47,671 bases of DNA from Bacteroidia bacterium (GTDB taxonomy: Bacteria > Bacteroidota > Bacteroidia > UKL13-3): assembly GCA_025454975.1 (NCBI GenBank), contig JALONK010000022.1, positions 1-47,671 on the forward strand. The letters run 5' to 3'. Under the pieces are notes generated by a model. It saw nothing but the letters and a program-made list of their open reading frames with translations. It had not been told where the DNA came from and made no database searches. Shown piece after piece: positions 1-47,671 of this stretch. Within the stretch, counting starts at the first letter, position 1, and each line of letters opens with the position of its first letter. A program made the position numbers and the translations under genes.

Positions 1-174
1 TAATATAAGACCTCATAAAGCATTAAAAGGTAAAAGTCCTGCTATGATAAAATAAAAAATTGTCTACTTTTGACTTGTACTCAAAATGGGATGCTTACAG
101 AGGTAAGAGTGTTGTATGCTTTTTTTTCATTAACTATCAATTTTTGAGTTTTCTTTTGACAGATTATAATCTCT
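1..174. other. Gene-free left edge of the window
   Basis: AT-rich stretch downstream of the 605-aa nuclease-like gene. I see no coding sequence and no clear terminator hairpin. If the island is built of cassettes, another attC-like hairpin could lie here or just outside the window, but none could be drawn convincingly from the bases present. Confidence 0.4.
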
Positions 175-1992
175 TCAATCTCCATCTATACTTTCAAGAA
201 ACACTCCTAATTCTGTCAACCAATAAAAGTTAGTTGCCCTTTCGGTTTCAGGAAAGTTTTCAAGTAGTTCATGCTCAACTCCATTAAAAACCTCATTTAC
301 TTCTTCCGTTAAGTTATTAAGATTTTCCGCAGTTGACCGATACACATCAAACTCAGGAGTATATGTAACTCTCAAGTAAATCATTCCTCTTGTCTCATAG
401 TCAATCGTGAAATTAAGCTTCTCTATAATTTCGAAATCATTAATTCTATTGCTGAATTTGTCAATCCTAATCTCAAAGGATTTATCATCAAGGTCTGAAA
501 TTTTCCAAACACACTCAAAAATGAATTCTCTCTTTTCAGGTTTAATTGGTGATGGAATAGTGTGGAATTCTTCTAATATGTCTACTATTCGATAGGAAGT
601 TTCAGGATTATTTGGAAATGGATCTTCATCATTTAATGCAGCAATTTTACTCGCTTTTTCCCAGCCTATGCACTCCATATTATGAGAATTAGCAAATTCT
701 AATATTTTTTTCTTTTCAATTTCAAATTCCTCATGAAATAGTGATTTTTCAAATAGAGATATATCAGCGGAAAACATTATTGGTCTTGGATGCATCCAAC
801 AAGCGAGCTCAGCGTTTGGTCCAAATGAATAAATCTTGTCAGGAGGATAGTTTTCAAAATGTTTCTTAATTCCAGCTTCACCTAACAGAAAGAGAGATTT
901 CTTCCAAAAAATTTTATCAACTTCAATATGTCTTGTGACATGTGGATGCAAATCTTCTTGTGCCACACATGTATAATAGATGTAGAATGCTAGGTCATGA
1001 ATTTTGTTGTAAAAGCAGAAGTCGCTGAGTTGAGACATATGAATTCTGCCTGGCCTTTTCCAATTAGTAGAGTTTAAGTCAATTAGAAAATCGTATTCTT
1101 CTATTATCTCTCCATTTTTCAAAATGAATGTTTCGCTATTTACTGGGAAGTTGAATTTCTCAACTTTATATTTCCGATATAAATCTTTGTTCTCTGGAAA
1201 ATGAGGTATTCCAAATCGAACTGCTACATATGAGCTTTCTGAAATTTCAGTTATATCATTTGACAAAACTTTTAATACCTCAGTCTTTAACCTATCAATT
1301 GAATTGAAATAAACATTTCCAGTTAGAACTATCTCGAAAGCAAACACACTGCCAAAATAGCTGCCTGAATTTCGGATGTTCAAATTGTTAAATGGACGAA
1401 ATTGATTTGGTTTGAATAAACTTCTCTCTTTTATTTCAATTTCCGTTCCCTCATCCAATTTGAAATCAATGGGCTTTTTTAATGGAACTTCTACATCTTC
1501 TGGTAGTTTTCTAATAATGAACGGGAGTGATATTGAATTCTTCAAAAGGTGAATTTTTTCACCTTCAAACCAAATCTTTCTGAGGATAGCACTATCAAGT
1601 ACAATATCAACAATTTCGTGTCCTTCTAACCATCCTAAGTTAAAGTCAGGGTAATTATCTAAATATTCTCGTTTACTCTGAGGAGACAGTTTCCCAGAAG
1701 TACAAAAGAACCCATTTGAGCAATTGAATTTATTAAGAGCTATAACAATCTCGTCTGTCTCATTTGTGCCAGATGTCTTATTAAAGTCGTAATGAAACTT
1801 ACATTGGGTAACTACTTTTTCTCCTCTAGGGTTAATAGAAAACACATCCCTTTTTCCATCACCAGTTCCATCAACAACTTTGACATTTCCATGATTAAAA
1901 TGCAGAACAAGAATGTCCGCAATAAGATATGGAAAATCTAACTCATTAATTCCTTCTAAATACTTTAGTTTGTCTTTTAGTTTTCCTGGCAT
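175..1992 (-). CDS. Large protein with N-terminal Mrr-like (QxK) nuclease domain
   Basis: A 605-aa protein. The first 150 residues look like a restriction-endonuclease-fold domain of the Mrr type: a helix near residues 15-30, then VDGTGDGKRDVFSI with the likely metal-binding Asp49, a strand, and TQCKF giving the Q63-x-K65 variant of the PD-(D/E)XK active site. In this family such domains cut DNA, often in restriction or abortive phage defence. Residues 150-605 match nothing I recognise; they have no membrane segments and no obvious NTPase motif, so they may sense or bind a partner. The gene stands alone on the minus strand, separated from the next unit by an attC-like hairpin. The nuclease fold is inferred from motif spacing only; a defence role is inferred from the neighbours. 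Confidence 0.7.
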   Translation of the reverse strand: MPGKLKDKLKYLEGINELDFPYLIADILVLHFNHGNVKVVDGTGDGKRDVFSINPRGEKVVTQCKFHYDFNKTSGTNETDEIVIALNKFNCSNGFFCTSGKLSPQSKREYLDNYPDFNLGWLEGHEIVDIVLDSAILRKIWFEGEKIHLLKNSISLPFIIRKLPEDVEVPLKKPIDFKLDEGTEIEIKERSLFKPNQFRPFNNLNIRNSGSYFGSVFAFEIVLTGNVYFNSIDRLKTEVLKVLSNDITEISESSYVAVRFGIPHFPENKDLYRKYKVEKFNFPVNSETFILKNGEIIEEYDFLIDLNSTNWKRPGRIHMSQLSDFCFYNKIHDLAFYIYYTCVAQEDLHPHVTRHIEVDKIFWKKSLFLLGEAGIKKHFENYPPDKIYSFGPNAELACWMHPRPIMFSADISLFEKSLFHEEFEIEKKKILEFANSHNMECIGWEKASKIAALNDEDPFPNNPETSYRIVDILEEFHTIPSPIKPEKREFIFECVWKISDLDDKSFEIRIDKFSNRINDFEIIEKLNFTIDYETRGMIYLRVTYTPEFDVYRSTAENLNNLTEEVNEVFNGVEHELLENFPETERATNFYWLTELGVFLESIDGD

Positions 1993-2038
1993 ATTGGGCA
2001 GTTTACTCTTTATCAGGGTTTGTTCCTGTTTTATAAAA

Positions 2039-2180
2039 TGGCATACAACGGTGTGCAGCTAGAAGAAGTTGGCGATTTCGGAGACGAAAACTGTCTGCCA
2101 ACACTGAACTTGATACGAAGCACAGAGCTTCATTTAACCACTGAACCGCCAATTTCTTGTAGCTACTGTTATAAGCTGTT
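2039..2180. repeat. attC-like long imperfect inverted repeat (hairpin A)
   Basis: The two ends of this segment are complementary. The left arm at about 2055-2075 (GCAGCTAGAAGAAGTTGGCG) and the right arm at about 2149-2168 (CGCCAATTTCTTGTAGCTAC) pair at 17 of 20 positions, flanked outside by ACAAC on the left and GTTAT on the right. A central loop of about 75 bases contains further short complementary pieces. Terminal AAC/GTT boxes around imperfect arms with a TTGGC core are the architecture of integron attC sites. The right arm overlaps the frame-restored 3' end of the GGCT-like gene. An alternative is a Bacteroidota dispersed intergenic repeat with no recombinase link. Confidence 0.55.
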
Positions 2181-2183
2181 TTT

Positions 2184-2280
2184 CTATATGTCATCACAAG
2201 TTTTCATTTGTGTTAATTGGTCAAAATACTCTTTGGATAAAATGTCTTCTCCGGCAAGTAAATGATTTAAATATTTTTTT
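2184..2280 (-). pseudogene. Out-of-frame C-terminal remainder of the GGCT-like gene
   Basis: Reading the minus strand past the A7 run at 2274-2280 in the shifted frame gives KKYLNHLLAGEDILSKEYF and then about a dozen more residues to a TAG at 2184-2186. From memory, this wording (a KxYLNHLLxGKDxLSxEYF-like ending) is what intact GGCT-like relatives carry, so the piece was part of the upstream gene. Restoring eight A residues would give a protein of roughly 150 aa, closer to the family's usual length. It overlaps the right arm of hairpin A. Confidence 0.7.
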
Positions 2281-2638
2281 GAGGTAGAAGTCCTTGCTTA
2301 ATTTTGTTTGCTTGTACAACATCTGTTTTTGCTTCAATTTGATTACCCGTGTTATCTAAAAGCTTGACTATAGTTTTGTCATAATGAAATGGATAGCCTT
2401 CCTTTTGGTCAAGAAGAGTTATTTCACTATCCGGAAATTCGTATAATGCACCTTCAACAAAATCATTTTCTGATGTAATAATATTTGCAAATGCAAATTC
2501 TCCGCCTTTTGCCTTCTTGCTGGACACAAGTTTATAGCCTAACAATTTGCCAAATTGACGTGAAGTAAAGTTTATCTTCCTTTCCTTCATTCTATCCATG
2601 TCCATATTTGAACCGTATGCAACGTATTTCATTGTCAT
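2267..2638 (-). CDS. Gamma-glutamylcyclotransferase-like protein, C-terminus frameshifted
   Basis: A 123-aa protein of the GGCT/AIG2-like fold: the N-terminus has the hallmark YVAYGSNMD, followed by GALYEF and the LDQKEGYPFHY stretch normal for this family. These proteins process gamma-glutamyl peptides or amines, or act as uncharacterised GGCT-like partners; the substrate here is unknown. Its ATG overlaps the stop of the nuclease gene upstream (ATGA), so the two are translationally coupled. The reading frame ends early: it stops just after an A7 run on the coding strand, while one extra A would continue the frame for about 30 residues of typical family C-terminus (see the separate entry). 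It is either a mutated gene, a slippery site, or a sequencing error. Confidence 0.75.
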   Translation of the reverse strand: MTMKYVAYGSNMDMDRMKERKINFTSRQFGKLLGYKLVSSKKAKGGEFAFANIITSENDFVEGALYEFPDSEITLLDQKEGYPFHYDKTIVKLLDNTGNQIEAKTDVVQANKIKQGLLPQKNI

Positions 2639-3552
2639 ATTCCTGAAATGCGATAATAAATTTCTCCTGTATCAGAAGCGTGTCTTCGCTTTATGAAAAT
2701 CATTTCATTTAATCTAATACGCCCATCTAAAACCATCATCAAGTCTTGGCCATCCATCAATATCATTGATTTTACTACTGAACTTCCTGTCTCGGTACAT
2801 TCAGAAGAATAGCCATCAAGTGAGATGAACAAACCAAGTGTGTTTTTCAGTTTGCCTGAAATTTTGCCACCAAATTTGTAAAGGTCACCTGCATTTATTT
2901 GTGCCTTTTGCCATTTTGCTTCTAGAAGGTAATCGTCATTGTCAAACGTAAATGAGCCATCAATTTGTTCACCAATTATTTTGAAAGGTGCTTTGGGATA
3001 TAAGTCAAAAAGGTGAAACAACTCATTTAATAGTTTCTCTAAACTGAAACCTCTCTGTTGATGGTTTGACCCTGTCGCAATTTCTAAGAATAGATTTTTT
3101 AGTTCATCAAGTTTTTCAGCGAATGATACGGTTTGCTTTACCTTTTCAATATTCTCCATTCTTTTTTCAGCAGCTTTATTGAGTTCTTGCATTGTGTCAA
3201 AATAACCTTTGGTTTGTGCTCTCAGCTTTGCAACTGCTTCTTTTGCTCGTTTTGTAAGGTCACCCTTATCATCCCAATATTTTAAATGGCTAAAATCATT
3301 AATGTTAGAGGTTTCTTGAAGTAAACGCAATAAGTCGTTTTGAAACATATCTTGCCTTGCAGCCATTCTATCTATTAATTGTGAAACACTTTCATATTTT
3401 GGATTCTCTTGCCAATCTATTGTTGAAACGATATATGGATTTTCCATTGTCAGCTCTATAAATTGACGAAGTTCTTTTTTACGCCAATAAACATTGGACA
3501 ATGCATCTTTTAGTGCTATTAAGGCTTGTGTGGATATTTTCTGAACTTTCAT
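2635..3552 (-). CDS. Mrr-like restriction endonuclease-fold protein
   Basis: A 305-aa protein with two parts. Residues 1-160 are largely helical with coiled-coil-like stretches near 100-150; the opening (ALKDALSNVYWRKKELRQF) and VSQLIDRMA are a combination I recall from a widespread family annotated as restriction endonuclease. Residues 165-240 hold a PD-(D/E)XK-type site: the acidic helix LEKLLNELF (170-178), Asp198 in EQIDGSF, and Glu211-x-Lys213 in LLEAKW. Such proteins cleave DNA, commonly as type IV or abortive-infection effectors. No methyltransferase or ATPase is adjacent, so this is not a classical R-M system. It is coupled by ATGA to the GGCT-like gene, and the pair is flanked by attC-like hairpins. 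Confidence 0.75.
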   Translation of the reverse strand: MKVQKISTQALIALKDALSNVYWRKKELRQFIELTMENPYIVSTIDWQENPKYESVSQLIDRMAARQDMFQNDLLRLLQETSNINDFSHLKYWDDKGDLTKRAKEAVAKLRAQTKGYFDTMQELNKAAEKRMENIEKVKQTVSFAEKLDELKNLFLEIATGSNHQQRGFSLEKLLNELFHLFDLYPKAPFKIIGEQIDGSFTFDNDDYLLEAKWQKAQINAGDLYKFGGKISGKLKNTLGLFISLDGYSSECTETGSSVVKSMILMDGQDLMMVLDGRIRLNEMIFIKRRHASDTGEIYYRISGI

Positions 3553-3978
3553 TTTTGTCTGTCAATATTTTTGTCGTTGAGCTTCGTTTGATGTTTACAC
3601 TGTCGTCCTAAAATGGCTTATAACTGTTGGCAGCTTTGCGTACGTGCGGGATTTAATGGCACAAAACTGTAAAGCAAACACTAAAGTTGATTTGAAATAC
3701 TTCGCTTGAATTTAAGCACTTCACCCCGTATGACACCAAACCGCTGTTAGCGGGTGATGTTCTGTCTGTCCGTCCTTGTAAACGATTGTCATTGTTGAAT
3801 TTTACTGTCATTGTTTGTATCGCCTTGTTTTGTGCTGTTGCGTATTTTTTATTTTCAGAAGGGGATGAATTTTTTTATTTCAATTTTGTCAGCATGGAAA
3901 AGGAGGAGGCTATTTTGCAAGCTTTGCCTCGTGTTTGGGTTTGTACTGCTTACAAATATGCTTACACCTGAGCGTTGG
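3553..3978. other. Gene-free stretch between nuclease unit and RT operon
   Basis: This 426-bp gap holds attC-like hairpin B (separate entry) and then about 220 bp (3757-3978) without a convincing gene. The short plus-strand frames here read as low-complexity noise. A 10-bp direct repeat, TGTCATTGTT, occurs at 3787-3796 and 3806-3815. Because the stretch lies just 3' of the reverse transcriptase gene it could contain a 3' UTR or a non-coding RNA, but I see no conserved RNA fold that proves it. Confidence 0.5.
3615..3757. repeat. attC-like imperfect inverted repeat (hairpin B)
   Basis: The left end reads TTATAACTGTTGGCAGC and the right end ACCAAACCGCTGTTAGC, so AAC/GTT boxes and TTGG/CCAA boxes are arranged symmetrically. 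An inner arm CGTGCGGG (3643-3650) pairs with CCCGTATG (3725-3732) with two G-T wobbles. The layout parallels hairpin A, although the loop sequence differs, as is usual for attC sites of different cassettes. It separates the RT operon from the nuclease/GGCT unit. Confidence 0.5.
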
Positions 3979-6900
3979 CTATTCCTCATCTTCAATTGGT
4001 TCAATTATTTTCTCGTTATTAATTCTCTTATTAACCAGTGTTCTGTCCCAATCAGGTGGCATTGGTTTAAATGTTTCGTCCTTATCTGCTTTAATTCTTT
4101 CGAAGTGTTTCAATTGAAACTCTCTCAATAAACTAACATTCATTTCTTCAACTAATATTGTGTCATTCTTTCCACCCTTTAGCTTCATTAAATCCTTTCT
4201 GGCTGATTCTGTAGGTTGAGTTAATCTAGAGTCGCCAAACTGGCTTGTATTGACTTGAGCAATGTAGCAATGCAAATCTCTGGAAAGGGCTTCAACTATG
4301 TTTGAGAAATACGGGGTGTCTTTATTCCATTCAGATGCAACTAATAGGTCAATTTTAGAACGGAAGATACTTCGATGATAAGTATCTGCCAATTCAAAAC
4401 AATAGAAGGAAGTAAAGTAAAGATTTCTCCAATTAATCAGGTCATATCTATAAGGAATGGGCTTTGGAACTTTAAATCCAAAACCTCTAATAATTAATTC
4501 TTCTATATGAGCATAATGATTTTTAAGGCGATAAAGCACAATAGCATCTTTTACTCCATTTATTGTCACAGGAATAATTGATATAATAAAATTGTAAGCA
4601 ATGTCTTTTACATTCCAGTGTTCAAGCCCTGCGATGATAGCCATTTGGTTCTTATCACTATATTTTGCAAGACTTGGGACAAACTCATAAGGAACAGAGA
4701 ATTCAGGTAATACAAATAAGTCTGCACCCTCAATTCTTGATTCTTTTAAGAGTTTTGAAAATACTTTATAACGTTGATTACTGAGATTCGGCTTGCCTTT
4801 TATACTTGCTTCAATATTTTCGATTAATACTTGAGTGTTTGCGATTGAAATTTTAGGGTTTTCTTTAAACTTAAAGTCCTTGTTTATTTGCAATTCATTC
4901 AATTCAACCTTGCGCTCACCGTTAGTTCCTAGAACTGGTTTATGTGTTCTTTTATAAAAATCATCTTTTATCGGATGTTCTGTTGAAAAGTGAACTCGGT
5001 TTATTCTTTCATAGAGAGAATACGCTTTATCCAAAATGAAATTTTCATCTTCTTCCGAATCGGTAAACAATGCTGTATTTTGATAACGTTCATCACAATT
5101 GACAACTAAAGAATCGCTATTAATAAGCATTTCCTTGTTAACAACTGCAATACAACACTCCCAAAATTTAACCATCCGAGGAGAAAGTGAAAGGCTTGCC
5201 TCGGAAAACTCTAATCTATCACGTTTTGATTTTGGCACCTCGGGTAATGAACTGCTTGCAAGATTTAATTGTTTGCCTCTTGCCTCTTTTGTGTAGTTCA
5301 ATAATGGATGCGAAACGTAATGATGTCTTATTAAATTACTTTTTCGAAAACGGGTTATCCCGAGCCTATCTACTCCCTGAACAGTTATATTATTCAAAAA
5401 CTCAACCTCCCAATCGTGTGTATTCTTGAATATTTCAAGGTCTTTATAGGCTTTTGAACCTTTTTTAATAAAACTAGGATTCAAAGCAAGGGGCATTTCA
5501 AAAGAAATATCGAAATATTTAAAGAGAGATGTTGCAACGTTGCTTTGAGAAATTTCAGAACCTTGTATTTTTCGATCTCCATTCTCATTTAGCTTTTTTA
5601 TTTCGCTGTAAGTATTCTTAAAAAAGGATACAAAGCCATCTTGATTATCGTTGGCTAAGAAAAATGTGAATACTTTTTCCCAAAGCCGAAAGTGTTCAAG
5701 ATTATTTAAACCTTTGAATAGTTTCAAAAGCTTTTCAGCTTCGACTTTATCTACTTTTTGGGAACGTCTTAGAGCAGCGAATATCCTATTAGCTAGAAAT
5801 ACGCTTAGTCCATACCGATTTTCTTTGTAATCTTTTAGTGTCCTGATTTTTCCTTCTGAGCCATCAAATATTAAATGATACGCTTGTTCGTCAAATGATT
5901 CTTCACCCTCTGAATCCTCTGGAAAATCTCTAAATTCACTTGCTCGTTCTTCAAGTTCTTGTTTTAGTTTGTCAATTACAGCGGTTGATTCTTTGCTGTC
6001 AAAATAGTAAAGTAGTGTTTTCTTTGGCTGAAAATATGCCCCTTCAATACAAGTTATATTAAAAATTCTTGTTTCATCTTTCTTGTCTTTTTCAGATTGA
6101 GGGACTGACTTCAAAAAATCAGGGTAATCAACCAATCGGATTAATGGGTAAAAGGTTTCAAGTATGAATTTCTCTGTCTTTGAAAAATCTTTTTCTGAAA
6201 AACTAACAGACTCTTTCTCTTTTGTAACCTCTTTTATATATTTCTCGAAAGAAAACTTGATGCTTTTACACTCTTCGGTAGTATGAAAAGTAAAATCAGG
6301 ATTTTCAATTACTACCAAAATGTCATCTACATAGCGACAATAGTAAACCTGCGGAATTAGTTTTTTGATTCTCTTATCAAATTCACGTAAATAGAAATTA
6401 CCAAGTACATAAGATGATGCTATTCCGATAGGAAGAATGCATTTATCACCTATCTGATTTTCTAGTTCTGTATTCGGATACTTAGTCGCTTTAAGTTTAT
6501 CTGTATAACGCTTATGCAGTTCCTTAAAAATATCGTGAATATTTGAATCGTTTTTGTATCCTTCTTTTCCCCATATTTCTTTTTCAATTGCTTCAAAATC
6601 AATACGTGCTGAATAGAAGTAATCTTTTAAGTCAAGATTGATGAAAGCAACTTTGCTACCTGAATGCAATTTCCTTTGAGCCTCTTCAACAGCATTGTCA
6701 CGCCATTTTTGATATTGAGTGAAATATGGTTTAAATAGTCCACTTCCTTTGATAACAGCATTATTTGATTTGTTTAATAGTAGACGATTTCCAACGCAAC
6801 TCATATCAAGTTTTGCATCTAGCTTATAACCGTATCGCATAATCCAAAGAACTGTCACTAAATGAAGTTCAACAGGAATATCTGCAAATACTGTTACCCT

Positions 6901-7275
6901 GTCTATTTCATATGTGTCAAATACTCTTTTGTTTGTTATGAAGTTTTCTTCTTCATCTTTTCTTACGAAATTTTTAGGAAGAAATAACAGGTTAATATCA
7001 TCTAAAAATTGATTGAATCCTTTTTTTGTATGATGTGAATTTAGCCAATCAAGTATCTTATCAAACTTTTTATCAACTTCAAGATTAATTGTTTCAAAAC
7101 CGCTACCATATGGTGTTGAGCCAAACCAAAGTTCATCACTTAATAGACCAGTTTCAAATTCAGCTAGTTTTCTACGTTGGTATAGTTCGCTTGAATCGTG
7201 GTATACGTGGGCTTTATACTTGATATAAGCCTCTTTAAGCTCGTCTTTTGTTATTTTATATCTTCTTGCTGTCAT
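3979..7275 (-). CDS. Reverse transcriptase-nitrilase fusion (UG1/DRT1-like defence RT)
   Basis: A 1098-aa two-domain protein. Residues about 160-400 are a reverse transcriptase: motif A LDLKDYF with Asp215, motif B LPIGIASSYVLGNFYL (281-296), and catalytic YVDD at 315-318. Residues about 805-1030 are a carbon-nitrogen hydrolase (nitrilase) domain with the complete Glu-Lys-Cys triad: Glu858 in VLPEFSVP, Lys918 in RLKNHYAHIEE, Cys959 in FYCFELAD. The 400-800 linker is helical and unrecognised. RT-nitrilase fusions belong to the UG/Abi class of prokaryotic RTs and are known as defence-associated RTs (DRT type 1); UG5/UG6 types with nitrilase domains are an alternative. There is no maturase, group II intron or retron RNA evidence. 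Its ATG overlaps the stop of the membrane-protein gene upstream (TAATG), indicating coupled translation. Confidence 0.93.
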   Translation of the reverse strand: MTARRYKITKDELKEAYIKYKAHVYHDSSELYQRRKLAEFETGLLSDELWFGSTPYGSGFETINLEVDKKFDKILDWLNSHHTKKGFNQFLDDINLLFLPKNFVRKDEEENFITNKRVFDTYEIDRVTVFADIPVELHLVTVLWIMRYGYKLDAKLDMSCVGNRLLLNKSNNAVIKGSGLFKPYFTQYQKWRDNAVEEAQRKLHSGSKVAFINLDLKDYFYSARIDFEAIEKEIWGKEGYKNDSNIHDIFKELHKRYTDKLKATKYPNTELENQIGDKCILPIGIASSYVLGNFYLREFDKRIKKLIPQVYYCRYVDDILVVIENPDFTFHTTEECKSIKFSFEKYIKEVTKEKESVSFSEKDFSKTEKFILETFYPLIRLVDYPDFLKSVPQSEKDKKDETRIFNITCIEGAYFQPKKTLLYYFDSKESTAVIDKLKQELEERASEFRDFPEDSEGEESFDEQAYHLIFDGSEGKIRTLKDYKENRYGLSVFLANRIFAALRRSQKVDKVEAEKLLKLFKGLNNLEHFRLWEKVFTFFLANDNQDGFVSFFKNTYSEIKKLNENGDRKIQGSEISQSNVATSLFKYFDISFEMPLALNPSFIKKGSKAYKDLEIFKNTHDWEVEFLNNITVQGVDRLGITRFRKSNLIRHHYVSHPLLNYTKEARGKQLNLASSSLPEVPKSKRDRLEFSEASLSLSPRMVKFWECCIAVVNKEMLINSDSLVVNCDERYQNTALFTDSEEDENFILDKAYSLYERINRVHFSTEHPIKDDFYKRTHKPVLGTNGERKVELNELQINKDFKFKENPKISIANTQVLIENIEASIKGKPNLSNQRYKVFSKLLKESRIEGADLFVLPEFSVPYEFVPSLAKYSDKNQMAIIAGLEHWNVKDIAYNFIISIIPVTINGVKDAIVLYRLKNHYAHIEELIIRGFGFKVPKPIPYRYDLINWRNLYFTSFYCFELADTYHRSIFRSKIDLLVASEWNKDTPYFSNIVEALSRDLHCYIAQVNTSQFGDSRLTQPTESARKDLMKLKGGKNDTILVEEMNVSLLREFQLKHFERIKADKDETFKPMPPDWDRTLVNKRINNEKIIEPIEDEE

Positions 7276-7799
7276 TATTCAGGTTTTGGGGCTTCTTTGG
7301 TTATTTCTTTCTCTGGAATTGCTGTCGGCTGTTCTGTTTTTGAAGTGCCGTTCAGAATGGTTTCCTTGATGTTGTTGAGTAATTCCATAACAGATATGAA
7401 AATTAAATAGGCTGTAACCAATCCGATAAAAGTCAATTCTAAACTTTGGAAAAACGGAAAATATTGAACGCTGTCTGCTGTCTGTAAAAAAAGTCCTTTA
7501 GCTAAAGAAATTGAACAGACAAGTGTAATTGGATTTCCAATGAACGATAAGATGTCCTCAACAGGTATTCTAAATTCATTGAAAGACATAGATGCACTGA
7601 ACTTGAATTTTCGCATTTTAATTTTGTGCGTCAACATGAAAATAGTTGCTATCCCGCCAGCGAAGTAATTCAAGTTTTCAGTCTCAAAGAAGTTTTTTAA
7701 GCCAATCAATATTTGTGAACGGAAAACATAAGAGTTAATTGCACCTGCGAAAAGCAAGGCAGCAAGACCAACATATTTCCAATCCAATTGTTTGAACAT
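7275..7799 (-). CDS. Four-helix membrane protein coupled to the RT-nitrilase (DRT1b-like)
   Basis: A 174-aa integral membrane protein with hydrophobic segments near residues 10-27, 44-58, 85-106 and 119-143, and a charged Pro/Glu/Lys-rich C-terminal tail likely in the cytoplasm. DRT type 1 systems are described as an RT-nitrilase plus a small membrane protein; the position, size and topology here fit that partner, but I have no sequence-level recognition. The start ATG shares one base with the stop of the glycine-zipper gene upstream (TAATG), and its own TAA shares one base with the RT start, so these genes are probably made in fixed ratio. A likely role is membrane effector or anchor for the RT complex. 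Confidence 0.75.
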   Translation of the reverse strand: MFKQLDWKYVGLAALLFAGAINSYVFRSQILIGLKNFFETENLNYFAGGIATIFMLTHKIKMRKFKFSASMSFNEFRIPVEDILSFIGNPITLVCSISLAKGLFLQTADSVQYFPFFQSLELTFIGLVTAYLIFISVMELLNNIKETILNGTSKTEQPTAIPEKEITKEAPKPE

Positions 7800-8116
7800 T
7801 ATACTCGACTTTGATTAAATCTTAAAACACTATTTGTTTCTGTCTTGTCGCTTTCATTACCTAATGCTCCGCCTAAAGCTCCACCAATTAAAACACCAAT
7901 AGGACCACCAAGAATACCGATAAGACCACCAACAACCGCACCTGCTGCTGTGCTGTTACTCTCTGTCTCGGCAACTACTTCATGAACATGATATTGCTGT
8001 CCATGTAATAAGAACCAAGGACTACCAATAACATTCGCCAACTCACTTCTTGTCGCAGCAAGAATGTTGAGATAGATTTTGTTATTCGATATTTTATTTA
8101 CTACAAACAATTTCAT
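7799..8116 (-). CDS. Small glycine-zipper protein upstream of the DRT1-like pair
   Basis: A 105-aa protein. The first 50 residues look like a small folded domain (KLFVVNKISNNKIYLNI onward) with no signal peptide. Residues about 57-88 are a glycine-zipper segment, with AAGAVVGGLIGILGG followed by GVLIGGALGGALG, a pattern that inserts into or packs within membranes. The C-terminal 17 residues are polar. Glycine zippers occur in pore-forming toxins, outer-membrane Rcp-type proteins and some defence effectors. It is tied to the next gene by a TAATG overlap, which argues that it works with the membrane protein and the RT-nitrilase. I do not know a published DRT1 system with this third part. Confidence 0.7.
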   Translation of the reverse strand: MKLFVVNKISNNKIYLNILAATRSELANVIGSPWFLLHGQQYHVHEVVAETESNSTAAGAVVGGLIGILGGPIGVLIGGALGGALGNESDKTETNSVLRFNQSRV

Positions 8117-8159
8117 TTTTAAATTTTATCGTTAGAAGAATTAAAATTGCAGAAAAATT

Positions 8160-8465
8160 TCATGGATTAAATAGACTGTTTAATTCTTCGAAAAACTTAG
8201 AGATATTTTCGTTGTTTTTGCCCCAGTCAATTATTTGTAATGAAAATGCTGCTTCAGAAGCGATTTCAACTCTTGTAAGATTTGGAGTTACACTTGTAAT
8301 TACAATTTTAAATTTCTCTCCCCATGAAATCAAAGACATACCAACATCAAATAGAATTATTCCTTCGGCAATATCCTCATATTTTACTTTGAAGTTCAAG
8401 TTTATAGCAGCTTCATGGCACTTGATGTAAACTAAATTGTAGGATTTTTTAAACTCTTTTACCAT
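8160..8465 (-). CDS. Small conserved hypothetical protein (SWGEK...DWGKN family)
   Basis: A 101-aa soluble protein of mixed alpha/beta composition. The recognisable pieces are a SLISWGEKFKI strand motif (about residues 44-54), VEIASEA in the middle and DWGKNNENISKFFEEL near the C-terminus. I recall small bacterial proteins with the same 'SWGEK ... VEVSS ... DWGKNxxNVxxFF' wording, but not a function for them. The gene starts 8 bp after the TIR-like gene stops and lies 43 bp before the glycine-zipper gene, so it is probably co-transcribed with both. No catalytic motif is visible; a binding or regulatory role in the defence locus is a guess. Confidence 0.7.
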   Translation of the reverse strand: MVKEFKKSYNLVYIKCHEAAINLNFKVKYEDIAEGIILFDVGMSLISWGEKFKIVITSVTPNLTRVEIASEAAFSLQIIDWGKNNENISKFFEELNSLFNP

Positions 8466-8473
8466 TCTGTTTT

Positions 8474-8986
8474 CTAATAATTGGTTCTGATTTTTATTGC
8501 AGTCTCAACCCAAGTTTGCAAGTTATTTTTAACCTCGTTGTATGGATCGATAGAATTTGGATTATAGCAATGAATAATGCTTGATAGCTTTTTACCATCT
8601 GCAGTAAATGTTTCAAACGGATTTTTTCCTTGCGAGCATTTTCCATCTGAATCTTGATTCCCCTTTATTTTTCTTGCGCACTTGAAGTTGTGGATATGTA
8701 TTCCTAAAAGACCTTTGCCTTCATTCCATGCTTTTTTTATTTCGTATCGAACCCATGGCCTTTGATGTGTTTCCTCACCAACTAAAACTACGACACAACT
8801 TCTGTATTGCATGTTATCGTTAATCCATTTTTCTATTGCCTTATCTCCGCCACGCGTTACTTGTTCCCAGTCATTTACTGAAACTGGTTGATTGTCCTCC
8901 AAAGAACCAATATTTCTAATTTGTTGAACTCTAAAAACGTCTTTCGCATAATGAAAACTGTAAAATATTTTTCGCTTTGTAGTCAT
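8474..8986 (-). CDS. TIR-like DUF1863 (ThsB-type) protein
   Basis: A 170-aa protein of the MTH538/DUF1863 TIR-like family. Residues 5-12 (RKIFYSFH) form the first strand and loop, residue 40 onward holds WEQV...KAIEKWI, VVVLVGEET is at 65-73, and RPWVRYEIKKAW at 76-87 carries the conserved acidic residue Glu82 expected in the nucleotide-binding pocket. In Thoeris, ThsB proteins of this family sense phage and make an NAD-derived cyclic or conjugated signal that activates a separate effector. No SIR2-type ThsA is present; the neighbour upstream is a small membrane protein 7 bp away, which may be the effector. DUF1863 proteins also occur outside Thoeris, so naming it thsB would be premature. Confidence 0.85.
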   Translation of the reverse strand: MTTKRKIFYSFHYAKDVFRVQQIRNIGSLEDNQPVSVNDWEQVTRGGDKAIEKWINDNMQYRSCVVVLVGEETHQRPWVRYEIKKAWNEGKGLLGIHIHNFKCARKIKGNQDSDGKCSQGKNPFETFTADGKKLSSIIHCYNPNSIDPYNEVKNNLQTWVETAIKIRTNY

Positions 8987-8993
8987 ACTAAGT

Positions 8994-9389
8994 TTATTTG
9001 AAACAATACACTATGATTAAAAGAGTAACAAGGACAAATCCATAAAACAAAAGAATTGTTTTTGAAAATGCGGCACTTGACCAATCAAAAAACCCTTTGT
9101 TAAATTGTTTTGTATTTAGCGAAAAGTCAATAGATGTCGCTTTACGAGCATGGTCATATACTTTTCTGAATAGCCTCTCTTGATATAAGTAATAGCTGTC
9201 AAGAAGCCAAAAAGCAATAGTCGGGAAATAAGCAACAATTAAAATACGGTGGTTGCTATCCTTGGCAGCCAATGCAAACAATGCAGACACAAGTGTAACT
9301 GTCCAACTCTTGATAAAAAAAGAGTTTTGCCCCATTCGGTTAATTACTCCTTGTGCAAATTCAAGGTGCTTGCTTTTTTCTTCTGTCAT
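8994..9389 (-). CDS. Small membrane protein paired with TIR-like protein (candidate effector)
   Basis: A 131-aa protein from the ATG at 9389 (MTEEKSKHLEF); a start four codons further upstream is possible, but relatives I recall begin at this methionine. The opening EEKSKHLEFAQGVINRM is amphipathic, followed by two closely spaced membrane segments (about 27-42 and 50-68), a cytosolic stretch with YLYQERLFRKVYD, and one C-terminal membrane segment (about 110-129). Small membrane proteins with this layout are, from memory, often found next to TIR or DUF1863 genes. As first gene of the run it could be a signal-gated membrane-disrupting effector. That role is an inference. Confidence 0.75.
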   Translation of the reverse strand: MTEEKSKHLEFAQGVINRMGQNSFFIKSWTVTLVSALFALAAKDSNHRILIVAYFPTIAFWLLDSYYLYQERLFRKVYDHARKATSIDFSLNTKQFNKGFFDWSSAAFSKTILLFYGFVLVTLLIIVYCFK

Positions 9390-9457
9390 TTTTAATTTCA
9401 ATTATTATTTGCACAATCGTCAATAGAATACCACCAAATAATCTATCTACCATAAAC

Positions 9458-9592
9458 TTACATATAATTTTCTTTTAAGAACAATGCTGTTTCTCGCTTA
9501 TCATAACACTTTTGAATAAATAAACGAAACTTACCTTCACTTGCGATTACATTCCTAATAAAATCTTCTGCTTGTTTTTTTATGGTTTTCAT
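9458..9592 (-). CDS. Short ORF, possible gene remnant
   Basis: A frame of about 44 codons on the minus strand beginning MKTIKKQAEDFIRNVIASEG and ending KENYM. Its composition (charged, helical, few rare residues) resembles real protein more than random reading, but it has no recognisable domain. It lies at the edge of the island and could be the surviving start of a truncated gene or a small stand-alone peptide. Confidence is low. Confidence 0.3.
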   Translation of the reverse strand: MKTIKKQAEDFIRNVIASEGKFRLFIQKCYDKRETALFLKENYM

Positions 9593-9679
9593 TTGGGGTA
9601 ATCGGATATATACGAATACGAAGTAAGGAAAATAAATTATGAATGTCAAGGGAATTTAAACAGCTTAGGGAATGCAGCG

Positions 9680-9785
9680 GAAATCCTTTTTTGAGGCACG
9701 AAAAAAAGATTGCAACGAAATGCCCGACCCTGCTTGCATTGCTTTTGCCTCGCGCTTTGGATGCATAGCAGGGGAAGCCCCAAAT
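9680..9785. repeat. Structured repeat-like element in the metH leader
   Basis: Two strong pairings are visible: CCCTGCTTGCAT (9728-9739) with ATGCATAGCAGGG (9761-9773), broken by one bulged base, and GAGGCA (9693-9698) with TGCCTC (9746-9751). A short GGGG-AAG-CCCC hairpin follows at 9771-9781. I recall similar wording, on the minus strand, as a dispersed intergenic repeat in Bacteroidota genomes. It is open in the metH frame, but the translated residues are Cys/Trp-rich and unlike MetH, so it is probably untranslated. Whether it regulates metH is unknown. Confidence 0.4.
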
Positions 9786-9857
9786 TACTTGTGTTTTTAC
9801 ATTATGCACTGTTGGTGGTATTCATTATCTTGCAGCGAATTTCTTGAATACTATTAC

Positions 9858-12536
9858 ATGACGAAAGCAGATTATACATTACGACTTTCAGGATTAGAGC
9901 CTTTGGTTATTTATGAAGGCTCGAACTTTATTAATGTTGGCGAACGTACCAATGTTACCGGTTCGAAAAAGTTTTTGCGCCTGATTAAAGAAGGGCAGTT
10001 TGATGATGCTCTTGAAGTTGCCCGCGAACAAGTGCAAGGCGGTGCTCAGGTTATTGATATTAACATGGATGAAGGCATGATTGATGGCGCCGAAGCTATG
10101 ACTCGTTTTCTTCACCTGGTTATGGCCGAACCCGATATTGCTCGTGTTCCTATTATGATTGACTCATCGAAATGGGAAATTATTGAGGCCGGTCTTAAAT
10201 GTGTGCAAGGTAAATGTGTGGTGAATTCTATTTCGCTTAAAGGTGGTGAAGAGGAATTTATTAAACAAGCCAAAACTGTAAAACGCTTTGGTGCCGCTGT
10301 AATTGTAATGCTTTTCGACGAGGTGGGCCAAGCCGATAACTATAACAGACGTATTGAAATTGCCGAACGTGCTTACCGCATCTTAACCGAAAAGGTTGGC
10401 TTTCCGGCCGGTGATATCATTTTTGACCCAAACATTTTCCCCGTAGCCACCGGCATGGAGGAACATCGTAAAAATGCGCTCGACTTTTTTAACGCAACCA
10501 AATGGATTAAGGAAAATTTACCCGGTGCAAAAATTAGCGGTGGCGTTTCTAACGTGTCTTTTTCATTTCGTGGTAACGATAAAGTGCGCGAAGCCATGCA
10601 TTCGGCTTTTTTATACCATGGCATTAAACATGGTATGGATATGGGTATTGTAAACCCGAGTCAGCTTGAGGTGTACGACGAAATTGATAAAGACTTACTA
10701 ACTTATGTGGAAGATGTGTTGCTCGACAGAAAAGATGATGCCACAGAACGTTTGTTGGAATATGCTGAAAAGGTTAAAGGCAAGGGCAAGGAAAAAGTTG
10801 TGGATGAGGAATGGCGCAAAGGCACTGTTGAAGAGCGTTTGAGCCACGCTTTGGTAAAAGGAATTGTTGATTATATTGATGCAGATACGGAAGAAGCTCG
10901 CCAAAAATATGGTCGCCCGCTTAATGTAATTGAAGGACCACTAATGGCAGGTATGAATGTGGTGGGTGACTTATTTGGTGAAGGTAAAATGTTTTTACCT
11001 CAGGTGGTGAAAAGTGCTCGTGTAATGAAAAAAGCAGTAGCCTATTTAACTCCATATTTAGAGGAAGAAAAACGCTTGGCCGGAACAACAGGCAGCAGTG
11101 GTGCAGGTAAAATTTTATTGGCTACCGTTAAAGGTGATGTGCATGATATTGGTAAAAATATCGTAGGTGTGGTATTGGCTTGTAACAATTTTGAAATTAT
11201 TGATTTGGGGGTGATGATTCCGGCTGATAAAATTTTGGAAACGGCCATAAAGGAAAATGTAGATGCCATTGGTTTGAGTGGATTAATTACACCCAGCCTT
11301 GATGAAATGGTGCATGTAGCCAAAGAAATGGAACGTTTAAATATGAAACTTCCATTGCTTATTGGTGGCGCAACAACCAGTAAAGTGCACACTGCCGTTA
11401 AAATTGATCCGAACTACTCGGGGCCGGTGGTGCATGTGTTGGACGCAAGTAAAAGTGTGCCGGTAGCACAAAGTTTAATAAGCAAAGAACAACGTCCGGG
11501 CGTTGAAAAAAACCTGAAAGCTGACTACGAAAAATTTCGCGAAGACTATAAAAACCGTAAACGTGAAAAACAGTTTGTGTCGTTAGACAAGGCACGGTCA
11601 ACTCGCATTACGGTGAATCACGAACAGATTATTGCACCTACTTTTACAGGAATAAAAGTATTTGATGATTACCCATTGGAAGAGTTAAGGAGTTATATTG
11701 ACTGGACTCCATTTTTTGCAACGTGGGAATTGGCAGGCAGGTATCCTAAAATTTTGCAGGATGAGGTTGTAGGTAAAGAGGCACAAAAATTATTTGATGA
11801 TGCCAATAAAATGTTGGATGAAGTGATTGCTGAAAAACGGTTACAAGCCAAGGCTGTTATTGGTTTTTGGCCGGCTAATGCTGTTGGCGATGATGTAACA
11901 TTATCGGTAAATGGAAAGGATGCTACGTTTCATTTTTTACGTCAGCAAAGTGAAAAAGCCGAAGGGCAAACCTATCATTGTTTAGCCGATTTTGTATCGC
12001 AAGCCGATAAAGGAAAAACGGATTATATGGGAGGATTTGCAGTTACTGCAGGTATTGGAATTGAGAAGTGGGTTGAGCAGTATGAAAAAGACCACGACGA
12101 TTATAAGAGCATTATGATTAAAGCCATTGCCGATCGTTTGGCAGAGGCATTTGCAGAGCGTATGCATGAAAGGGTGAGAAAAGAATTTTGGGGTTATGCA
12201 AGTGACGAAACGTTGAGTAATGATGAATTGATTAAGGAGGAATACCGTGGTATTCGTCCGGCTCCGGGTTATCCTGCTTGTCCCGACCATACCGAAAAAC
12301 GATTGTTGTTTGATTTATTGGGTGCCGAAGAACATGCAAATATTAACCTTACCGAAAACTTTGCCATGTATCCGGCAGCCAGTGTAAGTGGATTTTATTT
12401 TGCACATCCCGAAAGCAAATATTTTGGTATTGGTAAAATTAATAAAGACCAAGTAGAGGAATATGCCACACGTAAAGGTGTAAGTGTTGATTATGTTGAA
12501 CGTTGGTTGGCACCGAACTTGGGTTATGATGCATAG
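9858..12536 (+). CDS. metH: Cobalamin-dependent methionine synthase, lacking the homocysteine domain
   Basis: An 892-aa protein from the ATG at 9858. It contains the pterin-binding domain (residues about 15-270; [12 protein letters not shown]), the cobalamin cap and B12 domain with DVHDIG whose His429 would be the lower axial cobalt ligand, and the C-terminal activation domain with the AdoMet-binding [12 protein letters not shown]. It transfers a methyl group from methyltetrahydrofolate through cobalamin to homocysteine. The roughly 330-residue N-terminal homocysteine-binding module of E. coli MetH is absent, a split common in Bacteroidota where that module is a separate gene; that gene and metF are not in this window. 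An upstream in-frame extension to 9672 is rejected as leader sequence. A strong terminator follows. Confidence 0.95.
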
Positions 12537-12554
12537 CAGTTACTTTTTAAATTG

Positions 12555-12597
12555 ATAAAAGCTGTCGGTGTGCACTTAATACACCGACAGCTTTTAT
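12555..12597. terminator. Bidirectional terminator between metH and the DUF4139 gene
   Basis: A perfect 17-bp inverted repeat: arm 12555-12571 (ATAAAAGCTGTCGGTGT), a 9-base loop, and the complementary arm 12581-12597. Because the arms begin with A-rich and end with T-rich sequence, it can end transcription from both sides, serving metH on the plus strand and the convergent DUF4139 gene. Confidence 0.93.
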
Positions 12598-12598
12598 A

Positions 12599-14266
12599 TT
12601 ATATGCCTTGAATAGGTTTTGCTTTTGGAAAACGAACTTCGTAGGTAAAGGTTATACGTTTGGTGGTTTTAGGTTCAAGTTTTAACTCCCAGGTTAAGGC
12701 ACCTGTAAGGTCGTCTAACTGTGCTCCATTTCCATTAACTAAATTTACTTTTACATCATTAGTGCCGGGCTGCACCATTGGTATTTGATCTTCTACTTTT
12801 AACCGAATGGTAAATGGCTTAGTATTTCTTATGGTAATTTCATAGGTTCTTATTTCAATTTGCTCTTGGTCAATAAACCTGGTTTTGTTTTTATCTTTAA
12901 GGCGTTTGCGTTGCAATACAATACTTCGGTCGGAGCCTAAGTTAATGGCTAGAGTATCCGAATCACTTTCAGGATTTAACATCACTTCACCAATATATCC
13001 ACCTTCCATAAAAATTCTGGCATTTCCGGGAAGCAGGTTAAGCTCTTCCCAACCGGTAATGTTTCCGATAAGATAGGCGTTATTACTAAGTTTTGGCACC
13101 GCCGCAAATACCATATTAATTGGAATTTCTTTCTGTTGTACAATAACTTTATGTTCGTTATTCCCGCTTGATATGGTATAACTTAAATTAATTTCGTACA
13201 AGGTTCTAATTAATCCTTCAGTGGTTTTTATGTAATTATCCATACTTATTTCATTGGCATAACCTCGGTTTTCTTCTGCATCATCTGTGGGCACTTCTGC
13301 ATTTGATTTCAGTGCAATACTAGGGGCTTGGGGAGTTGTACTGCGCCTAAGCGACTTCACCTTTTCAACCCTAACTAAATAACCAATTAACCATGGTGAT
13401 AAAGCAGGTTTAACATGACCATCATTTGGGTTTGAAGTGCTGAGGGTGAGTTTAACATTACGCCAATTTACCTGAGAGTTTTGATATACACTTGCCAAGT
13501 ACTTTAATTGAATAGTGTTTTGAGTAGAATGTGCGCGTAACTCATACATAGGAACCCAACCGGCCTCATGTATGATGTAATTAAAACTAACCTTTGCCGA
13601 GCCTTCGTTTTCACTAAATATGTTTACAACAATTTGGTGTTGTGGGTCAACAACCGGATCATCAATTCCCGGATTATTTTTTAATGATATCAGATGATTT
13701 AACTCTTCATTTTGTCGGTTAAGTATTTTATTTAGCCGACTGGTTTCTTTAGAATTTTTATATTCTAAGTCGATATATTCATTCAACTTTTGACTTAAAA
13801 ACGGAAGGATTGATTGCAATAAAGGAAGAGAATCTTTGCTAAACTCGCCACGTATAAGTCGGTTGTTTAATAATAAGTTTCGTTCAGTAATAATAACATT
13901 TAGTCTTTTACTGATGACGGTTAGGTTAAAATTAGTTTCTTCAATACTATCTTCATACAACCTAATAAGTTTATCATATTGTTTTAAGGGTTGTTTGGCC
14001 GGAGGATATACAGCTTGATACTTAACATCAGTAACAAGTCCACCCTTTGTTGAAGCCTGCAAAGAAGGAATAACGATGAGCGGTGATACCCTGTCGAATA
14101 CCAATTGGTTGTATCCTTGTTTTAGAAATACATCATGTTCATAAAACAATTGAGCGCCTTGCAAGTAAACAATTGCTTTTTCAATTTCGGCTTTAATGGG
14201 TTTTTGTTGAGCAAAACCACAAGTACTTAGTGCAATAATACTTGCCAATAACATTTTCACTTTCAT
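12599..14266 (-). CDS. MuiA-like secreted protein (DUF4140/DUF4139)
   Basis: A 555-aa protein with a signal peptide (residues 1-19, ending CGFAQ). Residues about 25-120 match the DUF4140 N-terminal region (IEKAIVYLQGAQLFYEHDV), a coiled-coil-like middle follows at about 90-195, and the DUF4139 domain occupies the C-terminal half (HEAGWVPMYELRA, VNWRNVKLTLSTS, TRFIDQEQIEIRTYEITIRN). The family is named after the Xanthomonas mucoidy inhibitor A, but its biochemical role is not established. It is probably periplasmic or surface-exposed. It ends at the shared terminator with metH and lies divergently from the sigma factor gene. Confidence 0.88.
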   Translation of the reverse strand: MKVKMLLASIIALSTCGFAQQKPIKAEIEKAIVYLQGAQLFYEHDVFLKQGYNQLVFDRVSPLIVIPSLQASTKGGLVTDVKYQAVYPPAKQPLKQYDKLIRLYEDSIEETNFNLTVISKRLNVIITERNLLLNNRLIRGEFSKDSLPLLQSILPFLSQKLNEYIDLEYKNSKETSRLNKILNRQNEELNHLISLKNNPGIDDPVVDPQHQIVVNIFSENEGSAKVSFNYIIHEAGWVPMYELRAHSTQNTIQLKYLASVYQNSQVNWRNVKLTLSTSNPNDGHVKPALSPWLIGYLVRVEKVKSLRRSTTPQAPSIALKSNAEVPTDDAEENRGYANEISMDNYIKTTEGLIRTLYEINLSYTISSGNNEHKVIVQQKEIPINMVFAAVPKLSNNAYLIGNITGWEELNLLPGNARIFMEGGYIGEVMLNPESDSDTLAINLGSDRSIVLQRKRLKDKNKTRFIDQEQIEIRTYEITIRNTKPFTIRLKVEDQIPMVQPGTNDVKVNLVNGNGAQLDDLTGALTWELKLEPKTTKRITFTYEVRFPKAKPIQGI

Positions 14267-14379
14267 AGTTTGATTTGTTTAATTGCTGATAAGAGTGAAA
14301 ATGGGAATGGATTCCATAAACCGAGGGTAACTTTTTTTAAAAAATTTGAAATGATGAGTAATTTGCACTTAAATATTTC

Positions 14380-14979
14380 ATGAAAAACCTATCAGATGAA
14401 CAGCTAGTAACCGCTTATAAACTTGAAGGCAATACAGCCTATGTTGGGGAGTTATATAAGCGTTATTTAGTAATGTGTTTTTCGGTGGCTGTAAAATACT
14501 TAAAAGATGAAGATGCGGCTGAAGATGCGGTGATGCAGGTGTTTGAGCAGTTATTTACAGTGTTAAAAACGTCTGACATAAAAGTTGTTAAGCCTTGGTT
14601 ATATACCATTTGCAAGAACCATTGTTTGGGCATACTTAAAAAAGAAGCGGCAAGTTTGTTTGATGCCATGCAAGAAAATAATCAAACAGATTTTATGGAA
14701 AATGGCGTGGAAGAAACTCTTAGTGCTGAAGAAAAAGAAAAAACACTTGAGGCACTAGAAGCGGCTATTATGGAATTAAAGCCTGAGCAACAACAATGTA
14801 TTAAAGGATTTTATTTACATGGCAATACATATGAGCAAATAGCCGTAGCACATGGCTTTACGTTAAATGAAGTAAAGAGTCACATACAAAATGGAAAAAG
14901 AAATTTAAAAATCGTTTTAAATCAACAAGGGATTAACTGGGTAATAATATGGTGTATATGGATAATCAATCATGCATAA
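14380..14979 (+). CDS. ECF-type RNA polymerase sigma factor
   Basis: A 199-aa sigma-70-family factor. Region 2 covers about residues 5-90 (ELYKRYLVMCFSVAVKYLKD, EDAAEDAVMQVFEQLF), and region 4 lies at about 130-185 (LKPEQQQCIKGFYLHGNTYE, HGFTLNEVKSHIQNGKRNLK), including the helix-turn-helix for the -35 element. It directs RNA polymerase to a stress or envelope regulon that cannot be read from this sequence. The end of the gene overlaps the next gene by 31 bp in another frame, so sigma and anti-sigma are expressed together. The last 12 residues (IIWCIWIINHA) are encoded by the overlap and are unlike normal sigma tails. Confidence 0.9.
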   Translation: MKNLSDEQLVTAYKLEGNTAYVGELYKRYLVMCFSVAVKYLKDEDAAEDAVMQVFEQLFTVLKTSDIKVVKPWLYTICKNHCLGILKKEAASLFDAMQENNQTDFMENGVEETLSAEEKEKTLEALEAAIMELKPEQQQCIKGFYLHGNTYEQIAVAHGFTLNEVKSHIQNGKRNLKIVLNQQGINWVIIWCIWIINHA

Positions 14980-15887
14980 GCAATGAAGTTTGGCTGCGTT
15001 ATGCCGAGGGCAAACTAAACGCAGATGAGCTTGAGGTGCTATCCTCGCATGTTATAACCTGCGACATGTGTATGGATATTAAATCGGGAATTGATGCCAT
15101 GAAACAACCGAAAGGCTTAGCGGATAAAATCAAAACCTTAGAAAAGCTTGTTGATGCACATCCAAAAATAAAAAACAAACAACTTAGTGCTTATGTGTGG
15201 TTTGGCATTGCCGCTACGTTATTAGCTGTTTCAGGATTGTTATTATTATTATTAAAACCACAAGAAGAAGAATTAGCTGTTCATTATCCTAAACCCTCGC
15301 AAGTTCAATCGGTGCCTGAAGCAAACATACCTAAAACCGATGCTTTGGAGCCTAAGTTAAAAACAAAACCAAGCAAGCAGAAAAAACCGGAGGTAAGTAT
15401 ACTTATTCCGAAAGAAAAAAGTAAGGAAGAAAATGTTCCGTTAAATAATGATAGGCCGCAAGTCGCAAGCAACTCGCCAACTCCGGTAGAAATAAATGAA
15501 CAGAAAGCAAAAACATTAAATTTAAGTGAAGCAGATGCCGGCGGTTCAGCCATGGAAGATGATTTTGCTAACAGCCGTGAAGAAGTAACAGAAAAACCGA
15601 AAGCTTCAGTTCAGTCGTTAAAAACAAAAAAAGAAAACGTTATAACGCCTTATGAGCAAGCCGCAATTTTATACAGGCAAGGCAAATTTGATAGTTGTAT
15701 AGCATTGTTTAGGCAGTTAAAAAGAAGTGAACAGCGAAACGAAACCTGGTTGTTGTTGGCAGGAAAAAGTTATTTATCAAAGCAAGATACCGTAAAAGCA
15801 ATTGATTTATTAAACGCCATTCCTAAGTCGAATTCATCAGCCTATTTTGAGGCGAAAAGAATTTTAGATGTCTTACCAAAAAAATAA
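14949..15887 (+). CDS. Membrane anti-sigma factor-like protein with C-terminal repeat domain
   Basis: A 312-aa protein (309 if the second ATG, 14958, is used). Residues 1-50 resemble a zinc-finger anti-sigma domain (zf-HC2-like) with HVITCDMC supplying His/Cys ligands. A single membrane segment lies near 78-100 (WFGIAATLLAVSGLLLLLL), followed by a long Lys/Pro/Glu-rich spacer (about 110-220) and a C-terminal TPR-like piece (YEQAAILYRQGKFDSCIALF). The arrangement implies a cytoplasmic sigma-binding head and a periplasmic sensor arm. It overlaps the ECF sigma gene and ends at a hairpin terminator. Confidence 0.83.
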   Translation: MVYMDNQSCISNEVWLRYAEGKLNADELEVLSSHVITCDMCMDIKSGIDAMKQPKGLADKIKTLEKLVDAHPKIKNKQLSAYVWFGIAATLLAVSGLLLLLLKPQEEELAVHYPKPSQVQSVPEANIPKTDALEPKLKTKPSKQKKPEVSILIPKEKSKEENVPLNNDRPQVASNSPTPVEINEQKAKTLNLSEADAGGSAMEDDFANSREEVTEKPKASVQSLKTKKENVITPYEQAAILYRQGKFDSCIALFRQLKRSEQRNETWLLLAGKSYLSKQDTVKAIDLLNAIPKSNSSAYFEAKRILDVLPKK

Positions 15888-15917
15888 GTCGGGTGAACTT
15901 AACGTAGCACCCGACTT
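15886..15917. terminator. Bidirectional terminator after the anti-sigma gene
   Basis: A 10-bp perfect stem, AAGTCGGGTG (15886-15895) with CACCCGACTT (15908-15917), and a 12-base loop. It starts within the stop codon of the anti-sigma gene and sits between that gene and the convergent DUF2723 gene. Flanking A and T residues suit termination in both directions. Confidence 0.85.
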
Positions 15918-15939
15918 TATTGTATCAATAATTAATGTA

Positions 15940-18900
15940 TTAATTCGTAGGGGAAATTGCTCCCGTACCCATCACAGCTTCAGCTTTTGCTTTTAGTTCT
16001 TTAGCTAGGGCTTCTTGTTGGTTGATGGTTGCCACTTGTACAGCATACATCATAATTTGACCGTTTTCGTCAATTTCATTTTGTACATTCTTTAATTGTT
16101 TTCCTTTAAAGCGGCTATAATATGCATATTTCTCTGAAGCTAACTCAGTCATCACTTTTAGCAAGTTACCTGCTTTTTCTTTAGCACCCGCGGCATAATA
16201 TGCTTCAGCCATACGAATAACGAAAATATCATAAGGGCAGGTTTCGTTTGGCATTACTTCTACACAACGGTCAATTGATTTAATAGCCCTTGCGGTGTCG
16301 CCTTCTTGAACCAACTTCATAGATAACCTGTAAAACAAGTTACGGAAATTGCGGGTTTGACGAAGAGTTGTTTCATCCAAGTAAACACCTGGTTTATCAA
16401 TATTACCCCATTTAAATTTCTCAACTAAATTAGCATATAAAATATCGGTATTAATTCTACCATAAGAACCCGGATCAACAGGTTCAGTATTTTTGATAGG
16501 AATTACTTTGTAGGTTAATCCTTCTAATTGGAAATAATCCATCATGTTTAAATACACATCACTTCCTGTGGTGATAGCGAAATAAACCGGACGCGTCCAA
16601 TTAACGGTAGAAATTACATCAAGCACAATTAAATCGGCTTTCATTAAGGTATTACCTTTAATTTCCCACTTCATGGTATCGGCAATAAATGCTGCATCTT
16701 TAGGTTTAACAGCTCCTGTTTTAAGCACATGAGCTTTATCAATTGGGATATAAAACTTTTTAGTTGGATAATAACTAAACTGCATACCGTTACCACTAGT
16801 AATTTTTGCATACGGGTCGGTATCATCACAAATAAACTGAATAATATTTTTTAACGGGTAATAATCATTTTGGTTGATACCAAATTGTGATTCAACTTGT
16901 GGGTTTTGATAGAAAACCACATAATCGCGAGTACCTTGTTTGTATTTATCGGGGGTCATGCTAAAAGGCACCGGTTCCGAATCATATATTTTCGTTTTTA
17001 AGGCATCGGCATACCAATCTGTGTTTAATAAACTTAGGTTAATTACGCGGATATCAGAACGAATACCTTCTACGTTTTGGGCGTACCACAAAGGATAAGT
17101 ATCATTATCACCATTGGTAAATAAAACCGCATTAGGTTCACAAGAATTTAGGTAATCGTAAGCAAAATCTAATGCCGCATAGCGGTTGCTTCTGTCGTGA
17201 TCGTCCCAGTTTTGCGACGCCATTAATAGCGGTACAGCACCTAAAGAAGACACGGAAGCTATTCCGGTTGCAACAGCGAAGTTCATACGTTTCGACAACC
17301 AATCAATAAGCGCCAATACGCCAATACCTATCCATAACATAAACGTTTGGTACGAACCTACATAAGCATAGTCGCGTTCACGAGGTTGATGAGCGGGGAA
17401 GTTAAGGTAAAGGATAATGAAAGCACCTGTAAACAAGAATAAGGTTAAAATAACGATAGCATCTTCTTTTGCTTTTTTGAAATGATATACTAATCCTAAA
17501 ATACCTAACAATAATGGAAGGAAGAAATAAGTATTACGTGCTTTATTTTGGGTGATTGACGACGGGATATTATCCTGAGGTCCTAAGCGCATGGCATCAA
17601 TAAATGGGATACCGCTAAGCCAGTTTCCTTTTACGATATCACCAAAACCTTGGTCATCATTTTGGCGACCAACAAAATTCCAAAAGAAATATCTCCAATA
17701 CATAAATCCCATTTGGTAGGTAAGTAGGAAATCAATGTTTTTACCAAAAGTTGCTTTCTTACCTTCAGGTATATTTTCCCATTGGCGGTAGGCTTGCACA
17801 TAATCAGCACGATCAGCCCACATACGTGGGAAAATGGTACAATCTTTTTTCTCGTAAATACGTTCGAATTTTTCTCCTGCTTTTACGTAACCATCTTCAC
17901 CTTTTGCATATTGCATAACTCCGGTTGGTTTATCCTCTACTACTTTAGCATAAAAATACTGACCGTAAATCAATGGGTTTTCGCCATATTGTTCGCGGTT
18001 AAGGTATGATAACAAACTAAATGGGTTATCGGGAGCATTCATATTAATTGGAGGTTTTGCATTACTTCTAATTAATACCATAGCATAGGTTGAATATCCA
18101 ACGATAACAAAAGCTACTGAAAGTATTGCTGTATTTACTACTGATTTTGATGCATTATTTTTAATAACATAATAATACAACAGTCCGGTAATAGCGCCCC
18201 AAAAAACAAAACCTGAAGCGGAAGGATTTAAAGAGAAGGTAGCCAATACGAGCATAACATAAATGCCACCTGCAACAAACAGTGCTGTTTTATTTTCGGT
18301 TTGTGTATAATACAATGCAGCTGCAAATAGCAGAGCAATGGCAATCATCATAAATAGTGCACCTGTATTAAATCCTAGGTTAAACGTATTAACAAAAATG
18401 TAATCAAATTTGGTAGCTAATGAAGGCATGCCGGGAATAATTCCAAATTGTACAATAGCAATTGCTGCAACGGCTACACCTGTTGCTTTAACGAATCCGC
18501 CAATTGTAAATTTATTATTTCTGAAAAAGTACACATATACAATAGAAGGAATCACAAGAATACTTAACAAATGGACTCCGATAGCCAACCCTATTAAATA
18601 GGCTATGAGTACTAACCAGCGTTCGCTACCTTTTTCACCTGCAATATTTTCCCATTTAAGGATACACCAAAAGGTAAGGAAAGTAAAAAAACTTGAAGAT
18701 GCATACACCTCTGCTTCCACTGCGGAAAACCAAAAAGTATCGCTCCAGGTGCAGGCTAAAGCACCAACCAATCCGGCGGCCATGATAGCAAAAATCTGCA
18801 TTCCGTTTAGTCCTTTATTTTCCTTGTCAAGAATTTTACGTCCTAAATGAGTAATAATCCAAAACATAAACATGATACAAAGCGCACTTGTAGTTGCAGA

Positions 18901-19146
18901 CACCATGTTAACCCAAAATGCAACCTGGGTGATATCATTTCCGGCAAATAATGAAAAAATTCGACCGAACAATAAAAAGAGTGGTGCTCCGGGAGGGTGA
19001 CATATTTGTAAGCGGTAAGAGGCAGAAATAAACTCTCCGCAGTCCCAAAAACTAACTGTTGGCTCAAGGGTTAAGGTGTAAGTCGCTAATGCAATAACGA
19101 AGGTAAGCCATCCTAATACGTTATTAGCCAGATTAAATCTATTCAT
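15940..19146 (-). CDS. DUF2723 multi-pass membrane protein (putative glycosyltransferase)
   Basis: A 1068-aa protein from the ATG at 19146 (MNRFNLANNV); an upstream in-frame ATG at 19209 would add a polar stretch not expected before the first helix. The N-terminus carries the family signature LEPTVSFWDCGEFISASYRL and HPPGAPLFLL, with Asp/Glu in the first periplasmic loop as in GT-C/PMT-type enzymes. There are about a dozen membrane helices up to roughly residue 680, then a soluble region containing LFTNGDNDTYPLWYAQ, and a TPR-like C-terminus. Members are proposed lipid-linked sugar transferases acting on proteins, but the substrate is not established. Confidence 0.88.
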   Translation of the reverse strand: MNRFNLANNVLGWLTFVIALATYTLTLEPTVSFWDCGEFISASYRLQICHPPGAPLFLLFGRIFSLFAGNDITQVAFWVNMVSATTSALCIMFMFWIITHLGRKILDKENKGLNGMQIFAIMAAGLVGALACTWSDTFWFSAVEAEVYASSSFFTFLTFWCILKWENIAGEKGSERWLVLIAYLIGLAIGVHLLSILVIPSIVYVYFFRNNKFTIGGFVKATGVAVAAIAIVQFGIIPGMPSLATKFDYIFVNTFNLGFNTGALFMMIAIALLFAAALYYTQTENKTALFVAGGIYVMLVLATFSLNPSASGFVFWGAITGLLYYYVIKNNASKSVVNTAILSVAFVIVGYSTYAMVLIRSNAKPPINMNAPDNPFSLLSYLNREQYGENPLIYGQYFYAKVVEDKPTGVMQYAKGEDGYVKAGEKFERIYEKKDCTIFPRMWADRADYVQAYRQWENIPEGKKATFGKNIDFLLTYQMGFMYWRYFFWNFVGRQNDDQGFGDIVKGNWLSGIPFIDAMRLGPQDNIPSSITQNKARNTYFFLPLLLGILGLVYHFKKAKEDAIVILTLFLFTGAFIILYLNFPAHQPRERDYAYVGSYQTFMLWIGIGVLALIDWLSKRMNFAVATGIASVSSLGAVPLLMASQNWDDHDRSNRYAALDFAYDYLNSCEPNAVLFTNGDNDTYPLWYAQNVEGIRSDIRVINLSLLNTDWYADALKTKIYDSEPVPFSMTPDKYKQGTRDYVVFYQNPQVESQFGINQNDYYPLKNIIQFICDDTDPYAKITSGNGMQFSYYPTKKFYIPIDKAHVLKTGAVKPKDAAFIADTMKWEIKGNTLMKADLIVLDVISTVNWTRPVYFAITTGSDVYLNMMDYFQLEGLTYKVIPIKNTEPVDPGSYGRINTDILYANLVEKFKWGNIDKPGVYLDETTLRQTRNFRNLFYRLSMKLVQEGDTARAIKSIDRCVEVMPNETCPYDIFVIRMAEAYYAAGAKEKAGNLLKVMTELASEKYAYYSRFKGKQLKNVQNEIDENGQIMMYAVQVATINQQEALAKELKAKAEAVMGTGAISPTN

Positions 19147-19410
19147 GCGTTCTGAAATTCTGTAATTATTAAAGGTTAGCAAATATATGTGCTGTGGGTA
19201 ATTAACCAAATTATCTTAGTTAAAGTATGCATGAACCTATAATTTTCTCTTTAAATTTCGTTATTTATAGGAACTTTCAACTAACCACGTAATTCAGTTC
19301 GTTGGTAAGTGGATAAATCATTTTAAATAAAATTAAGAATAAATGTGATTGAGTTTATAAATTCGTAATATATATTAATATTGCACAAGCTAAAAAAGAA
19401 TTGCTAGGCT
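19147..19410. other. Intergenic region between DUF2723 gene and TA pair
   Basis: This AT-rich 264-bp gap between divergent genes presumably holds both promoters. TAATATTG at 19376-19383 is one mismatch from the Bacteroidota TAnnTTTG -7 element and lies upstream of the antitoxin start. No gene or strong hairpin is seen. Confidence 0.4.
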
Positions 19411-19620
19411 ATGGTCATCAATAAGGTAGAAAACACTATGCTCATTCACGTAAATAACCCAAAGGCTTTGGGTTTATTGCGCGAGTTGGAGGCAATGGGC
19501 CTTATTGCTGTTATTGAAGAGAACCTTCCGATAATAAAGCCAAAACTATCAGATAAGTATAAAGGAAAACTTCCGAGTGAAGTGGCTGAAAAATTAAAAG
19601 AAAGTTTAAAGGAAAAATAA
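19411..19620 (+). CDS. Putative antitoxin of a PIN-domain toxin-antitoxin pair
   Basis: A 69-aa protein (60 aa if the ATG at 19438 is the true start). It has PKALGLLRELEAMGLIAVIE, a short helical dimerisation-like stretch, and a Lys-rich C-terminus (KLPSEVAEKLKESLKEK) that would bind the toxin. The DNA-binding type is not clear: it is not an evident AbrB, RHH or Phd domain. The stop shares one base with the toxin start (TAATG), typical of antitoxin-first modules. The function is assigned mainly by its toxin neighbour. Confidence 0.72.
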   Translation: MVINKVENTMLIHVNNPKALGLLRELEAMGLIAVIEENLPIIKPKLSDKYKGKLPSEVAEKLKESLKEK

Positions 19621-20039
19621 TGACTGAAGCGGCACAATACTTATTGGACTCAGGAATTATTCTTGATTATTTAAGCGACAAGCTACCCAAGCAATCGGTT
19701 GGTTTGATAGATGAGGCAATTAATTTAATTCCAAACATTTCAGTAATTACCAAAATTGAGTTATTATCTTTAAACATTCCCGATGAGTATCAGCAGGTGA
19801 TTACAGGTTTTTTGGGTGATGCCATTGTTTTAGACTTGTCGGTAAATGTGGTAAAGAACACAGTTGCGATAAGTAAAACACACCACATGAGTATGAATGA
19901 AGCCATTATAGCTGCCACAGCAATCACTTACGGGTACACATTATTATCTTCGAATATGAAGATTTATGAAAACATCAGGGGTCTTAAAGTGCTTAATCCG
20001 CACGATTACCAACCACATTTAGTTTTTACCAATCAATAA
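19620..20039 (+). CDS. PIN-domain toxin (VapC-like ribonuclease)
   Basis: A 139-aa PIN-fold protein. Asp10 in LLDSGIILDYL, Glu47 in SVITKIELLS and the AAT-containing helix MNEAIIAATAITYGYTLL are the usual landmarks; these enzymes cut RNA, often tRNA, using Mg2+. Two positions deviate: the third acid, usually Asp, is Glu94 here, and the last is SSN (Asn112) where many relatives have a TxD/TxN motif. Such changes occur in active PIN proteins. It is coupled to the antitoxin by TAATG and followed by a hairpin. Confidence 0.87.
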   Translation: MTEAAQYLLDSGIILDYLSDKLPKQSVGLIDEAINLIPNISVITKIELLSLNIPDEYQQVITGFLGDAIVLDLSVNVVKNTVAISKTHHMSMNEAIIAATAITYGYTLLSSNMKIYENIRGLKVLNPHDYQPHLVFTNQ

Positions 20040-20101
20040 GCACATTTGGAAATTCGATAAGGAATAAATACATTTGTTGCGTACTTAAAAGAATTTAAAT
20101 G

Positions 20102-20122
20102 GAGGGGACCACAAGTCCCCTC
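20102..20122 (+). terminator. Hairpin after the toxin gene, before rimP
   Basis: An 8-bp perfect GC-rich stem, GAGGGGAC (20102-20109) with GTCCCCTC (20115-20122), and a 5-base loop, followed by TACTTTTAT. It probably ends the toxin-antitoxin transcript; the T-tract is imperfect, so a role in the rimP leader is also possible. Confidence 0.6.
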
Positions 20123-20142
20123 TACTTTTATACGCAGATGAA

Positions 20143-20601
20143 ATGGATATTGTTAATCAAATAATCGCTTGGTCGGAGGCCTTTTTACCGGCAAATCAAT
20201 TTGTAGTTGATGTTGAACATAAAAATTCGGCAGGTAAACTAACGGTTTATATTGATAGTGATGAGGCGTTAGACATCAATGCTTGCAGGTTATTGTCACG
20301 TCATTTGTCAGAACAGTTAGATGCATTAGATTATGGTGATACGCCTTACTATTTAGAGGTGTCGTCGCCGGGCGCTGATAAACCATTAAAGGTAAAAAGA
20401 CAATTCCACAAACATATTGGAAGAGAATTGTCGGTTACATTAAAAGCGGCGACTGTACTTGAAGGAAAACTAGATGCAGTTGAAGAGAGTAAGATTGTAT
20501 TGTTGCTTAAAGACAAGAAAAAAGGATATAAAGAGGCTACGGCTAAAGAAATAAGTTTTGATGACATAGCCGAGGCATCTGTAATTATTTCATTTAAATA
20601 A
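20143..20601 (+). CDS. rimP: Ribosome maturation factor RimP
   Basis: A 152-aa protein needed for 30S subunit maturation. The N-terminal domain shows the family pattern: FVVDVEH, LTVYIDSDEALDINACRLLS, and YYLEVSSPGADKPLK (residues about 67-81), the RimP signature loop. The C-terminal Sm-like domain spans about 85-152. It is the first gene of the conserved rimP-nusA-infB order and lies 23 bp before nusA. The ATG at 20143 gives the normal length. Confidence 0.95.
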   Translation: MDIVNQIIAWSEAFLPANQFVVDVEHKNSAGKLTVYIDSDEALDINACRLLSRHLSEQLDALDYGDTPYYLEVSSPGADKPLKVKRQFHKHIGRELSVTLKAATVLEGKLDAVEESKIVLLLKDKKKGYKEATAKEISFDDIAEASVIISFK

Positions 20602-20624
20602 ACTATAAAAATAAAAAGAAGCAT

Positions 20625-21860
20625 ATGCACAGTTCAGGTTTAATTGACTCGTTTAGTGAGTTTAAAGAATTTAAGAACATTGACCGCGCTACGATGCAGC
20701 GTGTATTGGAAGATGTATTTCGCAGCATGTTACGTAAAAAGTATGGCAGCGATGAATTTTTTAGTGTAATTGTTAATGATAACAGTGGTGACTTAGAAAT
20801 ATGGCACAACCGTGAGATTGTACATGATGGTGAGGTAGAAGACGAAAGAAAAGAAATTGCCTTAAAAGATGCACATCGTATAGAACCCGATTTTGAAGTT
20901 GGTGAGGAATTAACTGAAGAAGTAACACTTGAAAGCTTTGGGCGCAGGGCAATTTTAGCCGCTCGCCAAACGCTTATGGGTAAAATTATGGAGTTGGAAA
21001 AGGATGAATTGTATCGTAAGTACAAAGACCGTGTTGGAGAGGTTGTATCGGGTGAGGTTTACCAAATTTGGAAGAAAGAAATCATGGTGTTGGATGATGA
21101 AGGAAACGAATTGTTATTACCAAAAACAGAAATGATTCCTGCCGACCATTATAAAAAAGGAGATGCGATTAGAGCGGTAGTATTTAAAGTAGAGATGTAC
21201 AACGGATCACCTCGTATTATTTTAAGTCGAACTGCTCCTGTATTCTTAGAGCGTTTATTTGAAATGGAAGTTCCTGAAATTATTGATGGCGTGATTGCTG
21301 TTAAAAAGATTGTAAGGGAGCCGGGCGAACGTGCTAAAGTTGCTGTTGAAAGTTTTGATGACAGGATTGACCCGGTTGGAGCGTGTGTAGGTATGAAGGG
21401 GTCAAGAATTCACGGAATAGTGCGTGAATTAAGAAATGAAAACATTGACGTAATAAACTTCACTACTAACTTACAATTGCTTATTCAACGTGCGTTGAGT
21501 CCGGCGAAAATTTCTTCTATTAAAATTGATGAGGAAAGTCGTAGAGCTTCTGTTTATTTAAAACCTGACCAAGTTTCTTTAGCCATTGGAAAAGGTGGTC
21601 ATAATATTAAACTAGCCGGAAAATTAGCCGGAATGGAGATTGACGTATATCGTGAAAGCGATGAAGATGAAGGAGATATTGACTTAGATGAATTTGCTGA
21701 TGAGATTGATGGATGGATTCTTGACGAATTAAAAGGGATAGGTTGCGACACGGCAAAAAGTGTTTTAAACCTAAGCGTGGAAGACTTGTCGCGCAGAACA
21801 GAACTTGAAGAAGAAACCATTCTTGAAGTACGCAGAATTTTACAATCAGAGTTTGAATAG
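20625..21860 (+). CDS. nusA: Transcription termination/antitermination factor NusA
   Basis: A 411-aa protein that binds RNA polymerase and nascent RNA and modulates pausing, termination and antitermination. The N-terminal polymerase-binding domain covers about residues 1-125, the S1 domain about 130-200 (GEVVSGEVYQIWKKEIMV), KH1 about 225-290 with GMKGSRIHGIVREL, and KH2 about 295-350 with AIGKGGHNIKLAGKLAG. An acidic tail with one helix-hairpin-helix-like segment (GWILDELKGIGCDTAKSVL) follows. It lacks the two C-terminal acidic repeats of E. coli NusA, as usual in this phylum. It sits between rimP and infB. Confidence 0.96.
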   Translation: MHSSGLIDSFSEFKEFKNIDRATMQRVLEDVFRSMLRKKYGSDEFFSVIVNDNSGDLEIWHNREIVHDGEVEDERKEIALKDAHRIEPDFEVGEELTEEVTLESFGRRAILAARQTLMGKIMELEKDELYRKYKDRVGEVVSGEVYQIWKKEIMVLDDEGNELLLPKTEMIPADHYKKGDAIRAVVFKVEMYNGSPRIILSRTAPVFLERLFEMEVPEIIDGVIAVKKIVREPGERAKVAVESFDDRIDPVGACVGMKGSRIHGIVRELRNENIDVINFTTNLQLLIQRALSPAKISSIKIDEESRRASVYLKPDQVSLAIGKGGHNIKLAGKLAGMEIDVYRESDEDEGDIDLDEFADEIDGWILDELKGIGCDTAKSVLNLSVEDLSRRTELEEETILEVRRILQSEFE

Positions 21861-21974
21861 TTTGGCTGAATGTGGCATTAAATAAGCACTGTTTGTTTAA
21901 TGCTGCATTTAACCGTACATTTGAGGCACTTTTTGTGGAAAAAGCGAAAACCATAAAATTGAATACATAACTTA

Positions 21975-24908
21975 ATGAGTGAAAACAAAGAATCTGTACG
22001 ATTAAACGCAGTTGTTAAAGAGCTTAACGTAGGCATGCAAACCCTCGTTGAACACCTAAGCAAAAAAGGCTTTACGGTGGAGGCTAAGCCTACAACAAAA
22101 ATTACCGGTGATATGTACCGGGAATTATTGAGTGCTTTTCAAAGTGATAAGAAAGTAAAAGACGATGCCAAGGCCTTAATTAAAAATAAGGTAAAGAAGG
22201 AAGAGGTGACTCTTCAACAAACAGTTAAAAAAGAAGAGCCGGTAGTTGAGGAAGAAGACTATGATGATGGCATTTTAATTAAAACTGAACTGGCTCCTGT
22301 GAAAGAAGCCGCTGCTAAACCTGAAACCCCCGTTAAAGAAGTTCATGAAGAACCGGTTATTCCTGAGCCTGAACCAATAGTGGAAAAGGAAGATGAGCAA
22401 GAAGATAAGGGAGGGCTAAAAGTATTAGGCAAAATTGACTTGGATAATATTGGTGGAAAAGGCAAGAAAAAAGTTGCCCCTAAGCCAAAAGAGGTAGAGG
22501 TTGTTAAAGAGGAAAAAGTAACACCACCGGTTGAAGAAAAAGCGCCAGAACCAATAGTGGAAGTAGTGGCTGAAGTTGAAGAGCCGATTGCTGCAGATGT
22601 AGAAATTGAAACGCCGGTTGAAACACCTACCGAAATAATTGCTGAGGATAAAGTAACCGAGCCTAATTATGAAAAGTTATCAGGCTTAAAGGTGATGGGT
22701 AAAATTCAACTTCCTGTTGAACAACCTAAAAAACCTCAACCGGTTGCCAGCAGTGACGACTCTGCAGCTAAGAAAAAAAGAAGACGTAAGAACTTTGTTG
22801 GCGGAAGCGATAATATTGATATTAAAAAAGTAGAAGGCAACAACCAATTTCGTCCGGCTCAACCAGGAAACAGGCCAAATCAAGGTGGAGGTAATAATCG
22901 CCCCGGACAACAAGGAAATAAACCCGGAGGAAATAATCGCCCCGGACAATTTAAAGGAAGACCTGATAATAGAAATCAACCTGCTGAAAAAGCAGAGATT
23001 ACAGATAAAGAAATTCAAGATAAACTTAAGGCAACATTAGCTCGATTAAATAATCAGCAAAACATTGGTCAGGTAAGGAGTAAAATCCGTAAGCAAAAAC
23101 GTGATGCAATGGCTGATAAACGAGAAGAGGAAATGTTGGAAGCAGAAGGCTCACAAAAAGTAATTAAAGTTACTGAGTTTGTAACTGCAAATCAACTAGC
23201 ACAATTAATGGATGTGCAAGTAACCAATATTATTTCTGCATGTATGTCGTTAGGTTTAATGGTAAGTATAAACCAACGATTAGACGCTGAAACCATTAGT
23301 ATTGTAGCCGACGAATTTGGATATGAAGTGGAATTTGTGAGCACGGATATGATGGAGGCAATTGATGAAGAACAAGACAATGAAGCAGATTTAGTGTCGC
23401 GTCCTCCAATTGTTACCGTAATGGGTCACGTTGATCATGGTAAAACTTCATTATTAGATTACATACGTAAAGCTAACGTAATTGCCGGAGAAGCCGGTGG
23501 TATCACCCAACATATAGGTGCTTACGAGGTAACCTTGGCTAATGGCAAACATGTAACATTCTTAGATACTCCGGGTCACGAAGCGTTTACGGCCATGCGT
23601 GCACGTGGTGCTAAGATAACCGATATTGTAATTATTGTAATTGCAGCAGATGATAGTGTAATGCCTCAAACAAAAGAAGCAATTAGTCACGCACAAGCTG
23701 CAGGTGTACCAATTATTTTTGCCATAAATAAAATAGATCGTGACGGTGCAAATCCCGAAAAAATTCGTGAACAATTAGCCGGCATGAACATATTAGTTGA
23801 AGATTGGGGTGGTAAATACCAATGCCAAGAAATTTCAGCTAAAAAAGGTTTAAACATTGATGCATTACTTGAAAAAGTGTTGTTGGAAGCAGAAATGTTA
23901 GACTTAAAAGCAAATCCAAACAAAAGAGCAGTTGGAAGTGTAATTGAAGCCACATTAGACAAAGGACGAGGCATAACCACAACTGTTATGGTTCAAGCCG
24001 GAACCTTACGTGTAGGTGATCCTATATTAGCCGGTGTTCATAATGGAAAAGTAAAAGCCATGTTTGATGAGCGCGGTAAAAAAATGACCTCAGCCGGACC
24101 TTCAACGCCTGTTGTTTTACTGGGATTTGATGGCGCACCACAAGCCGGTGATAAATTTTTGGTAACTAAAACTGAACAAGAAGCGAAAGAAATTTCAAAT
24201 AAACGCGGTCAGTTACAGCGCGAGCAAGGCATAAGAACTCATAAACATATTACTCTTGATGAAATTGGACGTCGTTTAGCAATTGGCAACTTTAAAGAAC
24301 TTAAAGTGGTTGTTAAAGGTGACGTGGATGGTTCGGTTGAAGCCTTAAGTGATTCGTTAATTAAACTATCTACTGAAGAAGTTGCAGTTAATGTAATTTA
24401 CAAAGGTGTAGGTCAGATTTCGGAAAGTGATGTTTTACTTGCCTCTGCATCTGATGCCATTGTAATCGGTTTCCAGGTTAGACCTTCGCCGCAGGCTAGA
24501 AAACTTGCAGAAAACGAAGCTATTGATATTCGTTTATATAGTATCATCTATGATGCTATTGAGCAAATTAAAGCAGCTATTGAAGGAATGCTTGAACCTA
24601 CATCTGAAGAAAAAATTACAGGTAATGTGGAAATCAGGGAGGTGTTTAAAATTTCTAAAGTGGGAACTATTGCCGGATGTTATGTTACTGAAGGTAAAAT
24701 TACCAGAAACTCTAAAGTACGAATTATTCGTGATGGTGTGGTAGTGTTTAGTGGTGAACTTGATTCGTTAAAACGCTTTAAAGATGATGTTAAGGAAGTT
24801 AATTATGGTTATGAGTGCGGATTAAATATTAAGAACTTTAACGACATTAAAGTTGGTGATATTGTAGAGGCTTACGAAATTGTAGAAGTAAAACGTACCT
24901 TGAAATAA
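21975..24908 (+). CDS. infB: Translation initiation factor IF-2
   Basis: A 977-aa GTPase that places initiator tRNA on the 30S subunit. The N-terminal IF2_N module is at about residues 8-60, followed by a long acidic/Pro-Val-rich linker (about 60-270) and an Asn/Gly/Pro-rich stretch (about 285-335). The G domain starts near 480: GHVDHGKT (484-491) is G1, DTPGHEAF is G3, NKID is G4 and SAKKG is G5. The C-terminal C1/C2 domains contain VEALSDSLIKLS and the fMet-tRNA-binding region. It starts 114 bp after nusA, and a hairpin terminator follows. Confidence 0.97.
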   Translation: MSENKESVRLNAVVKELNVGMQTLVEHLSKKGFTVEAKPTTKITGDMYRELLSAFQSDKKVKDDAKALIKNKVKKEEVTLQQTVKKEEPVVEEEDYDDGILIKTELAPVKEAAAKPETPVKEVHEEPVIPEPEPIVEKEDEQEDKGGLKVLGKIDLDNIGGKGKKKVAPKPKEVEVVKEEKVTPPVEEKAPEPIVEVVAEVEEPIAADVEIETPVETPTEIIAEDKVTEPNYEKLSGLKVMGKIQLPVEQPKKPQPVASSDDSAAKKKRRRKNFVGGSDNIDIKKVEGNNQFRPAQPGNRPNQGGGNNRPGQQGNKPGGNNRPGQFKGRPDNRNQPAEKAEITDKEIQDKLKATLARLNNQQNIGQVRSKIRKQKRDAMADKREEEMLEAEGSQKVIKVTEFVTANQLAQLMDVQVTNIISACMSLGLMVSINQRLDAETISIVADEFGYEVEFVSTDMMEAIDEEQDNEADLVSRPPIVTVMGHVDHGKTSLLDYIRKANVIAGEAGGITQHIGAYEVTLANGKHVTFLDTPGHEAFTAMRARGAKITDIVIIVIAADDSVMPQTKEAISHAQAAGVPIIFAINKIDRDGANPEKIREQLAGMNILVEDWGGKYQCQEISAKKGLNIDALLEKVLLEAEMLDLKANPNKRAVGSVIEATLDKGRGITTTVMVQAGTLRVGDPILAGVHNGKVKAMFDERGKKMTSAGPSTPVVLLGFDGAPQAGDKFLVTKTEQEAKEISNKRGQLQREQGIRTHKHITLDEIGRRLAIGNFKELKVVVKGDVDGSVEALSDSLIKLSTEEVAVNVIYKGVGQISESDVLLASASDAIVIGFQVRPSPQARKLAENEAIDIRLYSIIYDAIEQIKAAIEGMLEPTSEEKITGNVEIREVFKISKVGTIAGCYVTEGKITRNSKVRIIRDGVVVFSGELDSLKRFKDDVKEVNYGYECGLNIKNFNDIKVGDIVEAYEIVEVKRTLK

Positions 24909-24936
24909 TCTCTTTAATTGAAACAAAAATTTATAT

Positions 24937-24963
24937 AAAAAGGCTGACTTGTTCAGCCTTTTT
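24937..24963. terminator. Terminator shared by infB and tdk
   Basis: An 11-bp perfect stem, AAAAAGGCTGA (24937-24947) with TCAGCCTTTTT (24953-24963), around a 5-base loop. The right arm overlaps the TGA of the convergent thymidine kinase gene. The A and T tracts let it work in both directions. Confidence 0.9.
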
Positions 24964-25543
24964 TGTTGTTCATTCCAATGTTAAAACAATGCCTACACCT
25001 TGCTTCATAGGTGTCTTTTTCGCCCAGCATTACTTGATTTTCGTTGGTGGTTTTCCTAAACGAATGTGTTGCTAAATCGCCGCACTCCATACAAATTGCA
25101 TTTACTTTAGTAACATATTCGGCAATTGCCATTAATGAAGGCATAGGGCCAAAAGGCTTGCCTAAATAGTCCATATCTAAACCTGCAACAATAACGCGAA
25201 TACCTTTAGCCGCCAGTTCTTCGCAAACAAACGTTATTTCTTTGTCAAAAAACTGTGCTTCGTCAATGCCTATTACATCAGCATCTTGGTGCATAAGTAA
25301 AATATTAAGCGAAGAGCTAACCGGAATAGAGCTAACCGAATTGCTGTTGTGAGAAACCACCTCCGACTCGTGATAACGTGTATCAATGGCGGGTTTATAA
25401 ATCTCAACCTTTAGATTGGCGATTTTAGCGCGGTTGATTCGCCTGATTAACTCTTCTGTTTTGCCTGAAAACATGGAGCCGCATATTACTTCGATCCAAC
25501 CTTTTTTATGGGTGGTTTTATTTAAACGTGGTTCTAAAAACAT
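24953..25543 (-). CDS. tdk: Thymidine kinase
   Basis: A 196-aa type II thymidine kinase that phosphorylates thymidine with ATP for DNA-precursor salvage. The Walker A motif [11 protein letters not shown] is near residues 22-32, the catalytic/Mg-binding DEAQFF near 93-98, the thymidine lasso region is [14 protein letters not shown], and four zinc-binding cysteines are arranged as CMEC and CRHC. Length and motif order match the family. It is monocistronic, convergent with infB and divergent from the 298-aa gene. Confidence 0.96.
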
Positions 25544-25622
25544 ACACTGTTACGCAAGGTATGAAATAGTTTATTTTTTCGATTGGTTTCTTTTTCACAA
25601 ATTTGTATAGCTATTTCACATC

Positions 25623-26519
25623 ATGAGTTTAAAAGAAGCACATCAAATATTAAGCGCCGATATCAAGAGGCTTTACGAAACATATACCCTTATAAGTTCA
25701 AACAAGCATCAATTTAATGATTTAGATGTGGCATTGTTACAACAACAACTGCTGCATGTTTATCATTCATTATTAAAGATTCAGGCTCAATTATCTCCAT
25801 TGCCGGTTAACCATGCTCACATAGAAGAAATACTTCCTATGGCCGGATTGAAGCCCGAGCCGGAAGCAAACCTAACAGACAACAACCTGAAACCGGTGCC
25901 AGAAACCATTAAAGAAACTGCAGCGCCTGTTGTTGAGCCTACAGTTGAACCGGAACCTATCAAAGAAGCCGAAGTATCTGCGATTGAGGTTCCGATAGTA
26001 GAAACTGTAGAATTACAGATTGAAGAGCCAATACGTCAAGCACCTCATACATTAACCTTGGAGTTGGAGGCACCTCCGGTAATAACCGATAACGAAACTA
26101 CTTTAGATGATTTGGAGGCCATGTTACAAGACAAAGAGCTTGGTGAAGCAGTTAAAGTATCTCAAATGATTCAACAGGAAATTCCAACTGAAAAGACTCA
26201 GGATGCACCAACAGAAATGTCGGTTCACGAAAAACTATCTGCCAATTTAAAAACGTCCGACCTTTATGATAAAATAAGTAAGAGTCAACAACAAAGCTTA
26301 AAACAATCAATTACATTAAACAAGAAAATAGCTTTTGTTAACCAATTGTTTAATGAAAACACTGTTGAATATGCTAAATCAATAGAGAAGTTGAACGCAT
26401 CGGGAAGTTTACATGAGGCATTGAGGTATTTTAATGAACTAAAGCACCAATACAACTGGAGCAATGAACATGTTTTAGTAAAAGAGTTAGAGCAATTGGT
26501 TGAAAAACGATTTAGTTAA
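25623..26519 (+). CDS. Hypothetical protein with acidic/proline linker and conserved helical C-terminus
   Basis: A 298-aa cytoplasmic-looking protein. Residues 1-65 are helical, 75-170 form a Pro/Glu/Val-rich low-complexity linker, and 200-298 a helical domain (NKKIAFVNQLFNENTVEYAK, EALRYFNELKHQYNW). I recall this C-terminal wording in uncharacterised Bacteroidota proteins but know no function. No signal peptide or membrane segment is present. Its TAA overlaps the TAA of gldH on the other strand by sharing TTAA, so the two genes end tail to tail. Confidence 0.7.
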   Translation: MSLKEAHQILSADIKRLYETYTLISSNKHQFNDLDVALLQQQLLHVYHSLLKIQAQLSPLPVNHAHIEEILPMAGLKPEPEANLTDNNLKPVPETIKETAAPVVEPTVEPEPIKEAEVSAIEVPIVETVELQIEEPIRQAPHTLTLELEAPPVITDNETTLDDLEAMLQDKELGEAVKVSQMIQQEIPTEKTQDAPTEMSVHEKLSANLKTSDLYDKISKSQQQSLKQSITLNKKIAFVNQLFNENTVEYAKSIEKLNASGSLHEALRYFNELKHQYNWSNEHVLVKELEQLVEKRFS

Positions 26520-26998
26520 TCAGAGATTTCTTCAACTCTAATTCCTGCGGAATGAATAAACATAAGTGTATCATCACGCATGTTTTGCTCCAACTCAAAC
26601 CTATAAAAGCCGGGTTGGGGGAATTTCACTTTACGAAAAGCCGGAAACCTATAATCATACACACTGCCAAGTCCGCTACCCAGCCACTTACCACTTTCAT
26701 CGGCCAATTTTATTTCAATACGTCGCTGATCTGATTTTTTATCAGGGTTTAGCGTATGCACAAGCATAAAGATATTGCTGTATTTATAGTCGGCACCCAC
26801 ACGAAGATTTACTAAAATATTATACATTTTAGCAGTGTCTTTTATTTGAACATCGAAAGGAAGCCGCGTTTTATAGTACCATGCTGTTTGTTCAATATTT
26901 TTATATTCGTCGATAACACGGGTGTGATCGCAACTGCTAAACAATTGCAAACAAAGAGCTAAAAATATATACCATACCGGTTGCTTACGCTTGATCAT
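26516..26998 (-). CDS. gldH: Gliding motility lipoprotein GldH family
   Basis: A 160-aa lipoprotein from the ATG at 26998 (MIKRKQPVWY). The signal peptide ends with a lipobox LFSSC, making Cys23 the lipidated residue, followed by HTRVIDEYKNIEQTAWYY and then beta-rich sequence with RVGADYKYSNIFMLVHT and a late FRKVKFPQPGFYRFELEQNM. GldH is required for gliding and chitin use in Flavobacterium johnsoniae, but it also occurs in non-gliding members. It overlaps the end of the PSP1 gene by 14 bp and closes the holB-ricT-gldH cluster. A longer frame to 27259 runs antiparallel in another frame through the PSP1 tail and is rejected. Confidence 0.88.
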   Translation of the reverse strand: MIKRKQPVWYIFLALCLQLFSSCDHTRVIDEYKNIEQTAWYYKTRLPFDVQIKDTAKMYNILVNLRVGADYKYSNIFMLVHTLNPDKKSDQRRIEIKLADESGKWLGSGLGSVYDYRFPAFRKVKFPQPGFYRFELEQNMRDDTLMFIHSAGIRVEEISD

Positions 26999-28298
26999 TA
27001 GGATTAGGTTTTGGTTGGTCGCCACGAGGCGGTTGATTTCTGCCCCTTTGGTTTTGATTTTTATTTCGGTTATTGTTTCTGTTACCCTCATGTCGCGGTT
27101 TGTTTCCTTCAGCATTTCCGGTAGTTGTTTGGTTTGGTTGTTTGGTCTCAGGTTGAGGTTTATTACCAAATTGAGGCTTATTCGACGGTTTCTTTTTATT
27201 CTTTTTATTTTTTGAGCGTCGTTCGTCCAAGCGGGTAATGCTATCAATACCCATATCATTTTGGAAATCTAAATCTACTTTTACCAATTCCTTTTTAGGC
27301 ATGGCAAACTCAGGTTTTACACCTTCCTTGTTCATAGAAACAAACTCTTTCACTTGATGAACAGGTAAACTAATCCATTCGCCACCAAATTCTTGCATTG
27401 GGGCAAACCACATCAACCGTTTTAAAATATCTGTTTTAACCTGACGGTAAGGACCATTTTGTAACTCAATCACCAGATTTTCGTCTACAGGAAACTCTTT
27501 CCATGCTTCCAAATAGGCATCCAATTCAAAGTTTAAGCAGCATTTTAACTTGCCACATTGTCCACTTAACTTTAAAGGATTTAAAGAAAGGTTTTGGTAA
27601 CGGGCAGCACTCGTATGTACAAGTTTAAAGTCGGTGAGCCAAGTGCTGCAACATAATTCGCGACCACACGATCCAATAGCTCCAAGTCGGGCAGCTTCTT
27701 GTCGGTAGCCGATCTGACGCATTTCAATTCTAACTTTAAATGAATCGGCCAGGCGTTTAATCAGTTCCCTAAAATCAACACGCTCTTCTGCTGTATAAAA
27801 AAAGGTTGCTTTCCTTCGATCACCGCGGTATTCAACATCACTTAGTTTCATTTGAAGTCCTAATTCAATAGCAATACTTCTAGCCTTATACATGGTAGGA
27901 ACTTCCAGAGCTAAATTGTCTTTATATTTTTGAATATCCGCATCATTTCCCCTTCTCAATATTTTAGGGAAAATATGGTTTTCATAATCAGTTATGCCAA
28001 CTTTTTTTAATTGAAGTTTTACCAACTCCCCTTTCATAGAAACCTTGCCAATGTCGTATCCACTTTCTGATTCAACCACAACATACTCATTTAAGGTAAT
28101 ATCATGGTTTTGCTCGTTTCGATAATATTCTTTGCGGGTTCCTTTAAACCGCACTTCCACAACATCAAAAGGCTTCATATGTGGTGGCAAATCCATGTCG
28201 GCCAACCAATTGTATGTATTTAATTTATTGCAACCACCGCTACTGCATCCTCCCGAACTACATCCTCCGGCATTACATCCACCTGATCCACATCCCAT
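26985..28298 (-). CDS. ricT: PSP1/RicT-family protein with Cys-Gly-rich N-terminus
   Basis: A 437-aa protein. The N-terminus is a run of Gly-Gly-Cys units (MGCGSGGCNAGGCSSGGCSS), six cysteines in 23 residues, likely to bind metal or an Fe-S cluster. The PSP1 domain lies at about residues 100-280, with YTAEERVDFRELIKRLA, RIEMRQIGYRQEAARLG and the cysteine set GSCGRELCC, plus KLKCCLNFE. The C-terminal 80 residues are an Asn/Gln/Arg/Pro-rich tail that looks RNA-binding or disordered. In Bacillus, RicT (YaaT) acts with RicA/RicF on RNA processing and holds Fe-S clusters; the Bacteroidota role is less clear. It sits between holB and gldH. Confidence 0.88.
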   Translation of the reverse strand: MGCGSGGCNAGGCSSGGCSSGGCNKLNTYNWLADMDLPPHMKPFDVVEVRFKGTRKEYYRNEQNHDITLNEYVVVESESGYDIGKVSMKGELVKLQLKKVGITDYENHIFPKILRRGNDADIQKYKDNLALEVPTMYKARSIAIELGLQMKLSDVEYRGDRRKATFFYTAEERVDFRELIKRLADSFKVRIEMRQIGYRQEAARLGAIGSCGRELCCSTWLTDFKLVHTSAARYQNLSLNPLKLSGQCGKLKCCLNFELDAYLEAWKEFPVDENLVIELQNGPYRQVKTDILKRLMWFAPMQEFGGEWISLPVHQVKEFVSMNKEGVKPEFAMPKKELVKVDLDFQNDMGIDSITRLDERRSKNKKNKKKPSNKPQFGNKPQPETKQPNQTTTGNAEGNKPRHEGNRNNNRNKNQNQRGRNQPPRGDQPKPNPNDQA

Positions 28299-28377
28299 AA
28301 TTTATAACTCTGTTTTTATCTTGTTAAACAATATTTACCGTTTGCCACACGGTTTGTTTCTGAGAACCAAAGGGTTC

Positions 28378-29508
28378 TTACGCGGCTTTCTGTTTATTCA
28401 ACAGTTTGCCAATATACAAAGAAAGATTTAAAAAGGTAATCTTCAAATCGGCATTACGTTCAAGGTTTAAATAGTTGCTGTTAATAAGCTGCGCCAATAG
28501 TGGCAAATTTTCATCATTTAAGGTTACGCTAAATTTGCTAACGAATACCTTTTCTTGTTCTGTTAATCTTAATAATTCAGGCTTGCCGTATTTGTATAAC
28601 ATACAAGCCCTAAACATGTGCAGGCAATAACCCAAATAAGTTTTTGCAAACTCGCGCCCTTCGGCCGTGGTTTGTTCAACCCAAACAGTAATTGCGTCCA
28701 CTTCTTTTCTGGCGTTATAACATAGCCTCATCCATTGGATAAACATCTCAAAATAATTTACATGTCCGGCTTGAAATAAATTAGCCGCCTGAGTAATATT
28801 ACCTTCTGCAATTCTGGAAATGCTGTGAGCTACTTCTTCAGGAGCTTCAAGTGTAGAGGTTAAATACCGAATAATATCCTGTTCGGTTAAGCGAGGAATT
28901 CTTAACAACTGGGCGCGAGATAATATTGTAGCAATTACCTTATCTGCATCTTGTGCAACCAAAATAATTAGTGTTTGAGCAGGAGGTTCTTCTAAAAGTT
29001 TTAATAATATATTTCCTTCTAACCTTAAATATTCAGGCAGCCAAATAATTACAGTCTTATATTTAGCCTCATATGGCTTTAACCCTAGTTTGCGAATAAT
29101 ATCACGACACTCTTCAGCCGTTATATTTCCTTGTTTTTTCCCTTCTGAATCTAAGCTTAATAGCCATTCCGACTCACTTATATAAGGGTTTTTTATTAGC
29201 GCTTTTCGCCATTCTTCCATAAACTCATTGCTAATTTTTTTCTTATCAATTGCAATGGTTGGAAAAGTAAAATGTAAGTCGGGGTGCGTAAGAGCAGCAA
29301 ATTTTATGCACGACGGGCAAACACCACAGCTATCTGTTTCGGTTGGGTTATTGCAGTTTATAAACTGGGCGTAAGCAACGGCTAATGGAAGAGCACCAAC
29401 ACCTTCTCCACCAAGAAACAATTGGGTGTGGCTGATTCTACCGTTAACAACGGTTTGTATTAACTTTTCTTTTATAAGTTGTTGACCTATGATGTCTTTA
29501 AATTGCAT
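28378..29508 (-). CDS. holB: DNA polymerase III delta' subunit-like protein
   Basis: A 376-aa clamp-loader subunit from MQFKDIIGQ at 29508; an earlier in-frame ATG (29541) adds 11 residues not seen in typical relatives. The N-terminus has FKDIIGQQ and SHTQLFLGGEGVGALPLA, where the Walker A is degenerate (GGEGVGALP), as expected for a non-ATPase delta'. Zinc ligands appear as CNNP, CGVCPSC. The sensor-like region IIWLPEYLRLEGNILLKLLEEPP follows. It helps load the beta clamp at the replication fork. The downstream ricT gene lies 79 bp away, and the pair is likely co-transcribed. Confidence 0.92.
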   Translation of the reverse strand: MQFKDIIGQQLIKEKLIQTVVNGRISHTQLFLGGEGVGALPLAVAYAQFINCNNPTETDSCGVCPSCIKFAALTHPDLHFTFPTIAIDKKKISNEFMEEWRKALIKNPYISESEWLLSLDSEGKKQGNITAEECRDIIRKLGLKPYEAKYKTVIIWLPEYLRLEGNILLKLLEEPPAQTLIILVAQDADKVIATILSRAQLLRIPRLTEQDIIRYLTSTLEAPEEVAHSISRIAEGNITQAANLFQAGHVNYFEMFIQWMRLCYNARKEVDAITVWVEQTTAEGREFAKTYLGYCLHMFRACMLYKYGKPELLRLTEQEKVFVSKFSVTLNDENLPLLAQLINSNYLNLERNADLKITFLNLSLYIGKLLNKQKAA

Positions 29509-29541
29509 ATCAAGTTGGTAAAAATAGGACATCAGTAGCAA

Positions 29542-29735
29542 GGCAAAAAATAAAATTGCGGTATTAAGATCATATCCTCTTAAAAAACTTTTTATACTTA
29601 TTAAATAAATGCAGCCATTAGAAACGAAAATCAGTCAGGCTAAATAAAATACGGTTTTAATATGATTTTAAGCAGGGTTTGTTTCGTTAAATGTTTGTGA
29701 ATTTGAGAGTAGTTAACCCTTTACTCTAATATGCT
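29542..29735. other. Intergenic region between holB and the small ORF
   Basis: This AT-rich 194-bp gap between divergent genes holds the presumed promoters for holB (minus) and the 55-aa ORF/LUD gene (plus). No hairpin, repeat or convincing promoter pair was recognised. Confidence 0.35.
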
Positions 29736-29903
29736 ATGACCGATAGAATGAAAGTTGAGGCAATTGGCCTTGAAAACATTAATATCACCTTTAACGAAAA
29801 TCAGCCGGAGGCCGATGAGTTAATATGCAAAATAGTTGACCTTGTGAATGAGGAAAATGGTGTTGATTTTTTTGTAAATCACAAACTGGTTCAACAAAGT
29901 TAA
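29736..29903 (+). CDS. Small acidic hypothetical protein
   Basis: A 55-aa frame starting MTDRMKVEAIGLENINITFN and ending FFVNHKLVQQS. The even mix of hydrophobic and charged residues, with an amphipathic middle (ADELICKIVDLVNEEN), suggests a real folded peptide rather than noise. It precedes the LUD gene by 44 bp on the same strand and may be co-transcribed. No family is recognised. Confidence 0.5.
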   Translation: MTDRMKVEAIGLENINITFNENQPEADELICKIVDLVNEENGVDFFVNHKLVQQS

Positions 29904-29947
29904 TTGATAAGAATTGTCAATAGTTGATTTTTTTTTAACTTGCCAAA

Positions 29948-30610
29948 GTGGCAATAGAACAAAACAATACAACTTCTAAAGAAAAGATTTTAAAAAAGGT
30001 GCGACAGGCGCTTATTTTCAAATCTAAAGCCATGTATTCTAATATTGACTTAGAGAGTAACATTTATGCTCAGCCGCCGGCGGAAGAAGCTATACTTGAA
30101 ACTTTTGCAAGAAATTTTACAATCCGCCAAGGTCAATTTATTTTTTGTGACAATTCATTTGATTTTATAGACAAATTACTAACCCTAGTTGAAAGAAAAA
30201 AAATAAAGTCGTTGTTCTGTGCTGAGCCTGATATTCAAAAAAAGTTAACTGAAAGTGGGATAAATTTTACCAGCAACAAAAGTGATGCATTAAAAATGTC
30301 GGTATCTTTAACAGGATGTGAATCGCTTATTGCACGCACAGGTTCAATACTTGTCAGCTCATCAAAAAACGGACATATACCTACTATTTTTCCGAATACG
30401 CATTTGGTTGTTGCAACCACTTCTCAAGTAGTAATGGAAATGAAAGAAGCTATTCAAGTGTTAAAAAACAAATATGGAAGAAACCTTCCTGCTATGTTTA
30501 GCTTTATTACCGGACCAAGCAGCACAGCCGATATTGAAGGAAAATTGGTAATTGGCGCACATGGTCCGCTTGAGTTGTTTGTGTTTTTAATTGACGACAC
30601 TTCACATTAG
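29948..30610 (+). CDS. LUD-domain protein (LutC/YkgG-like)
   Basis: A 220-aa protein starting at GTG. The N-terminal helix contains SKEKILKKVRQAL, and the LUD core contains SLTGCESLIARTGSILVSS and the terminal GPSSTADIEGKLVIGAHGP, the most conserved part of the family. LutC works with LutA and LutB in L-lactate oxidation in Bacillus, but neither partner is nearby, and stand-alone LUD proteins are common in Bacteroidota with unknown roles. It lies 48 bp before the LpxH-like gene on the same strand. Confidence 0.85.
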   Translation: MAIEQNNTTSKEKILKKVRQALIFKSKAMYSNIDLESNIYAQPPAEEAILETFARNFTIRQGQFIFCDNSFDFIDKLLTLVERKKIKSLFCAEPDIQKKLTESGINFTSNKSDALKMSVSLTGCESLIARTGSILVSSSKNGHIPTIFPNTHLVVATTSQVVMEMKEAIQVLKNKYGRNLPAMFSFITGPSSTADIEGKLVIGAHGPLELFVFLIDDTSH

Positions 30611-30658
30611 CTTTGCACTAATTATATTTCAAAAATTAATTAACATCCAGCCTACAAG

Positions 30659-31411
30659 TTGACAAACAGAACCCATATTTATTTTGCATCCGATTTCCAT
30701 TTAGGAGTTCCCAATTTTGAAAAAAGTTTAGAACGAGAAAAGCGCATTGTAAAATGGCTCGATCAAATATCGGTTAATGCAAAAGCAATTTATTTGGTTG
30801 GCGACTTATTTGATTTTTGGTTTGAGTACCGAACTGTTGTGCCTAAAGGCTTTACGCGCTTGTTGGGAAAGCTAGCCGAGTTAACTGATAATGGAGTTGA
30901 GATACATTTATTTCATGGCAATCATGACCTGTGGCAATTTGGATATTTTGAAAAAGAGCTTGGGGTTATTGTGCATAAAAAACCAATAGAAATTACGCTA
31001 GGAAATACCTGTTTTTATATCGCACATGGTGATGGATTAGGACCCAAACAGCATCGGTTCAAATTTATTCTTTCCATTTATCGCAATTATTTTTTTCAGC
31101 GATTATTTGCCTTTTTTCATCCAAACATTGGAATTGGTGTAGCCAATTATGTATCAGCAAAAAGTAAAGAAAAAACTTTTGCAGACAATGCGGGCTATTT
31201 GGGCGACGACAAGGAGTACTTGATGTTGTACACCAAATCTATTTTATCAACCAGCAAGGCTGATTATTTTGTTTATGGGCACAGGCATCTACCAATGTTT
31301 AAAGAGGTGGCTCCGGGTAGGTTTTATTTTAACTTAGGCGATTGGTTTAGTTATAATACGTATGCTGAATTTGATGGTAAATCGTTAACCCTTAAAACAT
31401 TTACTCCATAA
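30659..31411 (+). CDS. lpxH: UDP-2,3-diacylglucosamine diphosphatase (LpxH-like)
   Basis: A 250-aa calcineurin-like metallophosphoesterase starting at TTG. Metal-binding motifs appear in order: ASDFHLG near residues 10-16, LVGDLFDFWFEY, FHGNHDLW, AHGDGLG and YGHRHLP. The FDFWFEY wording after the second motif is typical of LpxH, which hydrolyses UDP-diacylglucosamine to lipid X in lipid A synthesis at the inner membrane. It is followed 1 bp later by the gene for a secreted protein. A general UDP-diphosphatase role is the alternative. Confidence 0.88.
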   Translation: MTNRTHIYFASDFHLGVPNFEKSLEREKRIVKWLDQISVNAKAIYLVGDLFDFWFEYRTVVPKGFTRLLGKLAELTDNGVEIHLFHGNHDLWQFGYFEKELGVIVHKKPIEITLGNTCFYIAHGDGLGPKQHRFKFILSIYRNYFFQRLFAFFHPNIGIGVANYVSAKSKEKTFADNAGYLGDDKEYLMLYTKSILSTSKADYFVYGHRHLPMFKEVAPGRFYFNLGDWFSYNTYAEFDGKSLTLKTFTP

Positions 31412-31412
31412 T

Positions 31413-32219
31413 ATGCGCGCGCTTCGTATTGCTTTACTCTGTTTGTTTTGTTCGATAATCTACTCAACACCGGCACAATCGCCTTCTCCGTTTACCTTGA
31501 TCTTATCTTTTAGGGCTAACCCTAAACTTATTCATACTGATAACTTAGGAAACCTTTATGTGTTAAGTCAAACCAATCAGCTATACAAATATTCAAAAAA
31601 CGGACGTTTAATAAGTACTTTGAATTACACTTACACCGGTAACATCACTCAAATAGATGCAACAAATCCTATGGAAATTTATTTGTTTTACCGAGAGCTG
31701 AACAAGGTAATTATCTTAGATAATAATTTAGCTTTTAGAGGAGAAGTTGATTTAGGAGCAGCAGGTGTAATTCAAGCATCAGCTATTGCTAGAAGTTTCG
31801 ATAGTGAATTATGGGTGTTTGATGCGGGAGATTTACAATTAAAGAAAATAACAAAGGCGTTAGTCACAGAGCAACTTAGCGGCAACATTAAACAGTATAT
31901 CATTGGAGCCACATCAGTTAGTCAGGTTATTGACAATACCGAGCGTGTGTTTGTTGTTGACTCCCTAAATGGGATATTGGTTTTCGACATCTTCGCGAAT
32001 TATGTAAAAACCATACCTATTAAAGCCCTACGTGAGATTAAAGTTTTAGATAAATACCTGTTTTATTACAAGAACTACAAACTTAATAGGTATAACTGGA
32101 CAACGGCACAATCCCTTGAATACAGCCTTCCTGATACTGTGCAAGTAACTCATGTGAGTGTTGAAAAGGAACGTCTATATTTACAAAAACCGGATTCAAT
32201 TTCAATCTATACCTATTAG
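31413..32219 (+). CDS. Secreted propeller-like hypothetical protein
   Basis: A 268-aa protein with a signal peptide (residues 1-22, RIALLCLFCSIIYSTPAQS). The mature part is rich in short beta repeats such as KLIHTDNLGNLYVLS, QLYKYSKNGRLISTL and VIILDNNLAFRGEV, like an NHL or WD40-type beta-propeller. I recall similar single-gene proteins in Bacteroidota without a known function. It directly follows the LpxH-like gene, with 1 bp between stop and start, so co-transcription is likely. Confidence 0.75.
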   Translation: MRALRIALLCLFCSIIYSTPAQSPSPFTLILSFRANPKLIHTDNLGNLYVLSQTNQLYKYSKNGRLISTLNYTYTGNITQIDATNPMEIYLFYRELNKVIILDNNLAFRGEVDLGAAGVIQASAIARSFDSELWVFDAGDLQLKKITKALVTEQLSGNIKQYIIGATSVSQVIDNTERVFVVDSLNGILVFDIFANYVKTIPIKALREIKVLDKYLFYYKNYKLNRYNWTTAQSLEYSLPDTVQVTHVSVEKERLYLQKPDSISIYTY

Positions 32220-32300
32220 CAACGATTTGCTGAAATGGTTTAAAACTACGACATTTGCAAACATTTTTGTAGGCACTATGCCTTACAAACAACAATTTAT

Positions 32301-33374
32301 ATGTTACAAAAATTAGAGTCAATAAAGGTTCGTTTTGATCAGGTTCAGGATATGCTTTCGCAGCCCGATGTGGTTGGTGATATGAAACGCTTCACACAAC
32401 TTAACAGGGAATATCGCGAGTTGCAAAAAATTGTAGACAAGTATTATGAATACCGAAATTTAGTAGGAAATATTGAAACCAATAAATCCATACTAACCTC
32501 TGAAAAAGATGAAGAATTAAGAGAAATGGCCAAAGCAGAACTTGACGAATTAATTCCATTAGTTGAGCCGCTTGAGCAATCCATAAGAATGATGTTGGTT
32601 CCGAAAGACCCGGAAGATGAAAAGAATGCTGTTTTAGAAATAAGAGCAGGCACAGGAGGCGACGAGGCCAGTATTTTTGCCGGAGACCTTTATCGGATGT
32701 ACATGCGTTATTGTGATAAAAAAGGTTGGAAAACAGAAGTAATTGATTTTACAGAAGGCACAGTAGGCGGTTACAAAGAAATAATTATAGAGGTTGAAGG
32801 AGAGGATGTTTACGGAACCTTAAAGTATGAAAGTGGTGTTCATCGGGTTCAAAGGGTTCCGGATACCGAAACACAAGGACGTGTGCACACATCTGCTGCA
32901 ACTGTAGCTGTATTACCGGAAGCAGAAGAAGTGGATGTTGAATTGAATCCGGCTGATATTGAAATGCAAACGGCAAGATCGGGCGGAGCTGGCGGGCAAA
33001 ATGTAAATAAAGTTGAAAGTAAGGTGATGTTAACCCATAAACCAAGTGGTATTGTTGTTGTTTGCCAGGTTGAAAGAACCCAAAATGGCAATCGTGAAAG
33101 AGCCATGCAAATGCTAAGAACGAAACTATATGAGATTGAACTTCAAAAGCATCAAGAGAAAATAGCCAACAATAGAAAAACAATGGTTTCAACGGGCGAT
33201 CGTTCTGCAAAAATAAGAACTTACAATTACCCACAAGGCCGGGTAACCGATCATCGAATTGGATTAACCGTATATAACCTTCCGGATGTGATGAATGGCG
33301 ATATTCAAGACTTCATTGACCAGCTACAACTTGCCGAAAACACCGAGCGATTAAAAGAAGGAAACCTTGTTTAG
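32301..33374 (+). CDS. prfA: Peptide chain release factor 1
   Basis: A 357-aa class I release factor for UAA and UAG. The peptidyl-hydrolysis motif GGQ is at residues 231-233 within [16 protein letters not shown]. The stop-codon recognition tripeptide is of the RF1 PxT type, P187-D-T189 in RVPDTETQG, not the SPF of RF2. The acidic [18 protein letters not shown] stretch and length are normal. There is no internal frameshift, which is an RF2 feature. The next gene, feoA, is 72 bp downstream. Confidence 0.97.
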
Positions 33375-33446
33375 TGTAAAAAGATTGCTTTACGCTTTCA
33401 CTTCTTTAGAAAAATTCTAAATTCGCACCAGTTAATCGAGCATTGT

Positions 33447-33677
33447 TTGAAATTATCTTCACTTACTTTTAATCAAATTGGCATTGTTAAAGCCGTTCAT
33501 GGCGACGACTTATCGTTGAAACTCTTTGAAATGGGCTTGTTGCCGGGCGAAGAAGTTGCCTTGGAAAATGTAGCACCATTTGGTGATCCTATTGCCATTA
33601 GGGTAGGCGAATATAAAATGTGCATTCGACTTAATGACGCAGAACAAATTGAGGTTAGCTTAAAAGAATCGAATTGA
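33447..33677 (+). CDS. feoA: Ferrous iron transport protein FeoA
   Basis: A 76-aa SH3-like protein that starts at TTG. It shows the FeoA pattern: a hydrophobic start (KLSSLTFNQIGIVKAVHG), LKLFEMGLLPGEEV and then PFGDPIAIRVGEYKMCIR. It supports FeoB in ferrous iron uptake at the inner membrane. The TGA stop overlaps the TTG start of feoB (TTGA), so they are translationally coupled. Confidence 0.93.
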   Translation: MKLSSLTFNQIGIVKAVHGDDLSLKLFEMGLLPGEEVALENVAPFGDPIAIRVGEYKMCIRLNDAEQIEVSLKESN

Positions 33678-35785
33678 AACAGGAAATTACAGTTGCCTTA
33701 GTAGGAAACCCCAATAGTGGTAAAACAAGTTTATTTAACGCCCTTACCGGATTAAATCATAAGGTGAGTAATTTTCCCGGAACTACGGTTGAGAAGAAAA
33801 TCGGTTATTCAAAATTAAATGCCGATACACAAGCTCAAGTAATTGATTTGCCGGGAACATATAGCTTGTATCCAAAATCAGCCGATGAAGTAGTTACCTA
33901 CGACATATTAAGAAACAAAGCAGAAACAAACTTCCCGGATGTTGTTTTATTTATTGCGGATGCAAGTAACCTGAAGAGAAATTTATTATTGCTAACACAG
34001 GTTGCCGATTTAGGAGTGCCTGTAATTTTGGCCCTTAACATGGTTGACTTGGCCGAGCGTAAAGGAATTTTTTACGACCAAGCCGTGTTATCAGAGCAAC
34101 TGGGTATTCCTGTTATAGCCATTAATGCAAGGAATAAGACCGGACTTTCAAAAATAAAAAGTTTGCTTTTGGATGAAAGTCGCCAAGTGAAAAAATCATA
34201 CTTTGATTATACCGTTGCCGGTGATGAATTGCTCAATGAAATTTGTGATATAACCGACAAAAAGAACCCTTATGCTGCTTTACAATATGCGATAAATATA
34301 AGTAGTTTTAATAACCCTAAAGCTAAACAAATCAACCAGTCGTTTGCTAAGCATCAATTTAATATTAGAAGTTTTCAGGAAAATGAAATATTAAGCAGAT
34401 ACCGATTGATTGATGACGCTGTAAGAAGCTCAAGAAAAATTAAGGAAAACACAGTTGTAAAAAACATAAGCCAAAGAGCCGATAAAATATTAACCCACAG
34501 AATTTGGGGCATTCTTTTATTTCTTGGATTGTTGTTTATGGTATTTCAGGCAATTTTTTCATGGAGTGCCTATCCAATGGATTGGGTTGAAAAAGGTTTT
34601 GCATTATTAACCGAATGGATAGAAACTTCGTTACCGGCGGGTGTATTAAACGATTTAATTGTACACGGAATTTTAGCCGGGTTAAGTGGCGTGATGGTGT
34701 TTTTACCTCAAATCATAATCTTATTTACATTTATTGCCATTCTTGAAGACGTTGGTTATATGGCAAGGGTTGGTTTTATTATGGATAGGGTAATGCGCCC
34801 TTTTGGAATGAATGGAAAAAGTATTGTTCCATTAATTAGCGGTATGGCCTGCGCAGTGCCTAGTATTATGGCGAGTAGGTCGATTGAAAATAAAAAAGAA
34901 CGCTTAATTACCATGATGGTAACCCCATTAATGAGTTGTTCGGCCCGCTTGCCGGTGTACACTTTACTTATTGGAATGTTGGTTCCTGAAACAGCTAAAT
35001 GGGGGCCGTTTAATGTTCACGGGATCGTGTTGATGATAATGTATTTACTGGGATTTGGCGCAGCTTTATTAAGTGCCGGGGTGTTTAAGCTTGCCGTTAA
35101 AAGTACAGGGTCAAATTACTTTATAATGGAGCTTCCGGGATACAAACTTCCTGTTTGGAATAATTTATTGATAACACTTTACGAAAAAGGTAGTGCCTTT
35201 GTTGTTGGTGCAGGAAAAATTATTGTGGCAGTATCTGTTATTTTATGGGCATTGGCATCGTTCGGACCAAGAGAAAAAATGCGCGCAATTGATGAAAAAT
35301 ATGCAGTGATTGCACAAACACTTGCCACAGATTTACCAATTGAAGAATTAGCGGCACAAAAAAATGCCGAGAAATTACAAGCGAGTTATGCAGGTGAGTT
35401 TGGTAAATTTATTGAGCCGGCAATAAAGCCATTGGGTTTTGATTGGAAAATGGGAATTGCCTTATTAACCTCATTAGCTGCACGAGAAGTTTTTGTAGGT
35501 ACCATGAGTACTATTTATAGTGTTGGCGGTGGCGACCAAGCGGAAGACTTAAATGCCATTAAGGAAAGAATGCTTAACGAAAAGAAATCGGATGGAAAAC
35601 CGGTATATTCAATGGCTGCAATAATTTCGTTAATGGTATTTTATGCCTTTGCCATGCAATGTATGAGTACCCTTTCTATTGTATTAGCAGAAACTAAAAA
35701 CTGGAAGTGGCCTGTTATTCAATTTATTTATATGACAGCCTTGGCATACTTTAGTAGTTTACTTGCCTTTAATATTTTGTCGTAG
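33674..35785 (+). CDS. feoB: Ferrous iron transporter FeoB
   Basis: A 703-aa inner-membrane Fe2+ transporter with an N-terminal GTPase domain: G1 VGNPNSGKTS (10-19), G3 DLPGTYSLYP, G4 NMVD. The membrane part begins near residue 275 and carries two Gate-type motifs, including FLPQIIILFTFIAILEDVGY and the GMACAVPSIMASR loop, plus a second CS-containing gate (PLMSCSARLPVYTLLIGML). It starts at TTG within the feoA stop. No Fur box was recognised upstream of feoA. Confidence 0.96.
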   Translation: MKQEITVALVGNPNSGKTSLFNALTGLNHKVSNFPGTTVEKKIGYSKLNADTQAQVIDLPGTYSLYPKSADEVVTYDILRNKAETNFPDVVLFIADASNLKRNLLLLTQVADLGVPVILALNMVDLAERKGIFYDQAVLSEQLGIPVIAINARNKTGLSKIKSLLLDESRQVKKSYFDYTVAGDELLNEICDITDKKNPYAALQYAINISSFNNPKAKQINQSFAKHQFNIRSFQENEILSRYRLIDDAVRSSRKIKENTVVKNISQRADKILTHRIWGILLFLGLLFMVFQAIFSWSAYPMDWVEKGFALLTEWIETSLPAGVLNDLIVHGILAGLSGVMVFLPQIIILFTFIAILEDVGYMARVGFIMDRVMRPFGMNGKSIVPLISGMACAVPSIMASRSIENKKERLITMMVTPLMSCSARLPVYTLLIGMLVPETAKWGPFNVHGIVLMIMYLLGFGAALLSAGVFKLAVKSTGSNYFIMELPGYKLPVWNNLLITLYEKGSAFVVGAGKIIVAVSVILWALASFGPREKMRAIDEKYAVIAQTLATDLPIEELAAQKNAEKLQASYAGEFGKFIEPAIKPLGFDWKMGIALLTSLAAREVFVGTMSTIYSVGGGDQAEDLNAIKERMLNEKKSDGKPVYSMAAIISLMVFYAFAMQCMSTLSIVLAETKNWKWPVIQFIYMTALAYFSSLLAFNILS

Positions 35786-35812
35786 CCTGAACTATTTTGT
35801 ATCTATGCAGGA

Positions 35813-37006
35813 GTGCAGCAGGAGATAAAAGACCAAATCAACAAACATTTAAGCCGATTATATTTGGTATCGGCACATACCTTGAGTTTAATTATTCCGG
35901 GTGTTACCAATTTATTATTATCTGCATGGACAATTAAAACATCGTCCCCTGCGATTTGGTCGCAAATAGTTGTTCTGCAATTATGGTACTATCCATTAGG
36001 CTACATACTTTCATGGGGGAATAAGGATTTATTAGTGAAGGAAAGTAGTAACCTTAGCAGGTTTCATCATCAATTATGGAGAGAAGGATTATGGACAAGA
36101 ATATTACTGTTGTTTATACCGTTGGTGATGATTTCTACAGTTGTAATTCCGGGCTTCACCACCTGGCATTTAATGTGGTGGTTGGCTTGCCGACTAATAA
36201 CACAATCATACGAAACATATGCTGTTTGGCAACAACGATATTTTCCGTTGTGGTTTTCAGAATTAGTAGTAATTATATGCATTGGTGTTTTATACTTCAC
36301 CTCTTCCTATCAGCCTTCATTTGAAGGAGTACTTTGGCTCATGAGCATAAGCCATTCAGTGAGGTTAATTATTCATGTGGTTGGATACAATGGTTTATCC
36401 ATGATGCCATTTAAAGTTAATCCGAGATTTTTACTACTTGGTCTTCCCTTTTTATTATTATCGCTATTGGCCTTATTTCAATTAAAAATTGATTTATATA
36501 TAGCAGGTGTATACCTCACAGCCGATGAGCTTGCTTGGTATCAAATCATTACTGCATTATTGGTTATGGTTCAATCGGCAGCGTCATACTTTTTAACCCC
36601 GTTTGCAAAAATTTTATTGAGGATGCAACAACAACAATTTTTAACCTTATTGAAAAAAACTTGGTTGCCAGGCATTGGTTTAAACATAGCGGGAACTGTG
36701 GCGATTTTAGTTATTTTAAAATTGTTTTATTCCCTCACATTATCTACTATAACTATGGGTTTAATGTTTATGAGTACAATTCCGGTTTATGCATCAACAC
36801 TATTAAACATTCAACTGATTTCAACCAATAGTGAAAAAAGGTTAAGTATTGCACAAGTTTTAGCACTAGTAATAAATGCTATTGGTTGTGTTCTATTAAT
36901 ACCTGTATTTAAAATAAACGGAGCCTTGTTGGCTATGAATATTGGTGCATGGTTATATTTTATTGTTGTTTACTTTATGGTATCACAAAAAAATAAACAT
37001 CAATAA
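35813..37006 (+). CDS. Flippase-like multi-pass membrane protein
   Basis: A 397-aa protein starting at GTG with about ten to eleven hydrophobic segments across its length. The general layout (a first helix with a polar cluster, LIIPGVTNLLLSAWTIKTSS, and paired helices in two halves) resembles MATE/MOP-superfamily polysaccharide or lipid flippases (Wzx/MurJ-like), but no diagnostic motif settles the family, and no glycosyltransferases lie nearby. Its stop overlaps the end of the convergent 178-aa gene by 7 bp. Confidence 0.6.
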   Translation: MQQEIKDQINKHLSRLYLVSAHTLSLIIPGVTNLLLSAWTIKTSSPAIWSQIVVLQLWYYPLGYILSWGNKDLLVKESSNLSRFHHQLWREGLWTRILLLFIPLVMISTVVIPGFTTWHLMWWLACRLITQSYETYAVWQQRYFPLWFSELVVIICIGVLYFTSSYQPSFEGVLWLMSISHSVRLIIHVVGYNGLSMMPFKVNPRFLLLGLPFLLLSLLALFQLKIDLYIAGVYLTADELAWYQIITALLVMVQSAASYFLTPFAKILLRMQQQQFLTLLKKTWLPGIGLNIAGTVAILVILKLFYSLTLSTITMGLMFMSTIPVYASTLLNIQLISTNSEKRLSIAQVLALVINAIGCVLLIPVFKINGALLAMNIGAWLYFIVVYFMVSQKNKHQ

Positions 37007-37536
37007 TCTTGTACAACTTTACAAGTCCAACCCTGATCCATTTTATATTTCGTTTTATCGGGGAAAGCCAATGCTAGCAAAATGTTTGCAGAATATCCTG
37101 TTCCAAAAGAAATTAAAAAAGCGTTGGGCCTACTGATATTATTTTGTTGAAACAAATCATTTAACAAAATAGCCATTCCTAAAAAAGTTGCTGTTCGTAA
37201 TAAATTATGAGTTACTTCTGCGCCAAAACTTCTTTTCCTAAAAGCGATGATATCCTTAATTAGTATTTCTTTTCTATTGTTTGCCTTAACGTTATAGTGC
37301 TTTCGCTTTAACATATATGGAACTCCGAGTACCACCGAGCTATCGGTAATTTCGGCTATTACATTTGAAGCGTACTCCACCTGTCCGTTATAGCCTTTAT
37401 AAGCTACCATTAGTCGGGCCCCGGGCAAAAGTGTTATGTTTTTATTCAACTGATTGTTGGAAAACACCAATTGTTGAGCGGTGGCTGCATAGCTAAAAAA
37501 CAGTAATAAAATCAGGTTTAGTTTTATATTAAGCAT
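37000..37536 (-). CDS. Secreted hypothetical protein
   Basis: A 178-aa protein from the ATG at 37536 (MLNIKLNLIL) with a signal peptide ending ATAQQ at about residue 18. Mature sequence: a beta-rich first half (ITLLPGARLMVAYKG, VEYASNVIAEITDSSVVLG) and two hydrophobic helical stretches in the second half (LRTATFLGMAILLNDLF, SFGTGYSANILLALAF) that may be membrane-embedded. No known function. It overlaps the 3' end of the DUF2851 gene by 8 bp and is coupled to it. Confidence 0.7.
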   Translation of the reverse strand: MLNIKLNLILLLFFSYAATAQQLVFSNNQLNKNITLLPGARLMVAYKGYNGQVEYASNVIAEITDSSVVLGVPYMLKRKHYNVKANNRKEILIKDIIAFRKRSFGAEVTHNLLRTATFLGMAILLNDLFQQNNISRPNAFLISFGTGYSANILLALAFPDKTKYKMDQGWTCKVVQDY

Positions 37537-38782
37537 GTTGCAAGATATGATTACCAATAACACATTGCAAACACGCTTGTTTTTTACAGTAATGGTTATA
37601 CAATTGCAGCAGCGCCTGTGAATGCAAAGCGTGCTTGGGTGTTAAATTTTTGGTTGTCCAAAACCTTGTAATAAAATTGTTTTCGGCATGCAATAACTCC
37701 AACCATAACAAAGCCCTTTCACATAAAGATTCATTCATTTGGTGTTTGCCAAAAAGAAACATGATTGGAATAACTGCATTTAACATTAAATGCGAAGCAA
37801 AGGTGTCTCCAATTTGAATGTGTTGTGGGTTTTTAACCTCAGTAACTTCATCAAGCCAAGGTATTAACTCGTCGTTTGTATGAAAATATTTAATGGCTTG
37901 CGAGATCTGGTTACATTGCATTAACTTACTAAACAAATGTGCTGATTGATGCACGAGCATGGCAAACTGCGCAAGTCGAACCCCCGGAAAATTTGCCGGC
38001 CGCGTTTTTGCAAACTTCCACTCAGAGGGATGCAGTTGATAAAGATTATATTTCTGTTGTAAGAAATTAAATTCATAGTTTAAGTCTTTAACTTCAGGAT
38101 GAGCAGATAAAGAAGGAAGAAACCCGGCAACTCCAAAAATTAAAGCATAGGTTTGGGTAATGTTGTTTTTATGCTTAGCCAACAAATTAGCCGGCAAATG
38201 CTGAGCAAGCCTCACGAACGGTTGCTCGTTTACCTGCATGCCGAAATATTTGGCAATGGTTATGTAAAACAACTTTTCCCAACTTCCTTCATGTTGGTGC
38301 AACACATCTTCCAACAACTTACATTTTCTTTCGAGTCGCTCAATAGCTAAGCGGTATAAAAACAATTGTACCAACTCCTCATCAGGTAGTTTTAACATTA
38401 CTTCGCAAGGGATTTTTCGTTTGCTATTCATCAATCCCGTGTATCTATTAAGCACGGTTGTATTAATTAAAGGTAGCAAGGCTAATGTTGGCAAACCAGT
38501 TTCAACATCATGTTCAAACACCACGTGTAAAATTACATTATTATATGCGGCATCTAAGTGGTGGCGATGCTTAAACCAATCGCTGCTTTTAATGTGGATT
38601 TCGATGTTTCCTGCCCACGTAGTTTGTTCGATAAGAATGCGAGCATTAAAAAAATCAGGACCGGCATTGGTATTTAATAAACCGGGATGAAGGATTGTTA
38701 ATGGTTCGCCCGTAACCAAGTATAGTTGTTGAGGCAAAAACGTTTTATTATTCCATAAATAATGTAATAGCTCTTCTTTCAT
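37529..38782 (-). CDS. DUF2851 family protein
   Basis: A 417-aa protein from MKEELLHYLW at 38782, the family's usual start; a longer frame to 38890 covers the divergent promoter region and is rejected. DUF2851 landmarks are TILHPGLLNTNAGPDFFNAR, WAGNIEIHIKSSDW and HHLDAAYNNVILHVVFEHD, near residues 30-105. The family is restricted mainly to Bacteroidota and Chlorobi, with no established function; the acidic/His-rich N-terminal block could bind a metal or nucleic acid. It has no signal peptide. Confidence 0.88.
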   Translation of the reverse strand: MKEELLHYLWNNKTFLPQQLYLVTGEPLTILHPGLLNTNAGPDFFNARILIEQTTWAGNIEIHIKSSDWFKHRHHLDAAYNNVILHVVFEHDVETGLPTLALLPLINTTVLNRYTGLMNSKRKIPCEVMLKLPDEELVQLFLYRLAIERLERKCKLLEDVLHQHEGSWEKLFYITIAKYFGMQVNEQPFVRLAQHLPANLLAKHKNNITQTYALIFGVAGFLPSLSAHPEVKDLNYEFNFLQQKYNLYQLHPSEWKFAKTRPANFPGVRLAQFAMLVHQSAHLFSKLMQCNQISQAIKYFHTNDELIPWLDEVTEVKNPQHIQIGDTFASHLMLNAVIPIMFLFGKHQMNESLCERALLWLELLHAENNFITRFWTTKNLTPKHALHSQALLQLYNHYCKKQACLQCVIGNHILQHA

Positions 38783-38932
38783 ACCGCCAATTTCGCACAC
38801 AGTAGAACTTACAGATGTATATATCCGAATAAATTTTGCCATACACATCAATTTTCCGATTTGTTTTCCTTTGTAAAAACCGCTTTTCAAAAAAGCATTA
38901 TGCGCTATTTATTTTATTTTATATTGCAAACC

Positions 38933-41900
38933 ATGTTTATGGCACGATTAGTTACCCTTACCTTCTTATGTTTATCAACTGCTTCATTTGCACAAAAAAC
39001 AAAACAAGCCGGTTGGCAACAAAAAACAGACTACACCATTTCAGTTACCTTAGATGATTCGCTCAATCTATTAAATGGGTTTGAAACGGTAGTATATCAT
39101 AACAATTCGCCCGACAACATCACTGAAATCTTTTTTCATTTATGGCCTAATGCTTACCTTAATAATAATACCCCATTTGCGAAGCAGCAGTATGAAAACG
39201 GGCAAGGTGATTTTTATTTTAGTGAATATAAAGATCGGGGTCGAATGGATTCATTAAACTTTAAAGTTGATGGAGAAAAAATTAAAGTAGAGTTTTTAGA
39301 AGGCGGATTTGAAATTGCAAAATTGATTTTAAATAGGCCATTAGGCAGTGGTAAAAAAGCGGTAATTACTACCTCATTTAGGGTAAAAATCCCAAAGGTT
39401 TTTTCTCGTTTAGGGCACGAAGACCAAACCTATTGTATAACGCAATGGTATCCTAAACCTGCTGTTTATGATGTGAATGGATGGAACCCAATGCCATATT
39501 TAGACCAAGGAGAGTTTTACAGTGAATTTGGCAGGTTTGAAGTAACCATTCGAGTTCCGGAAAACTACATTGTTGCTGCTACCGGAAATCTTCAAAACTT
39601 GGATGAGCATTTAAAATTGATGGATATGAGTGCTCAACCATTTAAAAAGGAATCGGATTGTGACAAAAGCTTCAACCCGGTAAGTGCAAAAAAATATAAG
39701 GCGCTCACTTACATTCAAGATTCCATACATGATTTCGCGTGGTTTGCCGATAAACGTTTTAAGGTAGAAAGAAGTAAGGTAACCTTAGCAAATGGTCATA
39801 CGGTAACCACTTGGTTATATGAAATTTGCCCTAATAAAAGTTCAATTAAGTGGGTTGATTCGGCTATAACCTTTTACAGTGAAAAGGTGGGATACTATCC
39901 TTATGCAAATGCAACTGTTGTAGTTACTCCATTAAAAGCCGGAGGAGGAATGGAATATCCTACCATAACTAATGTGGGTGAAGCAGAACGGCAAGTAATT
40001 GTGCATGAGGTTGGGCATAATTGGTTTTACGGCATATTAGGCACTAACGAAAGGCTTTATCCTTGGATGGATGAAAGCATAAATAATTATTATGAAGCCA
40101 GAAGTAATTACAAACCTAGATATATCCATAATCACCAATTAGATTTAAAAGGTTTGTCAATTGATTTGCCAAATAGTTTTAATTCTCCTTTTGGCATGTT
40201 AGACATTCAGTTTTTATATAGTGCCCGCAAGCGCAGCGACCAAAAAGCAACGCTACCATCGCGTGAGTTTACAAATCTGAATTACGGAACAATTATTTAC
40301 AGCAAAGTTTCTTTGGCCTTTTTACAACTGCAAAACTATTTAGGTGATGAGCGTTTTGATGCCATGATGAAATCGTATTACGAAACGTGGAAATTTAAGC
40401 ATCCTTTACCCGATGATTTTATTGGGCATGTAAAAAACTATACCGGTGAAGAATTATCGTGGTTTTTTGATGGGTTGTTAAATAGTACAGAAAATCCTGA
40501 CATGAAAATTAGTTCGGTAAAAAAATCTGGTGACTCGTTAGTGGTTATATTAAAATCTAATCCACGATTAATTACGCCTTTTTACTTGCAAACATTTGAT
40601 ATCAGCAACAATCTTATACAAGAAGTGAAGGTTGTTCCATCCACAGGCAAAACAACCCTTAAATTAGGTGCAAATGGCGTGTCGAAAATTGTTATTGATG
40701 CAAAACAGGAAGCCATTGATGTTTTCAGGGGAAACAATTATGCTCGTACCAAAGGAATATTAAAAACATTGGGCTTACCTTCTTTTAAGCCAATACTCAA
40801 CCTCGAAAATCCGGAAAAAATTCAGGTATTTTATTCGCCGGTATTGGGCATGAATTTGTATAACAAAACCATGTTAGGTGTGGCATTTTATAACAGCCTT
40901 TTACCACGCAAAAAAACAGAGTTTTTAGTGATGCCTATGTATGCGTTCGGTACTAAAGATTTAACGGGATATTTAGATGTTCAACACAGGTTTTTTACAA
41001 GAGGTGCTATTAAAGAGGTGCAAGTTGGGTTTGAAGGTGCACGATTTGCAACCTTCGGCATCATCCCTAAGTTATTTACTGATACTGCCACAAACGTTAG
41101 CACAGAAGGTGTTGTTGACGCTTTAAAATCATATGAAAAATATGCTCCAAGGGTTTCCTTTTTGTTTAAAAACAATTCGCCTCGTAGCAAAGCCAATTTA
41201 AAGCTTGATATACGCTATATATTAATAAGTGAACAAGCATTTACAAAAAGGATGTTCACTAATTTGAGTGATGCATCACAGTTTGTAGATATTAATTTTA
41301 GCGCAACAAAAAACCACAAATTTGCTCCTCGTAAATTTAATGCCAATTATCAAATAGGAGATGTTGGAAACTCCTTTCAGAAATTAACATTGGAGTACAG
41401 CCTGCGCATTCCATACGAGCAAGCTAAAAAGGGATTACACATGCGCTTCTTTTTCGGAACCTTTTTACAAAAGCCGGGGAGTTCATTAGAGGCTGAACGT
41501 GTTTTTTTCAGGTTAGGCGATAACTCCGGTTATTATGATTATTTGTATGATTACGCACAATTTGGGAGAGGAAACTCAACAAGTATGTTTAATCAACAAA
41601 TGATGCCAAGAACACCGGGCTTCAGGGGATTCGTTTTAGCTACAGGGGCAACCGACCATTCAGTATTAACGGCAAATTTTACCTCTACTGTTCCATTTAA
41701 ACTTCCAATAAGGCCTTATGTTGATATTGCTATGGTAAATGCCCTGTTTAATCGCACAACCAATGCGGGAGTGCAGAGAGGCTATGAACTAAACCTTCAT
41801 TACGTTGCCGGAGTTAGTATATGGATGGGTGAATTCTTGCAAGTAAACTTCCCAATTTTAGCTGATAAATCAATTCAAGAAGGCTGGGATGCCACAAGCA

Positions 41901-41983
41901 ATTATTCAGAAAGAATCAACTTTACGTTAAACTTAAACTTATTAAATCCATTAAAAGCTGTAAGAGAGTTTGATTTGTTTTGA
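38933..41983 (+). CDS. Secreted M1-family metallopeptidase with C-terminal beta-rich region
   Basis: About 1016 aa from MFMARLVTLT (38933); other in-frame ATGs at 38861, 38900 and 38939 make the exact start uncertain, but a signal peptide ending SFAQ follows in each case. The zinc site is complete: HEVGH then 18 residues and Glu in WMDESINNYYE, and the substrate-anchoring GGMEYPTITN stands in the place of the usual GxMEN. This marks a gluzincin aminopeptidase. Residues beyond about 640 form a beta-rich domain (repeated RFFTRGAIKEVQVGFEG-like strands), perhaps barrel-like. It is likely periplasmic or at the outer membrane. Confidence 0.88.
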   Translation: MFMARLVTLTFLCLSTASFAQKTKQAGWQQKTDYTISVTLDDSLNLLNGFETVVYHNNSPDNITEIFFHLWPNAYLNNNTPFAKQQYENGQGDFYFSEYKDRGRMDSLNFKVDGEKIKVEFLEGGFEIAKLILNRPLGSGKKAVITTSFRVKIPKVFSRLGHEDQTYCITQWYPKPAVYDVNGWNPMPYLDQGEFYSEFGRFEVTIRVPENYIVAATGNLQNLDEHLKLMDMSAQPFKKESDCDKSFNPVSAKKYKALTYIQDSIHDFAWFADKRFKVERSKVTLANGHTVTTWLYEICPNKSSIKWVDSAITFYSEKVGYYPYANATVVVTPLKAGGGMEYPTITNVGEAERQVIVHEVGHNWFYGILGTNERLYPWMDESINNYYEARSNYKPRYIHNHQLDLKGLSIDLPNSFNSPFGMLDIQFLYSARKRSDQKATLPSREFTNLNYGTIIYSKVSLAFLQLQNYLGDERFDAMMKSYYETWKFKHPLPDDFIGHVKNYTGEELSWFFDGLLNSTENPDMKISSVKKSGDSLVVILKSNPRLITPFYLQTFDISNNLIQEVKVVPSTGKTTLKLGANGVSKIVIDAKQEAIDVFRGNNYARTKGILKTLGLPSFKPILNLENPEKIQVFYSPVLGMNLYNKTMLGVAFYNSLLPRKKTEFLVMPMYAFGTKDLTGYLDVQHRFFTRGAIKEVQVGFEGARFATFGIIPKLFTDTATNVSTEGVVDALKSYEKYAPRVSFLFKNNSPRSKANLKLDIRYILISEQAFTKRMFTNLSDASQFVDINFSATKNHKFAPRKFNANYQIGDVGNSFQKLTLEYSLRIPYEQAKKGLHMRFFFGTFLQKPGSSLEAERVFFRLGDNSGYYDYLYDYAQFGRGNSTSMFNQQMMPRTPGFRGFVLATGATDHSVLTANFTSTVPFKLPIRPYVDIAMVNALFNRTTNAGVQRGYELNLHYVAGVSIWMGEFLQVNFPILADKSIQEGWDATSNYSERINFTLNLNLLNPLKAVREFDLF

Positions 41984-41985
41984 TG

Positions 41986-44412
41986 CTACTGTTTGCAAGT
42001 ATCACAAAACATCTTTTTTATATGTAGATTTTCGAAAAACTTAAACGAAACTTTTGACGTATTGAATATGTAGCAAAAGGTTTCAGGATCGGCAGCTTTC
42101 AATTTTTTAAACACCAATTGATATTGTTTTTCAAATTGTTCGAGTTTTGATGTCTTTCCATAATACAACAAACGAAGGCAATATTCCTTCATAAGAAGGG
42201 AGTCACTTTCGTCTACTTCTAAAAAATGATCGAATAAAATTTGGGCAGCCAAATCAAACCGTTTTTGTTGCGCATAATAATCTGCAAGAAAAACTGCTTC
42301 ATTAACCGGACTTCCTTTTGATAAATCTTTAATATTGCTATATGATTCCCCCTTTTTAGATTTTCTACCTTCATTAATAATCGGATGAAATCGAGACCGT
42401 AAAATATTATAGAGTTCACCAGGGATGGCGTTTGCTGTTAGCTGTCCGAACAAGGAAGATAGCATGTGCATTTCTTCCCTTCTCGACACATCATCCAAAC
42501 TTCCGGTTAAGTTTAGTTTTAATGCTAAATAATTATACTTCACAATGGGATTGTCCGGGTTTAATTCTCGCAGTTGCTCAAATTTACTTAACTGCTCAGC
42601 GCTATCTTTAATAAAATAAAATTTGTTGTTTAATAAGGCCAAGTATTTTTTATCCATTGGAAACTGTTGACTCATCCACTTCTCGTAAGGAACTTTGCCT
42701 TGCTGATAAAGTTTAATGAAGGCGGTTTGATTACTTAGCGCACGTTTAAAGTCTTTTTTCTCCAAGGCTTTTTGAATGCGGTATAACCAATAATCATCTT
42801 CACTTAATTTCTTCAAATCGAAAGTAACACGCATTTCAATTTTTGCAAATCGTTGAGCCTCCAGTTGTTTTTGCAATTTTCTATACAGCAAGGTATCTGT
42901 ATTTAACCTTTCTCTTACATAGGCCAGTGAACTATCGGCTAAATAATAATAATTGGTTAAAACTATTTGTTTAAGAAAAATATCCCAGCTATTACCCTGC
43001 GCAACTGTATATTTAATTTTAGTGCCCGCTTGCTGCAACTCCAAAACCTTTACTATGCTTGCTGCACGTTTTTGTTGCAGTTCAATGTTTTTAACAGAAT
43101 CACCTTCTATCGAAGAAAAGGCTGTTATTTTTATCTCTTGTATAGTAAACTTTGGTTCATTCAAACTATCAATAAAAGGTTCGATATCTGAATTTTTATA
43201 TTCAAATTTGTTTCGCTCAAATGGAATTGTCCATGTTAACGTTTTACTCTCGATAAAAGGCTCGGCAATTTTAGTTGATTGAGTGTCTAATAATAAAGGT
43301 AAAGATTGAAAAACAATTGGTTTGGTTGATTGCTTCAAACGATTTAGTTTATCATAAAAATCGCACACGTCACAAACTATCTTTTTATCACAATATTTTA
43401 CCACCTTAATTCCTATCTCAAAATCTTCTGAAAATCCTGCAGGTAATTTATCAATTGCCAGATCTCCTTTGGCCATAAGTTGTGAAAGCTTAATTGGCTT
43501 TAAAGCGAGTTGCAATCCGATTTGCGAGCCACCGGAAACAGAAATGTTATAGTTTGTATTACATGGGAATTGCGATTTCTCAATAATATAAATAAGCAAC
43601 CTGTCGTTTCCGTCTGAGATAAGTTTTGTTACATTACGTTCGTCACTTATAAAATATTTCTTAAACGACTCCTTCAAGTATAATCGCTTATCCTTTATGT
43701 AAAATCCTTTATCAATATCAACTTTACTATATAGTTCTTTCAGGTCGTCATAAGAATTACAAACTGTACCATCATCACATTTGCCGAACATACAATTGAT
43801 CTTACAACCAACTCCCCTTAACCACCAATGAAACTTATATTGTTTTACCTTATAGTTTTTATCTAATTCTTTACTATGTGCGGATGCATTGTTAAGAATA
43901 TTGATGTCCCCCATCACAATACAGAAATACACCTTGGCCGTAACTGGATCGAATGAACCTCTAACTCCAATGTAGTATAAATCCATTCTCGTGTATAGCT
44001 TTTTTGTTGTTGCTTTATCAAGTTTTTTGTATAGTTTGGATAATAACTCAGATGTTGAAAGCTCAACTCCCCTGCTATTTTTAACATTTTCACTTAGAAT
44101 AATTTCCTGAGGAACCCCATCTTTTATTCCTCCATAATATGTTATACGAAGGGCAGATGTGCTCTTTTTTAGTTCTTTTTGAGTGTTAGTTTCTGCTTTA
44201 ACTTCAACACAATAATTTGCCTGATCCTGTGCTGCATTCTCAAGCACTTGAGCCATAACAACATCGTCTAAACCGGCTGTTTGACGTTGTGTGTTGATGT
44301 ATTGAAACAACGCTGCGTTTAATGAATCTATATCCACCTCTTGTGCCATACCAATAGTTGGCAACGCAAATGAGAATAAGCAATAAATAATAATGCAAAA
44401 ACGACTCTTCAA
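41986..44412 (-). CDS. Secreted multidomain protein with CAP-like, OmpA-like and TPR-like parts
   Basis: An 808-aa protein with a signal peptide (about 1-23, ending GMAQ). Residues about 30-175 resemble a CAP/SCP domain (ALFQYINTQRQTAGL, ALENAAQDQ-like helix LENAAQDQANYC). A Cys-containing segment follows (CKINCMFGKCDDGTVC, KYCDKKIVCDVCDFYD). Residues about 430-510 look like a degenerate OmpA-type peptidoglycan-binding fold (IKITAFSSIEGDSVKNIELQ, QKRAASIVKVLE), and the C-terminal 250 residues are helical, TPR-like. It probably sits in the periplasm or outer membrane. The combination is unusual; each assignment rests on short motifs. Confidence 0.65.
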   Translation of the reverse strand: MKSRFCIIIYCLFSFALPTIGMAQEVDIDSLNAALFQYINTQRQTAGLDDVVMAQVLENAAQDQANYCVEVKAETNTQKELKKSTSALRITYYGGIKDGVPQEIILSENVKNSRGVELSTSELLSKLYKKLDKATTKKLYTRMDLYYIGVRGSFDPVTAKVYFCIVMGDINILNNASAHSKELDKNYKVKQYKFHWWLRGVGCKINCMFGKCDDGTVCNSYDDLKELYSKVDIDKGFYIKDKRLYLKESFKKYFISDERNVTKLISDGNDRLLIYIIEKSQFPCNTNYNISVSGGSQIGLQLALKPIKLSQLMAKGDLAIDKLPAGFSEDFEIGIKVVKYCDKKIVCDVCDFYDKLNRLKQSTKPIVFQSLPLLLDTQSTKIAEPFIESKTLTWTIPFERNKFEYKNSDIEPFIDSLNEPKFTIQEIKITAFSSIEGDSVKNIELQQKRAASIVKVLELQQAGTKIKYTVAQGNSWDIFLKQIVLTNYYYLADSSLAYVRERLNTDTLLYRKLQKQLEAQRFAKIEMRVTFDLKKLSEDDYWLYRIQKALEKKDFKRALSNQTAFIKLYQQGKVPYEKWMSQQFPMDKKYLALLNNKFYFIKDSAEQLSKFEQLRELNPDNPIVKYNYLALKLNLTGSLDDVSRREEMHMLSSLFGQLTANAIPGELYNILRSRFHPIINEGRKSKKGESYSNIKDLSKGSPVNEAVFLADYYAQQKRFDLAAQILFDHFLEVDESDSLLMKEYCLRLLYYGKTSKLEQFEKQYQLVFKKLKAADPETFCYIFNTSKVSFKFFENLHIKKMFCDTCKQ

Positions 44413-44554
44413 GGGTATCTGATTTTTTGATAAATATACAAATACAATTTGTTTACGCTATAAATAAAATAGACAAAAATAAATATACGTATGGTATAAG
44501 ATACATTGCTTATGAAGATTACCTTTGCACACCAATAAAATTTTTTCTTAAATT
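44413..44554. other. Promoter-bearing gap before the ALDH gene
   Basis: A 142-bp AT-rich gap between divergent genes. It includes the candidate -7 element listed separately; the sequence before the minus-strand 808-aa gene shows no clear motif. Confidence 0.4.
44520..44527 (+). promoter_or_regulatory. Candidate Bacteroidota -7 promoter element (TACCTTTG)
   Basis: TACCTTTG matches the TAnnTTTG -7 consensus of the Bacteroidota primary sigma factor and lies 27 bases before the ATG of the ALDH gene. A TTG trinucleotide at 44506-44508 is closer than the ideal -33 spacing, so only the -7 part is well supported. Confidence 0.6.
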
Positions 44555-46087
44555 ATGATCAAAGAAATATTAAAGTCGCTGAACTTAAGCGAATTAAACC
44601 ATGGAACATCAACAGGGCTAAAACATTTTAGTACTTCAGGGGCCGAAAAACAACCGGTTTATTCGCCTGTAGATGGATCATACATTGGCTCGGTTACCTG
44701 CACCACTGAAGCCGAGTATGAACATGTTGTAAGTACCGCCCTTCAGGCTTTTGAAGTTTGGAGAAAACTACCCGCTCCAAAACGTGGTGAAATAATTAGA
44801 CAATACGGTAATGTATTAAGAGAAAACAAAGATAGTTTAGGAAAATTGGTAAGTTATGAAATGGGTAAAAGTTTGCAGGAAGGTTTGGGAGAGGTGCAAG
44901 AGATGATTGATATTTGCGACTTCGCAGTAGGCTTATCTCGACAATTATATGGTTTAACCATGCACAGTGAAAGAGCCGATCATAGAATGTATGAACAATG
45001 GCATCCGGTTGGTATAGTTGGTATCATTTCAGCCTTTAATTTTCCTGTTGCGGTTTGGAGTTGGAACAGTATGATTGCTGCTGTTTGTGGCGATGTTTGT
45101 ATTTGGAAACCGTCAGAAAAAACACCATTAAGCGCAATTGCCTGTCAACACCTTCTACAAGATGTTCTTAAAGCAAATCAACTACCTGAAGGTATCTTTA
45201 ACCTGATAACAGGAAAAGCTAATGCAGGCGAATGGTTATCTAAAGATGAAAGAGTTCCATTGGTATCAGCAACCGGCTCTATAAGAATGGGTAAAATAGT
45301 TGCTTCAACAGTAGCTGCACGATTAGGTAGAAGTTTATTAGAATTGGGAGGAAACAATGCCATCATACTTTCTGAACACGCGAATCTTGAACTAGCCATC
45401 AGAGCGGTAGTATTTGGTGCCGTAGGTACTGCCGGACAACGTTGCACAACCACCCGAAGGTTATTTATTCATGAAAGCAAATATGAAAGCTTTAAACAGA
45501 AATTATTGGCCGCATACGAACAACTTACTATTGGTGATCCACTGGAAAGTAAAAACTTAGTTGGACCGTTAATTGATAAAGATGCAGTAAGTGCATATTT
45601 ACATGCTATTAAACAAGCGCAAGCCGAAGGCGGAAAAGTATTATGTGGTGCAGAGGTGCTGGAAGGTGCAGGATATGAAAGCGGATGTTATGTTAAACCA
45701 ACCATTATTGAAGCGGAGAATCATTTTAAAATTGTACAAGAAGAAACCTTTGCTCCAATTTTATATATCATGAAATACAACGAATTAACCGATGCCATAG
45801 CGTTACAAAACGGCGTAAAACAAGGGTTAAGCTCGGCAATTTTCACTGATAACTTACAAGAAGCAGAATTATTTTTGAGTGCTTCAGGAAGTGATTGTGG
45901 TATAGCTAATGTAAACATTGGAACCAGTGGAGCAGAAATAGGAGGCGCATTTGGTGGCGAAAAAGAAACAGGCGGTGGAAGGGAAAGTGGCAGCGATAGT
46001 TGGAAAGCCTACATGCGACGCCAAACCAACACCATCAATTATGGAAAATCGTTGCCGTTAGCTCAAGGTATTACCTTTAATTTTTAA
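44555..46087 (+). CDS. ALDH7-type aldehyde dehydrogenase (aminoadipate semialdehyde dehydrogenase-like)
   Basis: A 510-aa NAD-dependent aldehyde dehydrogenase. Catalytic Glu263 is in [10 protein letters not shown] and Cys297 in [13 protein letters not shown]. The QRCTTTRRL wording, the [10 protein letters not shown] loop and the C-terminal [18 protein letters not shown] are typical of ALDH7 (antiquitin), whose members oxidise alpha-aminoadipic semialdehyde or piperideine-6-carboxylate in lysine degradation. No other lysine-degradation gene is next to it, so the substrate is not fixed. It is expressed from its own promoter (TACCTTTG element). Confidence 0.93.
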
Positions 46088-46170
46088 CCGTTCTCCGAAA
46101 ATCATTTGTTTTCTTTTTAAAATTTGGCAAACCTTTTGTTATTTACTCCTAAATTAAATTCAACCCAATC

Positions 46171-46983
46171 ATGAAAAAGGTGTTTTTAACTGCGTTTTGC
46201 TTTGTAGGTGCAGCTATTGCGCAGCAAGCTCCGGAAGTAAACAAACCTGATGAGCGTAAATATGAAATAAATAAAAGAGCGAATACTGCGTTTACTTTTG
46301 GTGAAAAACTAAGCTATAAAGTTTATTATGGAATTATTAATGGTGGTAAGGCAGAGTTTGAGGTTGGACAAAAGTCGGTAACAGTAAATAACCGAAACAG
46401 CTACTATATAAGAGTTTATGGCAAGTCAACCGGTATGGTAGATGTGATGTTTAAAGTAAAAGATCAATTTGAAACCTACCTTGACCAAGAAGCCTTAATT
46501 CCTTGGAAAGCTACTAAAAATGTAAGAGAAGGTAATTATAAAGCTATCGACTTGGTTTTATTTGACCACTCAAGAGGTATTGCCAATAGCAGTATAAAAG
46601 GTAAAACAGAAATTGAAGAACAAACTCAAGATATTGTTTCTGCAATTTATTATGCTAGATCAACTGATATGACTAATGCAAAACAAGGAGATGTTTTTCC
46701 TGTAAACTTTTATATGGATGGAAAAAATTATCGCTTGCGATTTAAATTTGTTGGTCGCGAAGTAATTAAAACCGACCTTGGAACTTTTAAGACTTTAAAA
46801 ATAAAGCCTCAACTATTAGAGGGGCGCGTATTTAAAGACAGTGATGCACTAACTTTATGGGTAACCGATGATGAAAACAAAGTTCCGGTTAGAGCAGAAA
46901 GTGAAATTTTTGTTGGTTCAATAAAAATGGACCTTGATGGTTTTAGCGGATTAAGAAATCCATTAATTGCTAAAATAAAATAG
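46171..46983 (+). CDS. DUF3108 family secreted protein
   Basis: A 270-aa protein with a signal peptide (1-18, FVGAAIAQQ). Family features are AFTFGEKLSYKVYYGIINGG, GMVDVMFKVKDQFETYLD, and the late RVFKDSDALTLWVTDDENK. DUF3108 proteins are beta-rich periplasmic proteins with unknown function. It lies 83 bp after the ALDH gene and ends at a terminator hairpin shared with the convergent ureohydrolase gene. Confidence 0.88.
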   Translation: MKKVFLTAFCFVGAAIAQQAPEVNKPDERKYEINKRANTAFTFGEKLSYKVYYGIINGGKAEFEVGQKSVTVNNRNSYYIRVYGKSTGMVDVMFKVKDQFETYLDQEALIPWKATKNVREGNYKAIDLVLFDHSRGIANSSIKGKTEIEEQTQDIVSAIYYARSTDMTNAKQGDVFPVNFYMDGKNYRLRFKFVGREVIKTDLGTFKTLKIKPQLLEGRVFKDSDALTLWVTDDENKVPVRAESEIFVGSIKMDLDGFSGLRNPLIAKIK

Positions 46984-46998
46984 TTGGTTTAAATATAT

Positions 46999-47036
46999 AA
47001 AAAGAGGGAGTGTATGAAGATGCATTCCCTCTTTTT
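46999..47036. terminator. Terminator between DUF3108 gene and ureohydrolase gene
   Basis: A 14-bp stem, AAAAAGAGGGAGTG (46999-47012) with CATTCCCTCTTTTT (47023-47036), containing one G-T wobble, and a 10-base loop, followed by more T. It suits the plus-strand transcript and, with the A-tract, the minus-strand one as well. Confidence 0.87.
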
Positions 47037-47041
47037 TTATT

Positions 47042-47671
47042 TTATTTTTGATTTGACAATAAACACAGATTACTGATGCGATATAATAAACGCGCACCAA
47101 CATTTGCATCCCATTCGTCTTTACCCGGCGCTACTTCATTTATATCAAATCCAATAATTTTTTTACCGGCCTCAACCGCTTGCTGAACTAAATATACCAC
47201 TTGTTCAAATTCAAATCCACCCGGTACAGGCGTTCCTGTATTTGGGCAAAGCTTTGGGTCTAAGCCATCAATGTCAATACTTAAATATACTTGCTCGGGT
47301 AAAGTAGCAATAATTTTCGCACAGGTTTTTTTCCAACTTTCGCCTTCGTAAAATGCTTTCTTTAAAGCTGCATCATAAAAGGTTGTAATACGAGTGTCTT
47401 CTTTACTTAAAAGATATTCTTGTTCGCAATAGTCTCTTATTCCAACTTGGGTTAATGATTGCACACCTTCAACCTGTAGAGCATTATACATAATTGAGGC
47501 ATGCGAATAAGTGAATCCTTCATATGCAATTCTTAAATCAGCATGAGCATCAATTTGTAAAATACCAAAGGTTCGGTGAGTTTCGGCTAATGCTTGTATA
47601 AGACCCAGCGGTGTACTGTGATCACCACCTAATAAGGCCACAACTTTGTTATTGTTAATATGTTTTAACGC
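47042..47671 (-). CDS. Agmatinase/arginase-family ureohydrolase, 5' end outside the window
   Basis: At least 209 residues; the frame stays open to the last base (codons for ALKHINNNKVVALLGGDHS), so the true start lies beyond 47671. Mn-binding motifs are all present: GGDHS, DAHADLR and SIDIDGLDP, followed by the family's GTPVPGGFEFEQV and GFDINEVAPG. It hydrolyses a guanidino group (agmatine, arginine or formimidoylglutamate); Bacteroidota relatives that I recall sit beside arginine decarboxylase and act in polyamine synthesis, but the neighbour is not visible. Substrate is unresolved. Confidence 0.9.
   Translation of the reverse strand, partial: ALKHINNNKVVALLGGDHSTPLGLIQALAETHRTFGILQIDAHADLRIAYEGFTYSHASIMYNALQVEGVQSLTQVGIRDYCEQEYLLSKEDTRITTFYDAALKKAFYEGESWKKTCAKIIATLPEQVYLSIDIDGLDPKLCPNTGTPVPGGFEFEQVVYLVQQAVEAGKKIIGFDINEVAPGKDEWDANVGARLLYRISNLCLLSNQK

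Follow-up and report, generated by a model that had tools for sequence, protein, structure and literature searches.

The window analysed here (the whole 47,671-nucleotide stretch, from contig JALONK010000022.1 of a Bacteroidia bacterium) opens on a gene for a 605-aa protein that joins an Mrr-type nuclease to a long C-terminal region, and the question raised by this locus is what such a protein does. An initial annotation made from the letters alone proposed it as a candidate for single-protein phage defence, an interpretation that is reasonable and is partly supported by the analysis described herein. We give a probability of about 0.58 to the reading that the product is a self-sufficient, one-protein phage defence in which an Mrr-type DNase is held inactive by an infection-sensing tail. 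No publication describing this architecture was found by title or passage in the open-access literature searched. Single-protein nuclease defences are compact and lend themselves to testing, and the large conserved tail of this one allows a cleanly interpretable mutant experiment.

175..1992, minus strand: the 605-aa gene (ORF; three full-length relatives; purifying selection)

The ORF of 605 codons is present as annotated and begins with ATG; its strand, which had been left unstated, is the minus strand, while the plus strand over the same positions is riddled with stops. A peptide-pattern scan of a genome collection returned 42 pattern stretches, among which were three full-length relatives, from Aureisphaera galaxeae (78% identity; locus L002), Parapedobacter sp. 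(54%; L003) and Flavobacterium lotistagni (54%; L004). Since the scan requires exact short peptides, distant relatives could have escaped it. At the DNA level, the similarity sets in at the ATG and is lost past the stop codon. In a comparison with the Aureisphaera relative, residues 1-150 gave an NG86 dN/dS of 0.064/0.534 and residues 151-605 one of 0.149/0.88, so that nuclease and tail are both under purifying selection. The ORF is thus more than a chance occurrence, given its three full-length relatives and the selection acting on both of its parts.

1543..1992, minus strand: Mrr_cat nuclease domain, residues 1-150 (Pfam; 4/4 members; invariant residues)
1846-1848, minus strand: codon of D49
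1804-1806, minus strand: codon of Q63
1798-1800, minus strand: codon of K65

The claim of an Mrr-type domain at the N-terminus was borne out. The Pfam family Mrr_cat (PF04471) covers residues 15-110 and scores 32.1 bits where the cut-off is 21 (E 1.3e-7), and all four family members match it. D49 (in GDGKRD) and Q63-x-K65 (in TQCKFH) lie at the positions previously claimed and are invariant in 4/4 members; these three would correspond to the catalytic residues of PD-(D/E)xK nucleases. The protein thus resembles PF04471 both in a score above the cut-off and in having the D and QxK in place, but differs in that its domain is N-terminal and is joined to a region of ~440 residues absent from every library searched. 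A sequence or profile search of the PDB found no relative of the nuclease domain, fibrinogen entries matching its profile (E 0.13-0.97) being attributed to chance. In the AlphaFold model of the whole protein, built on four sequences, the pLDDT of this domain was mostly <50.

178..1542, minus strand: tail, residues 151-605, acidic, matching no library (Pfam, PADLOC, NCBIfam, PHROGs and PDB searches; pI; dN/dS)
208..531, minus strand: ferredoxin-like unit, residues ~488-595 (in both low-confidence models)

The tail was said to contain no known domain after residue 150, and nothing meaningful was found there: residues ~165-605 gave only chance-level scores against Pfam, PADLOC, NCBIfam, PHROGs and PDB sequences. 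In the same searches, a housekeeping C-terminus, which would have spoken against a defence role, was looked for and met with chance-level scores only. Neither this nor a missing nuclease fold, the two findings named beforehand as refuting, turned up, but with so small a family the lack of a housekeeping match carries little weight. For the same reason, the tail is left without an assigned fold. The structure prediction and fold search that had been suggested for it gave two poor AlphaFold models (whole protein, mean pLDDT 44.0; residues 165-605 modelled separately, 49.8), the family of four sequences offering too few relatives. Only a ferredoxin-like beta-alpha-beta-beta-alpha unit at ~488-595 recurred in both (best Z by VIA-align, 8.0 and 8.5). 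This unit filled the VIA-align lists, and the remaining parts of the tail were barely sampled; the tool itself labels the arrangement as common, and it is silent on function. A self-comparison with hhalign found no internal repeats in the tail, as it returned only self-overlaps of pieces and otherwise probabilities <1%.

In the preferred reading, that of a one-protein defence, the N-terminal PD-(D/E)xK (Mrr-type) domain is predicted from its sequence to be a DNase effector, and the C-terminal region of ~440 residues would keep this nuclease inactive until infection is sensed. A product or structure of the phage may act as the trigger, and cleavage would then fall on phage DNA, or on all DNA as abortive infection. 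Some control of the nuclease is presumably needed, because a DNase that is always active would be expected to damage a host with no protecting methyltransferase. The conservation of the two halves, compared over four sequences, would fit an effector joined to a faster-changing sensor: identities to the three relatives are 87/74/77% over residues 1-164 versus 75/46/46% over residues 165-605. Nonetheless, a fast-changing sensor can be at most part of the story, because the segment 441-500 is exceptional: its identity to the nearest relative is 92%, roughly the level of the nuclease in that comparison, and its identity to the two others is 65%.

The main rival to the defence reading is a modification-dependent restriction enzyme. 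E. coli Mrr is a Type IV enzyme, and in a protein of this kind the tail would read modified bases and the Mrr-type domain would cut, with no infection signal involved. An Mrr-type domain is indeed present, and no methyltransferase partner is constant among the four genomes. However, in none of the four members did Pfam reveal a known domain for reading modified bases or binding DNA within the tail, although a reader of a new type may be present, and residues 151-605 are acidic in all of them (pI 4.88-5.16), which is unusual, though possible, for a DNA reader. A Type IV-like enzyme seems unlikely to us.

One-protein defence, by comparison, has a parallel in layout. A single-gene system validated in E. 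coli (PMC9519451) consists of a nuclease of the Mrr family at the N-terminus and a 7-bladed beta-propeller behind it. It is alike in being one protein with an N-terminal Mrr-type nuclease and a large C-terminal part, but the poor models obtained here give no sign of a beta-propeller, and the likeness drawn is one of layout. Moreover, 13/31 validated defence systems of DefensePredictor have PD-(D/E)XK domains, according to PMC13092281; those are E. coli proteins that share the nuclease superfamily with the present one. Counted in favour of the defence reading are the Mrr_cat matches in 4/4 members, the invariant residues, the defence neighbours, the similarity limited to the gene and its rarity, as well as its lone occurrence in Aureisphaera at a site whose content differs from congener to congener. 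Counted against it are the tail without an assigned fold, the conserved segment 441-500, the fact that 4/4 members match no PADLOC model (0 families at E <= 1) and the small number of sequences known here, only four.

The distribution of the gene was followed in several searches. Whole-genome searches found it in 1/196 relatives (the source genome itself) and 1/395 genomes of the phylum (its own), and a search with a C-terminal profile in the class likewise found only its own genome (1/295). Around F. lotistagni, the family sample gave 2/397 genomes, both already known, and the genus sample 1/199, F. lotistagni itself. The family sample around Parapedobacter gave 2/301, one known and the other a nuclease-only match to residues 13-111 inside a 791-codon frame. 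No viral, phage or plasmid relative was confirmed among 92, 54 and 92 stretches retrieved by peptide patterns, and further searches gave 0 matches, with none at 1e-5. When E was relaxed up to 5, a single Nonomuraea match to the nuclease part only was obtained (E 0.04); this weak tblastn match is to an Mrr-type protein whose own D and QCK align with D49 and Q63-x-K65. A phage protein of unspecified function (E 0.7) in a search at E up to 5 was treated as chance, and a second relaxed search at E up to 5 gave no match. Judged by sequence, the gene is rare and horizontally scattered, in a pattern of movement between genera.

The protein was taken to be a stand-alone one, and independence from fixed partners is supported: neighbours differ in all four genomes, and no gene neighbour is constant over them. 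The Aureisphaera copy is flanked by a Gfo/Idh/MocA oxidoreductase gene and an EF-G-type gene, and 0/9 neighbours match PADLOC, so the gene needs no fixed partner. Five Aureisphaera congeners with the same oxidoreductase gene (79-91% identical) carry different genes downstream of it; in 3/5 of these, the oxidoreductase gene is followed by one or two short genes and then by the end of a GAPDH-like gene. The site is thus variable, and the 605-aa gene is among its cargoes. In one congener (L013:340-1380, minus strand), the same variable site carries a 346-aa gene without a Pfam match.

The Parapedobacter copy is convergent with an MTase_II gene, and that of F. lotistagni with a gene lacking a Pfam match, beyond which come HEPN_AbiV, MTase_II, PtuB-like HNH and HATPase genes. 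The MTase_II genes within a few kb of these two relatives would suit a role as the nuclease of a conventional restriction-modification pair. That role is nevertheless highly improbable, as the best PADLOC models of these methyltransferases differ (PDLC03335 and PDLC03267) and none was detected next to the gene in the window or in Aureisphaera. The HATPase and MTase_II genes beside the two relatives belong to two different operons (L003:5761-11799 and L004:9806-17797). At both loci, the stop codon of the relative overlaps the convergent gene by 4 bases.

Defence genes adjoin the gene in the window and in the Parapedobacter and F. lotistagni loci. This, together with a patchy presence that speaks against a general repair role, makes it quite unlikely that the gene lies outside defence altogether, as a nuclease of DNA repair or element maintenance or as a plain toxin on mobile elements. 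Such roles would find some support in the Parapedobacter contig, which carries a VapE-like protein (a mobile-element marker), in the Aureisphaera copy without defence neighbours, and in the fact that passengers also occur in defence islands.

1..99, plus strand: IS end (rve-type transposase) at the contig break (recurring bases; transposase genes on a full copy)
2267..2638, minus strand: GGACT (gamma-glutamylcyclotransferase/AIG2-like) gene, between two hairpins (Pfam GGACT, E 2.6e-9)
2635..3552, minus strand: 305-aa protein carrying another Mrr_cat domain at its C-terminus, between two hairpins (Pfam Mrr_cat, E 1.4e-6)
3979..7275, minus strand: DRT UG5-nitrilase reverse transcriptase, 1098 aa (PADLOC RT_UG5-nitrilase, E 5.4e-234)
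8474..9401, minus strand: ThsB/PDC-M50B and PDC-M50A, a phage-defence candidate pair (PADLOC, E 2e-67 for ThsB and 1.7e-48 for PDC-M50A)

In the window, the gene closes a minus-strand run of PDC-M50A, ThsB/PDC-M50B, three small genes, the DRT UG5-nitrilase gene, the 305-aa Mrr_cat protein and the GGACT-like gene; the PADLOC matches to three of these neighbours agree with the defence-island position proposed earlier. The N-terminus of the 305-aa protein has a weak EAD1-like match in Pfam (E 0.002, below the cut-off). The contig breaks off 174 bases past the gene, within the IS end: bases 1-99 recur at 100% in two other places, as do bases 2-99 in one more, and a full copy of the IS elsewhere carries rve-type transposase genes.

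2030..2187, minus strand: attC-like hairpin upstream of the gene, 158 bases (models R1 and R2; covariation; 87% copy elsewhere in the genome)
3605..3765, minus strand: another attC-like hairpin, in the gap separating the DRT gene from the 305-aa gene (likeness to 2030-2187; model R2)
L050:1173-1330, plus strand: attC-like hairpin (covariance model)
L051:866-1022 and 3886-4025, plus strand: attC-like hairpins (covariance model)
L052:3108-3247, 4663-4821 and 5484-5641, plus strand: attC-like hairpins (covariance model)
L058:5926-6083, minus strand: attC-like hairpin (covariance model)

How the gene might have moved is suggested by a hairpin 37 bases upstream of its start codon. A first covariance model built on five such elements recovered three further elements outside its training set (E <0.001), and a second, built on eight and scanned over 13 sources only, recovered a ninth on contig C66. 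The nine attC-like hairpins in the fetched stretches of the genome are distributed over five contigs; they sit between or after unrelated genes, and 9/9 lie on the strand of the genes that flank them. Among the eight aligned hairpins, 16/24 pairs show changes on both sides, a value reached by 0/500 shuffles, although fitting the alignment to the structure, as was done, favours such an outcome. Shifting the pairing partner by 1-3 columns lowered the paired cells from 80% to 35-45%. On L050, the N-terminal half of a truncated tyrosine recombinase (Phage_int_SAM_4; 318-1016, plus strand) ends ~160 bases before the attC-like hairpin, having run into an rve_3 transposase end.

Taken from sequence, hairpins and same-strand genes together suggest that this genome of the Bacteroidota holds an array with the anatomy of integron cassettes. 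Kieffer et al. and Darracq et al. are said to have described integron cassettes with defence systems; the present locus would be alike in that defence-type genes are parted by same-strand attC-like hairpins, but unlike in that no integrase scores above the cut-off and no attC was found downstream of the gene. In this draft genome, seven matches to the integron integrase (IntI) profile TIGR02249 were obtained, 0 of them over the cut-off. On the 3' side of the gene, only 75 bases remain before the IS; compared with the 5' end of the hairpins, they scored no better than shuffles (1235/2000 at least as high), which gives no support to an attC at the gene's own 3' end. Model R2 found no attC-like site beside the relatives in L002, L003 or L004 (E <= 0.1). 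The IntegronFinder 2.0 paper (PMC9024848) names a complete integron in one Bacteroidetes genome only, that of Salinibacter, and a review (PMC8618304) counts Bacteroidota among the integron-bearing phyla.

A more far-reaching proposal, which we regard as tentative and doubtful as a whole, is that the tail has an undescribed sensor fold of its own and that the protein is a one-protein defence travelling as a Bacteroidota integron-like cassette. The array would then use attC-like sites and a recombinase missed by the standard integron-integrase profile, and neighbouring cassettes would carry defence genes. The array reading may matter more than the 605-aa gene itself; if it is true, defence genes of Bacteroidota could be harvested by walking from hairpin to hairpin.

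Over positions 1-9700 of the window, a promoter and terminator scan gave no excess over shuffles (36 versus a mean of 35.5, and 5 versus 4.9). Over positions 1-10000, Rfam gave the Flavo-1 RNA only; it lies at 9658-9733 on the plus strand, above the gathering score, and overlaps the start of a metH-like ORF as listed.
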